This document shows positions 1 through 64,000 of a stretch of 64,000 nt of DNA, one piece after another. Within the stretch, counting starts at the first letter, position 1. Every line of letters starts with the position of its first letter. The notes below the pieces were generated by a model. That model was not told the DNA's origin. It made no database searches and saw only the letters and a program-made list of their open reading frames with translations. Source of the stretch: Pirellula staleyi DSM 6068 (GTDB lineage: Bacteria > Planctomycetota > Planctomycetia > Pirellulales > Pirellulaceae); assembly GCA_945875845.1 (NCBI GenBank), contig CAMCMB010000013.1, forward strand, positions 1 through 64,000. The letters are read 5' to 3'. The position numbers and the translations under genes were made by a program.

Positions 1-257
1 TAGAAGCTAGAAGATCTACAGCGAGGCGTTTTTTAGAATTGGAATCGAGTGTCCAACTCTAATCAGAAAGACTGATAGTTGCGATCAAAGAATCGCAACC
101 ACCCCAGCCAACCTGCGAAAATGGCTGATTCTTAGTTGCGATTGATACGCCAGGGCAGCAAAGCAATCATTGGTTTGTGTGCGAGTTGCGCAATCGCATC
201 CACTTACGTTTGATTTCGCTAGGGTTCAACTTCCCTTAGTTCTTGCAAATCTGACGC

Positions 258-494
258 TTACTTGAGTTGCGAAAGAGCAACAATCGACTGTTTTGCGTGA
301 GCTGGGAGGCTTGCCCAAGCCTCAATCAATTGCCGCAAGTCACTGTCAAGAGATGCCAACAACTGACATCCTTTGACCCCAGAATGCAGCGCCCGTGCAG
401 CGCGGGAGTATTGGCAGGAACCGCAAGTCCTAGTACAAACATCACTTATGGTTGGTTTCGCAGCGGGTTCGATCCCCGGCTTGAGACAGTCCAA
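258..494 (-). pseudogene. Possible relic of the tail of a tyrosine recombinase-type ORF
   Basis: A 78-codon reading frame opens right after the stop of xylA, with only a TTG start. Its last 30 residues (a LRQLIEAW..LP.....I.AL pattern) resemble, from memory, the short C-terminal tails found after tyrosine recombinases in planctomycete genomes. The GIEP stretch near its start is the kind of peptide produced by reading DNA antisense to a tRNA T-arm-like sequence. No recombinase core (R..H.R..Y) is visible. It may be a leftover of an excised element or a chance frame; no function is assigned. Confidence 0.25.
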
Positions 495-1805
495 CTAAAT
501 ATATCGATTGAAGATATTCTCAAGCATCTCTTGTCGGCCGCTCTCGTTGGCATTGGCCTCGCCCTTCTCCAGCATGTACGCTTCTAAGCTATCAAAGTTC
601 TGCTTGCCAGCTTCGATTTCAGCACCGATACCACTATCCCAGCTTCGGTATCGGCTCTTAACGAACTGATCGATAACACCTTCGCGCCGGATATCGGCTG
701 CGATTCGCAACCCACGGGCGAAAGCATCCATTCCCCCAACGTGCGCATGAAACAGATCGATGGGCTCGAAACTTTCACGTCGGACTTTGGCATCGAAGTT
801 GACTCCACCGGTCTTAAGTCCACCGTGCTTCAGAATTGCGAGCATGCATTGGGCTGTTAAATAGTAGTCGGTCGGGAACTGATCTGTGTCCCAGCCCAAT
901 AGCAAATCTCCGGTATTGGCGTCGATCGAGCCGAGCGCACCTTGCATGCCCGCATAGTCCAGTTCGTGCATCATCGTATGACCGGCAAGCGTTGCGTGGT
1001 TGGTCTCCAGATTGAGTTTGAAGTAAGGCATCAAATCGTAGGATCGAAGGAAATTCAAGCAAGCAGCCGCGTCGCTATCGTATTGGTGTTTCGTTGGCTC
1101 CTTGGGCTTTGGCTCGATCAGGAAAGGACCTACGAAACCAATCTTCTTGGCATAGTCGACAGCCATATGAAAAAACTTTGCCAAGTGGTCAAGCTCTCGC
1201 TTCATGTCGGTATTGTAGAGGCACTGATATCCTTCTCTTCCCCCCCAAAACACGTAGTTCTCGCCACCGAGCATTTTGGTGACTTCCAAGCACTTTTTGA
1301 CTTGAGCTGCTGCGAAGGCAAAAACGTCTGCATTGCAAGTAGTTGCCGCACCATGCATAAACCGTGGGTGGCTGAACATGTTGGCCGTACCCCACAGAAG
1401 TTTGACGCCGGTTTTGTCTTGGTGCTCCTTGAGCGAGCTGGAGATTCGGTCAAAGATCGCGTTTGTTTCGCGCAACGAACCTCCTTCGGGAGAAACATCT
1501 CGGTCGTGAAAAGCGTAATAAGGAGCGTCCAGTTTTTGAAAAATTTCGAACGCGACTTCCACTCGTCTAAGTGCGTTTTCGACGGAATTGCTGCCGTCAT
1601 CCCATGGGCGAACGGCCGTTCCCGGTCCGAACGGATCGGAGCCCGTCCCTCGCATGGTGTGCCAATAAACAATACTGAATCGCAAGTGATCCTTCATCGA
1701 CTTGCCCTCGATGAGCTCCGAGGGGTTGTACCAACGAAACGCCAAGGGATTTCGGCTTTGAGGGCCGTCGTATTGAATCGTCTGGATTTCAGGAAAGTAG
1801 CTCAT
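495..1805 (-). CDS. xylA: Xylose isomerase
   Basis: Cytoplasmic enzyme interconverting D-xylose and D-xylulose (also glucose/fructose) with two divalent metals. The 436-aa length fits class II xylose isomerases. Visible active-site positions are H100 and D103 (YYAFHDRD), the WGGREGY segment at 187-193, and E231/K233 in [15 protein letters not shown], which sit one residue before the equivalent Escherichia coli positions. The ATG at 1805 is the natural start. No xylulokinase gene or pentose transporter lies beside it, so it seems to be a stand-alone locus. A TIM-barrel sugar isomerase of another class is unlikely given the motifs. Confidence 0.95.
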
Positions 1806-2278
1806 GCCTAAGGGTTCCTAAGGTACGGAGAGATGCGGATGGGGAGGGGTTAAGCAGTTTAGCGAATCAACGAATTGCTGCGAGGGGCGCAAGGCGTGGG
1901 CAATTTGGCGAGAGGCCCGTCAAACAGTCTTTTTGGGGTAGCGAATCGCGCCACAAGATTCGGTCTATCCATGGATTTAGCGAAAGTCTTGAAGACTTTC
2001 GCTACAACCCTGACTTAATCAGGATGAGCTTACCGCTCCGCGGGTGGTAGAATTGAACCATTGACGCATCGAAAAATGTCCGAAAACAGAGTTTCTTCGG
2101 CGGTCGCTCCGTGTTCTTCAGAAAAAATTCCAGTACACTTAAGCTCGGTAATGATCTGTCGAACCGTTGGTATGTCTTACGAAGAAATGTGCACTGACGC
2201 ACTCGCCTCGTTTAGAAGTTCGTTGAATCGAGTGACCACAACCTCCAAAATCGGTAGTCTTTCGAGGAACAAGTCGGC
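1806..2278. other. Intergenic stretch with one REP-like hairpin
   Basis: This 473-bp divergent gap lies between xylA and the kinase gene. It holds a perfect 11-bp inverted repeat at 1978-1988 and 1994-2004 (TAGCGAAAGTC / GACTTTCGCTA) with the 5-nt loop TTGAA. There is no T-run on either side, so it looks like a repeat-type palindrome rather than a terminator. Short frames here have no recognisable family features. Promoters for both flanking genes must lie here, but I cannot place them with confidence. Confidence 0.5.
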
Positions 2279-3847
2279 ATGACGCAAATCACCTCAGATC
2301 GCATATTTGAGATAATCGAGAAGAGCAAACTCGTTGATCCAGCCGTCCTAGAAACCCAGCTGGAAGTGATTCGATCCAAAAACGAGGGTGTTCTTCCCGA
2401 AGATCCTGTCGTGGTCTGCAAGGCCTTGGAAGACGCAGGAATCGTCACACGATGGCAGTGTGAAAAGTTTTTGCAGGGAAAATACAAAGGGTTTTTTCTG
2501 GGCGGCCACAAACTCTTGGGACATCTCGGCTCTGGAGGGATGAGCAGCGTCTACCTCGCCGAACATATGCTGATGAAGCATAAACGTGCGATCAAAGTGC
2601 TACCCAAGTCCAAGCTTGGGAATACCAGCTACTTGGAACGATTCCAACGCGAAGCCAAGGCCATTGCGTCGTTGAACCACATCAACATCGTTCGGGCCTA
2701 CGACATCAACAACGAAAAGGATACACACTACCTCGTCATGGAATATGTCGAGGGTGCGGACATGCAAAACCTTGTTCGCAAACACGGACCGCTCCCATAT
2801 GCTGTAGCTGCCGACTACATCGCTCAAGCGGCTCGCGGTCTTCACCATGCCCACGAGGCAGGACTGATCCACCGCGATGTCAAACCTGCCAATCTGCTTG
2901 TCAATAAAGAGGGTGTCGTGAAAGTCTTGGACCTGGGACTCGCCCTGTTTACCGAGGAAGCAGATGCTTCCCTCACCATGGAGTACAACGACAAGGTCCT
3001 CGGCACAGCCGATTACCTTCCTCCAGAACAAGCCATCAATAGTCACCAGATTGATAGCCGCGCCGACATGTATGGCCTCGGATGCACGCTCTACTTTTTG
3101 CTGACGGGCCATCCGCCATTCCCCGATGGGAGTATCGCTAGCCGTATCATCAAGCATCAAAATTCGATGCCACCCGATGTGCGAAAAGTTCGCCCAGATT
3201 GTCCAGGCGAATTGGATGGTGTTTGCGTCAAGATGATGCAAAAGGATCCGAAATACCGCTACGCATCCTGCCTTCAAGTTGCGGAAGTGCTGGAAGCTTG
3301 GCTGGTCAAGTACCGAAACGAGACCAAGGACAATCCAGCGAAAACCAAGGACAACAATCTTTCTGTTTCCGACATTCTGGAAGGCCGAAATAAGGCCCAA
3401 GCCAACGTCGATACGGTCACGAATCGAGGAACGGGTACCGAAGTTGGCAAAATTGGTCTGGGTAGCGCGGTAGTTAGTCTATCCGCTTCGGATAGCGGAG
3501 TACTCCGAGCGATCGCCAAAGGAGATGGGTCGACCGTTGATAGCAAGATTGATCTTGTGCATGACACCAACGTACCCAATGTTAAGAAGTCCAAGAGTGA
3601 AGCGATTGCCAAGGCAACATCTCCCCTCACCAACCCTCAAAAAGGAACCGTACAACCGAAATCTCCTCTCGTCAAACCTATCGTCCAACCACCGGACAAG
3701 GCCAAGAACAATCCGCAAGCAGCGAAATCTGCAAACTCAGTACAGCGGAAAGCGAAAAACCCCAGAATCTGGATGCTAGTGGGAGCTGGAGTGATCGTAA
3801 TCTTGTTGGTCGCGGGCATCTTTGTCGCGATGATGGCAAATCGGTAG
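2279..3847 (+). CDS. Membrane-anchored Ser/Thr protein kinase (Hanks type)
   Basis: Phosphorylates Ser/Thr on protein substrates; substrates unknown. Residues 1-75 form the short helical N-terminal segment common before planctomycete kinase domains. The kinase domain covers about 78-345: glycine loop GHLGSGGMSSVY (81-92), lysine K106 in AIKVL, catalytic loop HRDVKPANLL with D200, DLG at 218-220 in place of DFG, and GTADYLPPEQ at 242-251. Residues 345-495 are a Lys/Pro/Ser-rich linker. One transmembrane helix at 497-520 ends the protein (VGAGVIVILLVAG), leaving only a short tail, so the kinase faces the cytoplasm. All catalytic residues are present, so it is predicted to be active. The DLG variant is frequent in bacterial Hanks kinases. 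Confidence 0.93.
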   Translation: MTQITSDRIFEIIEKSKLVDPAVLETQLEVIRSKNEGVLPEDPVVVCKALEDAGIVTRWQCEKFLQGKYKGFFLGGHKLLGHLGSGGMSSVYLAEHMLMKHKRAIKVLPKSKLGNTSYLERFQREAKAIASLNHINIVRAYDINNEKDTHYLVMEYVEGADMQNLVRKHGPLPYAVAADYIAQAARGLHHAHEAGLIHRDVKPANLLVNKEGVVKVLDLGLALFTEEADASLTMEYNDKVLGTADYLPPEQAINSHQIDSRADMYGLGCTLYFLLTGHPPFPDGSIASRIIKHQNSMPPDVRKVRPDCPGELDGVCVKMMQKDPKYRYASCLQVAEVLEAWLVKYRNETKDNPAKTKDNNLSVSDILEGRNKAQANVDTVTNRGTGTEVGKIGLGSAVVSLSASDSGVLRAIAKGDGSTVDSKIDLVHDTNVPNVKKSKSEAIAKATSPLTNPQKGTVQPKSPLVKPIVQPPDKAKNNPQAAKSANSVQRKAKNPRIWMLVGAGVIVILLVAGIFVAMMANR

Positions 3848-3965
3848 GCAACTGAGTACTTCATCCAACCTCCATTATCTCTATACACGTAAGTACTGTG
3901 TCGACATTTCATGCAGAACACTCTCTGCTTTCGATACTTGCAAAACTTAGCGGTGACCGAATACT

Positions 3966-5855
3966 ATGCTCAATCTCTTTTCTCGATCGATTGGTCTCCT
4001 ACTACTCCTCGCTCCGTGCGTCCAGGCAGACGACCTAGGTATCCTCAAGGAATCACTCAAGACGGCGGGGCAGCAACTCAAGGCGGGCAAAGTCCTCGAA
4101 TCCTCCGAGATTGTCGAAAAGAGCACCCAATCGCTCGTGGATTTAGTCGCAAGCGCGCCGGCCAAGGATCTCGCAGAGCTGAAGAAGCTGCACGCCCAGC
4201 TCGAGAGAGCTCACGAGCTCCTAGAAGTCCAAGGAGCGGAGCTCTCGGAACTGCCAAACTGGGACACACTGCTCAAGGGAAAGAGGAACAACGCACCAAA
4301 TAAAGCGGGTCCAACCGCCGCACCCAAAACCCCGCCAAACGCCAAAACCTTGAGCTTCTCTCGCGACATCGCTCCATGGCTGGTCGATCAATGTGGGCAA
4401 TGTCATATCAAGGCGGAGCGAGGTGGTTTTTCCCTGGCGACGTACAACGCACTCATCAAAGGCTCAAAAGGGGGTGTCGTTCTCTTCCCCGGCGATCCCG
4501 CCAGCAGCCGAATCGTCGAGACCATTGAAACAGGCGACATGCCGCGCAACGGCCCCAAAGTAACCCCCGAAAATTTTGCCAAACTCAAGCAATGGATCAA
4601 GGAGGGAGCCAAATACGACGGCCCAGCTCCTACCGAACCCATCACTTCGTTGGTCAATAGCAAGTCCCCGTCCATGCCAACGCCTGAGCCGAAAAAAGAG
4701 CCCGTCGTTATGCCGGCTGCCACAGGAAAAGAAACCGTTAGTTTTTCTCGCGACATCGCTCCACTCCTGATCTCGAATTGCAACGGCTGCCATTACAACG
4801 GAACACGTAATTCGGGCGGACTGCAATTCAATGCGTACGCAGGATTGATCAAGGGTGGAGACAACGGTGTCGCTCTGAAACCGACCAAACCTGACGAGAG
4901 TCTTTTGATTAAAAAGCTTCGCGGCACCGAAGGTGCGAGAATGCCTTTGGGACGAAGCCCATTGTCGGACGAGCAAATCCAACTCGTCGCTACTTGGATC
5001 AAAGAGGGGGCGACCTTTGATGGAAAAAACAAAGACGCGCAATTGGACCAAGTCGTCAGCCAAGCATGGGTAGCTAGTGCGTCTCACAAAGAGCTAATGG
5101 AAAAGCGAATGACGCGAGCCCGTGAAAAATGGAAATTAGTTGCCCCCAAGCGCGAAGCTGACGAAGCGCATGATGATCAAATCCACATCATCGGCGACAT
5201 CGGTGCCGAGAATGTGTCCGATCTGCTCAAACAATCTAACACAGCCCTGAACCAAGTTCGAAAGATGTTCAAGATCAACAGCAAAGAGCCCTTGGTTAAG
5301 GGCGGTATCACCATCTTCGCTCTCAAGCAGCGTTACGACTACAGCGAATTCGGAACGATGCTCGAGAGCCGTTCGTTGCCACCCGAATGGTCCAGCCACT
5401 GGCGTCAAGATACTCTCGATGTTTATGTCGCCATGGTTTTCGACAAAGCCGCCAACAAAATCAATGAAACGTCTTTGGTGCAACAGTTTACGAGTTTATG
5501 GTTAAGTTCGTTTGAAGGTGTGCCAAAATGGTTCGCGGACGGAGCTGGCCGGCAAGCACTTGCTGTCTCCGTGGGCATCAACGACGCACGTGTCCAGCCT
5601 TGGATCAAACGTCTCCCCGAGTCTATGTCGCAACTCAACAATCTCAAACCGTTTCTTCAAGGATCCATGAATGACGAGGACTCTGCCACCATTGGCTTTG
5701 GAGTCATCCGATTCATGGGCGAAGCAAAAATGAAAGCCCAATACGATGCCATCATCCGATCGCTCGTCAGTGGGATGAGCTTTGAGCAAGCGACCACGAA
5801 GTCGATTGGTCCTATCGAACTCTTTCTGCAAAAAATCCTTGGTAAATCGAAATGA
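3966..5855 (+). CDS. Exported di-heme c-type cytochrome protein with a peptidase-like C-terminal domain
   Basis: A 629-aa exported protein with a Sec signal peptide (about 1-21, ending CVQA). Two planctomycete-type cytochrome c domains follow, each opening with the same SFSRDIAPWL/LL phrase: heme site C143-GQ-C146-H147, and C272-NG-C275-H276. Both domains keep the downstream MP methionine region (GDMPRNG, ARMPLG) and the LKQWIKEGAKYDG / VATWIKEGATFDG end. Residues 400-620 resemble the DUF1570/gluzincin-like domain (VPKWFADGAGR), but the expected HExxH position reads QQFTSLW, so a catalytic zinc site is not visible. It probably works in the periplasm as an electron-transfer or binding protein. 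The 118-bp gap to the kinase gene suggests a separate unit. Confidence 0.75.
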   Translation: MLNLFSRSIGLLLLLAPCVQADDLGILKESLKTAGQQLKAGKVLESSEIVEKSTQSLVDLVASAPAKDLAELKKLHAQLERAHELLEVQGAELSELPNWDTLLKGKRNNAPNKAGPTAAPKTPPNAKTLSFSRDIAPWLVDQCGQCHIKAERGGFSLATYNALIKGSKGGVVLFPGDPASSRIVETIETGDMPRNGPKVTPENFAKLKQWIKEGAKYDGPAPTEPITSLVNSKSPSMPTPEPKKEPVVMPAATGKETVSFSRDIAPLLISNCNGCHYNGTRNSGGLQFNAYAGLIKGGDNGVALKPTKPDESLLIKKLRGTEGARMPLGRSPLSDEQIQLVATWIKEGATFDGKNKDAQLDQVVSQAWVASASHKELMEKRMTRAREKWKLVAPKREADEAHDDQIHIIGDIGAENVSDLLKQSNTALNQVRKMFKINSKEPLVKGGITIFALKQRYDYSEFGTMLESRSLPPEWSSHWRQDTLDVYVAMVFDKAANKINETSLVQQFTSLWLSSFEGVPKWFADGAGRQALAVSVGINDARVQPWIKRLPESMSQLNNLKPFLQGSMNDEDSATIGFGVIRFMGEAKMKAQYDAIIRSLVSGMSFEQATTKSIGPIELFLQKILGKSK

Positions 5856-5928
5856 GACCAGCGGCAGTCGGAAAACGCACCGGTCCCCCTTGTGGCACGC
5901 CGGTGGCGAGCCCAGAGCGATACGGCTT

Positions 5929-6034
5929 GTTGATTTAATGGTACGACGGACTTCCAAGTCCGTCGAATTCCCCATTGACGGACCTGGAAGTCCGTCATAC
6001 CGCCCTTACCCAATAACGACTTCACTAAATCAAC
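5929..6034 (+). repeat. MITE-like element, copy 1
   Basis: Bounded by GTTGATTTA on the left and TAAATCAAC on the right. Inside is a 9-bp-stem hairpin GACGGACTTCCAAGTCCGTC (5945-5964), then GAATTCCCC and a second imperfect copy of the hairpin. Related elements lie at 17629-17751, 25971-26088 and 56768-56840. It has no coding capacity. Confidence 0.85.
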
Positions 6035-6096
6035 AGCCCGGATAGCGATGGGCGTTGATTCGGGCATCCAACGCATGGACACATCACACGGCCTCC

Positions 6097-6178
6097 GTTC
6101 CCCAGGGTGTGCCGTTCCCCAGGGTGTGCCGTTCCCCAGGGCGTGCCACCCAACTCCCAGGTAACCCAACTCCCAGGT
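6097..6178. repeat. Short tandem repeats, 17-bp and about 16-bp units
   Basis: Three 17-bp units of GTTCCCCAGGGTGTGCC (6097-6147; the third has one change) are followed by two units close to ACCCAACTCCCAGGT (6148-6178). Confidence 0.85.
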
Positions 6179-6251
6179 GTATTTCAAGCTGCCCCTTCCC
6201 TCAGAAAAATTGTCTAAGCTATTCCTTACTCGCCTGATTTAGAAAGCATCC

Positions 6252-7583
6252 ATGATGTCGGTCCTGTTCCTGTTGCTCGTTCGTTTGTGTCTTTGTGTCG
6301 TTCCTGGCGATACTTGGCCGGGTTTTCTTGGGGGGGAGGCGACCTTATCTACCTCGGAGTCCATACCGACGAAGTGGTCGCCCAGTGAAGGCGTTTTGTG
6401 GAAATCGACTCCCGTCGGACATGGTCAGTCAAGCCCCGTCCTTTGGGACAGCAAGGTGTTCGTGACATCTACCGATGGGCCTCTGAAAGATGACTACTAC
6501 ATCTACTGTTTATCGCTTTCGGATGGAGCACAACTATGGAAACATACCTTCAAGAATTCGGATCCTGTCGAGAACAGTCTCTACGTGAGTCGAGCAGCTC
6601 CTACGCCTATCGTTGATTCGAAACGCGTCATCGCATTTTTTGAGAGCGGTGACATCGTGTGTCTGGACCATGCAGGCAAACAACAATGGAGCCGATCGAT
6701 CGCAAAGGATTACGGAAAATTTCAAAACAAATTCGGTCTATGTGGCTCGCCAGTTCAGACAGACAATCACGTCATTATTCTCGTGGACGATGAAGGGCCC
6801 AGTTATTTGGTAGCGATCGACAAAACCACAGGAGAGGAAGTTTGGAAACGAGATCGAACCTCCCGTAGGAGCTGGTCGTCCCCTTCCATACAAACGATCG
6901 CTGGGGTCAAGCAGGTTCTGGTGAGTTCGTCTGGTAGCGTCGACGGATACGATTGCATAACAGGCAATTTGCTTTGGAGTTTCGCGGACATTGGGGGCAA
7001 CACCGGCACAACTCCTTTACCGGCCGGCCCGAACCGTTTCTTTGTCGCAGCGTCTGGCGGCCGAGAAGGAGAGAACACGGAACTGGCAAAGAAGTCGAAC
7101 TTGGTGATGGAAGTCAAATTGGATGGTGGCAAATGGTCTGCATTGCCGCTTTGGATCGCCTCCGAGGCAGCACCATCATGGGCTTCTCCGATGTCGTATC
7201 GAGGATGCGCTTACTGGGTTAACCGTACCGGTGTAATCTATTGCTTTGACTTGGAAACCGGTTCCTTAAACTACAAGGAACGAACCAAACAATCCTGTTG
7301 GGCCACTCCGATTGGATTAGGCGACCGAATCTATTTTTTTGGTAAAGACGGGCTTACCACGGTCATTGCTGCGGGTAAGGAGTTTAAGATTCTGGCCGAA
7401 AACCAACTGTGGGACCCTGACGCGGTGGCCGCCGATGCAAAGACAGGTGCAAACGAGTCCACCGAAGAGCGCAGGCGAGCTGCAGCTATGTTTTCTGGCC
7501 CGACTCAGTACGGATGTGCCGTCGGTTCTGGCAAACTAATCATCCGTACCGGAGATTCTGTCTACTGTATCGGAAAGCCATAG
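6252..7583 (+). CDS. Exported PQQ-binding-like beta-propeller protein
   Basis: A 443-aa protein starting with a hydrophobic leader (about 1-20), so probably periplasmic or outer-surface. The body has blades with the PQQ-repeat pattern (WK...[49 protein letters not shown]), the outer-membrane BamB/PQQ-type WD-like fold seen in many planctomycete secreted proteins. No catalytic dehydrogenase residues or heme site can be pointed to, so it may only bind a ligand or serve as a scaffold. The stop is one base before the ATG of the prpD-like gene at 7585, which indicates co-transcription. Confidence 0.8.
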
Positions 7584-7584
7584 C

Positions 7585-9042
7585 ATGGATCACTCAATTC
7601 GTCGTCCCTATGAATCGGTTGACCCACTCTTGCAGACCATTGCGGAGTACGCCGTTTCGAAATCGACCTTTAGCAAGGACGCGTTGGAAACAGCGAGGTG
7701 GAGTCTGCTCGATAGCTTGGGATGCGGACTGCTTGCCCTTGAGTTCCCTGCCTGCACCAAAATGTTGGGGCCGGTTGTACCTGGTGCGACGTTGGTTGGT
7801 GGAGCACGCGTCCCTGGTACACATTGGCAACTGGAACCGGTGAAGGCAGCCTTCAACATCGGATGCATGATTCGATGGCTGGATTTCAATGACACTTGGC
7901 TCGCCGCTGAGTGGGGCCACCCATCCGACAATTTCGGAGCCATTCTCGCGTTGACGGACTACTTGGATCGCAACCCTGCCAACCCATGGCAACCTAATCG
8001 CCAATATACTATTCAAGATGTGCTCGACGCCGCAATCAAAGCTTATGAAATCCAAGGCGTCTTGGCGCTGGAAAACAGTTTCAATCGTGTGGGCTTCGAT
8101 CACGTTTTACTTGTCCGCATTGCCTCGACGGCGGTCGCATGTTCACTGCTTGGTGGAAGCAAAGAGCAGATTGCCGATGCCGTCAGTCATGCTTGGCTCG
8201 ATGGTGGGGCCTTACGAACGTATCGTCACTCGCCGAACACTGGCTCGCGAAAGAGCTGGGCGGCCGGGGATGCAACGCAGCGTGCCGTTCAACTAGCCCT
8301 TTGGACCATGACCGGAGAAATGGGCTACGCCACCGCCTTGACAGCAAAACGCTGGGGGTTTCAAGATGTGATGATGGATGGAAAACCTATCCTGATTCAT
8401 CGACCTCTGACGAGCTACGTTATGGAAAACATCTTGTTCAAAGTTGCTTACCCTGCCGAGTTCCACGCTCAAACCGCTGCCGAAGCGGCCATACAGTTGC
8501 ACGTACAAGTCATCCAACGCGTTGAGTCCATAAAAGAAATACGGATTCATACGCATGAATCCGCGATTCGCATCATCGACAAAAAGGGGCCGCTCAACAA
8601 TCCCGCAGATCGCGACCATTGCTTGCAATACATTACGGCGATCGGATTGCTGCATGGCGACTTGACGTCGGAACATTACGAAGACGTCGCGGCGGCCGAA
8701 CCGCGCATCGACCAGCTTCGCAGCAAAATGGTAGTCACCGAAGAAATGCAATATTCACGAGATTACTTGGATCCTGATCTGCGTTCGATTTCCAATCGCG
8801 TCCAAGTATTCTTCGAGGATGGAACCGCGACGGAAGCAGTGGAAGTGCAATTTCCGCTTGGACATCGACGACGACGAAATGAAGCCATAGGGCCTCTCCA
8901 ATCCAAATTCCGTACCAACGCTGGCAAGCGGTTCACGGAAAGTCGAGTCGAGTCCTTGGTGCAGTTGTTTCATGCCGGGCAATCGCTTTTGGATATGCGA
9001 GTTTCGGAATTCATGGACCGCCTCACTCCAGCCGATTCCTAA
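7585..9042 (+). CDS. prpD: MmgE/PrpD family protein, 2-methylcitrate dehydratase-like
   Basis: The family dehydrates 2-methylcitrate in propionate breakdown, or related tricarboxylic acids. The 485-aa length matches PrpD. Family hallmarks are [10 protein letters not shown] (about 43-52), the active-site region RWLDFNDTW followed by [11 protein letters not shown] (about 97-118), the [11 protein letters not shown] segment (about 221-231) and the [16 protein letters not shown] segment (about 292-307). No prpB or prpC neighbour is present, although citrate synthase lies at 45.4-46.7 kb. It is spaced one base from the propeller gene upstream. The precise substrate is inferred from the family; an iminodisuccinate-epimerase-type MmgE/PrpD member cannot be excluded. 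Confidence 0.85.
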
Positions 9043-9078
9043 CCAACGTTTGCATCGTCAACAAATCATTGGGAAAAA

Positions 9079-9141
9079 TGGGAGAGCGAGGCTCCCGCCG
9101 AGCTATTTGTGCACCAAGCTCGGCAGGAGCCTCGCACTCCC
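9079..9141. repeat. GEAPAEP-type palindromic repeat, copy 1
   Basis: Inverted repeat GGGAGAGCGAGGCTCCCGCC...GGCAGGAGCCTCGCACTCCC. Read on one strand it encodes the peptide W-E-G/C-E-A-P-A-E-P, widely seen as spurious N-termini in planctomycete annotation. Related copies lie at 35630-35657 and 61771-61831. Confidence 0.8.
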
Positions 9142-9183
9142 GATGAAATTGCAAGCAATTCCATAAGGAAAGTGCGACGGCCT

Positions 9184-9257
9184 GCTAGTCCTAATGGCAA
9201 GCTGGAAGCTTACCCCACTTTGCTAGTCCTAATGGCAAGCTGGAAGCTTACCCCACG
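9184..9257. repeat. Two tandem 38-bp units (CTAATGGCAAGCTGGAAGCTTACCCCA)
   Basis: Two copies of a 38-bp unit, nearly identical, containing AATGGCAAGCTGGAAGCTTA. The same core occurs inverted and doubled at 58264-58316. Confidence 0.85.
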
Positions 9258-9279
9258 TTGGCCAGCGCAACATGATTTG

Positions 9280-10647
9280 TTAAAGCATCGCCGCGATGTG
9301 GTTCTTCACTTCAGACACCACGGTTTCCCAGTCGCCGACTGCGGGTTGGCGAAAGAGTCGACAGGTCGGATACCAGGGGCTATCAGAGCGATTTTGCAAC
9401 CATCGCCAATCGGGAGTGAACCCCAATAACACACAGGTCGGACGAGCCAAGGCACATGCCAAATGGGCCATGGATGTGTCGCTCGTCACAATCAAATCAA
9501 GGTGCTGAATAATGGCAGCCGTATCCATGAATGCACCACTGCTTTGATCTATGTTTTCAGGGAGACAATAGATCTGTTTGCTCCCAGACCAGTTTTTGAG
9601 TTGCTCGACCCCTTTGTCGCGTTGCAAACTAACCAGTTGTATTCCATCGAGATCAGCCAGGGGAGTTAGTTTTTCGAGTGGTATCGATCGAAACATGTCC
9701 GCTTGGTGGTCCGCGTTTCCTTGCCATACTATGCCAACGCGAAGTTTGGCTTTCGGCAACGCGTTTGCCAGAGTATTTCTCCAATAACTGCTCAGTGAAT
9801 CGGAAACCTTCAGGTAGGGAACGGTGTTCGGCACATTCGTGTCATCGATCTGCAATATTCTGGCTGTATCCAACAACGAGCAGTGGTAATCGAATGAATG
9901 TTCGATTTGCAACGAGTTTGGAATGAGGTAGTCGATGCCTTGGCAACCCTGCAGCAACGCGAGCAATGCGGGCTGCATATGAACGATCGTCGTCGCACCC
10001 AGTTCTTTCAGTGTTTTAGCAAATCGAACGAAGTGAATCGTGTCGCCGAGTCCCTGTTCGCTGTAGAGCAGAACCGTCTTGCCAACAAGCGATTGCCCTG
10101 TCCACTTGGGTTGTTGGTAGCGATGTTGGATCGCTTCGCTGCATTGCCAGCGAAAGTCGTATTCTCGCCAACCGTCCTTGAAATTCCCTTGCAACAAGTG
10201 AATGACGCCCAAATTGCGATGCAACTCGGCATCGTTGGGGTTGAGCTGCATAGCTTGGTGATAGTACTGGAAAGCAAGGTCGATACGACCGGTCCAAGCG
10301 TGCAAGGTGCCTCGGTTGCGCAAGGCGTTGAAGTAGTCTGGTGAAAGGTCTAGCGCTCGCTGGAACGCTTCGTCCGCCTCCGCTACTCGCCCTAGGTATC
10401 TCAAAGAGTTCCCCATATTGTTGAGCGCAATCGGAAAACTCGGTTGCAACGCCAACGCGCGTTCATACGCCGCGACGGATTCGTCGTATCGACGCAGATC
10501 GTGCAATGCGATTCCTAAATAACACCAACCGTTGACGTGTTTCGGATCCCGTTCCACGATCGATCGGTAGACTTTTTCCGCCTGTGTTGCGTCGCCTTGC
10601 TGATGTGTTTGCCAGGTTTTTGCGAGAATCTCATCCGTAGTCGGCAT
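9280..10647 (-). CDS. TPR protein with heptosyltransferase-like glycosyltransferase domain
   Basis: The start is taken at the ATG at 10647 (MPTTDEIL), preceded by GCAGGAC at good spacing; the longer frame to 10740 adds 31 residues of no family character. Residues about 4-170 are four to five TPR units (for example WCYLGIALHDLRRYDESVAAYERALALQP). Residues about 190-455 resemble the GT9/heptosyltransferase fold common behind TPRs: EQGLGDTIHFVRFAKTL, VGIVWQGN, and VTSDTSMAHLACALARPTCVLLG near the C-terminus. It probably transfers a sugar to a protein or polysaccharide; donor and acceptor are unknown. Cytoplasmic, with no signal peptide or membrane segment. It faces away from the rpsB operon. Confidence 0.8.
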   Translation of the reverse strand: MPTTDEILAKTWQTHQQGDATQAEKVYRSIVERDPKHVNGWCYLGIALHDLRRYDESVAAYERALALQPSFPIALNNMGNSLRYLGRVAEADEAFQRALDLSPDYFNALRNRGTLHAWTGRIDLAFQYYHQAMQLNPNDAELHRNLGVIHLLQGNFKDGWREYDFRWQCSEAIQHRYQQPKWTGQSLVGKTVLLYSEQGLGDTIHFVRFAKTLKELGATTIVHMQPALLALLQGCQGIDYLIPNSLQIEHSFDYHCSLLDTARILQIDDTNVPNTVPYLKVSDSLSSYWRNTLANALPKAKLRVGIVWQGNADHQADMFRSIPLEKLTPLADLDGIQLVSLQRDKGVEQLKNWSGSKQIYCLPENIDQSSGAFMDTAAIIQHLDLIVTSDTSMAHLACALARPTCVLLGFTPDWRWLQNRSDSPWYPTCRLFRQPAVGDWETVVSEVKNHIAAML

Positions 10648-10740
10648 TTGCGTCCTGCAACCGTTCATAAATAGCGTGGGGAATCGAATGGGACAGACAT
10701 GTCGATCGAGACTTAGATCCGTATAACCCTTAGAAATCAT

Positions 10741-11039
10741 GGAAATAGAATTCTACAATTGATTCGGGTGGAGGAATACTAGGCCAGGAGAGGCTCAAAA
10801 TTCGTCTTTTCGATTGACGACAAACACCCTTTGCCGCTACGCTTTGCGTTCGGGTAAATTTGCAGACGTCGTTTTTGCGTTGAATTATTCGCATTGCGTC
10901 TCCATAACCCGCAAAGAATCGCATTCCTGTTTAAGCAGAAGGACGCTTATACGCTACGGTGTTGAAAGCGTCCTGTGCTCGGTTGATTGCCAATCGACCG
11001 ATGTATTGCTTTGGAGATGCACAAAAAAGAGGAAATTTC
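10741..11039. other. Divergent control region and rpsB leader
   Basis: About 300 bp between the divergent glycosyltransferase gene and rpsB. It must carry the rpsB-tsf promoter, but no clear -35/-10 pair stands out. The last 100 bases before rpsB include a perfect 9-bp stem-loop listed separately. Confidence 0.5.
10940..10974 (+). promoter_or_regulatory. Stem-loop in the rpsB leader
   Basis: AGGACGCTT (10940-10948) pairs perfectly with AAGCGTCCT (10966-10974) across a 17-nt loop, 65 bases before the rpsB start. Ribosomal protein operons are often autoregulated through leader RNA structures, and S2 leaders are known in other bacteria. Its role here is inference. Confidence 0.4.
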
Positions 11040-11801
11040 ATGGCAAACGAACTAGTACAAAAACTTATCGAAGCCGGTGCGCACTTTGGACACCGTGTCA
11101 GTCGCTGGAATCCTAAGATGGAGCCTTACATCTATGGACGAAAGAACTTAATTCACATCATCGACATTCGCGAAACGCTTCGCGGGATGTTGCGAGCCAA
11201 GAAATACTTGAACCAGGTAGCCAACGGCGGCTCGCTCATTTTGTTTGTAGGTACAAAGCGTCAAGCGTCTGAAGTGATCCAACGAGAAGCTACCCGATGC
11301 GGTATGCCCTTCGTCAGCGAACGCTGGCTTGGTGGTGCGTTGACCAACTTCCGCACCATTCGCGATCGAATGGCTCGACTGGAAGAGCTGGAAACGATCA
11401 TGAATTCCGAAAAAATCAATCAATACTCCAAGAAGATGCAATCTTCTCTGAAGCGTGAGTATCGAAAGATCTACCGAAACTTGAACGGTCTTCGGTCATT
11501 GAATCGCTTGCCGGAGTGCTTGGTCATCGTGGATCCCAAGAAGGAGAAGAACGCCGTCCGTGAAGCCAAGTGCTTGGGAATTACGACAGTTGCCTTGATC
11601 GATACCGATTGCGACCCTACTCAAATCGATTTGCCGATTCCGGGCAACGATGACGGCATACGATCGATTGATTTGATTATGAAGCAATTGGCGGATGCGA
11701 TTTTGGCTGGCAAATCGGAAAACCCAGAACTTCAAAAGACAATGGGCAATGCGCCTGATCCAACCAGCGAAATGGTTGCCAAAGCGGAAGGCATGGCATA
11801 G
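11040..11801 (+). CDS. rpsB: 30S ribosomal protein S2
   Basis: Structural protein of the small ribosomal subunit. The start is set at the ATG at 11040 ([19 protein letters not shown]), which follows AAAGAGGAAATTTC; the in-frame upstream extension to 10959 is not S2-like. The 253-aa product shows the S2 signatures [39 protein letters not shown] and the PDP-type strand [14 protein letters not shown], plus [10 protein letters not shown] read here as [10 protein letters not shown]. It is followed 96 bases later by tsf, the usual rpsB-tsf pairing. Confidence 0.98.
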
Positions 11802-11897
11802 TTTTTCGCTCGATAGGAGTTCTACACGTGTTAGGCGATTGGTCCTAACATATCGTTCATATATGGTTGTTCATTCGTTTTAGGGAGAGTTTGGAAA

Positions 11898-12737
11898 ATG
11901 GCAGAAATCTCTGCTTCCGCCGTGAAAGCGCTGCGTGAAAGAACTGGTTTGCCTCTCATGGAATGCAAGGCCGCACTGACCGAAGCCGGCGGTGATGAAG
12001 CCAAGGCCGTCGCCATCCTCCGGGAAAAAGGGGTCAAAGCCCGCGACAAAAGTGCCGATCGCGAAACTGCTTTTGGTCGTTTCGGTCTCTTTGCTGGCAG
12101 CGACAAACCTGCCGGGGCGATGGTCGAACTTAAGTGTGAAAGCGCGCCTGTGGCTGGCCATTCGGAATTCATCCAATTGGCCAACGATCTGGCACAAGCC
12201 CTTGCAACTAGCAACGCGAAAAGCGTGGACGCATTGCTTGCACAACCCTCACCGACCAAAGCTGGAATGACGGTTGGAGAGCAGAAAGACGAACTCTTTA
12301 ATCGAATTCGAGAAAAATTTGAGATTGGCCGAATGATTCGGGTGGATGGCGCGTGCGGTGGCTACAGCCACAACGCAACCACGGTCTCCGGCGTTTTGGT
12401 ATCGCTAACTAGCGGTTCCAATGACTCTGCGGCCCGCGATATCGCCATGCACATCGCAGCCATGCGACCCGCAGCATTGTCCTCCAGTGAGCTGGATCCA
12501 GCCGTCGTTGAAACGGAACGCAAGGTCTTGCGGGAGCTCGCACTCAAGGAAGGCAAGCCTGAAGCGATTGTGGACAAGATGGTCGAAGGTAGGCTCAAAC
12601 AGTTTTTCGCCGAACGCGTTTTGCTCGATCAAGCGTTTGTCAAAGACGATAAGCTATCGGTTGGTCAGTACGCCAAAAGCCATGGATTAGAGATCAGCAA
12701 GTTCGTTCATTACGTTCTTGGCGAAACATCGGCCTAG
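11898..12737 (+). CDS. tsf: Translation elongation factor Ts
   Basis: Nucleotide exchange factor that releases GDP from EF-Tu. The 279-aa product begins with the conserved UBA-like N-terminal domain (VKALRERTGLPLMECKAAL, residues about 8-26; then GGDEAKAVAILREKG). The EF-Tu contact region with HIAAMRPAALSSSELD follows (about 172-187), then the C-terminal FAERVLLDQAFVKD motif. The SD-like AGGGAGAG lies about 11 bases before the ATG. The usual downstream genes pyrH and frr are not here; csrA follows after 311 bp. Confidence 0.98.
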   Translation: MAEISASAVKALRERTGLPLMECKAALTEAGGDEAKAVAILREKGVKARDKSADRETAFGRFGLFAGSDKPAGAMVELKCESAPVAGHSEFIQLANDLAQALATSNAKSVDALLAQPSPTKAGMTVGEQKDELFNRIREKFEIGRMIRVDGACGGYSHNATTVSGVLVSLTSGSNDSAARDIAMHIAAMRPAALSSSELDPAVVETERKVLRELALKEGKPEAIVDKMVEGRLKQFFAERVLLDQAFVKDDKLSVGQYAKSHGLEISKFVHYVLGETSA

Positions 12738-12740
12738 TTC

Positions 12741-12778
12741 TTTCGCCCCGAATGGGGCAGTAACATCTTAGCCCAGGG
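12741..12778 (+). repeat. CGCCCCGAATGGGGC repeat, short copy
   Basis: TTTCGCCCCGAATGGGGCAG, then TAACATCTTAGCCCAGGG. The reverse complement of 51301-51340 matches with about three differences. The hairpin directly follows the tsf stop and could act in transcript ending, but no U-run follows. Confidence 0.75.
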
Positions 12779-12877
12779 AATTATTGAGTTTAGTGAGCAA
12801 GCACACAATATGGAGTCGTGCTTGCTGCATGTTTGCATGAAGTGAAGAAAAGCAAATTCCGTGGCGTTAAAGACAGA

Positions 12878-12885
12878 ACAGGAGG
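12878..12885 (+). promoter_or_regulatory. Possible CsrA-binding site upstream of csrA
   Basis: ACAGGAGG matches the core of the known CsrA RNA consensus (ACARGGA). It lies about 165 bases before csrA, and a second GGA is in the csrA ribosome-binding site AAAAGGAG. It would fit autoregulation if the csrA transcript starts upstream; this is inferred. Confidence 0.25.
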
Positions 12886-13048
12886 TCCTGGCGGAAAGCG
12901 ACATGTCTCAATGATTCGCTTGCATTCTGCCGCCGATACTCAGCTTGTGCCTTAAACCTGGATGCAAGTCTGGGACTGGCACAGCGCACTTGTTCAGATC
13001 CAAACCTGTTGCACTGGATGCAACCGAAACGAAGAAAAGGAGTCTCCA

Positions 13049-13273
13049 ATGCTTGTACTCTCGCGACATCGAGATGAAAGCATCATGATCGGCGATGATG
13101 TTGTTATCACGATCGTGGACATTCGTGGGGATAAAGTGCGGCTTGGTATCGAAGCCCCAAACGATATTCCTGTCCACAGACAAGAAGTCTATGAAGCGAT
13201 AAAACGTGAGAATCGCAAAGCGAATCACATTCAACCGGCTGAACTACGCGGCCTCAAAGAAGATCGTCCCTAG
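13049..13273 (+). CDS. csrA: Carbon storage regulator CsrA
   Basis: Small dimeric RNA-binding protein that controls translation and mRNA stability, often of flagellar and carbon genes. The ATG at 13049 is chosen because AAAAGGAGTCTCCA just before it is the best Shine-Dalgarno site in the window and [16 protein letters not shown] is the canonical CsrA start; the frame extending to 12962 is not. The 74-aa product keeps the [22 protein letters not shown] core with the RNA-contact arginine in VHR. A strong intrinsic terminator follows at 13372. Autoregulation is plausible because the SD itself holds a GGA. Confidence 0.97.
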
Positions 13274-13371
13274 ACGGTCCCTCGTTTTCAGCCACGTGTT
13301 CGCAAGAAACGTAGTTGGAGCCGATTGACCGGTCGTTCCCAAAACTGAGGTAAAACTCAGGACAGATACGC

Positions 13372-13436
13372 GACAAGCCTCGGATTGAATACGTGAATGC
13401 AACTGATTCACAAACAATCCGAGGCTTGTCACTTTT
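13372..13436 (+). terminator. Intrinsic terminator after csrA
   Basis: GACAAGCCTCGGATTG (13372-13387) pairs perfectly with CAATCCGAGGCTTGTC (13415-13430), a 16-bp stem followed by ACTTTTTCC. The right arm overlaps the stop codon of the convergent RNase HII-like gene. Confidence 0.9.
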
Positions 13437-14436
13437 TCCGCCACCAAAGTGAACGCTCTAACAGCATCGACGATGCGGTGGATTCAATTTGGCCAGCAAA
13501 TCGCATCGCATCGACGTAGTATCCGGCCGTAGGTTCGATTCCACCGGCAACCCTCGAATTCCAAAACGTATTGAGACGTCCCATCAGTACCTCGCGTGTC
13601 CATTTCGCTAGGATCGATGCAGCGGCAGAGGGAAATAGGGAGTCCCCGTCCACCTGGAATTGAATTTGCATCGCATTCCCATTCCAACAGGATGAGTAAC
13701 GGCTGCACTTGGCTCCCTCGAGGAGGATCGAAAACATTTCTTGGTCAAAGCAGTGGGACAACAAGCTCTGATATCGATTGCGTCCGCCATGCTTGTCGCA
13801 GTAAATCTCGACTGGTTCGTGGGGCTGCACAAAGCCGGCGATCACGTTTCGAACGAGTTTGAGTGAGGTCTCGCTCAGCAATGACGATTTATTGCCAAGG
13901 ATATCGACTTGGCGATTGAATTCAGGTTCGTCGAGAACACGCATTTGGATTCCGACGAGTCGCGTCGAAAGGGATCGAAGCTTCGCAGATGCGTTCGCAA
14001 AATAGGCTGCGGTATCGGCAACGATTGACTTAAGCTGTTCGTCTTGGTTCGACTGCTCTTTGGCACACCCGTCAACGGCATACCAAGCGACGCGATGCAA
14101 TCTCTCCCAATCGTGTTTGGCCCAATCCGCAAAGACAGTATTCCAATCCAGTGTGCCATTGCCTTGGAGTTCGCACCATTGAAACGCAGCGCCGAGGCAA
14201 AGTCCTTGCTTGCCGAAGCGGTCCTTGTTGATCTTCTTTGAGTCACCGATAGGGACGTGGGACGAGCCCGGTTTGATTGGCTTGGCAAAGAACTCTGGTT
14301 CAAGCAGCTTCGACATGGTTTCGACTTGGAAATCGCAAGGAACACGCCAAGCGGTCGCGCAGATGGTGAGCGGCCCCATGCTCGGTCCGTATCCTGCTTC
14401 GTCGACTCCGATGACAAGCTTGGTCGCCTGCATCAA
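13429..14436 (-). CDS. Divergent RNase HII-like protein
   Basis: A 335-aa cytoplasmic protein with an RNase H fold signature: IGVDEAGYGPSMGPLTI (residues about 9-25) corresponds to the DEAGRG motif of RNase HII, SDSKK-like DSKKINKDR follows, CDKHGGRNRY (about 215-224) carries the third acidic residue, and SAAASILAKWTRE (about 275-287) matches the conserved helix with the last catalytic Asp/Glu region. It is about 100 residues longer than typical RNase HII, with an insert between about 80 and 190, so it may be a planctomycete lineage paralogue acting on RNA/DNA hybrids. Its ATG overlaps the stop of the upstream 1016-aa gene by four bases, implying coupled translation. Confidence 0.7.
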   Translation of the reverse strand: MMQATKLVIGVDEAGYGPSMGPLTICATAWRVPCDFQVETMSKLLEPEFFAKPIKPGSSHVPIGDSKKINKDRFGKQGLCLGAAFQWCELQGNGTLDWNTVFADWAKHDWERLHRVAWYAVDGCAKEQSNQDEQLKSIVADTAAYFANASAKLRSLSTRLVGIQMRVLDEPEFNRQVDILGNKSSLLSETSLKLVRNVIAGFVQPHEPVEIYCDKHGGRNRYQSLLSHCFDQEMFSILLEGAKCSRYSSCWNGNAMQIQFQVDGDSLFPSAAASILAKWTREVLMGRLNTFWNSRVAGGIEPTAGYYVDAMRFAGQIESTASSMLLERSLWWRKK

Positions 14437-17400
14437 AAGCTCTTTCGCGTCTCTGTGGGCGGATTCTCTTTGCCCTTCGCAGGGTTCTTCTCCGACTTTG
14501 GTTTGTCACCTTGGAAGAACTGGAATGGGAGACTAAACAAATCGAGCTTCATTTTTGGAAGCGAATCGGAATCGGGTTTTTCGGCGGGTGCCTCGGGTGC
14601 CGGTAACGGTATCGGTTCAATGTCGATCGTCCCAACAACAATCAGGCGTTCGGGCAACTGGGTTAAGTGTAAATTGGCTCCTCGAAACCATTCTAGCCAA
14701 GGGGCTTTGTAGTCAGGCGGGGGCAAGCATTTTGTCGAATCGAATCCCATATGAGTGGTGGCAGGGGAGCCCGAAGTTGAGTTCATCATGCGGAGCTGCG
14801 TTGGCCACCCAGTGGTCGTCCACACGTTAGAATCCAAAACGTATCGCCCTCCCAGTGAGCACTGCAACTTTGCATCCAGCAGCCCTTCGGCAACTGCGAG
14901 TGAATCGCTAGCCGGGACTTTGAGTTGCGATTGCAAAGAATCCAACAACATAAGATTCCCTCTAGTCGTTTGGGCTGCAAGTCGAAACCAGTACGTATTA
15001 AACCAAGCGGAAAGCTTACTCTTTTCCAGTTCACCAATTCGGAGTCTACCCTGCGCGAAATCCTCCGCAGGGATAGGGCGCAATTGCATGGCACAGTTCT
15101 CCAAAATGGATCGATCAAACGATAGGACACTAAAACCACCTAGTTGCCAACGCCATGCGCCGACGAGCAAACGAGAGAAACCCATCGTATCGGGCGGCCC
15201 GCCTCCCAGCCCCAACGGCAACCGATCCAAATAGCCAGGGCGTGGCCAGGCCCCCAGGTAGGCAGGTAGCGACTGCAGCGTCCTGAGCGTCGCAAGCAAC
15301 CCTTTGGTTTCGCCCGGCACTGGTGGCACCAAATCCTTCAGGCCCGTAAACATCACATGGTCAGGCGAAAACGATTTCGCAGTGCTCACGCCTGCCAAAT
15401 GAACTTGGCAATTGATGACGTCGTCGGGCGGAAGCTGAATCTCGGTGCGGACTGGCGAAGCTAACATGCTGGAAAGCCAGCCATATTTCTCACTTCCCAG
15501 CGGAGCCACATACGCTTCGATCGCTAAGCGTTCCACTTGATCATTGGTGTCGCGAGCATATCGACGTACCCCTACCATCAGCGGATCCGTCTGTTGCCAT
15601 TGCGTGGCGTAAAAGGACGCTTGATCTCGATACGCTTGTGCTTCCTCGACCGAACATTCCGTAATAGGCACGTCTGCGATAGGCAAAAAGCTACCTCTTT
15701 TTCCTCGCATTGAATCGTGCCAACTGCCGGAATAGGCAAGCGTTTGCGAACCATCGACGCGGTTTTGAAATGAGGGTGGCAGATACCCATCCGCAATCAA
15801 TCGATCGATATCGGGAACGCTGGGAGTGACACCCGTTTCGGCGGTGGAGGTCAGGCTAGCCATTTCCGCAATTTCGATAGCCGCTATCGCCCTGAGGCGA
15901 CGACGCAGTTCAATCTGGTACTGGGGTGATACGATATTGCGGAAGAATTCCGAAGACAGGTAAACGAAAATATCGTATTTGTGCTCAAGCGGCATCATCA
16001 ATCTGGCAAAGCGAAATGCCCTAGAGTCACCCAGCGAGGGCTCTCCACCGTGAACCTCGAGAAATCGTTCAACCAATCGTCGGCTGGATGTGACGAATAC
16101 GTACTGGCCTCGGTCGACCATAAACGAACGAACTTGATTGTCGGGGGTGCTCAACAAAGAAACTTGGGCGCCACCCATTTCCACCATTTCCAATTTGCAG
16201 CCTATGTTGCTAAGTTGCTTGGTAGCCGCACTGCGTTCTTGAGCTAACGAGGTCTTCAACAACGCAACATTTTTGGCTTCAAACAACACGCCAAGCGACG
16301 GGCCTTCTTGCAAGTAAAGATCCTGGCCGATGATGGCCATATCGCCAATGATGGAATCGCCAAAAAGCTTTGCGACCATGGTCGTTTTGGTATTGAGCAA
16401 TCTCTCCATTCGTCGATTCGTCTCGTAATTGAAACCTCGGAGAACGGCCATCTGAGCAAGATCGCCACCTCGAGTTTGGCTTAGCTCTTGAAACCATAGA
16501 TAATTGCTGAAGCTTGCAAATCGCAGATAATAGCACTCGGGCGGCACCATCTTGGAAATCGGCTCTATCTCTAGGTCGAGAGGTGTGTCCGGGGCAGGAA
16601 CAGTGACCCAGCGAGGCGAAGCAGGGGTCGGCACAATCCTGAAATCGCTCGATTGCTGCGGTCGAAGGGAGTCTTGCCGAATTTCAGCGCGAAGCGATTC
16701 GACGCCAGCGACAAGTGCAATCGTCTGGAGTGGGTCGGACGGATTCGGCTTCGAAGCATCGCCGCTTTTGATCAACTTGGGCAACGGGAATCCGTATCGA
16801 TACGCCAGAATTTGGGTCAAGTAAGTTTCGACGATCGTAGGGTAATCGCTACGCTCAATCTGTTTCTTGGCTTGTTGCACATAGCCGTCCCACCAAGATC
16901 GAAGCAGCGCCTGAAACGGAGGAGAATACGCGATCAAAGACCTATAGACCGAGCTTGGGGGAGTCGCTGTATTCGGCGGCCAGTCAACCCCCTTGGTCGG
17001 CTTGACATCCACTGTCGTCGAGAGATCACCTGAGATGCGAACTTGAAACGGTTCGCTGCCTCGGAATAAGAACTGAACACGGATGATCTCAGGCGGGTCA
17101 ATCTGTTCTCTCGCGTTTTGAATAGCCGATCGAAGGCGCTGGATGAGGGCACCATTTCCGACAATCGGGCGATCGCCCTGTCGTCCAGTATTAACGTCCG
17201 GCGGATCGCTCGTCAACAAATCGACTGCCGGAAACATAATCCGACCGTCGGCATCGCTGACGACAATACGGAGCGACGCGGTGGATTCGACTTGGCCGGC
17301 CGGTATCATCAACCGAGCTACACCATAAGGCGTTCCGGCGATCGCCTCGAACTGTCCCGGAATATTCTGGCCGAATAGCAAGGTGACCGGGCCGAATAGC

Positions 17401-17483
17401 AAAATGACTGGATAGAAGAGCAATGTCACGCATACGAGCAGAAATGCTAGCGAACGGCGTGGGTGGTAATTGAAGAGAACCAT
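14433..17483 (-). CDS. Large exported or membrane-anchored protein of unknown function
   Basis: A 1016-aa product with an N-terminal hydrophobic stretch (about 10-38) that contains an in-frame near-repeat, YPVILLFGPVTLLFGQ, then a long mixed sequence lacking cysteines that would suggest hemes. No domain is recognised; segments such as WPPNTATPPSSVYRSLIAYSPPF and LEHKYDIFVYLSSEFFRNI look like planctomycete-specific secreted proteins. Near the C-terminus a Pro/Lys-rich tail (PAPEAPAEKPDSD) precedes a basic end. It is probably anchored in the cytoplasmic membrane and faces outwards. It is coupled to the RNase HII-like gene by an ATGA overlap, but a shared function is not obvious. Confidence 0.6.
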   Translation of the reverse strand: MVLFNYHPRRSLAFLLVCVTLLFYPVILLFGPVTLLFGQNIPGQFEAIAGTPYGVARLMIPAGQVESTASLRIVVSDADGRIMFPAVDLLTSDPPDVNTGRQGDRPIVGNGALIQRLRSAIQNAREQIDPPEIIRVQFLFRGSEPFQVRISGDLSTTVDVKPTKGVDWPPNTATPPSSVYRSLIAYSPPFQALLRSWWDGYVQQAKKQIERSDYPTIVETYLTQILAYRYGFPLPKLIKSGDASKPNPSDPLQTIALVAGVESLRAEIRQDSLRPQQSSDFRIVPTPASPRWVTVPAPDTPLDLEIEPISKMVPPECYYLRFASFSNYLWFQELSQTRGGDLAQMAVLRGFNYETNRRMERLLNTKTTMVAKLFGDSIIGDMAIIGQDLYLQEGPSLGVLFEAKNVALLKTSLAQERSAATKQLSNIGCKLEMVEMGGAQVSLLSTPDNQVRSFMVDRGQYVFVTSSRRLVERFLEVHGGEPSLGDSRAFRFARLMMPLEHKYDIFVYLSSEFFRNIVSPQYQIELRRRLRAIAAIEIAEMASLTSTAETGVTPSVPDIDRLIADGYLPPSFQNRVDGSQTLAYSGSWHDSMRGKRGSFLPIADVPITECSVEEAQAYRDQASFYATQWQQTDPLMVGVRRYARDTNDQVERLAIEAYVAPLGSEKYGWLSSMLASPVRTEIQLPPDDVINCQVHLAGVSTAKSFSPDHVMFTGLKDLVPPVPGETKGLLATLRTLQSLPAYLGAWPRPGYLDRLPLGLGGGPPDTMGFSRLLVGAWRWQLGGFSVLSFDRSILENCAMQLRPIPAEDFAQGRLRIGELEKSKLSAWFNTYWFRLAAQTTRGNLMLLDSLQSQLKVPASDSLAVAEGLLDAKLQCSLGGRYVLDSNVWTTTGWPTQLRMMNSTSGSPATTHMGFDSTKCLPPPDYKAPWLEWFRGANLHLTQLPERLIVVGTIDIEPIPLPAPEAPAEKPDSDSLPKMKLDLFSLPFQFFQGDKPKSEKNPAKGKENPPTETRKSF

Positions 17484-17586
17484 CGACCGACTCGATTCCG
17501 TTGGGGGTTGAAGGCGACCGTTTATTGTCGCGATTCAAGGATAGAGGGCAAGTCACTCAATTTATAGCAATCAGCCATTGGGCGTT

Positions 17587-17637
17587 AGCGGGCCGTTAAT
17601 TTAAGCGGGCCGTTAATTTAAGCGGGCCGTTAATTTA
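17587..17637. repeat. Three tandem 17-bp units
   Basis: AGCGGGCCGTTAATTTA three times, exact. The unit is a variant of the MITE-like element's end (CGGGCTGTTGATTTA), so this looks like local amplification of that terminus. Confidence 0.9.
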
Positions 17638-17751
17638 ACGGTACGACGGACTTCCTAGTCCGTCGAATTCCCCAACAACGGACTTGCCCCAACGACGGAC
17701 TTGGAAATCCGTCTTACCGCCATTACCCAATAACGACTTCACTAAATCAAC
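17629..17751 (+). repeat. MITE-like element, copy 2
   Basis: Runs from GTTAATTTA to TAAATCAAC. It shares GTACGACGGACTT..AGTCCGTC and CCCAATAACGACTTCACTAAATC with copy 1, and carries an extra ACGGACTTGCCCCA insert in the middle. Confidence 0.85.
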
Positions 17752-17980
17752 AAGCCGCTAACGCGTTCCGGCTGATTAAGAGGGCGGAAACATTCCTCCC
17801 TGCCGATCGCCTCGAAGTCCCCAAAAATCAACATTTTAAAAAGTCCATTAAAAAAATCTTAAAGTTGCATCCGGTCGGTTGACCCACCCGTATACTTAGG
17901 CATCGGCTCGCGACCGTCGACACATCTGCTTTGATCTATGTCAAAGCAACCTCACAACACTCAGTACGGAAGATAGTTTA

Positions 17981-18874
17981 ATGTTGAAGACAAAGTTGTT
18001 CAGTTTGGCACTTGCTGCCGTTTCGAGCGTAGGATCGTTCGCTTTCGCTGCTGATAAGGATATCGTTGACACCGCCGTCGGAGCAGGAAAATTCAAGACT
18101 CTTGCAGCTGCGTTGGGTGCCGCTGGTCTCGTCGAGACCATGAAGGGAACCGGTCCTTTCACGGTTTTCGCACCAACCGATGAGGCCTTCGCAAAGTTGC
18201 CAGCTAGCGCAGTTGCCGATCTGCTCAAGCCAGAAAATAAAGCGAAGTTGACGGCCATTTTGACGCACCATGTGGTCAAGGGAAAAGTTATGGCTGCTGA
18301 CGTTGTCAAGGTTAAGGGAGCTGTTGCTCTGGATGGACAACGCATCGACGTAGTAGTCGCTGGTGGATCCGTTTCGGTTGACGGAGCAAAAGTTGCCGCC
18401 ACCGATATCGCTTGCACCAACGGTGTCATTCACATCATCGATACCGTCATGATGCCAGCCACCGACAATATTCCTACTGTGGCCACGAAGGCCGGTAGTT
18501 TCAAGACTTTGGTGGCTGCCGTGAAAGCTGCAGGCCTTGCCGAGACCCTAAGCGGCACCGGCCCTTTTACCGTCTTTGCACCTAATGACGAAGCCTTCGC
18601 TAAGCTCGGCACAACCGTTGCTGACCTGCTCAAGCCAGAAAACAAGGCGAAGCTTGCTTCTATCTTGACCTACCACGTTGTGGCTGGACGAGTTTACTCG
18701 GAAGATGCAGTTGCTGCCAAAGCCGCTAAGACCGTCAACGGAGCATCTGTGAAGATCACCGTCACCGACAAGGGTGCCTTCGTCAACGATGCCAAGATCC
18801 TTGCAACCGATATCGACGCGTCCAACGGCGTTATCCATGTGATTGACTCAGTCATCCTCCCACCGGCTAAGTAA
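17981..18874 (+). CDS. Exported protein with two FAS1 (fasciclin) domains
   Basis: A 297-aa extracytoplasmic protein; FAS1 domains act in adhesion or matrix binding. Sec signal peptide at 1-23 (ending FAFA). Domain 1 at about 27-157 and domain 2 at about 165-296, each with [10 protein letters not shown](T/N)DEAFAKL, LTHHVV or LTYHVV, and the final NGVIH(I/V)ID motif. The two domains are highly alike even in DNA around CTGCTCAAGCCAGAAAA (18219 and 18627), pointing to a fairly recent internal duplication. An intrinsic terminator follows, so it is probably monocistronic. Confidence 0.92.
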
Positions 18875-18916
18875 TTTTGGCAATAAGTGGTTTTCACTTT
18901 TTTCCGAAAGAGATCA

Positions 18917-18951
18917 AAAACTCCGTAGTATTTGTATTGCGGAGTTTTTTT
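18917..18951 (+). terminator. Intrinsic terminator after the FAS1 gene
   Basis: AAAACTCCG (18917-18925) pairs with CGGAGTTTT (18940-18948), followed by a T-run to 18951. Confidence 0.9.
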
Positions 18952-19393
18952 GTAGAATTTTTGGGGTTATTCCATCACCCTCATGTCATTGGAACCGCGC
19001 TGGAAATTCAACTGCGGTTCAACCAGGGACTAACGCTGCACGAGCCCTAGGCTCGCGCCCAATGGCACTCACTTTCGGTTCGAACCAATGTTTCGTAGCG
19101 GAGCGGCGCGAGCCGCCCGGTGAATATCCAAGTGATTTGACTACGGTCACCGGACAGCTTGCGCTGTTCCGCTACAAAGTGAGTACCATTTGGCTCGCGC
19201 CCAATGGCTGACCCCTCCAATACGTACTCAGGCAAATAGAAGTCGCAGATTTTGACTTATTCCAGCAAAATTGCACTCTCCGAGAGAACGTTTCGGGCTT
19301 ATTCTATCGTCCGGTTTTTTCGCGGATGTCCGTGTCGAATCAGTCAGAATCGACCGGATCGTTTTTTCAATGAACTAGATTTAGTGTTTGTCC
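18952..19393. other. Gap before the DAHP synthase gene
   Basis: 440 bp holding one GCGGCGCGAGCCGC repeat copy (19051-19207), then AT-rich DNA with two CCGG(A/T)..TTTTTT stretches before the DAHP synthase gene. No gene seen. Confidence 0.5.
19051..19207. repeat. GTAGCGGAGCGGCGCGAGCCGC repeat, copy 1
   Basis: Two hairpin halves: AGCGGAGCGGCGCGAGCC...GGTGAA and, inverted and diverged, CACCGGACAGCTTGCGCTGTTCCGCTAC. The copy is bordered by a 15-bp direct repeat GCTCGCGCCCAATGG (19051-19065 and 19193-19207). Related copies lie at 28593-28672 and 58343-58508. Confidence 0.85.
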
Positions 19394-20746
19394 ATGTCTC
19401 AGCCTTGGTCCCCAACGTCGTGGAAGTCCTTTCGAGTTTCCCAGCAGCCCACTTACCCGGATCCCGCAGCTCTTGAAAACGTGCTGCAACAGCTCAGCGT
19501 AATGCCGCCGCTGGTCACGAGTTGGGAGGTAGATCATCTTCATGATGGAATTGCAGACGCCCAGAAGGGTAATGCTTGGTTGCTTCAAGGGGGCGACTGT
19601 GCCGAAACGTTTGATCAATGCCGAACCGAGCCTATCGCAAGCAAGCTGAAGCTTTTGTTGCAAATGAGTTTGGCGATCGTATTTGGTTCGCGAAAACGCA
19701 TATTGAGAGTTGGCAGGATGGCTGGTCAATATGCCAAGCCTCGTTCGAGCGACACCGAAACTCAAAACGGCGTAACGCTTCCCTGTTACCGTGGCGATTT
19801 GGTCAACCAGTTTGAATTTACCGAGCAAGCTCGAAGAGCCAATCCGGAGCTACTTCTGCGAGGCTACGAGCGATCGGCACTCACGCTTAACTTCATCCGA
19901 GCGTTAAGCGAAGGTGGCTTCGCAGACCTTCACTATCCGGAGAATTGGAATCTTTTGTTTGTGGACGAGGCAAAAGGTGATGTTGCAGCTCGTTATCGCG
20001 AGTTGGTAAAGTCGCTCGGGGACGCGATTCGATTTGTGGAAACCATTCTACGAGAGCCGACTGCAGAGCTAAAGCGAGTCGACTTTTTTACATCCCACGA
20101 AGCCTTGCACCTGGACTACGAGACCGCTTTAACGCGACCGAGCGTTCGCGGTATCGGTTATTACAACCTTGGTACGCATATGCCTTGGATCGGCGAACGC
20201 ACTCGAATGAACGCGGGCGCTCACGTCGAGTACTTTCGAGGTATTCGCAATCCCGTGGCGGTCAAGATTGGACCGTCGATGCACGTGGATGAGCTGCTCG
20301 AACTGATCGATCGATTAAATCCGGACAACAAACCGGGGCGCCTCACGTTGATCCACCGCATGGGGCGTAACAAGGTTGAGGCGTCCCTACCCCCCATGAT
20401 CGAAGCGGTTCAACGGGCGAATCGATTGGTTCTTTGGGTATGTGATCCGATGCACGGAAACACCGTTTCTACAGCTCATGGACGCAAGACACGCCGATTC
20501 GATGATATTGTGGATGAACTCCGGTTGTCGTTTGCAATCCATCGTGCTTGCGGATCCATGTTGGGCGGTGCTCATTTGGAACTGACTGGCGAAAATGTGA
20601 CCGAATGCATCGGAGGCTCGCGTGGATTGACGGAATCGGATCTTGGCGTGGCGTACCAAACGCAACTCGACCCAAGGCTCAATTTCGAACAGGCACTTGA
20701 GATCGCGTTTGAAATATCGAGCCAGCTTTCAGCGCAACGAATATGA
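19394..20746 (+). CDS. Class II 3-deoxy-D-arabino-heptulosonate 7-phosphate synthase
   Basis: First enzyme of aromatic amino acid synthesis: condenses PEP with erythrose 4-phosphate. The ATG at 19394 is used (MSQPWSPTSW); a TTG two codons earlier is less likely. The 450-aa length is right for the plant/Mycobacterium class II type. Motifs: LLQGGDCAETF (about 60-70), RVGRMAGQYAKPRS (about 108-121), the metal and substrate region GEHTR-like IGERTRMNAGAHVEYFRGIRNP, KIGPSM, and GGxHLELTGENVTECIGG near the end. It converges with the next gene, the stops being five bases apart. Confidence 0.95.
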   Translation: MSQPWSPTSWKSFRVSQQPTYPDPAALENVLQQLSVMPPLVTSWEVDHLHDGIADAQKGNAWLLQGGDCAETFDQCRTEPIASKLKLLLQMSLAIVFGSRKRILRVGRMAGQYAKPRSSDTETQNGVTLPCYRGDLVNQFEFTEQARRANPELLLRGYERSALTLNFIRALSEGGFADLHYPENWNLLFVDEAKGDVAARYRELVKSLGDAIRFVETILREPTAELKRVDFFTSHEALHLDYETALTRPSVRGIGYYNLGTHMPWIGERTRMNAGAHVEYFRGIRNPVAVKIGPSMHVDELLELIDRLNPDNKPGRLTLIHRMGRNKVEASLPPMIEAVQRANRLVLWVCDPMHGNTVSTAHGRKTRRFDDIVDELRLSFAIHRACGSMLGGAHLELTGENVTECIGGSRGLTESDLGVAYQTQLDPRLNFEQALEIAFEISSQLSAQRI

Positions 20747-20750
20747 TTTT

Positions 20751-22571
20751 TCACTTGGGTGCGTCGGTCAAGTCGAGAGTCAGCCACGCTCCAGGGCTGA
20801 CTTCCACGGATGGTACTTCGGTCGATTGAAATCGCTTAAGCCGAGCGTCCCAAGTTCGCTGAATCACCACGATTTTTCCACCTGGCACACCTTTGCATAC
20901 AAGGGATTCATCGGATGCGTCGCGTGCAAGTTCGGTCGATAACGCTAGGATCGAATAGCTGCGTATTCCCCTGTACTCCTGTTGAATGAAGAAGTTGCTG
21001 AGCGGTGTTTGAGCGGATGCCTTGCGCGATCGAACGGTTAGAACGGAATAGGCATTGAGTTGAATTGTGTTGCCATCGCTATAGTCGGAAAGTCGCCCGA
21101 CAAATGATCCTGCATCGTTCCAAGCCACGATGAAATCATGCATTGCGTGCGAGGGATGAGCGTTGAGTCGAAAGTTTCCGCTGGAATCCGTTTGCTGCCA
21201 AGCATGTTCGGGCCAAGACAGAGAAGCGATGAGTGGATCGATTTTGGGAGGTATCTCCATGGTTCCTTTTGCTAGGAAAACGACATTTGCCTTTGCGGCC
21301 ACGGACCCGTCCGGATTGAGAAGTTTAGCGGCATCTTTGATTTGTGGACTGGGTCGTTGTAGGCGAAGAACATCGGGCGAGTTTGCGTCGTCACTCTTGC
21401 TGATGCGAAATCGCTGTCGCACGTATCCGCAAGCGACTAAATCGATATTCAGCTTGTCAAAAAAGTCGATGTTCTTCAGTGTGAATTTGCCGTTTGCGCC
21501 GAGCAACGTTGACTTGGGAAGTGCCCAAGGCACAACCGCGTTTACTGGATTTTCCTGATGATTTTGGCGGTTTAGCGGTGGGTCCGATGCATATCCGACA
21601 ATAAATCGCTCAATGGGTTGCTCCGTTTCCGCATCGATCACGCGATATTCTAAATCGCGATGTGGATACAGAACTATCTTCGTTGAATGTTCTGTCTTGT
21701 GGTCTTCGCGAACATACGCTTTTTGAAAACCCTCTTTTTGAACTTCGAACGTCAAGGCCCCAATCGGAGCGTTAGACCACCTGAGTTTGCCTCGCTCATC
21801 GGTTCGAGCGGACCACTCAATCGCACCGCATTTGTCCCACGATCCCAAGCGAACGACCGCATCCGGGATTGCGTTTGATCGATTGTCCGTAACAAGGAAT
21901 TCGAGTGGGGCTGGTTTCTTTAGCTCGATAACCGGAACGCTCGTGCTCGATAGCGAGAGATTGTTCAAGGAACCTGCTTCACCCGTTGGCAGTACCGCTC
22001 GAAGATTGATACCGCGTACGGGAACCCCGCCCAACTCAAACCATCCACGGTTGTCCGATATGGCTGTCATCTCGGGTGGGTCGGCAATGTCGTACCCAGA
22101 TTCAACACTCGACACGATAGCCCCTTCGACCTCTCGATCTTGCTCATCGACGACATATGCTTGAATGGAACTGGCCTTTCGCAAAATGGAAAGTCTCGCT
22201 TGTTGAGGTGCAAGCAGAATTTCAAGATGCAGGTATCCAGTCTTTCTAGCCTGTAACGCATAGATCTTCGGATGCTTTGATGTATCCCATTGCCATTCGC
22301 CGTTTTCATTCGTTGTGGCGCGATGCCCTCTGACAGACTCACTCGAAATCGATAGATCATGTAAAATCGCAATCAATTCGACTCCCGTAATCGGTTTTGC
22401 GTCTTCGTCAACGATTGTGCCTTCGATGGAATTGGACGCAATGGATTGCGAACCGGTCGATTGAGCGAGTCCAGCTCGTTCTTGGCATATGCAAACGCAG
22501 AAAAAGATTGGCAGCGCAAATAGGGTCGCTGGCGAAGTCAGCCGAATATAGCCAGGAATCGATCGAAGCAT
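20751..22571 (-). CDS. Exported protein with repeated carboxypeptidase-regulatory/Ig-like domains
   Basis: A 606-aa secreted or cell-surface protein with an N-terminal signal peptide (about 1-36, ending GLAQ). Several beta-sandwich units of the CarboxypepD_reg/CnaB type are recognisable by phrases such as IEGTIVDEDAKPITGVEL (about 50-67), AYVVDEQDREVEGAIVSS (about 139-156) and FLVTDNRSNAIPDAVVRLG (about 226-244). No catalytic residues or anchor are visible. Such proteins are usually matrix or surface binding modules in planctomycetes. It is divergent from the small exported protein at 22896. Confidence 0.7.
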   Translation of the reverse strand: MLRSIPGYIRLTSPATLFALPIFFCVCICQERAGLAQSTGSQSIASNSIEGTIVDEDAKPITGVELIAILHDLSISSESVRGHRATTNENGEWQWDTSKHPKIYALQARKTGYLHLEILLAPQQARLSILRKASSIQAYVVDEQDREVEGAIVSSVESGYDIADPPEMTAISDNRGWFELGGVPVRGINLRAVLPTGEAGSLNNLSLSSTSVPVIELKKPAPLEFLVTDNRSNAIPDAVVRLGSWDKCGAIEWSARTDERGKLRWSNAPIGALTFEVQKEGFQKAYVREDHKTEHSTKIVLYPHRDLEYRVIDAETEQPIERFIVGYASDPPLNRQNHQENPVNAVVPWALPKSTLLGANGKFTLKNIDFFDKLNIDLVACGYVRQRFRISKSDDANSPDVLRLQRPSPQIKDAAKLLNPDGSVAAKANVVFLAKGTMEIPPKIDPLIASLSWPEHAWQQTDSSGNFRLNAHPSHAMHDFIVAWNDAGSFVGRLSDYSDGNTIQLNAYSVLTVRSRKASAQTPLSNFFIQQEYRGIRSYSILALSTELARDASDESLVCKGVPGGKIVVIQRTWDARLKRFQSTEVPSVEVSPGAWLTLDLTDAPK

Positions 22572-22895
22572 TGCATGGATTGTCCGCTGTGATAGTTAGG
22601 TGAGCGACAGTCTTAAATCTACCTGAAACGGGTCTTGAAGATAATGTAGTTCGACAACGACTTTTCCCTAGTTGCGACGACGGGTAATCCCTACAACTTT
22701 TTCCTTCTTGCGTTCTAAGCCAATACCGTCCTGGCCGTCCTCCGCGAGAGAACAAAGTGGAGTGTCCCCAATTTTCGCCATTTTTTCTGTTATAGTGATT
22801 GTACGACAATGCATCTTGGACACCTGCGATTGGCCTGTGTGGCCGTTGAAGTTCGAGAGAATTTGAACCATACCATTTGGGTAGAAGTGAGGTTG
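22572..22895. other. Divergent intergenic stretch
   Basis: 324 bp without repeats or convincing genes. A TATAGT hexamer at 22791-22796 could be a -10 for the small exported protein, but no -35 is convincing. Confidence 0.3.
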
Positions 22896-23219
22896 ATGAT
22901 GTATCTCTCCAAGTATTTTTCTTTGGCAATCTGCGGATTGGTCGCTGTTGCTGCGACTGCGGATGTATTCGCCCAAAGTGGTAACGGTGGTGGTCTTTTC
23001 CGCCTCGTGAATATACCCAGGACACGGTATGAACTTGCGACGCTGCCTGAGGTTCAAGCAGAACTCAAACTAAACGATGCCCAGAAGAAGTTGGCAACGG
23101 ACCTATTAGCAAAACAGCGTGAAGCTGCTGCTGACAGAACGCGTACTGCTGGCGCTGTTGGCGGATTTCGCCTTGGTAAGGGCGGAGGAGTCGATTTCCC
23201 AGCCGCGGAAATCAAATGA
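22896..23219 (+). CDS. Small exported protein of unknown function
   Basis: The start is set at ATG 22896, preceded by GAAGTGAGGTTG; the longer frame to 22809 has no signal peptide at its N-terminus. The 107-aa product has a signal peptide at about 1-26 (ending DVFAQ), then one helical unit ELATLPEVQAELKLNDAQKKL. This resembles the LxLxxxQ repeat of planctomycete exported proteins and, weakly, Spy/LTXXQ proteins. It ends soon after, in a Gly-rich tail (GGFRLGKGGGVDF). The transposase cassette begins 28 bases after the stop, so the tail may have been altered by insertion. Confidence 0.55.
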   Translation: MMYLSKYFSLAICGLVAVAATADVFAQSGNGGGLFRLVNIPRTRYELATLPEVQAELKLNDAQKKLATDLLAKQREAAADRTRTAGAVGGFRLGKGGGVDFPAAEIK

Positions 23220-23277
23220 TCGAATCAGAGATCAGAGATGGGGGAATTGTCGGTAGCGAGATGGGCTAGCTTGCAAA

Positions 23278-23317
23278 CCGTACGCTCCAGTCGGACAAGC
23301 CGACTGGGGGCGTGCGG
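23278..23317 (+). repeat. REP-like extended hairpin, left
   Basis: CCGTACGC and CAGTCGG pair with CCGACTG and GCGTGCGG across the loop ACAAG: an inner 7-bp stem and an outer 8-bp stem with one G-T pair, separated by small bulges. Its counterpart in the right repeat is 24514-24553. Confidence 0.85.
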
Positions 23318-23330
23318 TCGAACCGGCGAC

Positions 23331-23430
23331 GTCGGACGAGCAGGCAGAGTCGGATGAGCAGGCGACGTCGGACGAGCAGGCAGAGTCGGACGAGCAGGCT
23401 GAGTCGGACGAGCAGGCAGAGTCGGACGAG
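23331..23430. repeat. 18-bp minisatellite, about 5.5 units (left)
   Basis: Units of GTCGGACGAGCAGGCAGA with a few changes (GGATGAG, GGCGAC, GGCTGA). Reading frames through it encode six-residue repeats and are not genes. The right copy (24567-24702) has about 7.5 units. Confidence 0.92.
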
Positions 23431-23454
23431 GTTGGTAGACAGGAGTTTTGGCCC

Positions 23455-23543
23455 CCGATGGGCTTGCCCCATCGGAGCCAACGGTTCGCAGCTAGAACTC
23501 CCTGAAACCTATAACCAAAAGACCCCCGCGACCTTGCGTCGCG
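23455..23543 (+). repeat. Two REP-like hairpins with loop CTTGC (left)
   Basis: CCGATGGG-CTTGC-CCCATCGG (23455-23475) and CGCGAC-CTTGC-GTCGCG (23527-23543). The loop CTTGC is nearly the reverse complement of the ACAAG loop of the first hairpin, so the hairpins on either side of the minisatellite are inverted relative to each other. Confidence 0.8.
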
Positions 23544-23635
23544 CGGTGAATCAGGTTCCCCCAGCTCCCAAACCAACTCAACTCCGCGATACAATTCAAC
23601 AAACCACCCACCATCCTCTATCGCGGACGTTCAAG

Positions 23636-24433
23636 ATGTCCAACACGGATTGCTATTCGCCTGAAACAACAACTCCCGCCTACGCGTTGCGATGGTCCTG
23701 GACCGGTTGGCCATCACAAGGTTTCATGCCCACGTTGTCCAACGCTGACTGGCAAGTTCTATCGCAAGCGTGGGAGAAAGATGGAATCCGGCTGTTGGAA
23801 CGCAAGTGCGAACAAGATCAATGGCAGGTTACCGTCAGTTCAAAACCTCATGCGTTTCCTTCCTTTATCGTTGCCCGAATCAAGGGACGCATCGACCACT
23901 TTTTTCGTTCCCGTGGAGTCCCCTTCAAGTTCTCTCGAAAGGTATCGCTTCGCGCTATTGGCGATAACACCATTGCAGACATTCAGGCCTATATCGGAAA
24001 TCAAGTTGAGGCAGCAGGATTCGTCGATGTTCGTTTCGCCGAAGCTCTCAAGCAATTTACGAGTGTTTGTACGGACGGTAACGAATGGAACTTGCCAATC
24101 GAAGTGGCCAGCGGTCGGTATTGGTATCACTTGCATTTGGTCCTCGTTGTCGATAGACGCCATCGCATTCGCGACCTGCAGTTTCTGGCAGCTCTATTTG
24201 AAGCTTGCCAAGCAATCGCACTGGATCGAAGCGATCGGCTCGCGAGCATCTCTGTTATGCCTGATCACCTTCACTTAAGCCTTGGCGGTGGCAACGTTGA
24301 GGATTCGCCGGAAGCGATTGCGATCTTCTACATGAATGAGACTTGCCGAAGATTGAAGGCTTTGGGATTGTGGCGTCCGAGCTATTACATTGGTACTACG
24401 GGAATCTATAACATGAACGCAGTCAGGAGTTAG
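23636..24433 (+). CDS. REP-associated (RAYT/IS200-like) HUH transposase with fused half-domains
   Basis: Single-strand DNA transposase of the Y1 HUH superfamily, presumed to act on the flanking REP hairpins. The ATG at 23636 gives 265 aa; an open frame reaches back to 23312, but only through the repeat. C-terminal half (about 160-265): YHLHLVLVVDRRHRI strand, then HUH motif MPDHLHL (H211, H213) and the helix ending YYIGTTGIYNMNAVR, but the protein stops where the tyrosine helix is expected. N-terminal half (about 14-130): KGRIDHFFR, then FSRKVSLRAIGD and IQAYIGNQ with Y119, matching the Y1 tyrosine helix, while its HUH position is QWQVTVS. So one half seems to supply Tyr and the other HUH. 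Both flanks carry REP hairpins, as expected for RAYTs. Confidence 0.75.
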   Translation: MSNTDCYSPETTTPAYALRWSWTGWPSQGFMPTLSNADWQVLSQAWEKDGIRLLERKCEQDQWQVTVSSKPHAFPSFIVARIKGRIDHFFRSRGVPFKFSRKVSLRAIGDNTIADIQAYIGNQVEAAGFVDVRFAEALKQFTSVCTDGNEWNLPIEVASGRYWYHLHLVLVVDRRHRIRDLQFLAALFEACQAIALDRSDRLASISVMPDHLHLSLGGGNVEDSPEAIAIFYMNETCRRLKALGLWRPSYYIGTTGIYNMNAVRS

Positions 24434-24454
24434 GCAGCGAAGAACCTCTGGCTT

Positions 24455-24475
24455 CAGACGGGACAAGCCCGTCTG
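24455..24475 (+). repeat. REP-like hairpin just after the transposase
   Basis: CAGACGGG-ACAAG-CCCGTCTG, an 8-bp stem with the same ACAAG loop as the extended hairpins. It has no counterpart at the corresponding place left of the transposase. Confidence 0.8.
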
Positions 24476-24482
24476 GGAGCCT

Positions 24483-24864
24483 TTGTCGGTAGCGAGATGG
24501 GCTAGCTTGCAAGCCGTACGCTCCAGTCGGACAAGCCGACTGGGGGCGTGCGGCCGAACCGGCGACGTCGGCCGAGCAGGCAGAGTCGGACAAGCCGGCG
24601 ACGTCGGACGAGCAGGCAGAGTCGGACGAGCAGGCAGAGTCGGACGAGCAGGCAGAGTCAGACGAGCAGGCAGAGTCGGACGAGCAGGCAGAGTCGGACG
24701 AGGTTGTAGACAGGAGTTTTGGCCCCCGATGGGCTTGCCCCATCGGAGCCAACGGTTCGCAGCTAGAACTCCCTGAAACCTATAACCAAAAGACCCCCGC
24801 GACCTTGCGTCGCGCGGTGAATCAGGTTCCACCAGCTCCCATACCAACTCAACTCCGCGATACA
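24483..24864 (+). repeat. Long direct repeat flanking the transposase, right copy
   Basis: 382 bp repeating 23247-23593: extended hairpin 24514-24553, minisatellite 24567-24702, CTTGC-loop hairpins 24726-24746 and 24798-24814. It runs directly into a fragment of the transposase gene. Confidence 0.92.
24567..24702. repeat. 18-bp minisatellite, about 7.5 units (right)
   Basis: Same unit as the left block with two extra units. The variant units GTCGGCCGAG and GTCGGACAAGCCGGCGAC lie at its left end. Confidence 0.92.
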
Positions 24865-24865
24865 G

Positions 24866-24957
24866 TTGAGGATTCGCCGGAAACGATTGCGATCTTCTAC
24901 GTGAATGAGACTTGCCGAAGATTGAAGGCTTTGCGATTGTGGCGTCCGAGCTATTAG
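24866..24957 (+). pseudogene. 3' fragment of a second transposase copy
   Basis: 92 bp matching codons at 24297-24388 of the intact transposase with a handful of substitutions (VEDSPE(A/T)IAIFY..NETCRRLKAL), ending in TAG where the intact gene reads on. It begins right where the right repeat ends (GATACAGTTGAGG versus GATACAATTCAAC on the left). This looks like an internally deleted second unit of a tandem duplication. Confidence 0.88.
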
Positions 24958-24969
24958 TTTGTGGACGGT

Positions 24970-25938
24970 CTATGAACCGTTGCGTCCGGAAAGTTCCATT
25001 ACCGCACGGCGTCCCAGGTCTGGGTAATCGGTAAAGAACCCGTCTACTTGGAGCGAGTCGAGCAAGAAGCGATGGGTCTCATCCAGCGAACGGGACCACT
25101 TGGGTTGCGAGTGCTTGCGAGCCGTGTAGGGATGAACCTTTAGGCCTGCTTTTTTAGCGGACTCGACCAAGCCAGTCGACTCGATCTTGTCGTTCGCCGT
25201 TCGCCTAGCGAGCAGTTCAAGCGAAGGGCCGATCCCTTGTGCGTATTTGGCAATTTCGGTGATCTCCTCAGGTGAAGCGGGTTTTCCGAGCAGTTGGATC
25301 AATGGCAACGGACAATGTAGCCGCTCTTTCAAGTCGACCAGTTCTTCCGGCTCAAAGCATTGAATGAAGCATTTGCGGCTATCGAACTTGACGTCCGCAA
25401 GCACTTTCAAAAGCTCTTCCCCCATGGATCGGTTGAATTCCTTTTTGTGAAATGCTGGAGACTTTAGCTCGATGTAAATCCCTGTGGCACGTCCGGTCGT
25501 TTCGTTCCAGCCTTCGATCAACTTAATCTCATCGACCAATCGCAAGATGCGTTGACCGGCACCTCCTGGAAAGCGGCCAGGCATCGACGGCGCATCCGAA
25601 CCCTTGCGAGTCCGTTCGTGCATCGCGAGTTGCTGAATTTCGTTCCAGGCGAAGTCAGCGAAATAATAGTGCCCATCTTTGCGAGCCCGATCCTTGAATC
25701 GAAGCTCCACATCGGTAGTCTCCTCCATCGTGATATCGTGGGAGACTACAAACTGGCCATCTTTGCTGAGAACGACATCTTGTTCGATGTAGTCGGCCCC
25801 CTGTGCGTGAGCCATGGCTTTTGCCGCTTCGGTATGTTCCACGGCATAGCCACTTGCTCCTCGATGAGCGATAACAATTGGTTGGTAAGTCTCGATTTCA
25901 ATGAGTTGCATGGCAATTAAAACCAACAGTGCATGCAT
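24970..25938 (-). CDS. Glycerophosphodiester phosphodiesterase
   Basis: Hydrolyses glycerophosphodiesters to glycerol 3-phosphate and an alcohol. The 322-aa product has the GDPD hallmarks: H25-R26 in IAHRGASGY, E52 and D54 in YIEQDVVLSKDG, and H67 in VVSHD; the later ELK segment (YIELKSPAFHKKEF) also fits. Length and the HT after the first motif (EHTEAAKAMA) are like the periplasmic GlpQ type. The first 15 residues are hydrophobic but short, so export is possible, not sure. It is transcribed towards the transposase cassette, 12 bases from the transposase fragment. Confidence 0.92.
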   Translation of the reverse strand: MHALLVLIAMQLIEIETYQPIVIAHRGASGYAVEHTEAAKAMAHAQGADYIEQDVVLSKDGQFVVSHDITMEETTDVELRFKDRARKDGHYYFADFAWNEIQQLAMHERTRKGSDAPSMPGRFPGGAGQRILRLVDEIKLIEGWNETTGRATGIYIELKSPAFHKKEFNRSMGEELLKVLADVKFDSRKCFIQCFEPEELVDLKERLHCPLPLIQLLGKPASPEEITEIAKYAQGIGPSLELLARRTANDKIESTGLVESAKKAGLKVHPYTARKHSQPKWSRSLDETHRFLLDSLQVDGFFTDYPDLGRRAVMELSGRNGS

Positions 25939-25970
25939 AGGAATCCTCTCTATCAGCCGCTGGGCACTAG

Positions 25971-26088
25971 CGGGCTGTTGATTTAGTGAAGTCGTTATTG
26001 GGTAAGGGCGGTAAGACGGACTTCCAAGTCCGTCAATGGGGAATTCGACGGACTAGGACGTTCGTCGTACCATTAAATCAACAGCCCG
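25971..26088 (-). repeat. MITE-like element, copy 3 (most complete)
   Basis: 118 bp with perfect 15-bp terminal inverted repeats CGGGCTGTTGATTTA / TAAATCAACAGCCCG. The inside is the reverse orientation of copy 1: TAGTGAAGTCGTTATTGGGTA, then the GACGGACTTCCAAGTCCGTC hairpin and a second, imperfect hairpin (GACGGACTAGGACGTTCGTC). Confidence 0.9.
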
Positions 26089-26220
26089 GTAGCCCCGGTT
26101 TTGTCTTTGAATGGCAAAACAAGTTTATCGATTTTTCACATGCTGTTAACAACTTGCAATTAAGCCATAGCGGAATTCATCAAGACTTAGCAATTGATAA
26201 TGATGGTGTACAATGTGTGC

Positions 26221-27609
26221 ATGAACTCTACGAATGAATCCTCTGGGCCTCCGACCGTCACTTTTTTTGGGGCAACCCAATCTGTTTCCGGCTCCATGCA
26301 TCTTATCAAGTCGGGGCAACACCGATTCCTCTTGGATTGTGGTCTCCACCGCGGTCCACGCCATTCGTCCAATGATCGCAACGCGCATTTTGCGTTTGAC
26401 CCGTGCAAGATCGACGCGCTGTTTCTAAGTCATGCCCACGTCGATCATTGTGGAAACATTCCCAACCTTGTCCGGCAAGGGTTCGATGGGCCAATCTACT
26501 GTACGCACGCCACGCGAGACTTGATTCAAGTGATGCTGGAAGACTCGGCTCGAATTCAGGAGGATGAAAGCAATAACTACCGCAGTTCGTTCCGCCGTGG
26601 GGGACGGTCGATGCCGCCCGCTCTCTTTGGCCGCAAGGATGTCGATAAGGCGATCAACCAGTGCGTTGCAGTGGATTATTTAGAAACAGTTGACGTCAAC
26701 CCCGATGTCCAGCTCCGATTCATCGACGCAGGACATATTCTTGGTAGCGCGATGGTTGCAGTTGCATTCATGCAAGGCGGACGCGAGTACTCCGTTACCT
26801 TCACGGGCGATCTTGGTCGACGGGGTATCCCCTTTCTCGACGAACCCTCTCAAGTACCGCCTGCGGATCTGATCATCTGCGAAAGCACCTACGGCGGAAA
26901 GCGACACGACACGCTGGCGGGTATGGCAGCCAAAATGGCGGATGTCGTCACAAGAACAGTTGCTCGTGGTGGCAAAGTTTTGATCCCTGCCTTCAGTCTT
27001 GGCCGGACCCAACTCGTACTCAATTATTTGAGAGTATGGATGGCGGATGGGCTATTGCCTCGGGTGCCAATTTATGTCGACAGCCCGCTTGCCAGGGAAA
27101 TCGATGATGTCTACCAACAGTACTCGGATCTGCTTGAACCGGTTGTTGATGGTGTTGCATGCGAGTGGCTTGAATCCGACGACGACGCGATTTCTCGGAC
27201 TACGCAACGCGAGCCTTGCATCATCGTGGCATCCGGAGGAATGTGCGAGGGAGGTCGCATTGTCAGGCACTTGAAATACCACATTGACGACCCTCGCTCG
27301 ACCATCGTACTCGTAAGCTATCAAGCGCCGGATTCCGTCGGTGCCCAGCTTCTGTCCTCAACACCCATCATTCGACTTCACGGCCAAATTTGGAACAAAT
27401 GGATCGATGTTGCCGAGATCAATGGCTTTTCCGGACACGCCGACGAAGTCGATTTTGAGTTTCTACTGCGAGCCGCGGTCGAGAGCACCGGTCGAGTACG
27501 ATTAGTGCACGGCGAATTACCTCAGATGCATGCGTTAGCGAAACAATTCAAGCAGATGGGCTTCGCCGATGTGGGCGCGCCCAAACGCAACGAAACTGTC
27601 TCGCTGTAG
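26221..27609 (+). CDS. MBL-fold beta-CASP RNA/DNA-processing hydrolase
   Basis: Metallo-beta-lactamase family nuclease of the CPSF/YSH1-like type. The ATG at 26221 (MNSTNESSGPP) is preferred over in-frame starts from 26194, whose residues are not family-like. The 462-aa product has zinc motif HAHVDH (H71, H73, D75, H76), the second His in IDAGHILGSAM, and the Asp in FTGDLGR. The beta-CASP motifs follow: the Asp/Glu helix (IICESTYGG), PAFSLGRTQ, ASGGMCEGGR and the RMMBL C-terminus (INGFSGHADE and RLVHGELPQM). All metal ligands are present, so it is probably an active ribonuclease in RNA maturation or decay. Confidence 0.92.
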   Translation: MNSTNESSGPPTVTFFGATQSVSGSMHLIKSGQHRFLLDCGLHRGPRHSSNDRNAHFAFDPCKIDALFLSHAHVDHCGNIPNLVRQGFDGPIYCTHATRDLIQVMLEDSARIQEDESNNYRSSFRRGGRSMPPALFGRKDVDKAINQCVAVDYLETVDVNPDVQLRFIDAGHILGSAMVAVAFMQGGREYSVTFTGDLGRRGIPFLDEPSQVPPADLIICESTYGGKRHDTLAGMAAKMADVVTRTVARGGKVLIPAFSLGRTQLVLNYLRVWMADGLLPRVPIYVDSPLAREIDDVYQQYSDLLEPVVDGVACEWLESDDDAISRTTQREPCIIVASGGMCEGGRIVRHLKYHIDDPRSTIVLVSYQAPDSVGAQLLSSTPIIRLHGQIWNKWIDVAEINGFSGHADEVDFEFLLRAAVESTGRVRLVHGELPQMHALAKQFKQMGFADVGAPKRNETVSL

Positions 27610-27613
27610 TCTG

Positions 27614-28276
27614 TCATTTTGCGACACTTTTAACCAAATCCACTTCGACGATGTTCTCGATGCTGCGAGTGTCCGTTTTCTGGGTGTACATTTCCTGGCG
27701 AATTTTGCGACCTGGAAAGTCGTCGCAGGAAAGCAGCTTGACGCTCATTGGTCCTGCTTCATTGGTTTCCGTCCACTCGTATACATTTGCTTCGTATTCT
27801 TTCCCCGATAGAACGACCTTCTCCATCCCGGTCTTTTTTGCATTGAGCGAAGGCAATTGGAATTGCTCGACGCTGATCGTAGGTGGAACTCGAAATGTTG
27901 CGGCAAACTCAAAAGTTTGTGATGGGTTGTCAATACGCGTTCCATCATGTCGCTCTACCAGCATCTGGCTTTCGACCGCAACCTTCTTGTCGGACTTGTC
28001 GGTCAAAACAAGCGTTTCCGTTTCGACCACGGTTCCATTGGGATTGGTGACTTCCTTTTTACGAACGACCTTGGTCCCAACTGGGAAACGGCTCCAATTT
28101 CCGAATTGAGGATTTACCGCTTCCGGATAACTCTCCGAACCAGCGGATTGAACGACACCATTATTTGCTTGTTTGACTTGAGCATCCGACGATTCTCGGT
28201 TGCCGCAACCCACCTCGAAGCAACACGCCGATGCGATCAAAATGCAATGAAGCGAGGGCTTCTTTTTCGTAGACAT
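27614..28276 (-). CDS. Probable exported protein or lipoprotein of unknown function
   Basis: A 220-aa product beginning with a basic N-terminus and hydrophobic core (LHCILIASACCFEVGCGN). The cysteine after EVG would be the lipid site, but Glu at -3 makes the lipobox poor. The remainder is a beta-rich domain (NWSRFPVGTKVVRKKEV; ETETLVLTDKSDKKVAVESQMLV) that recurs in planctomycete exported proteins of unknown role. It lies downstream of the small lipoprotein and DUF1559 genes on the same strand, 60 and 540 bases away, and probably forms a group with them. It converges with the beta-CASP gene, with 4 bases between. Confidence 0.6.
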   Translation of the reverse strand: MSTKKKPSLHCILIASACCFEVGCGNRESSDAQVKQANNGVVQSAGSESYPEAVNPQFGNWSRFPVGTKVVRKKEVTNPNGTVVETETLVLTDKSDKKVAVESQMLVERHDGTRIDNPSQTFEFAATFRVPPTISVEQFQLPSLNAKKTGMEKVVLSGKEYEANVYEWTETNEAGPMSVKLLSCDDFPGRKIRQEMYTQKTDTRSIENIVEVDLVKSVAK

Positions 28277-28335
28277 TGGTAATCACTTCTGCATGGGTTA
28301 GGACAAGGGGTATTTGAAAAAAGAGTGCTTCGCCT

Positions 28336-28524
28336 TCACTTTTTTACCTTAGGCTTTGGTAATTTTCCTTGGCTCTCTTCATCAGCCACGGCAGCATCCT
28401 CTCGTTTGACGGCTTCCTTTTGTTCCGCTGTAAGTTCTGCTGTTGGTATTACCGTTTCCGAGCTTCCGCAACCGCTTACAAAACTAAACACAAACAACGA
28501 ACAAACCAAAATTCTTGCGAACAT
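28336..28524 (-). CDS. Small lipoprotein
   Basis: A 62-aa product with signal peptide and lipobox FVSGC, giving a mature lipoprotein of about 44 residues rich in Glu, Ala and Lys (TAELTAEQKEAVKREDAAVADEE). Such tiny lipoproteins commonly sit beside DUF1559 pseudopilin-like genes in planctomycetes, as here. Function unknown. Confidence 0.65.
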   Translation of the reverse strand: MFARILVCSLFVFSFVSGCGSSETVIPTAELTAEQKEAVKREDAAVADEESQGKLPKPKVKK

Positions 28525-28592
28525 ACCGAAGGGCCTTATTGAAATTTAAAGTTTTAAAAAAAGTAACGTTTGCAAACGTTGCTCACATTTTG

Positions 28593-28672
28593 TAGCGGAA
28601 CAACGCAAGCTGTCCGGTGAAGATCTGCAAATCAACGTGAAATTCACCGGGCGGCTTGCGCCGCTCCGCTAG
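28593..28672. repeat. GCGGCGCGAGCCGC repeat, copy 2 (inverted)
   Basis: TGTAGCGGAACAACGCAAGCTGTCCGGTGA... followed by TTCACCGGGCGGCTTGCGCCGCTCCGCTA: the reverse arrangement of copies 1 and 3, about 80 bp, without the CCAATGG border. Confidence 0.8.
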
Positions 28673-28752
28673 GAAACCGCTTGTCCGTTAGGCAGTTCGC
28701 CTAACGAAAGCGAATGAAATTCAACTACCGCGTGCGGACCAAAAACCGAGAC

Positions 28753-29823
28753 TTATTCGATTGCTTCTGACACGAATCCGTCATCGATCACGCAGGCTCG
28801 CATCCATACCAGTGGGTCGACGGAGAAGGACGAGAAGCGAACAGAACCGTCACCGAATGTAGCGTTCAGTCCACCGGAGTGACTCGAGCCGAAATAGCGT
28901 CGCCATGTCGTACCGGATGTTCCCAATGGTCCTAACGCATTGTTGAACCAATACACGTTCTTATCCGAATCGGACTTAGGGGGGAAATGGTATCGAACAA
29001 CGCACTCATCCCAACCAGCGTTGTTCCAGCGTTCGTTGTCGCCCCCGTCTGCCCCATGTCTCGATGCAGGCAAGTGTTTTTCAGCAGCCATGATTGAATT
29101 GGAGGTTCCATCGGTTACGTCGGCCATACGACGCTTAGCCCCTTGAGCGGACCAAGTGATGTACCCTTTACGCCCACCAACATTTCCATAGTTTTCAACG
29201 GTTCTCTCGTTGCGTCTTGGCTCTAATCCAAGTGGTGGAGGAGGAATATCCCCCATATTCTCGTGAACTTCGCCTTGATAAAAACCAGCCGACCCAGCAT
29301 AGTCGCAGCGACCAAACGCAGCGGCACCATACCCCGTGGGCCCCCGACGGGATGGGCAATAATACGTTGAGATGAGCGCACGAGCCACCGAGTCTTCGCC
29401 GTTGTAATTAGGTGGTCGACTAACGTGGATGGCTGGCAAATCAAAATTGGCGAGATTGTAGACGTTGGACTGTTCAATGTAGGGAAGGATTTTGAACCAA
29501 TGGCTCCAGCCATTTGGGTGCGCTGCGTTGCAGCAAGTGCTTCCTTCGTACTGGCCCGGAGCTTCGTTGTACTGCATTCCAGGTAGGCTTGGATCTCCAT
29601 CATAGGGACCCTTAGGCAGATACTTGAGGGCCGACTCGTGATTCATAAATGCTAAGCCAATCTGCTTCATGTTATTGCCGCACTGCATTCTTCGTGCAGC
29701 CTCGCGCGCCGCTTGAACTGCTGGCAACAACAAGCCAACTAAAATCCCGATGATCGCTATGACCACCAACAACTCGACGAGCGTGAAACCGCGTCGAGGA
29801 CTTTTCCGAAATCGAACAAACAT
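28753..29823 (-). CDS. DUF1559 (SBP_bac_10) pseudopilin-like protein
   Basis: A 356-aa protein with a type IV pilin-like methylation and cleavage site near the N-terminus ([17 protein letters not shown], residues about 9-25), then helix ([16 protein letters not shown]) and NNMKQIGLA, the signature of DUF1559 proteins that are expanded in planctomycetes. The C-terminal part carries the typical [17 protein letters not shown]...W motif. It is probably processed by a prepilin peptidase and assembled at the envelope. A small lipoprotein and a further exported protein follow on the same strand. Confidence 0.92.
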
Positions 29824-30233
29824 GACTTACTCCAGTCAGTGAGTGAAACCGCATCGACACCGACAAAACCCGCAATCTGTTCCGAAGCAACGTGGCGTCG
29901 GAGGAAAGTCTGATTGCGAACAGCCTTGACGGAGCGGATTTTATGATTGGAAAAAGCAGCCACAAGTGCGCAGGCGATGACTTAACCAATACTTCAACTT
30001 CCCTTCTTCGAAATGCACGAAGTTGTTGAGCTATGCATTCCATATTTGAAGATCGTGTTAATGTTTCGCAGTCCAGTTGAACCAGCGAAGATGATAGATC
30101 GCTTGTCGTGACGCCACAAAGACGCTCAACTTTGAATTGCTATGCAGCGAAGCTGGCTGTGCGTGCCCCTCGTGATGCTGGTGTCATGGGTCGCTTCAGT
30201 TTCGAACGTCGCCAACCGAGGAAACTTTCCTCA

Positions 30234-30254
30234 CCCATGTGGCAAGCACATGGG
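30234..30254 (+). repeat. REP-like hairpin with loop GCAAG
   Basis: CCCATGTG-GCAAG-CACATGGG, an 8-bp perfect stem. The loop GCAAG is the exact reverse complement of the CTTGC loops at the transposase cassette. Confidence 0.8.
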
Positions 30255-30305
30255 GGCTGGGACCGCTTGGAGATTAGGCCGTTTTTAGCTGACCAAACTT
30301 GCTGA

Positions 30306-30326
30306 CCAACGACACAAGGTCGTTGG
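30306..30326 (+). repeat. REP-like hairpin with loop ACAAG
   Basis: CCAACGAC-ACAAG-GTCGTTGG, an 8-bp perfect stem with exactly the loop of the 23288, 24455 and 24524 hairpins. It is 52 bp from the GCAAG hairpin. Confidence 0.8.
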
Positions 30327-30542
30327 GGCAGGATCGCTCGCTGCGCTTGTGTTGCATCTACGCAGATCGAAAACCCCAAAAAAGCTTTCATGCATGGCGG
30401 TTGAACGCCTTCGGCGTTGTCAGCGAACACTAAAGCGGACCAACCTTGTCAATCGCTATGCCTGTTTTTCTCTTAGGCTTATCCTGTACATCCTGTAAAT
30501 CCATGTTCTAACGTCATTGCAGAAACACCAAGAACGCCGCGT

Positions 30543-30800
30543 CTAGCCACTCTTCATGCTCAGGTTCTTCGACTCCGCCGAGCCGTTCCATCGCTTGCCA
30601 ATATCACAATGGAACATTTTGCCTTCCCGCAACACAGACAGTGTCGGCACTCGGTATAGGTGAGGAACGGAGCTCAATAGCTTGCCTGCGTATGCCACTG
30701 CCGTTGCTACACCTACGACGTTACCGTCGTCAGCGTACGACTCATGGCCAGAGTGATTGGCTAAATCATCTCTGTAGGACTCTTTCATTCCCAACTCCAA
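30543..30800 (-). pseudogene. Relic resembling the short ORF upstream of group II intron reverse transcriptases
   Basis: The 85-codon frame contains MKESYRDDLANHSGHESYADDG and later RVPTLSVLREGK and SAESKNLSM. From memory, this pattern is the short peptide often annotated in front of group II intron/reverse-transcriptase loci in proteobacteria and planctomycetes. It may reflect conserved RNA sequence rather than a protein. No reverse transcriptase is in the window, so it would be a relic or solo leader. Confidence 0.35.
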
Positions 30801-30850
30801 TCCGGTTTATCCCGGCGATTTCCTGTGTCCCTTGGCTTCGCTGTGCGGCA

Positions 30851-31237
30851 TCAACGTCCATATTTATCAGGAAGTGGTTGCCGGTTTCTCAAAGCGTTGA
30901 ATACCAAGTCCGGATCAATTTGACAATGATATTCTAAGTAAGCGGAAGGCGAGTCGCGATCACGTACCATTTCCAGGATCGACGAAGATTCCGGAACGAG
31001 GAATTTCGGGTCTCGCCATTGTTGTGCGATCACTGCAATCGGCGTCCCGTCAAGATCATCGGTTCGCAATATCCATGTAGCAAGTCCGCCAGATATCATT
31101 GCGAGATAATGCCGATTGATGATAGTAGTCGCAATCGTTCCAACCGACCAATTGTCGATGACGACGTCGTCATCGTGAGGTGCGTCCATATCGTCCGCCA
31201 TGCAAACGCTATCCCGTTGAACGTTGAGGTTGGGCAT
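30851..31237 (-). CDS. Hypothetical protein
   Basis: A 128-aa frame with ordinary amino-acid composition and no repeat content, rich in Asp at the start (MADDMDAPHDDDVVIDNW), then WILRTDDLDGTPIAVIAQQW and a C-terminal LEYHCQIDPDLVFNALRNRQPLP. No family is recognised and no signal peptide or membrane segment is present. The start could be 31237 or the Met at 31201. It stands alone in a gene-poor stretch, so it could be accessory or decayed. Confidence 0.45.
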   Translation of the reverse strand: MPNLNVQRDSVCMADDMDAPHDDDVVIDNWSVGTIATTIINRHYLAMISGGLATWILRTDDLDGTPIAVIAQQWRDPKFLVPESSSILEMVRDRDSPSAYLEYHCQIDPDLVFNALRNRQPLPDKYGR

Positions 31238-31355
31238 GGCTGTAGTTGTCCTATCGATTGTCGCACGAACTTGTCATTATCCCTGTTTGGGACGGTTATC
31301 CCTGAAGGTTGGGGAATTATCCCTTCCATCGCCAACAATGCAAAAGTCGCTCTCC

Positions 31356-31386
31356 GCAGGTGCAACCTACGGTAGGTTGCACCTGC
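31356..31386 (-). terminator. Perfect palindrome, probable terminator of the DUF1501/PSD1 operon
   Basis: GCAGGTGCAACCTAC and GTAGGTTGCACCTGC are perfect 15-nt arms around one G. It lies 11 bases after the DUF1501 stop; on the minus strand it is followed by GGAGAGCGACTTTTGC, which includes a short T-run. A palindromic operator is the alternative. Confidence 0.5.
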
Positions 31387-31397
31387 CGGGTGCGACT

Positions 31398-32852
31398 CTA
31401 CGCAAGTACGTCCACTAGGACCTGGCCGTGCACATCGGTTAGCCTTCGTTGGATTCCGTTGTGGTAATACGTTAGCCGCTCGTGATCAATGCCGAGCAAA
31501 TGCAAAATCGTTGCGTGGAAATCATAGACGGTGGCAATGTTCTCAATCGCTTTGTACCCGAACTCGTCGGTCGCACCGTAGGTGAATGGCGCTTTCACAC
31601 CTGCACCCGCCAACCAAGCGGTGAAACCGGCAGGGTTATGGTCGCGCCCACTTGCCCCCGCTTGAAACGTTGGCATGCGTCCGAATTCGGTGCACCAAAC
31701 CACCAACGTATCTTTCAATAAACCGCGTTGCTTGAGATCCCTGAGCAAGGCCGCAGTCGGCTGATCAAAGACCGGACCATGTTTGCTGTACTGTTCTTGA
31801 AGCTGCTTGTGCCCATCCCAATTGCTGACTCCTTCCCCTCCTGTTTGGTAGGCACCATTAAACAATTGGACAAACCGAACACCCTTCTCGACGAGGCGAC
31901 GGGCCAAGATGCAGTTGCGCGCGTAGCTTGCTTTCAGTTTATTTTCCGAATCGTCAGCACCGTACATCTTTAAGGTTGCCGCGGTTTCGGTCGACAAGTC
32001 GGTGACCTCTGGAACACTCAACTGCATTCTTGCCGCCAACTCATAGCTTGAAATTCTTGCTGCCAGTTCACTGTCGCCAGGAAACTCTGCGAGATGCCGA
32101 CGGTTCATGCGTTGCACGAAGTCGCGGGTGGCTTCATCCGTTGCTGGAAGCACATTGGGTGGTCTCACCAAATTTCGCAGCGGATTCGAAGCATTGAAAT
32201 CGGTCCCTTGATAAGCGGCGGGCAGAAAGCCGCATCCCCAGTTATTGACACTGGCTTGCGGCGTTCCTCGTGGGTCTGGGATTGCAACATACGATGGGAG
32301 GTCCTGACTCTCGGTCCCGAGCGCCCACGCAACCCAAGCACCCACGCTTGGAAAACCATCCAAAGTGAAACCAGTCGACATGAAATTTTCGCCCGGCCCA
32401 TGCGTATTGGTTTTTCCGGTCAACGAATGAATGAAACAGAGGTCATCGGCTAACTCGCCAATCATCGGGACGAGTTCGGAGATCATCTTGCCGCACTGGC
32501 CGCGGGGCTTGAACTCCCACGGGCTCTTCGTCAAATTTCCTTGCTTTCCTTGGAAAGTAACCACGTCACCTCCCCCAGGCATCGGCTCACCGTGCCGTTG
32601 TATCAGCTCGGGTTTGTAGTCGAACGTATCTATCTGGCTGCAAGCTCCTGAGCAGAAGATCATCAAGACGTTCTTCGCTTTGGACTCGAAGTGGGGAGGG
32701 CGAGCAGCAAAGGGGGCGGCAGGGTCGATCTGCGGTGGCTGCGGGGATTTGTCCGTAGCCAACAGTCCCTCCCGATGCAACAACGCAGCGAGCGCAATGC
32801 CGCTCAAGCCGTTCGCTGTGTACCCTAAAAACATTCGCCGATCAAATTGCAT
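31398..32852 (-). CDS. DUF1501 family exported protein
   Basis: A 484-aa protein of the DUF1501 (alkaline-phosphatase/sulfatase-like fold) family, one of the most abundant exported families of planctomycetes. The N-terminus is Tat-like ([21 protein letters not shown]). Family marks: [22 protein letters not shown] (about 62-83), [13 protein letters not shown], and [13 protein letters not shown] followed by [19 protein letters not shown]. Catalytic role unknown. It is 10 bases downstream of the PSD1 gene in the usual pair, and both are thought to act together in extracytoplasmic polymer breakdown. Confidence 0.93.
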
Positions 32853-32862
32853 AGGTATTTGT

Positions 32863-35625
32863 TTAGGGGATAAAAATGAATTCGTTGGTATTCAGCATTG
32901 CACGGGCAAAGGACTGCCAACCGTATTCGGCAACGAATGCGATTGCCTCGGCAAGCTCTGAGTCGGTCACAGTGCGGCCGAAACAAAGTTCGTACGCCAG
33001 ACGGATACGTTCATCCATGCTGCCCCGTTCACGCTCGATGCGTTCGACGAGAAAGTCGGCTTGCTGCATGACGAACCGACTATTCAAGAGATTCAACGCT
33101 TGAAGCGGGGTGGTCGATCGACTGCGTTTCGGGGTGACTTGGCTCCCATCGGGGCAGTCGAACACACCAAAAATGGAATCCTTTTCCTGGCGTACTTTGG
33201 TCATATAAACCATGCGTCGCCAATCTGCGGGTCCATAGTCCTTCTTGGGAAAGTAGTGACGCACGTTTTCGAGCTCGACTTCGAATGCGCTGAAACCCGG
33301 CCCACCCGTACGCAAGTCCAATTTGCCCGAGGCGGTCAGTATGCAATCGCGAATCCCTTCCGCCTCCAAACGTCTCGGAGGGAACCGCCAGAGCAGTCGC
33401 GACGTCGAATCCTTTTGAATGGCTTCGTTGCGAGGACGGCTGTCCTGTTGCCAAGTCATCGACGTCAAAATGAGCCGATGCATGTGTTTAAGTGACCAAC
33501 CACATTCCATGAACTCGCTCGCCAACCAATCCAACAATTCCGGATGAGAGGGTAAAGTTCCATTGGCCCCAAAGTCACTTGGTGTATCCACAATCCCGAT
33601 TCCGAAATGAAACTGCCACAAGCGATTGACCATGACGCGCGCAGTCAGTGGGTTGTCGGAGCTTGCAATCCAATTCGCTATCGCCAATCGCCGCTGTTGT
33701 TCCGGAGAAGTACTGTCTAATTGCAGTTGTCCCAATGAAGCAATGGCCCCCGGCGCAACTTGCTCGCGCGACGAAGTTGGATCGCCCCGATGCAGTCGAT
33801 ACGTTGGTTTCGGTTGTTTGAAACTACCCACATACGCTCTCGCGTTCTGAAGGATCGCTGCCTTCTCTTTTTCAAGCAATGGAATTCGTTCAAGCGAACT
33901 CTTGGCTGCTTTCAACTCGGCTTCACTTAATCCCGAGAAGTCGTATTGCATTTCTTTTTTGCCGTCGCCGAAAGGAATGCGATCGGACGAACTCGCAACC
34001 TGTTTCCAATTGTCACCATCCAAGGAAGTTTCGATGCGATAGTCGGTCGCAAGCCGATCGGAAAAATTACCCGGCCGATCGCGAGACCACACGATCCGTT
34101 CGACTCGATAGGTTTTAGGAAGTTGAATCTCGACCCAACCGCCCGAACGAACATTCGAGATCCAGCTACGCGCGTTCCCAAATTGCCCATCGTTGATATG
34201 CTCGAGTTTGTGCAATGGATGCTCGAAGTCACCCGAGGACCTTACCGATGCTCCGTTGCTTGCGAGTGCGACGTTTTGATTGTCCGAAAACACTTGCAGT
34301 TCGTCGATGCAAGGCTCGGCTGCATTGGTGGCAGAGATGGTGAATCGAATGAACTTCGCTTCCGTTGATGGAAAGTCCTCAAGGTTTTCTTTTGCGTTGA
34401 CTGCGACTCGGGTACCGCGTTGGCGAGTATACGGCAAGAGGTCCTTTCTTGCACTTTCGATTTCAGCATCGATTTCCGTGCGACGGCGTGAGGCATCTTG
34501 GCTGAGCGGTAGTTCGCGTACTGCGTGTTCGACACCTGAAAAAACGGCTTGCAACGCATAAAAATCGGATTGAGAGATCGGATCGAATTTATGGTTGTGG
34601 CAGCGTGCACATCCAGTTGTCAAACCGAGGAAAGCCGTTCCTGTCGTGTTCACCATATCGGTGAGTTCATCTTGCCGCTGCATCAAACCAAGCAGAGGAT
34701 CTTGACCCTTGACGATGTCATTTGGGCCAGCCACAAGGAAGCCGGTCCCGATCGGCTCGCCGAGCGCATCTCCTGCGATCTGTTGCTTGACAAACTGATC
34801 GTAGGGCTTGTCCGAATTGAAGGCAGCGATGACCCAATCGCGAAAGGGAAAGGCATTGGGACGCTCTCGATTGGTTTCAAAACCGTCTGTTTCTCCGAAG
34901 CGAACAATGTCTAACCAATGCATGGCCCACCTTTCGCCGTATCGCGGGCTATTCAAGACAAGATCGACAAGATCGTTCCAAGCTTCCGGACGAGGATCCG
35001 CCAAGAAATGGTCAATTTGTTGTTGGGTCGGGGGCAAACCATGCATGACTAGGAAAAGACGCCGAATCAAACGTCGCTTTTCGGCCTGCTGCGACATGGT
35101 GAGCCCAGTCTCGCGGAGCTTAGCGGCGATGAAGGCATCGATGGACTTTGTGTCGATGGACTTTGTGTCGATGGGATCAAGAACGCGGGGACGCACCACA
35201 GGCTGAAAGGACCAGTGGGTGGTTGCCGTTTTCGAAAGCGCATCCTTGGCCTCAGTCCACAAGAGAGGCGCGTCGATCCAAGCCTTCAGCAACGATTGCT
35301 CTTTTTCGGACAAGGGGTCCGAATCGGGTGGCATTCGCAGTTTGGGATCAGTACTGCTGATGCGCTCGACGAGGTAACTGCGATAACTATCTCCTGGGAC
35401 GATGACGGGTTCGCCGGAATCACCACCTCGCAACGCTTCTGTCATGGTATCCAAACGAAGCTTGGATTCTTGCGTGTCAGGACCGTGGCACGCAATGCAG
35501 TGAGTCTGCAGGATGGGCAAGACCTCCCTTGTCCAGTCGACCATTTGTGCAACGACGGATGATTGCAGACCCAGGAACATCGAGAGCATTGCTAGAAGTC
35601 GTTTTTTTCGGAAGGTCGTTCGCAT
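32863..35625 (-). CDS. Cytochrome c/DUF1549/DUF1553 exported protein (PSD1 type)
   Basis: The start is set at the ATG at 35625 ([18 protein letters not shown]), giving a signal peptide. The open frame to 35661 adds MLIWEGEAPAEP, which is the translation of a palindromic repeat and not coding. The 920-aa product has a planctomycete cytochrome c domain with heme site C43-IA-C46-H47, DUF1549 ([26 protein letters not shown]), then a discoidin-like carbohydrate-binding region about 415-560 ([24 protein letters not shown]), then DUF1553 ([41 protein letters not shown]). Paired with DUF1501. An in-frame 15-bp duplication gives [10 protein letters not shown]. Confidence 0.92.
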
Positions 35626-35629
35626 TGGT

Positions 35630-35657
35630 TCGGCAGGAGCCTCTCCCTCCCAGATCA
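35630..35657. repeat. GEAPAEP-type repeat, half copy at the PSD1 start
   Basis: GGTTCGGCAGGAGCCTCTCCCTCCC, one arm of the palindrome. It lies in frame just upstream of the PSD1 gene and creates the spurious N-terminal peptide. Confidence 0.8.
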
Positions 35658-35794
35658 ACAATTTTGGCGCTCGCTTACGTCACATCGAATTCTAATGCTA
35701 ATTCGGAACTAAGCGATTTGGGCCGGTAAATGACGCATTCCTCTAGTCTAACGGAAATCAGCGCCGTGGTGGGGTTTCAGTCCCGTCGACCGAC

Positions 35795-36211
35795 CTACTC
35801 TTGGATCGGTTTTCGATCTGCGGTCGACTCGTCGGCCCAATGGTACTGAAGCACGTCGGGTTGCTCCATTTGCCAAGTATAGAAAGCGGGAGCATCATCG
35901 ATTTGAGCAGGAAAGTCAACAATTCCATCGTGCGCCGACCGGAGCACAACTCCCAACTGCTCCAACTCGCTCACATACTCTTCCAAGTGCGCTGTTTCGT
36001 TTTTAAGATCTTCTTGGATTTCAACGATCTCGGCGTCGTAAACTTGAAAACGAGAGCTTCCTTCATTGCGACGAAGCATTCGTCGCAAATTGGATTTGCG
36101 TTCTGTCAGCTCACGATGGGACAGCGAAATATCTGTCACAATGAGTCGAAGCAACGGGAGCATGGCTCTCGCTTGTTCGATCGTAAAAATTTGAATGGTT
36201 TTCGTAGTCAT
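35795..36211 (-). CDS. DUF2203 family protein
   Basis: The start is chosen at 36211 (MTTKTIQIFTIEQARAML); the nine residues before are not conserved in style. The 138-aa product is a helical, Arg/Glu-rich protein with the DUF2203 features: FTIEQARAMLPLLR at the N-terminus, then GVVLRSAHDGIVDFPAQ, and the end AFYTWQMEQPDVLQYHWADE, equivalent to the CW...EP...WH motif. Function unknown. It is transcribed in the same direction as the PSD1 genes, in a separate unit. Confidence 0.8.
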   Translation of the reverse strand: MTTKTIQIFTIEQARAMLPLLRLIVTDISLSHRELTERKSNLRRMLRRNEGSSRFQVYDAEIVEIQEDLKNETAHLEEYVSELEQLGVVLRSAHDGIVDFPAQIDDAPAFYTWQMEQPDVLQYHWADESTADRKPIQE

Positions 36212-36425
36212 GATTGGCAAATGCCCTTCCAGGTTCAACGAATCTTAATTGAAGACCCGTCATTCTGTGCCCAGACAATAACGACATTTTCCAAAAACCG
36301 AAAGTTCACTTGTAACGCGCACCCCAATTGGCTTGAACACCAAGTTGGAATATGCTCCTCAAGCTGCTGTCAGCGTGAAAACATGTACCATTAAGCCTTG
36401 TTCACCCATTTTATTCTTACTTAGA

Positions 36426-37265
36426 TTATCTAGCATTCAATTGCTGAACTTCCCAGATTGGTGGGAATTTCGCTCCGAGGGTGAAGGTAAACTCGTCGCA
36501 GACCTGATCCACCAGTTCCGACGTTACGCATTTTGAGTTCCGACGCGCACCTGCGACCAAGGTAAGTTCGGCTATTTTGGAAATTTTCCGAGGAATTCCA
36601 TCACCCAATTCGTGAATGCGAGTCATGGCTTGGCCGTCGAAGATGTCGTCACGACCGCCTTCGCGTGCAATTGCAAATTCGAAATAATCTGCGGTCTGGG
36701 CAAGATCCCAAGCTCGAAGTTCAATTTTGAGTTCGCAGTGCTCCAAAATCCAGAGCGGTAGATTCACCAAGGACTCGTCATCAACGCTCAGGAAAGTGCA
36801 CCAGGGCATTTTTGAGCACAAGAGACTGGAAAGCGACTGAACAACGTTATCGTCAACTTCGCACACATTGTCGAAAATCAAAACAGTCCGATGTCCGATT
36901 GCAGAAGTGGAAAACAAGTGATCTTGAACGGCCCCCCAAGTGTTGGTTTCCGATGAGCTGCGGATGAGTCCGAGGGCATCTGCCATTCGTCCTGCTAACG
37001 AGGGAAAGTTCGAGGATCTCAAATCAACTCGCACGATCGACTCTCTTGGATTTTGAGAGTTTCGCTTGAAAGCAAGGTGCTCAAGCAATGTTGTCTTTCC
37101 AGATCCTGACGGACCAATGACTAAACCGAGTTGCTTTCCTTGGTCGACCAAAAACTCACTTCGGGAAAGCGCATCCTCGAACGTTCCCCCGGTAAACACG
37201 GCTCGACGATTCCCTTGGATAGAGAACGGTGAACGTTGTAATTTCCAGTGTTTCAGATAGCTCAT
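36426..37265 (-). CDS. ExeA-like AAA ATPase
   Basis: A 279-aa AAA ATPase of the ExeA/TniB-like group. The start is at 37265 (MSYLKHWKLQRSPFSIQG), typical for planctomycete ExeA proteins. Walker A GPSGSGKT at 51-58, Walker B VLIFDNV and a sensor region (LPLWILEHCELKIELRAWDL); the GIPRKISKIAELTLVAGA segment is the usual AAA lid. No transmembrane helix and no peptidoglycan-binding C-terminus, unlike full ExeA. It is probably a loading or assembly ATPase for envelope or secretion machinery; the partner is not in the window. It is divergent from the ABC-2 permease gene. Confidence 0.8.
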   Translation of the reverse strand: MSYLKHWKLQRSPFSIQGNRRAVFTGGTFEDALSRSEFLVDQGKQLGLVIGPSGSGKTTLLEHLAFKRNSQNPRESIVRVDLRSSNFPSLAGRMADALGLIRSSSETNTWGAVQDHLFSTSAIGHRTVLIFDNVCEVDDNVVQSLSSLLCSKMPWCTFLSVDDESLVNLPLWILEHCELKIELRAWDLAQTADYFEFAIAREGGRDDIFDGQAMTRIHELGDGIPRKISKIAELTLVAGARRNSKCVTSELVDQVCDEFTFTLGAKFPPIWEVQQLNAR

Positions 37266-37459
37266 GACCCGTCCTAATCGTTGCAAAACTGCTTCAGAAT
37301 CCAGCTGCAGTCTGAACCCGTTGTTTTTGTACTCGGCTAATCCGCGACGATTGCTCCATTAAATCCTAGACCGAAACGGAATTTACCCAGTAACTTTCAA
37401 TTTTCTGTTAAGTCATTGGGGCATGGTCTAGGATCGTCTTTCCAATTAAACTCGAAGGC

Positions 37460-39268
37460 ATGATTGGACCCATTTTTCATCGAGAAACCGCTACTCTTCC
37501 CCGCCGCGGGAGGCATTTTGTCAATCGTGTCGTATTCGGGATGATGCTCTTTGCAATCATTTGCACGACATGGTTGCTGCTTGCAGGAATTCAACCGGTC
37601 CAAAATGCAGGCGATTTGGCTCGTTTTGGGGTGCTCATTTTTCAATTGATCGCACCGTTTCAGTTGATCGTCTTGCTTTTCATGGCTGCATTGGCTGGCT
37701 CGATTGCGGTGAGTCATGAAAAGGATAAACAAACGCTTATCCTCCTCTTAATGACGTCACTGACAAATTCGGAAATAGTGCTCGGAAAAATTGGGGCAGG
37801 TTTACTAGCGACGCTAAACGCTTTTTTTGCCTCTTTGCCGATCGTTTTCTCGATCATTTTGCTCGGTGGTGTTTCGATCGAACAAGTCTTGTCATGTACC
37901 TGGGTCACACTGTGCGCGATTATCGCGAGTGCTTCGCTCGGAGCAACGATTGCCTTTTGGCGTGATAAGACGTTTCAAACCATTGCGGTCACAATGCTTA
38001 TTATCGCGTTGTGGTTGGCTTTGGGTGAAGTCATTTCCGCTGGTCAATTTCCGATGGTTTCACCTTCCTTTGCCATACTGGCAAGTCCGCTGAGGGCCGT
38101 GTGGGATGTGACTCAACCGATTGCTTCCAAATCGATCCTTCCGTTCTATCTTCCAGGTGGAAACGCATTGCTTTCAGGCGTATGCATGCTCGGAATTGCC
38201 TTTGCACTCTCGGTACTCTCGATAAGACGACTGAGGATTTGGAATCCATCACGCGAGCGCCGTTCGGTGAATGCCGAATCCGATGAACCTACAGTCGCAG
38301 TTGTTTCGAACGAGGCTGCGGTTGGTGACAACGCGCGAGTCGTGCGAGTTTGGAAGAGTCGAGCGCCACGGCGAGTTTGGAACAACCCTGTTCTTTGGCG
38401 CGAGATAAGGACTTGGGCCTACGGACGCAAAGTTCTCGTTATTCAGTTGGCTTACCTGACCATCGGCTTGGTGGTCGGAATAGGTCTCCGGCAGTCTATC
38501 CTGGAAGGTGTAGCCCTCCAAACGACTTCGTTTCAGGAGGAATTGGTTCCTACCACGGTCGCACTCGTTGCACCTTTTTTCGTATTGTCACTCATTATCA
38601 TCAATGCATTGGCAGTCAACTCGATCACCAACGAGCGCGATGGCGGCGCGTTGGATTTGCTGTTGGTAACGGAGATTTCCCCCACCAATTTCCTGTTCGG
38701 CAAGATTTGTGGTATTTTGTACGTGACCAAAGAAATGGTGATTGCTCCACTCTTGTTGTGTTTTTATCTCTGGAGTCAGTCCGCGTTGAGCACTGAGAAC
38801 TTAGTATTCACCGTTGTCACGTTGTTGGTGATGGATTTTTTCGTGGCCATGCTCGGCATTCACTGCGGCATGATCTACGCACAAAGCCGGATAGCCATTG
38901 GAACCAGTTTGGGAACGGTCTTTTTTTTGTTCCTCGGAGTTGCGACGTGCATGTTGATCATGTTGATGTTTCGAGGCTCGTTCGGTAGGCAACTCGCTCC
39001 GTTTTTGTTCATCATTCTTGGTGGCGGAACAGGCTTGTATGTGGCGATAGGTTCTAGAAACCCATCTCCTGCCATCACGATCAGTTCTTTCTTGCTACCA
39101 TTCCTTACGTTTTTTGCGATCACAAGCTTTATACTGAGAGACCAAGAATTGGCTGTGTTCAGTGTGGTGTCGGTTTCTTATGCGTTTGCAACCGCAGCCA
39201 TGATGATTCCAGCGCTGAGCGAGTTTGACTTTGCTTTTGGAAGATCCAGAACTGCGGACGAAGAATAA
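37460..39268 (+). CDS. ABC-2 type permease, internally duplicated
   Basis: A 602-aa polytopic membrane protein with about 12 helices, beginning with a Leu/Ile-rich helix after RHFVNRVVFG. The ABC-2 sequence before TM3 appears twice: HEKDKQTLILLLMTSLTNSEIVLGK (about 91-115) and NERDGGALDLLLVTEISPTNFLFGK (about 391-415), so the protein is a fused pair of ABC-2 permease halves. A 70-residue soluble linker rich in Arg and Glu lies between. No ATP-binding partner gene is adjacent, so the ATPase is encoded elsewhere. Possible roles: export of polysaccharide, drug or lipid. Confidence 0.85.
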   Translation: MIGPIFHRETATLPRRGRHFVNRVVFGMMLFAIICTTWLLLAGIQPVQNAGDLARFGVLIFQLIAPFQLIVLLFMAALAGSIAVSHEKDKQTLILLLMTSLTNSEIVLGKIGAGLLATLNAFFASLPIVFSIILLGGVSIEQVLSCTWVTLCAIIASASLGATIAFWRDKTFQTIAVTMLIIALWLALGEVISAGQFPMVSPSFAILASPLRAVWDVTQPIASKSILPFYLPGGNALLSGVCMLGIAFALSVLSIRRLRIWNPSRERRSVNAESDEPTVAVVSNEAAVGDNARVVRVWKSRAPRRVWNNPVLWREIRTWAYGRKVLVIQLAYLTIGLVVGIGLRQSILEGVALQTTSFQEELVPTTVALVAPFFVLSLIIINALAVNSITNERDGGALDLLLVTEISPTNFLFGKICGILYVTKEMVIAPLLLCFYLWSQSALSTENLVFTVVTLLVMDFFVAMLGIHCGMIYAQSRIAIGTSLGTVFFLFLGVATCMLIMLMFRGSFGRQLAPFLFIILGGGTGLYVAIGSRNPSPAITISSFLLPFLTFFAITSFILRDQELAVFSVVSVSYAFATAAMMIPALSEFDFAFGRSRTADEE

Positions 39269-39301
39269 ACTGCTACTTTAGGAAAATGCAGGTTGCCAAT
39301 C

Positions 39302-40621
39302 GTGAACGACGTTAGCCCGATCGCGTGGCTTTTAGTGATCGGTGCGCTTTTGACGATGCTTGCATTGTCGGCGCTCTTTTCGGCAAGCGAGGCTGCGTTG
39401 TTTTCTCTAACAACCGCACAACGTTCGCAATTGCAGCTTTCGCGACGCAGCGACAAATGCATCGAAAAATTGCTCAGCAACCCATCGCATCTGTTGTCTT
39501 GCATCCTGCTCTGCAACCTAGGGATCAATATCACCTTTTTTGCATGTGCCAATGTGATTTCATCGTGGATCACAAAAACAGATGCTTGGGATGGTTGGTC
39601 GTTGGTGTTTGGCTTTGCAACGGTAGGAATCGTCATTTTGTTCGCTGAATTGCTGCCAAAAAGCGTTGGCGTTCTTGCTCCGGTCAAGATCGGGCGTTGG
39701 ATTGCCATTCCGATGTCGCTGATCATGCAAGCAGTTCGCCCGTTGGCGATTGCGATGCAAGCGATCAACGACGTTTGTCGACGATTGATTTTTCCAGGGC
39801 TCATTCCTGAATCCGTATTGGAAACTACAGATCTTGAGCGAGCGATTGAATTGAGTGAAACCGATTCGAAAATGATCGATTTGGAAAAGGGCATTCTTCA
39901 GAACATTCTTCAATTGTCCAACATTCAAACTCCAGACTGGATGCACCCCAAGAGCCAGTTTGCTGCCATCACTCTGCCGGCTGCATTCGGTCAAATTCAG
40001 GAATGGCTGGACGAGCAAAACGAGGAAACGCTCGATGAGAGCCGCCAAAAAATTGTTTTGGTATTGTCCAAGTCGGATAGCGAGGTCACCGCCACAACGA
40101 CGATCGAGCAACTGCAACTTTCCGTCGAGAAACGCTTGGTGCCTGTCACCGTTCCTGCGGTCTATGTACCCTGGTGCGCAAGCCTTGCGTCCGTATTTCA
40201 AATGTTGCTCAAACTAGACATCAAAGTAGCCATCGTCGTCAATGAACGAGGAGACGCGATCGGAGTGCTGTTCGTTGAAGATATTATCGAAGCGGTTTTC
40301 GCAAGCCCTTCTGCCGCTATCAATGCGATGGGGCGGCCTCTTTTTGCGATGACAGGAGAGGCCAAATGGGAAGTAACGGGCGCTACAAGAGTTAAGCAAC
40401 TGGAACGATCACTCGGGATCAAGCTACCGGAAACTCGCGATGCAACGATCGCAGGCGTACTTCAAAGCCAACTGAGACGTATTGCTCAAGTCGACGACCG
40501 AGTGGAATGGGGGCCGTTTACATTGCAGGTAACGGACATACCTCGCCGTGGTGAAATGTTTGTTCAAATCACCAGCTCCGAGTTTGATATTTCACTCGAT
40601 GAATCCGGAGGCATTCAATGA
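39302..40621 (+). CDS. CNNM/DUF21-CBS-CorC membrane protein
   Basis: A Mg/Co efflux-type or HlyC/CorC family protein (439 aa). The start is taken as the GTG at 39302 with AGG nine bases before; TTG at 39293 is the alternative. N-terminal DUF21 transmembrane domain (about 8-190; SALFSASEAALFSL and ELLPKSVG are typical), then two CBS motifs (around 230-345; VVNERGDAIGVLFVEDIIEAVF) and a C-terminal CorC_HlyC domain (TIAGVLQSQLRRI, EWGPFTLQVTDI). Its stop overlaps the next gene's ATG by four bases, so the pair is coupled. Confidence 0.9.
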   Translation: MNDVSPIAWLLVIGALLTMLALSALFSASEAALFSLTTAQRSQLQLSRRSDKCIEKLLSNPSHLLSCILLCNLGINITFFACANVISSWITKTDAWDGWSLVFGFATVGIVILFAELLPKSVGVLAPVKIGRWIAIPMSLIMQAVRPLAIAMQAINDVCRRLIFPGLIPESVLETTDLERAIELSETDSKMIDLEKGILQNILQLSNIQTPDWMHPKSQFAAITLPAAFGQIQEWLDEQNEETLDESRQKIVLVLSKSDSEVTATTTIEQLQLSVEKRLVPVTVPAVYVPWCASLASVFQMLLKLDIKVAIVVNERGDAIGVLFVEDIIEAVFASPSAAINAMGRPLFAMTGEAKWEVTGATRVKQLERSLGIKLPETRDATIAGVLQSQLRRIAQVDDRVEWGPFTLQVTDIPRRGEMFVQITSSEFDISLDESGGIQ

Positions 40622-41574
40622 TTCTTGCGATTTTGCTCATCCTCGGGGCATGTGCATTGAGCGCTTTTTGTAGCGGAGTGGAAACAGGGCTCTATCGCGT
40701 CCCTCGTGTTCGCTTGGTGCTTGATGCCGTCGATGGATCGCGAGTCGCACGAGGGTTGCTCTGGCTTACGAACCATCCTGGACTCTTTGTTTCCACACTG
40801 CTCGTTGGAAATACAGTTGCCAATTATGCGGTACCGGTGGGTGTCGCCTGGCTCGTGCTCGAACTGTTCGGTTACGATGACCCGCGAGTGAATATCGCTG
40901 TCAGCATATTAAGCACGCCGCTGTTGTTTATTTTCTGCGAGCTGCTGCCAAAGAGCCTTTTTCACCAAATACCTCACCGATTGCTTCAAAAAGCCGGATG
41001 GCCGCTGTTCCTGCTAACGATCGTTGCCCTGCCATTGACCTGGATACTCTATTTTCTAAGCCGATGGTTTCAACGCATCTTGGGAGAAGAGCCCCTCAAG
41101 ATTCAGCCGGCGCTCGCAAGACGTGAATTGCGTCAGGTTCTTGAGGAAGGGGAACAGGCCGGATTACTGGAACCCGTGCAGCGAGATCTGGTTCAAAACA
41201 TGTTTGCTTACGGAAGCGAGCCGATCTCCAGATACTGCATGCCACTGAGAGGCTTGCGATCCGTGCAACTTGACACGCCCATCGACGAAGCAAGGCAAAT
41301 CCTCTTGAAGTCGAATCAACTGATTTTGCCAGTCCTTCACCCCCGTGACAAGAGGCTCGTTGGATACTACGAAGCCAAAGAACTGAATACGAGTCTCAAG
41401 TCGCCCAAGCTCAAAGCGGTTTCCACGTTTGAGGAACAGGACGGACAAATCGCCGTCCTTAATAAAATGGTTTCTCAAAACAGCAAACTGGGTCGAATCG
41501 TTAATTCAACCGGACAGTTGGTTGGAGTTGTCATTCGGGATCGATTGGTTTCGCAAATGTTGCAAAAAACCTGA
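40618..41574 (+). CDS. Second CNNM/DUF21-CBS membrane protein
   Basis: A 318-aa paralogue of the preceding gene, starting at an ATG within its stop region (ATGA overlap). The DUF21 domain is present (GACALSAFCSGVETGLYRV; ELLPKSLFHQ), then two CBS-type segments (LKSNQLILPVLHPRDKRLVGYYEAKEL) but no CorC_HlyC C-terminus. The pair probably forms a heteromeric transporter complex in the cytoplasmic membrane. It is convergent with the FixJ-type regulator, ten bases apart. Confidence 0.88.
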   Translation: MILAILLILGACALSAFCSGVETGLYRVPRVRLVLDAVDGSRVARGLLWLTNHPGLFVSTLLVGNTVANYAVPVGVAWLVLELFGYDDPRVNIAVSILSTPLLFIFCELLPKSLFHQIPHRLLQKAGWPLFLLTIVALPLTWILYFLSRWFQRILGEEPLKIQPALARRELRQVLEEGEQAGLLEPVQRDLVQNMFAYGSEPISRYCMPLRGLRSVQLDTPIDEARQILLKSNQLILPVLHPRDKRLVGYYEAKELNTSLKSPKLKAVSTFEEQDGQIAVLNKMVSQNSKLGRIVNSTGQLVGVVIRDRLVSQMLQKT

Positions 41575-41584
41575 CGCCCGTCAC

Positions 41585-42202
41585 TTAACCCGCCGCGACG
41601 GCGCGACGATGGTCAAGTACCCATCGAACCATGTTCACGTCCCCTTCGACACCCAATTTTTCAAGGATTCGTTGACGATGCCGCGAAACAGCTTGGAAGC
41701 TCGTTCCAAAATCGGCTGCGATCGTTTTCATCGATAGTCCTCGAACCAGAAGTTCCAAAACTTCCGTCTCTTTGTTCGTCAAACTCTTGATCTTTTTCTC
41801 GGCCGCTTGCTGAGCAAGTAACGATTCATACCTTTTCTCGCTCGCAATCAAACACTCTTTCACTCGAGCGATTAGCGTCTCGGGTGGAACCGGTTTTTCG
41901 AGATAGTCGACCACTCCCGCTTTCAGTGCTAGGACACAGGATGAAATCTCACCGAAGGCGGTGATGATAATTGCCGGAATTTTCCATCCCGCCTCGCGTA
42001 CCTTCTCCAAAAGCTCCAAGCCATTCATGTTAGGCATATTGAGATCGGTAACAATACAGCCCACGGGTTGGACGGTTGTTTCAAGAAAAGCGGCGGCTGA
42101 TTCGAACGAAACCGTTTGTATTCCATGCACATTGAACAAACATTCGACCGATTTCCTCGATCCTTCATCGTCATCAATCACATAAACCGTGGGCGTTAAC
42201 AT
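41585..42202 (-). CDS. FixJ-type response regulator
   Basis: Transcription factor with an N-terminal receiver domain (D53 in IVTDLNMPNMNG; DDD at 10-12; K102 in LEKP) and a C-terminal LuxR-type HTH (LTNKETEVLELLVRGLSMKTIAADFGTS...VSRHRQRILEKLGV, about 142-185). The start is placed at 42202 (MLTPTVYVIDDD). All phospho-acceptor residues are present. No histidine kinase is next to it, so it is an orphan regulator, as is common for FixJ-type genes in this phylum. Target genes unknown. Confidence 0.9.
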   Translation of the reverse strand: MLTPTVYVIDDDEGSRKSVECLFNVHGIQTVSFESAAAFLETTVQPVGCIVTDLNMPNMNGLELLEKVREAGWKIPAIIITAFGEISSCVLALKAGVVDYLEKPVPPETLIARVKECLIASEKRYESLLAQQAAEKKIKSLTNKETEVLELLVRGLSMKTIAADFGTSFQAVSRHRQRILEKLGVEGDVNMVRWVLDHRRAVAAG

Positions 42203-42450
42203 TAGAACTACTCCCAAACAAAAGACTCGATAAACCGAGTTACTTTTTAAACCACAAAACCGTTTTAAGACGAACTTTTAGCGATAAGAAACCGATTTTC
42301 GTCCGCCCATGCTTGAATTGTAACACGCTTGAGTGGAAATCAAACCCTTGTTTGTCTGCAGTTGGTTGGAGTTAGGGGGAATCTTAGACCGTTTCTCCCT
42401 TCCAAACAAAGGATTGGAAGGTGAGCGGCCTAGCGAGTGGAGCGTAGCCC

Positions 42451-44241
42451 TTATCGATCGCGCCTAGGGCCCCTACCTCGCGGGCTGCGGCTATGACTTT
42501 GAGGGCGTTGGTGGTTTTCCATGTTCGTGGCAACCAAGGTACCAATCGCATCTTGCCACGAAGGGATTTTGGTGTTTTTGGAAATGATTTCGCTCCCATC
42601 CTCATCTCCGTCCGGTTCGTTGCTAGACTCGCTTCGTTCCCCCTTTTCGTCGGCAACTCGCTCTCCACGTCTTCCACGACCTCGCCCACGTCGACGTTTG
42701 GGTCGGGCTTCGCGATCCTCCAAATCCTTTACGTCGCTCCCCGAGCCAGACGCAAAGGAGTCGTCATCGTCAACCAGTACGAATTCTTCATTTACGAGAA
42801 TAGGATCCTCACGAAATCCGAAGTCATCATCATCGTCTTCATCGTGCAGTCCGGCACCGAATCCTGTTGGCTTGGGAATCGATTTGGATTGGGCTGGCAT
42901 GTCACGACGTTCGTCGCGGGCGTTGGAATCGCGAACGCTACTGTCGCGTCCGCTGCGATCATCGCGGGGGCCTCGTCCTCGGTCCGGTGCTCTTTCTGGT
43001 CGACCTGCGCGATCTGAACTTTCGGCGAGCTCAGGCCGGCTTGCACGGTCCGGTCTATCCGTTCGCTCTGGCCGACTAACTCGCTCTGTTCGCTCGGGCC
43101 GCGTTGCACGATCGGGGCGTTCTGGTCTGTCAGCACGTTCTGGCCTGTCAGCACGTTCTGGCCTGTCAGCACGTTCTGGTCGATCGGTACGTTCTGGTCG
43201 ATCGGTTCGTTCTGAGCTACCGGTACGCTCGGGTCGGTTGGCTCGCTCCTGACGGATCGGACGATCGGACCGTTCTGGCCTTGGGCCGCGTTCTGGCCTA
43301 TCGGCTCTTTCGGGTCGATCCGTTCTGGCTGGCCTTTCGCCAATTTCGGAACTTTCGGATCGATCCACCGTTTTTGGCTCGACGTCGCGACTGGAATCTC
43401 TTGACCCGCGTCCTCTTCCCCCTCGAGCGGATGGGCTTCGGACCGGTTCCAATCGATCTTCGGCGCTCCTTTCGACACCAAAACCAAAAGGCTCATCGGT
43501 ATCAGAAACTGGCTCGATGGTGGGCTCGTCGGTGGGAAGGGACTCGTCTGCAACGGAACGCCCTCTTCGTGGAGGCCGACGCGTGGAGCGGCGATCGGAA
43601 TTGGGTGGCTCATTCGCATCGCTTCGGGAAGTCTGCGGGGTGGATCTGCGGCTCGTTGGTTCACCAAAACCAGGTTCAACCTCGACCTCATTGAACTCAC
43701 GCACCGGCGCCGGAGAGGCTTCGTCCGAACGAGGACGGCGTTCTTGTGTGTTTTGACGGTTGCTGCTTTCGCGAGATGATCTTTCGCGAGAGGCACGGGA
43801 ATCGCGGACTTCCCTTGTTGGCGGTAACGACGCGTCGCCTTGAATCGATGCGTCGTTTGTAACCACTGGCTGTTCCGAAACACCCCACATACTGGGCTTG
43901 CCTTTGCGGCTTGGGGCTCCAAACTGCTTCGATTCCGAATCCGATGGATTCTTGGGTAGGTCGCTCGTACGCGAAATGGATTCCTGCGGCGGTTCGGGCG
44001 ACGAAACACCAAAGAATTGCGCGACCGCATCCCACGAGCTCCGCAACCGCGAGGCCTCAGGCTTGGCTTTGGACAACTCAACTGCTTCCAAGGTCACAGG
44101 TTCCGCGTATTCTTCGACTTGAGGGGGCTGCTCAACCACAACCGCCGGTTTTTGAGGCTTTGAGCTGTCGGACTTCTTGCTAATCGGGTTAAGAGAAGGA
44201 GTTCCGAGCAGATTGGCGATGCCATTCCAATGATCCGACAT
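42451..44241 (-). CDS. Low-complexity Arg/Glu/Asp-rich protein
   Basis: The start is taken at 44241 (MSDHWNGIANLLG); the upstream 50 codons of open frame are AT-rich and not charged like the rest. The 596-aa product is nearly all disordered: an acidic middle, then arginine-rich repeats in which RPER(A/T)D-like units of 6 residues (18 bp) recur for more than 100 residues, encoded around 43100-43340. The last 40 residues are distinctive: KNTKIPSWQDAIGTLVA then an RGRGPRR tail, a pattern I have seen in other planctomycetes after long charged regions. Such proteins may bind RNA or act as condensate scaffolds. Genuine coding is supported by that end and by in-frame repeats, but function is unknown. 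Confidence 0.6.
   Translation of the reverse strand: MSDHWNGIANLLGTPSLNPISKKSDSSKPQKPAVVVEQPPQVEEYAEPVTLEAVELSKAKPEASRLRSSWDAVAQFFGVSSPEPPQESISRTSDLPKNPSDSESKQFGAPSRKGKPSMWGVSEQPVVTNDASIQGDASLPPTREVRDSRASRERSSRESSNRQNTQERRPRSDEASPAPVREFNEVEVEPGFGEPTSRRSTPQTSRSDANEPPNSDRRSTRRPPRRGRSVADESLPTDEPTIEPVSDTDEPFGFGVERSAEDRLEPVRSPSARGGRGRGSRDSSRDVEPKTVDRSESSEIGERPARTDRPERADRPERGPRPERSDRPIRQERANRPERTGSSERTDRPERTDRPERADRPERADRPERADRPERPDRATRPERTERVSRPERTDRPDRASRPELAESSDRAGRPERAPDRGRGPRDDRSGRDSSVRDSNARDERRDMPAQSKSIPKPTGFGAGLHDEDDDDDFGFREDPILVNEEFVLVDDDDSFASGSGSDVKDLEDREARPKRRRGRGRGRRGERVADEKGERSESSNEPDGDEDGSEIISKNTKIPSWQDAIGTLVATNMENHQRPQSHSRSPRGRGPRRDR
43120..43227 (-). repeat. 18-bp coding tandem repeat, six units
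   Basis: Six units of TTCTGGCCTGTCAGCACG (three nearly exact, three diverged to TTCTGGTCGATCGGTACG), encoding RPERAD-like hexapeptides on the minus strand. Confidence 0.85.
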
Positions 44242-44468
44242 AGAGAAAGTCTTTTCGCAGGCCGTTGGCCGTTCAATGTGGAAAATGATCGGGAGTGCGT
44301 CAAAATGCTCATCCCGGAAGGGTAATTCGAAAGTATAGCAGATCTTTTGGTGTTTGGGAGAGGAAGGATTTCGTGTGAATTCGAGTTTCAAACCCGGAAA
44401 CCGAACCTAGAAAGGACTCAGACGCCACTGGCCGGCTAAAGTCAGATGGCACTGCCTCTGAATCGCAA

Positions 44469-45362
44469 CTATTCCGCAGGGATGTGTTTGGGCGTCTTTA
44501 CCGGATTGCCGGCAAGTTCCTCTTGATACAATTTCGCAATGCAGCCGATGTACTCTGAAATGGGGTGGTCGCTAAAGTAATCGAACTTTCCAACTCGCAA
44601 CGAAGTAAGCAATCCCCTAAAGCGATCGCGAACGCGCAACCAAGAACGCAGGTAGCTGATTCGGCCATGTCGATTGAGATAAATCTCCTGCCCCATGTGC
44701 CGATAACCCAACCACCTGGGGGGCATTCTCGGAACGATATCATTGTTGTTGACCCAGCGGTAGTGCTTGGTCTTCAAAACGGACGTATAGGGCCTATTGC
44801 CGACTCTGGGTGCCCCATACGAAAAGATCGCTTTTGGATTAGACGGAATCGAAGAGAGTTTGCAACGCACAGCACACACAGCGGACATCGCGCCGCCCAA
44901 CGAGTGGCCTGCGAACCACATCGTGCGCTGATTCTCTTTGATCTGCTGTTCGAGCAACGGCCATAGCTGGTTCACCTCGGCGTCAAAACCGCTATGAACC
45001 CGACCAATGTCGGTCGCAATGGTCCATGCATTAGCGTCTGCTTCGATGTCGTTCCATTGCGACGGTTCTGTGCCACGGCATACGATCAAACAATCGAAGC
45101 GATTGCCTAACACATATGCCTCGGCTCCGTCGCGTGCGATGAAAATACATTGATCGAGGCCCGCATTATACGCGATCTTTTCAACTAGCCCTGGATCGGC
45201 ATACGAGAGCTTTGACAATTCAGCGCAGACCAAAGATTTTTGGATCCAAGACAACTGGGACAACGGCCGGTCCAACTGGATCGTCAACTCCCGGCGATTA
45301 GGTAGCTGGTCAATTCCCTCTCCCAATTTCTCAACGGTTGGCGATTGTGTTTCGAGCTTCAT
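44469..45362 (-). CDS. Class 3 lipase-like hydrolase
   Basis: A 297-aa serine hydrolase of the Lipase_3 family, probably cytoplasmic since no signal peptide is seen. The ATG at 45362 (MKLETQSPTVEKL) is preferred to TTG/GTG codons upstream. Catalytic triad: S154 in GHSLGGA, D208 in NNDIVPR, H266 in FSDHPISEY. The CRGTEP segment about residue 95 provides the oxyanion-side strand. It begins directly after the stop of gltA (12 bases), so it may be co-transcribed with citrate synthase. Natural substrate unknown. Confidence 0.85.
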   Translation of the reverse strand: MKLETQSPTVEKLGEGIDQLPNRRELTIQLDRPLSQLSWIQKSLVCAELSKLSYADPGLVEKIAYNAGLDQCIFIARDGAEAYVLGNRFDCLIVCRGTEPSQWNDIEADANAWTIATDIGRVHSGFDAEVNQLWPLLEQQIKENQRTMWFAGHSLGGAMSAVCAVRCKLSSIPSNPKAIFSYGAPRVGNRPYTSVLKTKHYRWVNNNDIVPRMPPRWLGYRHMGQEIYLNRHGRISYLRSWLRVRDRFRGLLTSLRVGKFDYFSDHPISEYIGCIAKLYQEELAGNPVKTPKHIPAE

Positions 45363-45374
45363 ACGAATCACCAA

Positions 45375-46691
45375 CTACCGACTCTCAATGGGAACGATTT
45401 CGCGCTTCACAGGCCCCGTATAGACCTGACGCGGTCGACCGATACGAGTGTTCGGCGAGTTCTGCATTTCAACCCAGTGAGCGATCCAACCTGGCAATCG
45501 ACCGATGGCGAACAACACAGTAAACATCTGGATCGGGATTCCCATGGCTCGGTAGATTACGCCCGAATAGAAGTCGACATTCGGATACAATTTTCGTTCG
45601 ACGAAGTATGGGTCGCGCAATGCAACCGCTTCTAGTTCCTGGGCTACTTCAAACAAGGGATCGTTCAGATTCAGTTTATTAAGCAGCACATCGCAGGCTG
45701 CTTTGATAATTTTGGCTCTTGGGTCATAGTTTTTGTAGACACGATGTCCAAAGCCCATCAGTCTGAAATTGCTCGACTTATCCTTGGCCATATCGACGTA
45801 CTTTTTGACGTTGCCACCATCATCGGCGATCTGCTTTAGCATATTCACGCAAGCTTCGTTTGCTCCACCATGCAGCGGTCCCCACAATGCGCAAATGCCC
45901 GCCGAGACACAAGCGAATAAATTCGCGTTCGACGAGCCGACCAACCGCACCGTCGAAGTACTGCAGTTTTGTTCGTGATCCGCGTGAACGATCAACAACA
46001 AATTCAATGCCCGTACAAAATCGGGGTCCGGCTGATATCGCTCGCTTGGCAACGCAAACATCATGCTTAGAAAATTCTGGCAGTAGTCCAAACTGTTGTC
46101 GGGATAGATAAAAGGCTGTCCAAAAGCTTTCTTGTAGCTGTACGCTGCGATCGTCGGCAACTTGGCAATCAAGCGATGAATGGAAACTTCCACTTCGTCT
46201 GGATCATGTGGATCGAGAGCATCCTGATAGAAAGTCGAAAGGGCACCCACCACACTTGAAAGAATCGCCATCGGGTGTGCATCCCGAGGGAAGCCGTTGT
46301 AAAACGACCTCATGTCCTCATGCAACATCGTGTGCTTCTCGATCGAATCTTTGAACTTATCTAACTGAGCGATCGTTGGTAATTCACCATAGATCAGGAG
46401 ATAACTCGTCTCGAGGAAGTCGCAGTGTTCTGCCAGGGCCTCGATTGGATATCCGCGATAACGCAGAATCCCTCTATCTCCGTCCAAATACGTAATCGAA
46501 CTCGATGCAGCGGCCGTGTTTGCGAAGCCGTCATCGATTGTCGTATGACCTGTATCCTTCAGTAACTTCGAGATATCGATGGCTCGGTCGTTTTCGGTAC
46601 CGACAAGCACGGGCAGCTCGATATCCTTTCCGCCGACACTCAATTTGGCTTTGGTTGCGTCAACTTTGGGCGAAGCGAACGTAGCGCTCAT
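45375..46691 (-). CDS. gltA: Citrate synthase
   Basis: Condenses acetyl-CoA with oxaloacetate at the entry of the TCA cycle. The 438-aa length is typical of the hexameric bacterial type. Catalytic residues are visible: His in GPLHGGANEAC, His in GFGHRVYKNYDPRA, and Asp in NVDFYSGVIYRAMGI. The beta-rich N-terminus (KLSVGGKDIELPVLVGTENDRAIDISKL) is also typical of GltA. It stands first in a pair with the lipase gene. The prpD-like gene at 7.6 kb could share substrates with a methylcitrate synthase, but this gene's sequence reads as citrate synthase. Confidence 0.96.
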   Translation of the reverse strand: MSATFASPKVDATKAKLSVGGKDIELPVLVGTENDRAIDISKLLKDTGHTTIDDGFANTAAASSSITYLDGDRGILRYRGYPIEALAEHCDFLETSYLLIYGELPTIAQLDKFKDSIEKHTMLHEDMRSFYNGFPRDAHPMAILSSVVGALSTFYQDALDPHDPDEVEVSIHRLIAKLPTIAAYSYKKAFGQPFIYPDNSLDYCQNFLSMMFALPSERYQPDPDFVRALNLLLIVHADHEQNCSTSTVRLVGSSNANLFACVSAGICALWGPLHGGANEACVNMLKQIADDGGNVKKYVDMAKDKSSNFRLMGFGHRVYKNYDPRAKIIKAACDVLLNKLNLNDPLFEVAQELEAVALRDPYFVERKLYPNVDFYSGVIYRAMGIPIQMFTVLFAIGRLPGWIAHWVEMQNSPNTRIGRPRQVYTGPVKREIVPIESR

Positions 46692-46806
46692 GAAATACTC
46701 CGCTGCAATGGATTTTTAGATCCGCAGCTCCAAAAAAGGGTGGGAAAATAAGCTCCAGCAGTGTAGCCGGAAGCGTGCGCCACGACAATCAGTCATGTGC
46801 CAAAGC

Positions 46807-47976
46807 CTATTCGAACTCCTCAAAATCGTCCCGCACCATCTCGCCAGGACTCTCAACCATCTGGCAATAACTGTCGTAGCGCCGTCCGTCAAGCCTGCCG
46901 TCGGCGACCGCGTCTTTGACGGCGCATAAGTTTTCGTGAATGTGAGTGCAGTTTGGATAACGACAGTTTGAGGCAAAAGGTCGGATGTCTCGAAAAAGAC
47001 CCGACATTTCACTGGTCACGATATCCCACAGTTGGAACTGCCGCACTCCAGGCGTGTCGATCATCGACCCACCATAGCTCAGTGGAAAAACCTCGGCGGT
47101 CGTCGTGGTATGCTTGCCCTTTTGGTTTTCCGCACTAACGGCTTGGACACGTTGTTTAAGATCCTTGTCAATGGCGTTGAGAATCGACGATTTGCCCACA
47201 CCGCTCTGCCCAATCACGACGCTGTTGCGATTGCGGGTGATATCGCGTAGTCGCGAAAGCCCCCAACCCTTGGCCGCACTGACCATCAGCACACGATATC
47301 CCATTTGCGCATACGTTCCAATCAGCGGTTGCAACGCTGCCACATCGATCAAATCGCATTTATTGATACAGATGCAAGCGTCGAGCTGATTTTGTTCGGC
47401 AGTCGCCAAAACGCGATCGATCAGGTTCGGTTTGATCGATGGCTGAGCGGCACTGGTCACCACCAGCAACTGATCCACATTGGCAACAATAACATGCCGA
47501 CGCTGCTTGCTGGTGCGACTCAACGTGGAACGCCTCGGTTCAATCCGAACGATCCAAGCTTGTGCAGCTCCCTCCGGAAGCAACTTCACTGCATCGCCTG
47601 CGACGAGGACGTGCCGTTGATCGGTTGCAAGATTCTTAAGAACCCTGCGGACAGCACACCGAAAAATCCGACCATCGGCCACACGCACTATGGATTCCAA
47701 GCCGTGAACCCGCAGCACCAAACCGCTGAGTGCCGATGGAGCATTTACGTTGAGGTCAACCTGCCCAAATGCGTCCTGCGGTTCGCGTTCGATCAAATTT
47801 CCTTGGACTGTTCGATGGCGTGTATGCTCTCCCTTGCCGCTCACGCGTTGCGACGCAACGGTATCTATATCGTCCTGATTCGACGCGTAATCGCTGGTGA
47901 GATCCGCGTCACGGGCTTGGGATTGATGATTCTTGCGAAACTCGATCCGAACTTTGTTGGATTTCTTGCGGGGCAT
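46807..47976 (-). CDS. rsgA: Ribosome small subunit-dependent GTPase A
   Basis: Circularly permuted GTPase that helps late 30S maturation. The start is set at ATG 47976 (MPRKKSNKVRIEFRKN), eight bases from the ftsH stop, rather than the longer frame. N-terminal OB-fold (GLVLRVHGLESIVRVADGRIFRCAVR), then G4 first (CINKCDL), G1 (GQSGVGKSSILNAI), G3 (DTPGVRQF), and the zinc-binding domain with C..C.H..C (NCRYPNCTHIHENLCAV). The 389-aa length is slightly longer than usual because of an N-terminal extension. It is likely co-transcribed with ftsH. Confidence 0.95.
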   Translation of the reverse strand: MPRKKSNKVRIEFRKNHQSQARDADLTSDYASNQDDIDTVASQRVSGKGEHTRHRTVQGNLIEREPQDAFGQVDLNVNAPSALSGLVLRVHGLESIVRVADGRIFRCAVRRVLKNLATDQRHVLVAGDAVKLLPEGAAQAWIVRIEPRRSTLSRTSKQRRHVIVANVDQLLVVTSAAQPSIKPNLIDRVLATAEQNQLDACICINKCDLIDVAALQPLIGTYAQMGYRVLMVSAAKGWGLSRLRDITRNRNSVVIGQSGVGKSSILNAIDKDLKQRVQAVSAENQKGKHTTTTAEVFPLSYGGSMIDTPGVRQFQLWDIVTSEMSGLFRDIRPFASNCRYPNCTHIHENLCAVKDAVADGRLDGRRYDSYCQMVESPGEMVRDDFEEFE

Positions 47977-47983
47977 ACTCTCG

Positions 47984-50032
47984 CTATCTGGCAACGACCG
48001 TTTCGGTCGGTTTGGTCTCAGGAATTCCTTTGACGTGAACGCTTGGGCCTATCAATTCCGTGATTTCTTTTTCATCTAGCTCTTCTCTTTCCATCAGCGC
48101 ATCTTTGAGACGTTCGAGCTCTTCGCGCCGAGCGTGAAGAATGTCGGATGCGCGGCGATCTGCGGCCCGCAAGGTGTCGCCCACCTCGGCGTCGATCGTT
48201 TCTTGTGTTCGCTCGCTGAACTGACGCTGCTGATGAATCTCACGGCCGAGAAATGGATCGCTATCGGAGAGCTTGTAGGATACCGGTCCCAGTTTCAAAC
48301 TCATTCCCCAATGAGAAACCATTCGCCTCCCGAGGCTCGTGGCCCTTTCGAGGTCGTTTTCTGCGCCGACGGATGTTTCGTCGTAGATAATCTTTTCGGC
48401 GGCTCGGCCCGCTAACAATACCACCAATTGATCTCGAATCTCACTTTCGGACATGTTCATGCGGTCCTCGTTGGGCAAAATCTGGGTGCTGCCAAGCGAC
48501 TGCCCACGCGGTACAACAGTAACTTTGTGAACCCGCTGAGCACCCGGCAAAAACCAGGCCGTCAACGTGTGCCCAGCTTCGTGATATGCGGTCTTTTCTT
48601 TTTCACTTGGTTGCAAGACCTCCTCTCGTTTTGCACCCATCAGAACTTTGTCCCTCGCGTAATCGAAGTCACTCATGCTGACTCGCGTTTTGTCATGGCG
48701 GGCAGCCCACAGCGCGGATTCATTGACAATATTTCGCAAATCCGCCCCGGTCAATCCCACGGTCGCTTCCGCAATAATGTGCAAATCTACGTCGTTGTCC
48801 AAGGGAACTTCTCGGACATGCACCTTGAGAATTGCCTCGCGGCCTTTGAGCGTAGGTCTCCCAACAGTCACAAGTCGATCGAATCTACCCGGACGCAACA
48901 AGGCCGGATCCAACACATCTGGTCGATTCGTTGCAGCCATGATAATGACGGAATCCGTTGGCGAAAAACCATCCATTTCGCCAAGAATCTGGTTCAACGT
49001 TTGCTCGCGCTCGTCATGACCACCTCCCAAACCTGCACCGCGCTGCCGACCTACCGCATCGATTTCATCAATGAAAATAATCGCTGGCGATTGATCTTTG
49101 GCGGTTGCAAAGAGATCCCGAACCCGAGATGCGCCTACGCCAACAAACATTTGAATGAATTCGCTGCCATTGACCGAAAAGAAGGCGACTCCGGCTTCTC
49201 CCGCAACCGCTCGAGCAAGCAGCGTTTTGCCAGTCCCCGGGGGTCCGTTGAGCAACACGCCTTTCGGAACCCGGCCCCCCAGTTTCTGGAACTTTTCGGG
49301 CGACTTTAGAAACTCGACAATCTCCTGCAAATCCGCCTTGACTCCTTCCAGACCCGCGACGTCGTCAAAGGTAATACTCTGATCCGAGGGTTCAAAGCGC
49401 TTGGCGGTTGAACGTGTAAAGCTATTGAGAAAGCCGCCCCCCATCATGGAGTCCCGGCTTCGGCGAAAGAACAGATACAAGCCAACAATCGTCACGACCA
49501 ACATAGAAAGGAAAATGAGCATCATGATCGTACTAAGCGTTCCGCCGGGAACGACGCTGTATTCAAATGGATCTGTGGGCGTGGAAGGCACCGCATCCGG
49601 ATCCTTGGGATCTGCTATCGCCTTCTTCGATGTTGCCCGCAGTTCATTTAGCTTGCGGAATAACTCCGATTGCGCCTCTGCCCCAGCCGGGATAAAGACT
49701 TCAAAGTCCTTTTTGAGCGTTTCTTTCGTACCGTCTGCTGACTCTTTGGGTTTCTTGAGCTTGCCGTAGTAGTCATACGTGGCTGGAGCCGGCGGCGGAA
49801 ACACAAAGGACCCCTGAATGTAGGAATCGTAAATGGTCAAACGCTGAATGTTCTGGTTGTCCAATTGTTCCAGGAAGAAACTGTAGTCAATCCGGGAACT
49901 CGTCATTCCCGGTACGAAGAACAGCATCATAAAGACAGCTAGCAAAATCAATCCGACCATCCAGAAACTTTGCCCTCGACGAACAGGTGCGGAAGGACCT
50001 TCGTTTTTTTCTTGCTTGGGAAAATTGCTCAT
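47984..50032 (-). CDS. ftsH: ATP-dependent zinc metalloprotease FtsH
   Basis: Membrane-anchored AAA+ protease that degrades misfolded and regulatory proteins. The 682-aa product has TM1 at about 22-42, a periplasmic domain, TM2 at about 166-189, the AAA domain with Walker A GPPGTGKT (263-270), Walker [15 protein letters not shown] and the arginine finger region (LLRPGRFDR), and the M41 protease motif HEAGH ([13 protein letters not shown]) with the downstream Asp ligand ([16 protein letters not shown]). It begins 205 bases from the divergent FlgN-like gene and is followed by rsgA after eight bases. Confidence 0.97.
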
Positions 50033-50237
50033 GTGCCGATGCTATCCGAATCGCTTAATTTGAATGAAAAATGGGACGAGTGACCCTAGCGTTCAACTGC
50101 TCAAAGAGATCGCATTGTAACGGTAAGGCCAAATTGCTGGCAGGTCTACCACGTTTTCTCCTCTTCCGCCTTGGCTTTCGACGAGTTTTTTGATATTTCC
50201 CAAAGGAAACCGATCCCTTCATGTACTCGAGGCCCCC

Positions 50238-50717
50238 ATGTACCAAGATCTGCCTCATGCGAACGTCCTCTCCACCAACCATTTGTACTCCCTGATTGAA
50301 TCGAAACTGCTCCTATTGACGGAAATGCAAGGCTTGTCGATCGCTCAGTCCGATTTAGTCGCAAAACAGGACATGTCCGCCTTGATGACGTTGTTGTCTC
50401 GCAAACAAGATTTGATGGGCAGGCTTCTGCATATTCAAAGCCAACTCGTCCCATTCCAGCCTCAGGACCCGGAGCAGCGTGTTTGGGCCGATCCAGCGAG
50501 ACGCAAAACGTGCCAAAATAGGATCGCCCGCTGTGATCAGTTGCTACAGCAGATGATCATCATGGAAACTCGTTCTCTCGATACCATGCATCTTCTGCGA
50601 GAAATCGGGGCCGCACAACTTCAACAGAAAACCAACGCTTCGACTCTTCAACATGCCTATCAAGCAGGTGAGTTGGACAAATCGATCATCGATAACGCTT
50701 TTTGCGTCGAAGGCTAG
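50238..50717 (+). CDS. FlgN-like coiled-coil protein
   Basis: The ATG at 50238 (MYQDLPHAN) follows CGAGG at good spacing. The 159-aa product is almost all helical: LYSLIESKLLLLTEMQGLSIAQSDLVAKQDM then LMTLLSRKQDLMGRLLHIQSQL resembles the FlgN family (flagellar chaperone for hook-junction proteins). The assignment rests on the pattern of helices and length, not on a strict motif. No flagellar genes lie nearby, although csrA is at 13 kb. A general coiled-coil protein is possible. Confidence 0.45.
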   Translation: MYQDLPHANVLSTNHLYSLIESKLLLLTEMQGLSIAQSDLVAKQDMSALMTLLSRKQDLMGRLLHIQSQLVPFQPQDPEQRVWADPARRKTCQNRIARCDQLLQQMIIMETRSLDTMHLLREIGAAQLQQKTNASTLQHAYQAGELDKSIIDNAFCVEG

Positions 50718-50798
50718 CTGAGTCTCTGATTGAGATACAATTCCTCGATCGAACGGGTTGTGTCGGCTTCGTGGGCCGATTTGTCGGCCCGGAGCCCG

Positions 50799-51105
50799 CG
50801 ATCACATACGAGCCAAACATGCCAGCGGTCGCTTGGCTGGTGACCGCCATAGCGCCCCCGTGATGACCAGATCGAGGGTGATCTCAGGCTTGCTCTTGAC
50901 CCAACTGGGATCGCGAGTTGCGACGTGATACGCTCCCCCTAAATCCTTGGCGATGATCCCCTTCATAGCCCTGCGCTCGGAAGTGTTGGAACAACCGGTT
51001 GACATCCTCTTTGTTGTTCGCAAGCTGCCCGTCCGCCAACGAAACAGACTCTTGCGGCCATGGGATCGGGGCCGTCGGGTCGGCCTTGGCTTGCTCCGTG
51101 ATTGC
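50799..51105 (-). pseudogene. Decayed ATP-dependent DNA ligase fragment
   Basis: Parts of one ligase appear in three reading frames. Frame A carries EDVNRLFQHFRAQGYEG; frame B continues without gap as KGIIAKDLGGAYHVATRDPSW, then VKSKPEITLDLVITGAL (ligase motif V, K.K); frame C then carries TAGMFGSYVIAG, the glycine-rich strand of the OB domain. The A to B shift lies at a four-C run (50958-50961, plus strand) and the B to C shift near a five-C run (50855-50859). The catalytic lysine motif KxDG is missing. A remnant of a larger gene, not functional. Confidence 0.6.
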
Positions 51106-51260
51106 AACCTACAAATGATAAGGCATGTCGTGGAACGCTAATTCGTCGCTCGGTAAACCGATCGACTTGAAGCTAGCCGCAAGATCATTGGCCCGTGCAT
51201 CCCAATCCTGAACGTCGTCGTTCGTGATGATCTTCATCGATATTTAAGATGGAGAACCGT

Positions 51261-51340
51261 ACCCAGGGCGGCGCTTCGCGACGTACCGTCGCTGCGCTCT
51301 GCCCTGGGCTATGATGTTGCTGCCCCATTCGGGGCGAAAA
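51261..51340 (-). repeat. CGCCCCGAATGGGGC repeat, long copy
   Basis: ACCCAGGGCGGCGCTTCGCG...GCTCTGCCCTGGGCTATGATGTTGCTGCCCCATTCGGGGCGAAAA. The CCCAGGGC/GCCCTGGG arms form an outer hairpin. The right half is the same as 12741-12778 inverted. Confidence 0.75.
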
Positions 51341-51350
51341 CCGCCAGCTA

Positions 51351-51755
51351 TTAGTTGGCTGCTTTTGGAAGGATGCTTTCGGTACCCGCGCGAACACCTG
51401 ATGGCTGTCCTGCAGACGAATACGGCGTTGTGGTCGAATACGGCGTTGAGTAAGTAGGGGGTTGGGTCGAATAGGATCCAGATGGCATACCGATTGGGGT
51501 GCCCTCATAGGAATCGACGATCGGACCCTCATAACCGCCATAGTTCATGCTGTTGGTGGCACACGATTCGCACTCACCTGCCGCAGATTGCATTGGGGCA
51601 CCTTGGCACCCCGCGTCGCATGGCTCACCCACATTGCGAGCGCCGTGGAAGCGTTGGTTCAGCTTCGCAAAAAAGCTAGGCCTCGAACTTTGACCGCATG
51701 AGCATCCAGCGAAAGCCAGCAACAAGCTGGCCGAAATTAATGTCTTTGTTTTCAT
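51351..51755 (-). CDS. Small lipoprotein with Cys-rich and Tyr/Thr-rich regions
   Basis: The start is set at 51755 (MKTKTLISASLLLAFAGC), preceded by GGGAGAAATGGGAA. The longer frame to 51974 reads antisense through the upstream region of the hydrolase gene and is not supported. The 134-aa product has a signal peptide with lipid site C18. The middle has regularly spaced cysteines (CDAGCQ, CESCAT); the tail is Tyr/Ser/Thr/Pro-rich (STPYSTTTPYSS). Function unknown; probably surface-located. Confidence 0.6.
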   Translation of the reverse strand: MKTKTLISASLLLAFAGCSCGQSSRPSFFAKLNQRFHGARNVGEPCDAGCQGAPMQSAAGECESCATNSMNYGGYEGPIVDSYEGTPIGMPSGSYSTQPPTYSTPYSTTTPYSSAGQPSGVRAGTESILPKAAN

Positions 51756-52002
51756 TTCCCATTTCTCCCCTAAGAATTCCATTGTGACCCTTGCATCGGT
51801 GCACATTTTTCCGAACAACTCTACGACACCATTCCGGTTGTGCAAACAAACATGGAATATTTTTCGTGATTGGAAAAGTTTTCCTAACGCTCCGCACCGT
51901 GTTTCGGTGTTACAGTTATTCGGCAATGGAATAGCTTTCGGAGCGCTTCGATGGATCGGGATTGAATCACTCACATTCTCTCATGCAAAAGATCGTGGCT
52001 CT

Positions 52003-53025
52003 ATGCTACCCAACCTTTTTGCCCTAACGGCTCGTGCCGCTGCAATAATCCTTTTGCTGTGCTCTGTCGCGATTTCCCTATCGCGACAGGCAAACGGCGA
52101 TCAGTCGGACATATTCGAAATCTCGACGAGACATTTGCCAGATCATTTTAGTTCAATTGATTTTCAGAACCCAAACGTCGAAGTAAACAAGTGGCAGGGC
52201 AATGGCTGGCTACGTAGTTCAGTAGAGCAAGCTCTACCGGCAATAAGCACGGATACCTTGACGATTTTGTACGTGCATGGCAACTTCATGGAGAGAAACA
52301 ATTCCCTCAATCGAATTCGCATCATCGATGGATACCTTCGCCAGCAGACAGACCGACCCTATCGACTTTTGATGTTGTCATGGCCAAGTCAGCGTGAGAG
52401 AAAGCCACTGCGAGATGTAATCGACAACGCAGAGTCAGCCGAATGTCAAGCACTTTATGTTTCATGGATCTTGCACAGACTACACCAAGAAACTCAAGTA
52501 AGTCTGCTGGGTTTTTCGTTTGGAGCGCGAGCCGTGACCGGTGGATTGCATTTGAATGCGGGTGGGTCCATTCCCGGCTTCTGTCCAACCCCAACAATCG
52601 ACGATGGTATTTCGTCAAAATATCGAGTTGGGCTCGTAGCGCCGGCCATCGATCGCGATTGGATCGCGCCCAACGGGATGCATGGTCTGGCCCTAACACA
52701 TGTCGATTCGTTGATCAACTTATACAATTCGAGAGATCCTGTCCTCAGGCGTTTTCGATTCCTTGATCGATTCGGTCGACCGGTTGCAGCTGGATTTTCT
52801 GGGTTTTCAGGATTTAATGGACTTGAGGCCTTTTCTAATCCACGTGCCACTTCACCACTGTCTGGACAATCTCGTATCCGACAATACGATTGTGGGACCA
52901 TCATAGGCAGCACGCACTCCGAGAAGAGTTACTATGGTCAGTGCCCTTATTTTCGGTTGATGATCCAACACTTGCTTTGGAAAGAAACGGGAGAATCGAA
53001 CTTCAATGCCTGCGTCGTTCCGTGA
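52003..53025 (+). CDS. Alpha/beta hydrolase, probably exported
   Basis: The ATG at 52003 (MLPNLFALTARAAAIILLL) gives a signal-anchor; the frame upstream is not protein-like. The 340-aa product has the oxyanion strand LTILYVHGNF (about 86-95), the nucleophile elbow G170-F-S172-F-G174 in LLGFSFGARAV, and His near the C-terminus in GSTHSEKSYYG. The acid may be D228 or D247 region (ALTHVDSLINLYNSRDPVL). The substrate is not predicted. It overlaps the next gene by 20 bases, so the two are translated together. Confidence 0.75.
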   Translation: MLPNLFALTARAAAIILLLCSVAISLSRQANGDQSDIFEISTRHLPDHFSSIDFQNPNVEVNKWQGNGWLRSSVEQALPAISTDTLTILYVHGNFMERNNSLNRIRIIDGYLRQQTDRPYRLLMLSWPSQRERKPLRDVIDNAESAECQALYVSWILHRLHQETQVSLLGFSFGARAVTGGLHLNAGGSIPGFCPTPTIDDGISSKYRVGLVAPAIDRDWIAPNGMHGLALTHVDSLINLYNSRDPVLRRFRFLDRFGRPVAAGFSGFSGFNGLEAFSNPRATSPLSGQSRIRQYDCGTIIGSTHSEKSYYGQCPYFRLMIQHLLWKETGESNFNACVVP

Positions 53026-53953
53026 GAGCCTTGCCCTGCGATTGGATGCGGACTCGCAACGATTTGAATGTGTTCCGTTAAACAGCTTGTCTTGGTCGGT
53101 CCATGACGCCGGAACCATGTACGGCGCGATTCTTGTAGAGCGATTTCGGACGTACGGAGGTCGAATGTTCGATCTAGATGACCGAAGCGATCGGTTGTTC
53201 AGGTCAGCAGGTTTCCTCACGATCGAATCTCAATTCATCGCGAGCCAATTTGAAGCGAATTGCCAACGTCTGCTCGACTTGAATCACGAACTGGTCGAGC
53301 TATCAGGTGATGTCAGTATCGTCGTACTGCTATCGCCAGGCGAAATGGTGGAGAAAACAAATGGTCATTCGCCCTCGTGCATGTTTCATCTGAGCCCATT
53401 GCCCTTCGGCAAGCTTGCAAGTTGGTACCAACATGGAACACCACTAACCATGGGTCGCTACTGCTCGGTTCCTACTCAGTGTTGGCCAACACAAATAAAA
53501 AGTCGCAGTCGATTACCTTATTTGTTGTCCGCTTCGAACGCACCGGAGTCACAACCCGAGTCGCTGGCAGTATTGAAAACGGTTCGCGGGACGATTGCGG
53601 ACACCTCGGTCGCGAATTTGTTAGTCGTCCATCAAGACAACACGATCGCATCCCCGGGCAACGGCGAAATTCTTTTGGGCTGTTCGTTGCAATTGGCGGA
53701 GCGACTGCTCAGCCGTGTTGGGAAAAGCGTGGAATATCGGGACATCCTTGAATCGGATCTGGTTTCTGCCCGTGAAATTATTTTGACCGGATCGAGTGGG
53801 GCGGTATGGAACGCGATTTCGCTCGACGGACGAGTTATCGGCCGGGGCGCACGCGGCGAAGTCGTTGGTATCCTGACGGAACTTTGGAAGAATCATGTCG
53901 GCATGGACTTCGTCGATCAAGCCATCCAACTTGCCAAAGTCAATAATAATTAG
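53006..53953 (+). CDS. Class IV aminotransferase-like PLP enzyme
   Basis: A 315-aa PLP-dependent enzyme of fold type IV (branched-chain aminotransferase / aminodeoxychorismate lyase group). N-terminal HDAGTMYGAILVERFRTYGGRMFDLDDR is typical (about 33-60). K165 in IKSRSRLPY is the expected PLP lysine; GTIADTSVANLLVV (about 196-209) equals the G.V.E.S.SN motif with Asp at the usual Glu (D199), and LTGSSGAVWNAISLDGR (about 264-280) binds the phosphate. The start overlaps the hydrolase gene by 20 bases. Which amino acid it uses is unknown; the Glu to Asp change may alter activity. Confidence 0.8.
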   Translation: MPASFRESLALRLDADSQRFECVPLNSLSWSVHDAGTMYGAILVERFRTYGGRMFDLDDRSDRLFRSAGFLTIESQFIASQFEANCQRLLDLNHELVELSGDVSIVVLLSPGEMVEKTNGHSPSCMFHLSPLPFGKLASWYQHGTPLTMGRYCSVPTQCWPTQIKSRSRLPYLLSASNAPESQPESLAVLKTVRGTIADTSVANLLVVHQDNTIASPGNGEILLGCSLQLAERLLSRVGKSVEYRDILESDLVSAREIILTGSSGAVWNAISLDGRVIGRGARGEVVGILTELWKNHVGMDFVDQAIQLAKVNNN

Positions 53954-54280
53954 GGATCGTTTTGCAGAACGGACTGCAATTCTCTACACTAACGAGGAAC
54001 GGAAAAACATCGTCGCCTTTCGCTCCGCAAAACAAGCGTTACTGCCTCGACCTTTCGCGGATAGGCTGTGAATTTATAGTAGCAGGCACATTCCATGTGC
54101 CGTCCGCAACGCAAAAACCTTCGGTTTTTGAGGCTACGGCACACGGAGTGTGCCTGCTGCTTTCCCAGCGATTCAATAAATTCACAGCCTAGGAGCGAAA
54201 GGCGACACTGTTCCTCGAACGAACCGGTGGGTGTGTTCACATTAACTTCATTGACGAATTTGTATTGATTGGAATGCTGA
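53954..54280. other. Intergenic stretch occupied by a long inverted repeat
   Basis: 327 bp. The 193-bp palindromic element at 54013-54205 takes most of it. No other feature seen. Confidence 0.6.
54013..54205. repeat. Long imperfect palindrome (193 bp)
   Basis: Three nested arms pair in order: TCGCCTTTCGCTCC (54013-54026) with 54192-54205, AGGCTGTGAATTTAT (54063-54077) with 54176-54190, and AGCAGGCACATTCCATGTGC (from 54081) with 54139-54158, the last with two mismatches. The tip is CAAAAACC-TTC-GGTTTTTG. A 36-nt bulge (54027-54062) is the only large asymmetry. A non-autonomous mobile element is likely. Confidence 0.85.
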
Positions 54281-56710
54281 ATGCAAGCGACGGGAATCGA
54301 ACGACTCGCTCTCAATGGAAGTCGACTCCGCAATGCATGGTTCCTGGCTGCATTTTGCAGCTTTTGTTTTCTCGATATGCCGCCTTGCCTTTCGCAAGGC
54401 TATCTGGACTTAAGTAAGGTACAGCCTGAGTACTTGATCACAAACAATTTACAAGGTGACACGGGCGGACTCTCGATTCATGTGTCGTTTCCGGATTGGT
54501 TCTCAAGGACCGCTGGATATTGCCCTATTCGTGTTCGTGTTGTGCCGAGCAAAGGACTCGTGTTCAAGTCGGATGGCGTGTTGAGATTGAACATTGGCAC
54601 GGGCGATCGAGTCTCCCAAGAGGGGCCATGCTCGGTTATTGAGATCAAGATTGAGCAAGGGGCTAGCGAAGCTCGCGAAGAGATCTTGGCCAACATGTTC
54701 GAAACGCAAATGATTACGTTCTACGCAACGCTGAATGGCCGCAAGCTCAATGGCCAAAAATCGTACTGCTTCAATCGCGGTGCGTCGGACGTATCACAAT
54801 ACGGCCATAGCATGGCGATCATCAGCCAAGCGACGTCCAAGAATGATACAAAACGCCGAGCGGCGTTGGCGGAAATGACAAAGACAGGGAACTGGTTTAC
54901 GCAAGAAGAATACTTCTCAAGCACCAGCAGAAAAGGGATCTACGCGGACGCTTCGAGATTGCCTTCGAACTGGCTCGCTTTGAGTGGACTGGCTCAAATA
55001 TCCATCCACATGGATGACTTTGCACAGCTTGCACCAGAACAATTGGACGCCTTGAAACAGTATGTTTTGGCCGGGGGCATTCTGTCGGTTGGAAAAGTCG
55101 CAACCATCGCTGAAATCACCAATTACATACCCATCGATGTCCGTCGACAATGGGATGGTTTAGGAGCGAACAAGGCGAAAAACACAACGGAACTGGCATC
55201 CTTGCCCGCTCAGATATCGGATCTAGAGTCCTCGATTGACCTCCTCGAAGACACCGTCTGGGATCGATTCATGGCGATCGAAAAAAGAATCGCGTTCTTA
55301 AATCGTTCCGGTATAGGATATGGGGGGGCTTACGGATATGGACCATATACTCTTGGTAATGAACCTGCCCCTACGAAAAGGGAACGTGCTCCCAGCGATT
55401 TGCTAGGCTGGTCAGAAAAACTAGGAAACGATTTAGCCGAAGTTGGGCTCGCCTACATCGACTTTCAAATGAGCAATATGGAAACCCTCGTGAGCCGGTT
55501 TTATGGAGCCGAAGAGGTTTTGATTCCCAATTTAAAAGCGGAAGACAATCTCACGCAACCTATCCTTGTGATGCACGGTTTTGGAATCGTGCGACTTGAT
55601 CCGAGAAATGTTCGCGAGTCCACCAACTTGCTCAGTGAGCAGTTGAAAGATTCGCTTTACAATCCAGTCAATCGAACCGAACGATTTAAAAATGGAATTG
55701 GAGATGACTTCTGGAATTGGCTGATTCCAGCCGTTGGTCGAACGCCTGTCATTCCTTTTATGACCTTTGTCGTTTTGTTCGTTGGTATTGTTGTGCCTGG
55801 TTTGATGATCTGGTGCAATCACCACAAGCGACGCGTATGGCTCGTGGTCGCAATGCCTCTGACCGCTGCCGTATTTACATTGTTGCTGTTTTGCTATGGG
55901 ATATTGAAAGACGGTCTTGGAGCGATTTCGCGGACTCGATCGTTGGCCTTCGTCGATACCAACGGCGATGGAGTCGTTTGGTCCAGACAGAATTACTTTG
56001 CCGCCAGAGTTCCTGAACAAGGGATCGTCCTGAGCAACGATACTCAGCTTGCTCCCATGCAGGTCCATTCCAATAACGAGCTAAGAGGCTGCCAACAATT
56101 CGACCTGGACGGCAAGCAGCAGTACCTAGGATTGATTCCACCTCGATTGCAAACGCAATTTTCAGTCACCCATCCGCTGCGCAACATGAGGGTAGTGGCA
56201 AGGGGCTCGAAACAAGATCCCACACTGAATGAGAATTCGATCGTCAACGCCTCCGATTGCAAGTGGACGATTGCCTTGTTCATCAATCGAGATGGAAAAG
56301 CGTTCATCGCAAAAGACGTATTGGACGGCCAAACGGCAGTCCTAACGGAAATGCCCATCGAAGATTCCATGGCGTTGGTGCGCAATACGTATCGAGCGAC
56401 CCCGCTTTCAGCACCGCTGGACGCACCCTCCGCAGACCAGGTTTCGCTGACACAGACGATCAGCGGTTTTTTTTCCTTTGGCGGCAGAAACTACCGCCCC
56501 AATAATATGGGAATTATTTCCGAAGAGAAAGTCTGGGCGCAATACGTCGGACTATCTAGCCCAAACGTTTTCTCAAATAGTGCGTCAAAACGATGCGAAA
56601 TGTTACCAGGAACTTTTATCCTTTTCACAGAACAAGCCCCCTACCTCGAACGCTGTATTCCGAACGTCAAAGACGAAGATGGATTACACGCCGTTATCGG
56701 TCAATGGTAA
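54281..56710 (+). CDS. Large membrane protein of unknown function
   Basis: An 809-aa protein with an N-terminal hydrophobic segment (about 18-38, FLAAFCSFCFLDM), a large outside domain and, around 490-545, two further helices (FMTFVVLFVGIVVPGLMIW and VVAMPLTAAVFTLLLFCYG), then a beta-rich C-terminal part. The stretch LALSGLAQISIHMDDFAQLAPEQLDALKQYVLAGGILSV recalls DUF4350/GATase-like membrane proteins with a glutamine-amidotransferase-type fold, seen in clusters with MoxR/VWA genes, but no such gene is next to it. No catalytic residue is proposed. The element at 54013-54205 lies just upstream. Confidence 0.55.
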   Translation: MQATGIERLALNGSRLRNAWFLAAFCSFCFLDMPPCLSQGYLDLSKVQPEYLITNNLQGDTGGLSIHVSFPDWFSRTAGYCPIRVRVVPSKGLVFKSDGVLRLNIGTGDRVSQEGPCSVIEIKIEQGASEAREEILANMFETQMITFYATLNGRKLNGQKSYCFNRGASDVSQYGHSMAIISQATSKNDTKRRAALAEMTKTGNWFTQEEYFSSTSRKGIYADASRLPSNWLALSGLAQISIHMDDFAQLAPEQLDALKQYVLAGGILSVGKVATIAEITNYIPIDVRRQWDGLGANKAKNTTELASLPAQISDLESSIDLLEDTVWDRFMAIEKRIAFLNRSGIGYGGAYGYGPYTLGNEPAPTKRERAPSDLLGWSEKLGNDLAEVGLAYIDFQMSNMETLVSRFYGAEEVLIPNLKAEDNLTQPILVMHGFGIVRLDPRNVRESTNLLSEQLKDSLYNPVNRTERFKNGIGDDFWNWLIPAVGRTPVIPFMTFVVLFVGIVVPGLMIWCNHHKRRVWLVVAMPLTAAVFTLLLFCYGILKDGLGAISRTRSLAFVDTNGDGVVWSRQNYFAARVPEQGIVLSNDTQLAPMQVHSNNELRGCQQFDLDGKQQYLGLIPPRLQTQFSVTHPLRNMRVVARGSKQDPTLNENSIVNASDCKWTIALFINRDGKAFIAKDVLDGQTAVLTEMPIEDSMALVRNTYRATPLSAPLDAPSADQVSLTQTISGFFSFGGRNYRPNNMGIISEEKVWAQYVGLSSPNVFSNSASKRCEMLPGTFILFTEQAPYLERCIPNVKDEDGLHAVIGQW

Positions 56711-56767
56711 CGCGTAGGTGGTAGCAAGCCTTACTGACTAGATGTCGATGCCCTCCGGATCAAGGTC

Positions 56768-56840
56768 GGTACGACGGACTTCCAAGTCCGTCGATGGAGA
56801 ATTCGACGGACTAGGAAGTCCGTCGTACCATTAAATCAAC
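56768..56840 (-). repeat. MITE-like element, copy 4 (truncated)
   Basis: GGTACGACGGACTTCCAAGT, then a second hairpin and TAAATCAAC. It lacks the GTCGTTATTGGG terminal portion of copy 3, so one end is missing. Confidence 0.8.
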
Positions 56841-56936
56841 AGCCCTAGCGCGATGCGGCTGATTAGGATGTACGAATTTTGGTAACGGCGGGAGGCTGGG
56901 TTCGGTAGGGATCGGCCATTGGAGCCAGATGATTCC

Positions 56937-58223
56937 CTATCTTTTTAAATTCTCTCGGAGCGTTTCCGCATCGAGCTCCTTTTCCCAGCGGCTGATCACG
57001 ATGGTTGCAACACCATTGCCAATAAAATTGGTAATCGCCCGGCATTCGCTCATGAATCGATCGATTCCCAGCAATAACGGCAAGGCTTCGATCGGGATGC
57101 GAGGGACCACCTGCAAGGTTGCTGCCAGCGTTACGATTCCAGCTCCCGTCACTCCACTCGCGCCCTTCGAAGTCAGCATGGAAACCGCCAACAAACTAAC
57201 TTGTTCCCATAGAGTCAATGTTGTATTGGTTGCTTGAGCCAAAAAAATCGCCGCCATCGACATGTAGATATTGGTACCATCGAGATTGAAACTGTAGCCG
57301 GTCGGAATCACGAATCGGACCGTCGATTTCGAACAACCTAACTCTTGGGTCTTTTTCATCAGTCCTGGCAATCCGGTTTCTGACGAACTGGTTCCCAAAA
57401 CCAAAAGGATCTCTTCCTTGATGAAATACAAAAATCGGAAGATCGAAAAGCCAGAGAACCAAGCGATCCCGCCTAGGATAACTCCGATAAAAAACGCAGA
57501 AGTTAAATAAAATCCCACCATCAGGAGCAAGAGTCTTCCAAGCGTACCAAGGCCATGAAGGCTCACCGTATAGCTCATGGCTCCCAACGCGCCCAACGGT
57601 GCCAATCTCACGACGATATTCATGACCCCGAAAAAGATCTGAGTCAGATACTCGATCGATCGCAACGCGGGTTCCCCGAGCTCGCCCATCGATAAGATCG
57701 AAACCGCAATCAAAACCGAAACCAAAAGGACCTGCAATAGGTCGCCCGAGACAAAGGCACTCACGAACGTTTTGGGAATGATATGCAGAAAGAAATCTGC
57801 CGACGTCTGGTCTTTCGATGGTTGCACCGCGGTGTGGCCCGTTGAAACATCGTTCGCTTCCGCATGAAACGTTTCCCCAGGCGCCGTAAAGCCTTCACCC
57901 GGTTTTAGGACATTCACGACCAACAAACCAACCACAAGGGCAATCGTCGAAACCACTTCAAAGTAGAGAAACGCCTTCAGGCCAAGTCGCCCAAGCCGCC
58001 TTAGGTCTCCCAGCGAAGCAATCCCATGGACGACGGTACAAAAGATGATCGGGCCTATCAACATCTTGATCAAGGCGATGAAGCCATCGCTGAGCGGCTT
58101 CAACTGCTTCCCGATGTCCGGAAAGAAGTTTCCAATCGCAATTCCAATAAGGACCGCGAGGATCGTCTGAACGTAAAGACTTGTGTACCATCGCTTGGGT
58201 GGATTTAACGTATCACTTGTCAC
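56937..58223 (-). CDS. Dicarboxylate/cation symporter (DAACS family)
   Basis: A sodium- or proton-coupled transporter of C4-dicarboxylates or glutamate in the cytoplasmic membrane. The start is set at the GTG at 58223 (MTSDTLNPPKRWYTSLYVQ): the longer frame to 58418 passes through the GGCAAGCTGGAAGCTTA repeat and is spurious. The 428-aa product has eight helices and the family hallmarks TSSSETGLPGLM (serine-rich loop), PTGYSFNLDGTNIYMSMAA and GASGVTGAGIVTLAATL, then GIDRFMSECRAITNFIGNG. All signature residues are intact. It stands alone; the substrate is inferred from family. Confidence 0.92.
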   Translation of the reverse strand: MTSDTLNPPKRWYTSLYVQTILAVLIGIAIGNFFPDIGKQLKPLSDGFIALIKMLIGPIIFCTVVHGIASLGDLRRLGRLGLKAFLYFEVVSTIALVVGLLVVNVLKPGEGFTAPGETFHAEANDVSTGHTAVQPSKDQTSADFFLHIIPKTFVSAFVSGDLLQVLLVSVLIAVSILSMGELGEPALRSIEYLTQIFFGVMNIVVRLAPLGALGAMSYTVSLHGLGTLGRLLLLMVGFYLTSAFFIGVILGGIAWFSGFSIFRFLYFIKEEILLVLGTSSSETGLPGLMKKTQELGCSKSTVRFVIPTGYSFNLDGTNIYMSMAAIFLAQATNTTLTLWEQVSLLAVSMLTSKGASGVTGAGIVTLAATLQVVPRIPIEALPLLLGIDRFMSECRAITNFIGNGVATIVISRWEKELDAETLRENLKR

Positions 58224-58263
58224 TTCATAGTCAGTTCTTGCGAAAGGAATGGGAGAGAATAGT

Positions 58264-58316
58264 AGAGTGGGGTAAGCTTCCAGCTTGCCATGGATGAGCT
58301 TCCAGCTTGCCATGAG
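58264..58316. repeat. AGCTTCCAGCTTGCCATG doublet
   Basis: Two copies of AGCTTCCAGCTTGCCATG, the first with the GTGGGGTA lead-in, reverse complement of the core at 9184-9257. Confidence 0.85.
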
Positions 58317-58342
58317 TGATTCCTTGCAAGCTGCAAGCTTGC

Positions 58343-58508
58343 GCCCAATGGCAATCACTTTCGGTTCGAACCAATGTTTTCGTAGCGGAGCGGCGCGAGC
58401 CGCCCGGTGAATATCCAAGTGATTTGACTACAAGTCACCGGACAGCTTGCGCTGTTCCGCTACAAGTCACCGGACAGCTTGCGCTGTTCCGCTACAAAGT
58501 GAGTACCG
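58343..58508. repeat. GCGGCGCGAGCCGC repeat, copy 3
   Basis: Closely matches copy 1 (19051-19207) over CCAATGGCAATCACTTTCGG, GTAGCGGAGCGGCGCGAGCC and GTGATTTGACTAC, but the right half CAAGTCACCGGACAGCTTGC...TTCCGCTA is doubled. Confidence 0.88.
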
Positions 58509-58590
58509 ATTAGCGTGCAACACTAAAATAACGCCATTCCAAGGGTGCGGCAATTTGCCTTCTTAAATGCTAGCAGTCAGCAGTACACGT

Positions 58591-58596
58591 TATAAT
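58591..58596 (+). promoter_or_regulatory. Possible -10 of the mla operon
   Basis: TATAAT, a perfect -10 hexamer, 59 bases before the mlaE start. The -35 region at 17 bases (TAGCAG or TGCTAG) is poor. Sequence evidence only. Confidence 0.3.
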
Positions 58597-58654
58597 CGCT
58601 TTTTCCGGCAAGGTCTGCTCAAGCTACGTGTTTTGACAGCCGATCAACCCAGTT

Positions 58655-59524
58655 ATGGCCGCTAATCCGTTTCCACATGCCGACTCGATTCCAGGTCGAC
58701 TCATGAACAACTTGAGCCGTGTTTTGAGCGCATGGGGCGGAGTCGTCGTGCAAGGCCTCACGACCCTTGGGGACATTTCTCTATTCACCTTGCAAATGTT
58801 CGTCTGGATGTTCACGGTCCGGCCGAAACGCGAAACATTGATGCCGAATTTTTATGCCGTCGGCGTTTTGAGCTTGCCCGTGGTTGCGCTGACCGGGACA
58901 TTCATCGGCATGGTGCTTGCGATCCAAAGCTATCATCAGTTCAAAAGTATTGGAATGGAAACGCGACTTGGTGCGGTAATCAACATGTCTCTCGTCCGAG
59001 AACTCGGGCCAGTCCTTGCGGCCACAATGCTAGCAGGCCGTGTAGGGAGCGCGATGGCAGCGGTACTGGGTACCATGCGTGTAACGGAACAAATAGATGC
59101 ATTGGTCAGCATGGGTGCGAATCCTATCCATTATCTTGTTGTCCCTCGGTTTTTGGCCTGCATGCTCCTAATTCCAGCATTGACGGTCATGGCAGACTTT
59201 ATGGGAATTGTTGGTGGCTACTTTTATAGCGTGGTTGTATTGGGGATCGATCACGCACAATACCTTCAAAAGAGCCGTGACTTTGTGGGTGGTTTCGATC
59301 TTTTCTCCGGGGTTTTCAAAAGTGTGTTTTTTGGGGCTACGATCGCCATCGTCAGTTGCTATCGTGGGTTTCATTGTCAACCTGGCGCCGAGGGAGTTGG
59401 ACGAGCCGCAACCGCAGCCTTCGTCCAGAGCTTTGTGATGATACTGGCGCTCGACATCGTGTTAAATTTGTTCCTCGACGGTGTGTACTTCGCAATTTGG
59501 CCATCTGGAGCAAAGCTGTTCTGA
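58655..59524 (+). CDS. mlaE: MlaE-type ABC transporter permease
   Basis: Inner-membrane permease of an MCE lipid transport complex. A 289-aa product with about five helices; family phrases VVALTGTFIGMVLAIQSYHQF (about 69-89), GPVLAATMLAGRVGSAMAAVLGTM (about 112-135) and TEQIDALVSMGANPIHYLVVPR. The start at 58655 is the first ATG; an internal ATG at 58703 is possible. It ends in TGATG, overlapping the mlaF start by one base. Confidence 0.93.
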   Translation: MAANPFPHADSIPGRLMNNLSRVLSAWGGVVVQGLTTLGDISLFTLQMFVWMFTVRPKRETLMPNFYAVGVLSLPVVALTGTFIGMVLAIQSYHQFKSIGMETRLGAVINMSLVRELGPVLAATMLAGRVGSAMAAVLGTMRVTEQIDALVSMGANPIHYLVVPRFLACMLLIPALTVMADFMGIVGGYFYSVVVLGIDHAQYLQKSRDFVGGFDLFSGVFKSVFFGATIAIVSCYRGFHCQPGAEGVGRAATAAFVQSFVMILALDIVLNLFLDGVYFAIWPSGAKLF

Positions 59525-60432
59525 TGGACGAAAGCATTATCGAACAAATTGTTGCACCTAATTCCCAATCGCCTAGCCCGATTGTGGAGACGGTCGCGAT
59601 GTCATTGAAATTTGGGCGACAAGTTGTGCTCAAGGAAATCTCTATCCAGATCCCAAAAGGGCAAACGGTTGCCATCATTGGCGAGAGCGGTTGCGGGAAA
59701 ACGATGCTCTTGAAGTCCATTGTTGGACTGGTCAAGCCGTCGTCTGGCAAGGTGATTTTCGATGGGCAGGACATTCACACATTGAATGATCGCGAGATGA
59801 CCGGGCTTCGAAAACGATTCGGTTTTGTGTTTCAGAATGCAGCCCTGTTCGATAGCATGACGATCCATCAGAATATCGGATTTCCACTGCGTCAACACGG
59901 CGTTCCCAGCGGTAGACAAGCGGAGCGCATGATCTTGGATGGGCTGGCGGAAGTGGGGCTCCCGAGCAATGTTGCATCGAAGAAACCATCGCAACTTTCG
60001 GGCGGAATGAGGAAACGTGTAGGGCTTGCACGCGCATTGATTCTGCAGCCGGATTTGCTCCTTTATGACGAACCAACCACGGGTTTGGATCCAATCATGA
60101 GCGATGTCATCAACGAGCTCATGCTTCGAACGCGAAAGCGATACCCTGTTACAAGTATCATCGTCACGCACGACATGCATTCCGCTCGCCGAGTCGCGGA
60201 TCGCATCATCATGCTCTATCCGTATTCGAGATTGCAGCCGGGTGAATCGCAGATACTTTTCGATGGCCCTCCCGATTCATTAGATGCGACGAAAGACCGC
60301 CGCGTGAGGCAATTCGTTCAAGGTGAGGCTGGCGAGCGATTGATGGAAATGCTATCGTCGCGAGAGCACAGCGATTTGGATGCTCACCATCTTCACGATT
60401 CGATAGCTAAGAAAGCGAAGCACGAGGAATAA
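59524..60432 (+). CDS. mlaF: MlaF-type ABC transporter ATPase
   Basis: ATPase that drives lipid transport with MlaE. Its ATG at 59524 shares the stop codon of mlaE (TGATG), so the open frame that extends back to 59356 is not used. The 302-aa product has Walker A GESGCGKT, Q-loop FVFQNAALFDSM, signature LSGGMRKRVGLARAL, Walker B LLLYDEPTTGLDP and the switch His in IVTHDMHSARRVADRI. The last 60 residues are a charged tail. Third gene in the operon: the MCE protein follows after two bases. Confidence 0.95.
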   Translation: MDESIIEQIVAPNSQSPSPIVETVAMSLKFGRQVVLKEISIQIPKGQTVAIIGESGCGKTMLLKSIVGLVKPSSGKVIFDGQDIHTLNDREMTGLRKRFGFVFQNAALFDSMTIHQNIGFPLRQHGVPSGRQAERMILDGLAEVGLPSNVASKKPSQLSGGMRKRVGLARALILQPDLLLYDEPTTGLDPIMSDVINELMLRTRKRYPVTSIIVTHDMHSARRVADRIIMLYPYSRLQPGESQILFDGPPDSLDATKDRRVRQFVQGEAGERLMEMLSSREHSDLDAHHLHDSIAKKAKHEE

Positions 60433-60434
60433 TC

Positions 60435-61691
60435 ATGGAAGAAAGTGGTTATCGTTTTGGTGTCGGAGTTCTCGTGTTGGCCTCCGCGATCATTGGAGTG
60501 TTGTTGGTCGCATTTTTCGGCGCCGTTCCAGCACTTTGGGTGGATCGTTACCGGGTGAGCTTTAATTTTCCAAGTGCTCCGAAAGTAGCGATCGACACAC
60601 CCGTCCGCAAAAACGGCGTGTTAATCGGACGTGTCTCTAAAATTGAACTGCTACAAGGGACTGGCGGCGTCAACTTGACCTTTGAACTGGATCGAAAGAA
60701 TGAGCTTCTCCAGGCAGAGGTGCCGCGGATTATGAGCGGTTCTTTTATTACGGGCGACGCGGTCGTTGAGTTTTTTTCGCCTTCCCCATCATCGCTATTG
60801 ATGCGTTTCGACGGCTCCATGGGCACGCCGGCCAATCTCGAATTGGATGAGCAAGAAAGGGCCGCAGCCAATGAGGTTATGTCCGACGGCTATTATTCCA
60901 CGGGTGGCGAAGTTGCCAAAGACCCGCAAGATTTCTTAGCAAAAGTCGAGGAGAACTTCGTACCAATGATGACAAGCTTGGAACGCACGTTGGCTCGCGT
61001 TGATTCGCTCGGGGCTTCGGTTCAGAGTATTGTTGGAGATGGAAGTGGACCCATTAACGATTTGGTCTCTCGAACAACTGCGACGCTGGAGACGATCGAC
61101 GCAACCGCCGAGCAGATCAAACGCGTGGCTGGGCAAGTGGAACGAGCAGACATCCCCGCTGCAATCGCCAGTGGGCTGACGCTTCTACCTGATTTGATCA
61201 AGGAAGCTCAAGGGGCGCTGACTCAAACCCAACGAACACTCAAGGGCTTTGAGCAATTTAGCTTGAGTCTCGAAGGACTGGGCAAAGAGTTTGACGGAAT
61301 CGGTAAAACCATCAGCACAGCAGTCGACAACGCCAACGTCGCTATCGAAAACATTGCCAACATCACAGAACCCGTTAGCCAGAATAGTGAACGATTGGTC
61401 AAGGGTGCAGTCCAAGCCTTAGACGACTTAAATATCCTGGCCGGAGACCTTAAAAGACTGACTGCCCGTATCAATAACAGCAACGGCACCGTCAGTCAGT
61501 TGATCGATAACCCTCAACTCTACATCACGGCTCAGAACACCCTCCGAAATATTGAACAGGTAACTCAGAAACTGCAACCCATCCTAGGCGACGTACGCGT
61601 TGCAACCGACAAGATAGCGCGAGATCCAGGTGGCCAATTGGGAGTGCGCGGAGCCCTCAGCGGACGTCCTCAAGGCTTGGGCCTGAAATAA
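60435..61691 (+). CDS. mlaD: MlaD family MCE-domain protein
   Basis: Membrane-anchored, outward-facing lipid-binding subunit of the MCE transporter. The 418-aa product has one N-terminal TM helix (VLVLASAIIGVLLVAFFG, about 11-28) followed by the MCE domain (about 40-120; VAIDTPVRKNGVLIGRVSKIELLQG) and a long helical C-terminal part (about 150-410) with amphipathic heptads, such as LEGLGKEFDGIGKTISTAVD, likely forming a tunnel or needle-like ring. No mlaC, mlaB or mlaA neighbour is present, so the system is of the minimal MlaEFD-type. Confidence 0.9.
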   Translation: MEESGYRFGVGVLVLASAIIGVLLVAFFGAVPALWVDRYRVSFNFPSAPKVAIDTPVRKNGVLIGRVSKIELLQGTGGVNLTFELDRKNELLQAEVPRIMSGSFITGDAVVEFFSPSPSSLLMRFDGSMGTPANLELDEQERAAANEVMSDGYYSTGGEVAKDPQDFLAKVEENFVPMMTSLERTLARVDSLGASVQSIVGDGSGPINDLVSRTTATLETIDATAEQIKRVAGQVERADIPAAIASGLTLLPDLIKEAQGALTQTQRTLKGFEQFSLSLEGLGKEFDGIGKTISTAVDNANVAIENIANITEPVSQNSERLVKGAVQALDDLNILAGDLKRLTARINNSNGTVSQLIDNPQLYITAQNTLRNIEQVTQKLQPILGDVRVATDKIARDPGGQLGVRGALSGRPQGLGLK

Positions 61692-61770
61692 GTCGACTTG
61701 GACAGTTTTAACCCAACAAATCATATGGGGAAATGGGTGGAGAAATGGATGGGGAAATGGGTGGGGAAAT

Positions 61771-61831
61771 GGGAGAGCGAGGCTCCTGCCGAGCTTACGA
61801 CGCCATGGTTCGGCAGGAGCCTCACCCTCCC
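61771..61831. repeat. GEAPAEP-type palindromic repeat, copy 3
   Basis: GGGAGAGCGAGGCTCCTGCC...GGCAGGAGCCTCACCCTCCC, preceded by tandem GGGGAAATGGGT runs (61727-61770) of 13 or so bases each. Confidence 0.8.
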
Positions 61832-61872
61832 CAGTCGCTCAAGCAATTGAATCCACAGTGCCCAAACCAACG

Positions 61873-61909
61873 AAAAAACCCTAGATTCTAAGAGGAAATC
61901 TAGGGTTTT
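61873..61909 (-). terminator. Intrinsic terminator for tRNA-Cys
   Basis: On the minus strand AAAACCCTAGATT (61897-61909) pairs with AATCTAGGGTTTT (61875-61887), followed by a run of T residues in minus direction, about eight bases after the tRNA. Confidence 0.85.
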
Positions 61910-61916
61910 CGGGAAA

Positions 61917-61988
61917 AGGCTCCGGTGGGAGTTGAACCCACGATGGCGGATTTGCAATCCGCTGCCTTAGCCACTTGGCTACGGAGCC
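61917..61988 (-). tRNA. tRNA-Cys (anticodon GCA)
   Basis: All arms fold: acceptor GGCTCCG/CGGAGCC (7 bp), D-arm GCCAAGTGGC-type, anticodon stem GCGGA/TCCGC with loop TTGCAAA (anticodon GCA), T-arm GTGGG-TTCAACT-CCCAC. The discriminator base is U73, a known tRNA-Cys identity element. The CCA end is not encoded. Confidence 0.97.
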
Positions 61989-62165
61989 ATCAATCCAATG
62001 ACCTTCTTTTGAAAGGCCATCTTCCTTGTCACACCCCCGCTCGCATTGATTGACTTGCTTTCAGTACCAGCAGGCTTGACGCTCTGGAGCATACAAGATG
62101 GACATCACGCTAGTCAAGCCCTATCCATTCTCCCAAACACCGCTTGCGAAATGGATTTTTCGTTG

Positions 62166-62235
62166 GACGACGCTCCGCGTCGTCACCATCCATTTATCGA
62201 AAGTAGGTCTCGCAGTTCGACGTGGAGCGTCGAAC
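62166..62235. repeat. Two inverted hairpins with loops GCTCCGC and GTGGAGC
   Basis: GACGAC-GCTCCGC-GTCGTC (62166-62184) and GTTCGAC-GTGGAGC-GTCGAAC (62215-62235). The loops are partial reverse complements, so the two lie in opposite orientation, 30 bases apart. Confidence 0.7.
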
Positions 62236-62271
62236 AACTAAGGCTCCGCGGGCTAAACATTTGCAATGCTT

Positions 62272-63723
62272 TTAAATGGCGTTGTCTGCGGGGACAACGA
62301 ACGGTGCTCGGTACTCTCGGCTGAGTAGCATGTTCGCATCTGCATTCCCTACAAACTCTTCTTTTGTTTGCGAGAGGCTCAAAAAGGGTCCGAGATTGAG
62401 CTTGTTTTTCTCGAGATCCAGACCATTGCTTTTGAGATGTTCCGTCATGCGTTCCAACGTTTTCGATACATCCTCGTGCAGATTCAGCTCTGCGAGTCGA
62501 TTTCGAATCTCGGCGATCGATTCTGGGCGTCCTAGTCGATAGGAGATATTACCAACATGGCAAAGTCCAGTTGATTGATGCCCTTCTGTGACATCCGCTT
62601 TGAGATCCTCGCGCCGTCCACTCCGCACAGCACTCATGAAATTTGCGAAGTGATTTACATTCTCACCTTCAAGTTTTTTGACCAGGTTTCCTTTCGGATC
62701 AAAAACGGTTGATTCTGCGATGAATCCTTCGGAGCCATAGACGATGCAACCCCCTTTGAATTTGTCGCTGAACGGATCCGATTTGAGGCCACGTACTTCT
62801 TGTACAATCGCAACGTCACCAAAACCATGAGCGACCAATTGCGTGTTCGGCGTGTCGCCAGCATCTTCGTAGCCAAGTCGTCCTCCAACGCTAATGACCG
62901 AATCGCCAAGCCCCTTGAGCCCGAGCAGCAGTCGGCACATGTCGACATAGTGAATGTTGTTGTTGCCAAGCTCGCCATTGCCTGTATTCCAGTCCCAATG
63001 CCAATCGTAGTGAAGTTGCTTTCGCGAAAGCGGGAGCATCGCGGCTGGGCCTAGCCACAAACTGTAGTCGACGCCCGTAGGCAATTCGTACTTGTCTCGC
63101 GGTCCGATCGAACCCCGTGCTCCGTAAACAATCGTTCGTGCAAGCGAAATCTTTCCAAGCTTGCCATCGCGAATGTATTGGGCAGCGGCAGCCAAATCGC
63201 CTCGCGAACGATTTTGGGTGCCAACCTGACAGATGCGTTTGGTCTTATCCGCAACCTGGATCATGCGGCGCCCCTCAACCACATTGTGACAAAGTGGTTT
63301 CTCCACATAGACGTGCTTACCCGCTTGCATGCCCCATATGGTCGCAAGCGCATGCCAATGATTGGGAGCTGCGACCGAAAGTGTGTCGATGCTCTTGTCA
63401 TCGTTGAGCAACCGAAGGTCCTGAACAACCTTGGGTTTCCTTCCCGTTGTTTTCTCAACGGACTCCGCCAACGCTTCGGCAAGCTGAAGGTCGGGATCAC
63501 AGACGTAGGCAACCTCTACGCCGTTGAGCTTGGCGAATTCGGCGGCGTGAACTTTGCCTCGAATTCGGCATCCGATCACCGCATGCCGAACCATTTCATT
63601 TGGAGAGGTAATCGCAGTCTCTTCGGAACTCGCAATCGGCGCCGATCGAAGTGCGGATTGAGCAGTGAGAACCGACGCAGCAGCAATCATCGATTCTTCT
63701 AGGAACTGGCGGCGGTTCTGCAT
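62272..63723 (-). CDS. Gfo/Idh/MocA family oxidoreductase, exported via Tat
   Basis: A 483-aa NAD(P)-dependent sugar or cyclitol dehydrogenase-like protein. N-terminal twin-arginine signal (NRRQFLEESMIAAASVLTAQ). Rossmann start HAVIGCRIRGKVHAAEF (about 47-63), then APNHWHALATIWGMQAGKHVYVEKPLCH, with the conserved EKP motif. The GNGELGNNNIHYVDMCRLLLG segment is typical of planctomycete members that act on sugar polymers outside the cytoplasm. Cofactor and substrate are not determined. It stands alone and is transcribed towards the tRNA gene. Confidence 0.9.
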   Translation of the reverse strand: MQNRRQFLEESMIAAASVLTAQSALRSAPIASSEETAITSPNEMVRHAVIGCRIRGKVHAAEFAKLNGVEVAYVCDPDLQLAEALAESVEKTTGRKPKVVQDLRLLNDDKSIDTLSVAAPNHWHALATIWGMQAGKHVYVEKPLCHNVVEGRRMIQVADKTKRICQVGTQNRSRGDLAAAAQYIRDGKLGKISLARTIVYGARGSIGPRDKYELPTGVDYSLWLGPAAMLPLSRKQLHYDWHWDWNTGNGELGNNNIHYVDMCRLLLGLKGLGDSVISVGGRLGYEDAGDTPNTQLVAHGFGDVAIVQEVRGLKSDPFSDKFKGGCIVYGSEGFIAESTVFDPKGNLVKKLEGENVNHFANFMSAVRSGRREDLKADVTEGHQSTGLCHVGNISYRLGRPESIAEIRNRLAELNLHEDVSKTLERMTEHLKSNGLDLEKNKLNLGPFLSLSQTKEEFVGNADANMLLSREYRAPFVVPADNAI

Positions 63724-63887
63724 ATGGACGGTAGCCTCCGGTAGTATCGCTTAGGATGGAAAAGGTCGTGTTCGTGGTCTTCAACGCACTGTGGTTATAG
63801 CAAAAAATCCCTTGACAAAGGTGGACCAGCTCGCCACAATTCAGAGTGAGTCCGCATTCTCAACATGTTGTGGTGGGTTCTTCGTTC

Positions 63888-64000
63888 ATGAAGTTACTGG
63901 AAATCGGAAACCAAAAGGCATCGAGACTCAAGGTCTTGAGGGTTTTCGTATTCGTGTGGGTCCTGGCCGGTTTGGGCGAACAAGCGTTTGCAAGTTGCGG
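63888..64000 (+). CDS. Start of an exported protein, cut by the window end
   Basis: An ATG at 63888 opens 37 codons that run off the window. The product begins MKLLEIGNQKASRLKVLRV, then a hydrophobic core (FVFVWVLAGLG) and a probable cleavage site after QAFA, followed by SC. No family can be assigned from this length. It is divergent from the Gfo/Idh/MocA gene. Confidence 0.6.
   Translation, partial: MKLLEIGNQKASRLKVLRVFVFVWVLAGLGEQAFASC

Follow-up and report, generated by a model that had tools for sequence, protein, structure and literature searches.

A REPtron-like Y1 transposase of Pirellula staleyi as a probable single-chain pseudo-dimer with one composite catalytic site

A 265-aa protein encoded in Pirellula staleyi DSM 6068 carries the HUH motif of a Y1 transposase in its C-terminal half and the tyrosine helix in its N-terminal half, which raises the question of how one chain would assemble a catalytic site from two incomplete domains. 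The gene lies in a 64,000-nucleotide stretch (contig CAMCMB010000013.1, positions 1 to 64,000), analysed here as a whole and referred to as the window. Comparison of the protein with its relatives and with single-domain enzymes leads us to consider it probable, at roughly three chances in four, that it is a REPtron-like single-chain pseudo-dimer of an IS200-type Y1 (HUH) transposase with one composite catalytic site.

Two Y1 domains with complementary remnants of a site

An earlier note on this DNA had placed the 265-aa open reading frame between the ATG at 23636 and the stop codon at 24431-24433, and both place and frame proved right, as did its reading of MPDHLHL with H211/H213 and of Y119 within IQAYIGNQ. 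The note had further described an N half without an HUH pair and a C half ending before the tyrosine helix; both descriptions held, and both turned out to be traits of the family in a 64-row alignment. Thus, the loss of HUH from the N half and the early end of the C half are family features rather than accidents of the window copy. The features of the gene are as follows.

23636..24433, forward strand: coding sequence of the 265-aa double-Y1 (putative pseudo-dimer) protein, ATG at 23636 and stop at 24431-24433
23672..24019, forward strand: N half, residues 13-128, a Y1 domain with the tyrosine helix and with HUH lost (Pfam E 3.1e-5; four TnpA fragments align along it)
23819..23827, forward strand: Q62-W63-Q64 in place of the N-half HUH pair, aligned with H-U-H of four TnpA
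23990..23992, forward strand: codon of Tyr119, the probable nucleophile (Y in 64/64 rows)
24002..24004, forward strand: codon of Gln123, the candidate third metal ligand, at Tyr+4 as Q131 of IS608 (Q in 64/64 rows)
24107..24430, forward strand: C half, residues 158-265, a Y1 domain with HUH and with the tyrosine helix missing (Pfam E 9.7e-8; family alignment)
24266..24274, forward strand: His211-Leu212-His213, the HUH motif (both His in 64/64 rows)

The whole protein matched Y1_Tnp (PF01797) in two stretches with 52.5 bits, over the curated cut-off of 23. When each half was compared separately, a check that the earlier note had proposed, both halves matched: the N half alone aligned residues 39-123 with profile positions 29-121 (E 3.1e-5, 24.5 bits, cut-off 23), while profile positions 5-114 aligned with the C half alone (E 9.7e-8). 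HUH and tyrosine do not share a domain, HUH lying in the C half only and Tyr119/Gln123 in the N half only. The former HUH place is still recognisable in the N half, where D61-Q62-W63-Q64 stands against D-H-V-H of TnpA; four TnpA fragments show D-H-V/I-H or N-H-V-H opposite D-Q-W-Q. TnpA fragments from viral contigs were added to the alignments to deepen the C half. An AF2 model of the window protein, computed from a 4-sequence alignment, was too poor to place Tyr119 (mean pLDDT 49.3, pTM 0.43); this low-confidence model gave b-a-b-b-a-b-a for the N half and b-a-b-b for the C half, with later pieces at low confidence.

The complementarity of the halves emerged from single-domain TnpA of the same genome. 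Against the family HMM, the first part of L037 matched C-half positions 160-216 and its last part N-half positions 65-126; L038 was divided in the same manner (158-226 and 67-141). Not every single-domain TnpA is split, given that L039 matched in one piece (146-235) and L041, L045 and L046 matched 162-214 only. Of the solved structures, 2ec2 aligned with 152-233 and, weakly, with 84-125 (i-Evalue 0.3), 2f4f matched 152-260 only, and the IS608 TnpA structures 2a6m and 2vhg matched the N half only (10-125). Passages of PMC5934647 describe IS608 TnpA as a dimer with a site built in trans, one monomer contributing the tyrosine and its partner HUH, and passages of PMC6006769 give the Gln at about Tyr+4 (Q131 of IS608) as the third metal ligand. 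The pieces of L037 and L038, C-half HUH and N-half tyrosine helix, correspond to the two parts of this trans site, and the family retains exactly one HUH and Tyr/Gln set per chain.

The N half retains its tyrosine helix, with Tyr119 and Gln123, but no longer has HUH; the C half retains HUH, with His211 and His213, and in the main clade of the family has lost the tyrosine helix. The remaining composite site would be of the IS608-like trans kind, with HUH in one domain and Tyr and Gln in the other, now on one polypeptide. Sharing could still take place between chains if these paired and Tyr119 of one completed the HUH of another, giving a domain-swapped dimer of pseudo-dimers. IS608 TnpA is itself a dimer that shares between chains, according to passages of PMC5934647; nevertheless, we regard the exchange as unlikely, in that the one complete set left per chain is just what a single pseudo-dimer needs, a finding with which exchange would also be compatible.

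Conservation of the site and origin of the fusion

Our search found matches in 45/241 genomes of the host's family. The P. staleyi genome itself holds the window gene, a 45% paralogue (L002, G000:C5), a 29% paralogue (L004, G000:C3) and a fragment behind the window gene; both halves of L004 matched Y1_Tnp over nearly the whole profile, with 53.8 and 56.3 bits. For the alignment, rows were picked by the family HMM at E 1e-60 and 8 loci repeating the same places were dropped, leaving 56 main-clade and 8 deeper-clade rows, among which L016, L022 and L096 are partial and L005 and L006 are 95-96% copies of the window protein. Outside Planctomycetota, no relatives were found in plasmids, phages or two viral-contig scans (window protein P0001; A1). 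The phylum search scored at most 6 candidates per genome, so misses are likely.

Tyr119 and Gln123 of the N half, like His211 and His213 of the C half, were each present in 64/64 rows, as were Ser68 and Gly109. All four catalytic residues recurred in 5/5 full-length members found later (G354, G301, G881, G627 and G369), and even the broken copies that reach the site retained Tyr and Gln in 7/7 N pieces and both His in 8/8 C pieces. The HUH place of the N half reads x-U-Q, position 64 being Q in 51/64, R in 7/64 and H in 2/64 rows. Y1_Tnp was the first match of the N half in 10/10 further members, over the cut-off in 4/10 and under it in 6/10. These counts bear on the idea of a domesticated hairpin-binding protein without catalysis, which would suit a chain with one possible site only and a gene that occupies the same place, with the same neighbours on both sides, in the near relative L005; we hold it to be quite improbable, since what never varies is the catalytic set, namely Tyr, the Gln at Tyr+4 and the two His (64/64).

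At the end of the C half, 54 of the 55 main-clade rows (out of 56) that reach the place of the lost helix have no Tyr there, the sole exception being L011, where it lies inside a proline-rich tail. The corresponding place in the deeper clade has Tyr in 7/8 and Phe in 1/8 rows, with Gln at +4 in none. Just before the lost helix stands Tyr258, found in 53/64 rows, which could be thought to act as the nucleophile of a site in cis, leaving the N half for DNA binding only. Two rows have F at this position and all 8 deep-clade rows have L or A, whereas Tyr119 and Gln123 are invariant, which makes a site in cis very improbable.

Truncated, frameshifted and stop-bearing copies occur in relatives, such as G200:C66 with its in-frame stop, and together with the gene fragment downstream of the window gene they might suggest that the window gene is a chimera or a copy in decay whose anatomy is nothing special. 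This is scarcely credible and is refuted by the family: the same anatomy recurs in dozens of divergent intact genes, and dN/dS was 0.11-0.26 in 12/14 gene pairs, with saturation in 2. The family genes are under purifying selection. Split matches in G010, G216, G006 and G080 were considered as natural two-gene heterodimers and rejected, because their pieces are in different frames, overlap or flank inserted DNA; we take them as broken copies.

Comparison of the two halves as profiles aligned N with C of the deeper clade over 123 collinear columns (E 1.4e-9) and main-clade N with deep-clade C at E 4.2e-5; main-clade C against deep-clade N was weak (E 0.0036), and main-clade N against main-clade C was not significant (E 0.19). 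A tree built from 81 rows over 124 columns, to be read with its few columns and long branches in mind, placed 34 N halves on one branch (96/94) and 34 C halves on a second (99/95), with 13 single-domain TnpA outside both. This separate grouping fits one old fusion before the two clades parted, and the sequences suggest a joining of two Y1 domains, for which a single event is the simplest account. The earlier note had offered a fused dimer with one composite site or a circular permutation; the first is supported at the sequence level by the 64/64 pattern, the Y1 matches of both halves and the division of L037 and L038, and the second is not. The order of tyrosine helix then HUH does, by itself, look permuted, but a permutation of one Y1 domain would leave one strand set, whereas the N half has a first strand of its own along with the KGR helix, other helices and the HUH-strand remnant, the C half has its own end strand LWRPSYYIGTTG, and each half is collinear with the whole domain (Pfam; profile comparison), so we reject it as having a negligible chance.

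Hairpins and repeats flanking the gene

The gene is enclosed by related repeats that contain hairpins and tandem units.

23247..23596, strand not assigned: repeat flanking the gene upstream, containing hairpins and tandem units (96% likeness over 184 nt to 24483-24666 and 98% over 162 nt to 24706-24867)
23287..23307, forward strand: hairpin, 8-bp stem, loop ACAAG
23455..23475, reverse strand: hairpin, 8-bp stem, loop GCAAG on the minus strand
24455..24475, forward strand: hairpin, 8-bp stem, loop ACAAG
24483..24867, strand not assigned: downstream flanking repeat (184-nt and 162-nt likeness to the upstream repeat)
24523..24543, forward strand: hairpin, 8-bp stem, loop ACAAG
24726..24746, reverse strand: hairpin, 8-bp stem, loop GCAAG on the minus strand
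24865..24961, forward strand: second copy of a 3' gene piece, behind the downstream repeat (95% alike to 24296-24392)
30166..30353, strand not assigned: dispersed hairpin doublet of 188 bp, resembling what flanks paralogue L002, whose locus has five matches to it at 83-87%

All five hairpins beside the window gene have an 8-bp stem and a 5-nt loop RCAAG and fold into a lower and an upper stem separated by a 1x2 internal loop. Runs of an 18-bp unit (gtcggacgagcaggcaga and the like) occur in both flanking repeats, at 23331-23420 and 24603-24690, in differing copy numbers. The gene-piece copy at 24865-24961 has a stop after the residue matching Tyr250 and is also present in the near relative G091.

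Within 900 bp of 62 near-full-length genes of the family, we counted 227 hairpins with a loop of 5 nt, where shuffled sequences would give 9.2, and 208 of these 227 have an RCRRG loop. At least one RCRRG hairpin accompanies 34/62 genes within this distance, with 29 flanked on both sides, the REPtron arrangement of a gene between REP-like hairpins; none was found within 900 bp of the other 28/62, some of which have 4-nt loops or other hairpins. The hairpins lie on the reverse strand in 83/111 cases upstream and on the forward strand in 76/97 downstream. An identical 7-bp stem stands on both sides of 26/29 two-sided genes, and the stem differs from gene to gene. The 208 RCRRG hairpins fall in 104.2 kb of flanks. 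Fifteen other Y1-hit loci of the own genome, 47.6 kb in all, contained none; this control is made up of whole loci of one genome, 3/15 of them under the Pfam cut-off. Across 231 hairpins from 40 loci, the bases of the lower stem paired at 0.70-0.73 in one register and at 0.09-0.49 in the other registers tried. The flanks of deep-clade L004 and L078 contain hairpins of another kind, whose loops, for example TTCAC or TRAA, are not of the RCRRG form.

The repeats of the window gene are not dispersed: in its own genome they occur only beside the gene, save for one 44-nt partial match. High-copy REPs for the window gene were not found, with 3 RCRRG hairpins in 400 kb of the own genome versus 1 in 400 kb of G082, a genome of the same genus without a match. 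The L002-like doublet has at least 50 matches on 30 contigs of the own genome (40/61 candidates scored), including the one at 30166-30353. As for the gene, near-identical copies of the kind expected of a mobile IS are absent from the own genome, which has only the 45% and 29% paralogues and the fragment besides it. In L005 the neighbours are shared on both sides, as noted above; L006 has the downstream side in common with the window, its contig hardly reaching upstream, and the region downstream of the window gene is also found in both. Comparison of L007 with the window by blastn matched only the gene and its repeats, and the tblastx matches listed include scattered ones elsewhere in the window, among them some around 33.3-34.9 kb.

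Other repeats were observed in the same stretch. The palindrome GACGGAC-N-GTCCGTC occurs at window positions 5945, 5977, 17645, 26015, 56773 and 56805, often as REPIN-like doublets about 32 bp apart; it was counted 28 times in 400 kb of the own genome versus 0 in 400 kb of G082, and also lies near other Y1-hit loci (L048, L051 and L053). A group II intron D1-D4-6 match (145.7 bits) lies at 30563-30783 on the minus strand, and the region around it is absent from the syntenic loci L005 and L006.

Placement among known systems and proposed action

The protein resembles IS200/IS605 TnpA (IS608, ISDra2; subclass 1.1 of Quentin et al. 2018) in its Y1_Tnp domain, its HUH and its Y---Q motif (Y119-I-G-N-Q123), in hairpins beside the gene and, as far as the sequence pattern indicates, in drawing Tyr and HUH from different domains. 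Unlike the IS200/IS605 homodimer with two sites, it would have two domains and one site in one chain, with a C half that has no tyrosine helix; neither tnpB nor IS ends were noticed. Against the NCBIfam IS200 equivalog the window protein scored 45 bits, under the cut-off of 55, which deep-clade L004 and L090 exceed (108.3 and 102). Similarities with RAYT / TnpA_REP (class 2) lie in the setting of the gene, flanked by REP-like imperfect palindromes that have an irregular zone in the stem and are inverted between the two sides, and in a low copy number. In contrast to the Y---NP of that class, the family has Y---Q, with Gln at +4 in 64/64 rows, and a double domain, whereas E. coli TnpA_REP is described in passages of PMC6006769 as a monomer of one domain; with REP_Tyr_transpos of NCBIfam the window protein scored 17 bits, far below the cut-off of 80.

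Two further groups of TnpA_Y1 share single traits with the family. Many N halves read Y-x-x-x-Q-x-x-H-H, as in subclass 1.2 (Y---Q--HH), but passages of PMC6006769 describe the latter as single-domain proteins of 148 aa without REPs, mostly from Cyanobacteria and Bacteroidetes. Class 3 (Planctomycetes, Acidobacteria and Proteobacteria) is likewise rare, occurs in Planctomycetes and has atypical secondary structures beside the gene, but has a median of 178 aa, a Y----Q motif with one more residue and a foot CnGA according to the same passages, compared with Y---Q and 265 aa here. Given that the plan of the site is IS200-type and the gene setting that of a REPtron, yet a defining feature of each is lacking, we file the protein as a variant of the TnpA_Y1 family.

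We infer both the packing of the halves, which would be like that of the IS608 dimer, and the chemistry and hairpin substrate of the enzyme. One chain would fold as two facing Y1 domains with one site and would bind, on single-stranded DNA, the imperfect hairpins flanking its own gene, each with a short lower stem, a 1x2 internal loop, an 8-bp stem and an RCRRG loop. It would nick beside the hairpin through a 5'-phosphotyrosine on Tyr119, with the metal held by His211, His213 and Gln123, and the cut ends would be rejoined, an action closer to that of a REP-associated enzyme than to that of an IS moving as a unit. E. coli TnpA_REP acts likewise on imperfect palindromes with a bulge, as passages of PMC8266576 describe.

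For the family as seen in Planctomycetota, we favour, with less assurance than the reading of the window protein, a passage from a two-site obligate homodimer to a one-site polypeptide, in which each half lost the part of its site that the other retained. The deep clade, with HUH lost from the N half and the tyrosine helix present in the C half without Gln, may represent the intermediate. Loop and internal loop are kept and the stems change in step on both sides, which argues that the enzyme and its gene-specific hairpins co-evolve as REPtrons.

We found no description of a fused Y1 dimer in open-licence PMC texts; passages of PMC6006769 sort the TnpA_Y1 family into 12 subclasses, name no fused dimer and state that unexpectedly long proteins were discarded. 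If true, our reading would provide a stepwise route from a symmetric dimer to an asymmetric single chain, with an intermediate clade, and would add a REP-like system from planctomycetes, with hairpins that vary between genes. Enzymes of the IS608 type have two shared sites, and with a homodimer it is difficult to tell how many of them a given step requires. A single-chain form with one site, occurring in nature, would make this question of site number directly testable, as each half could be changed alone.
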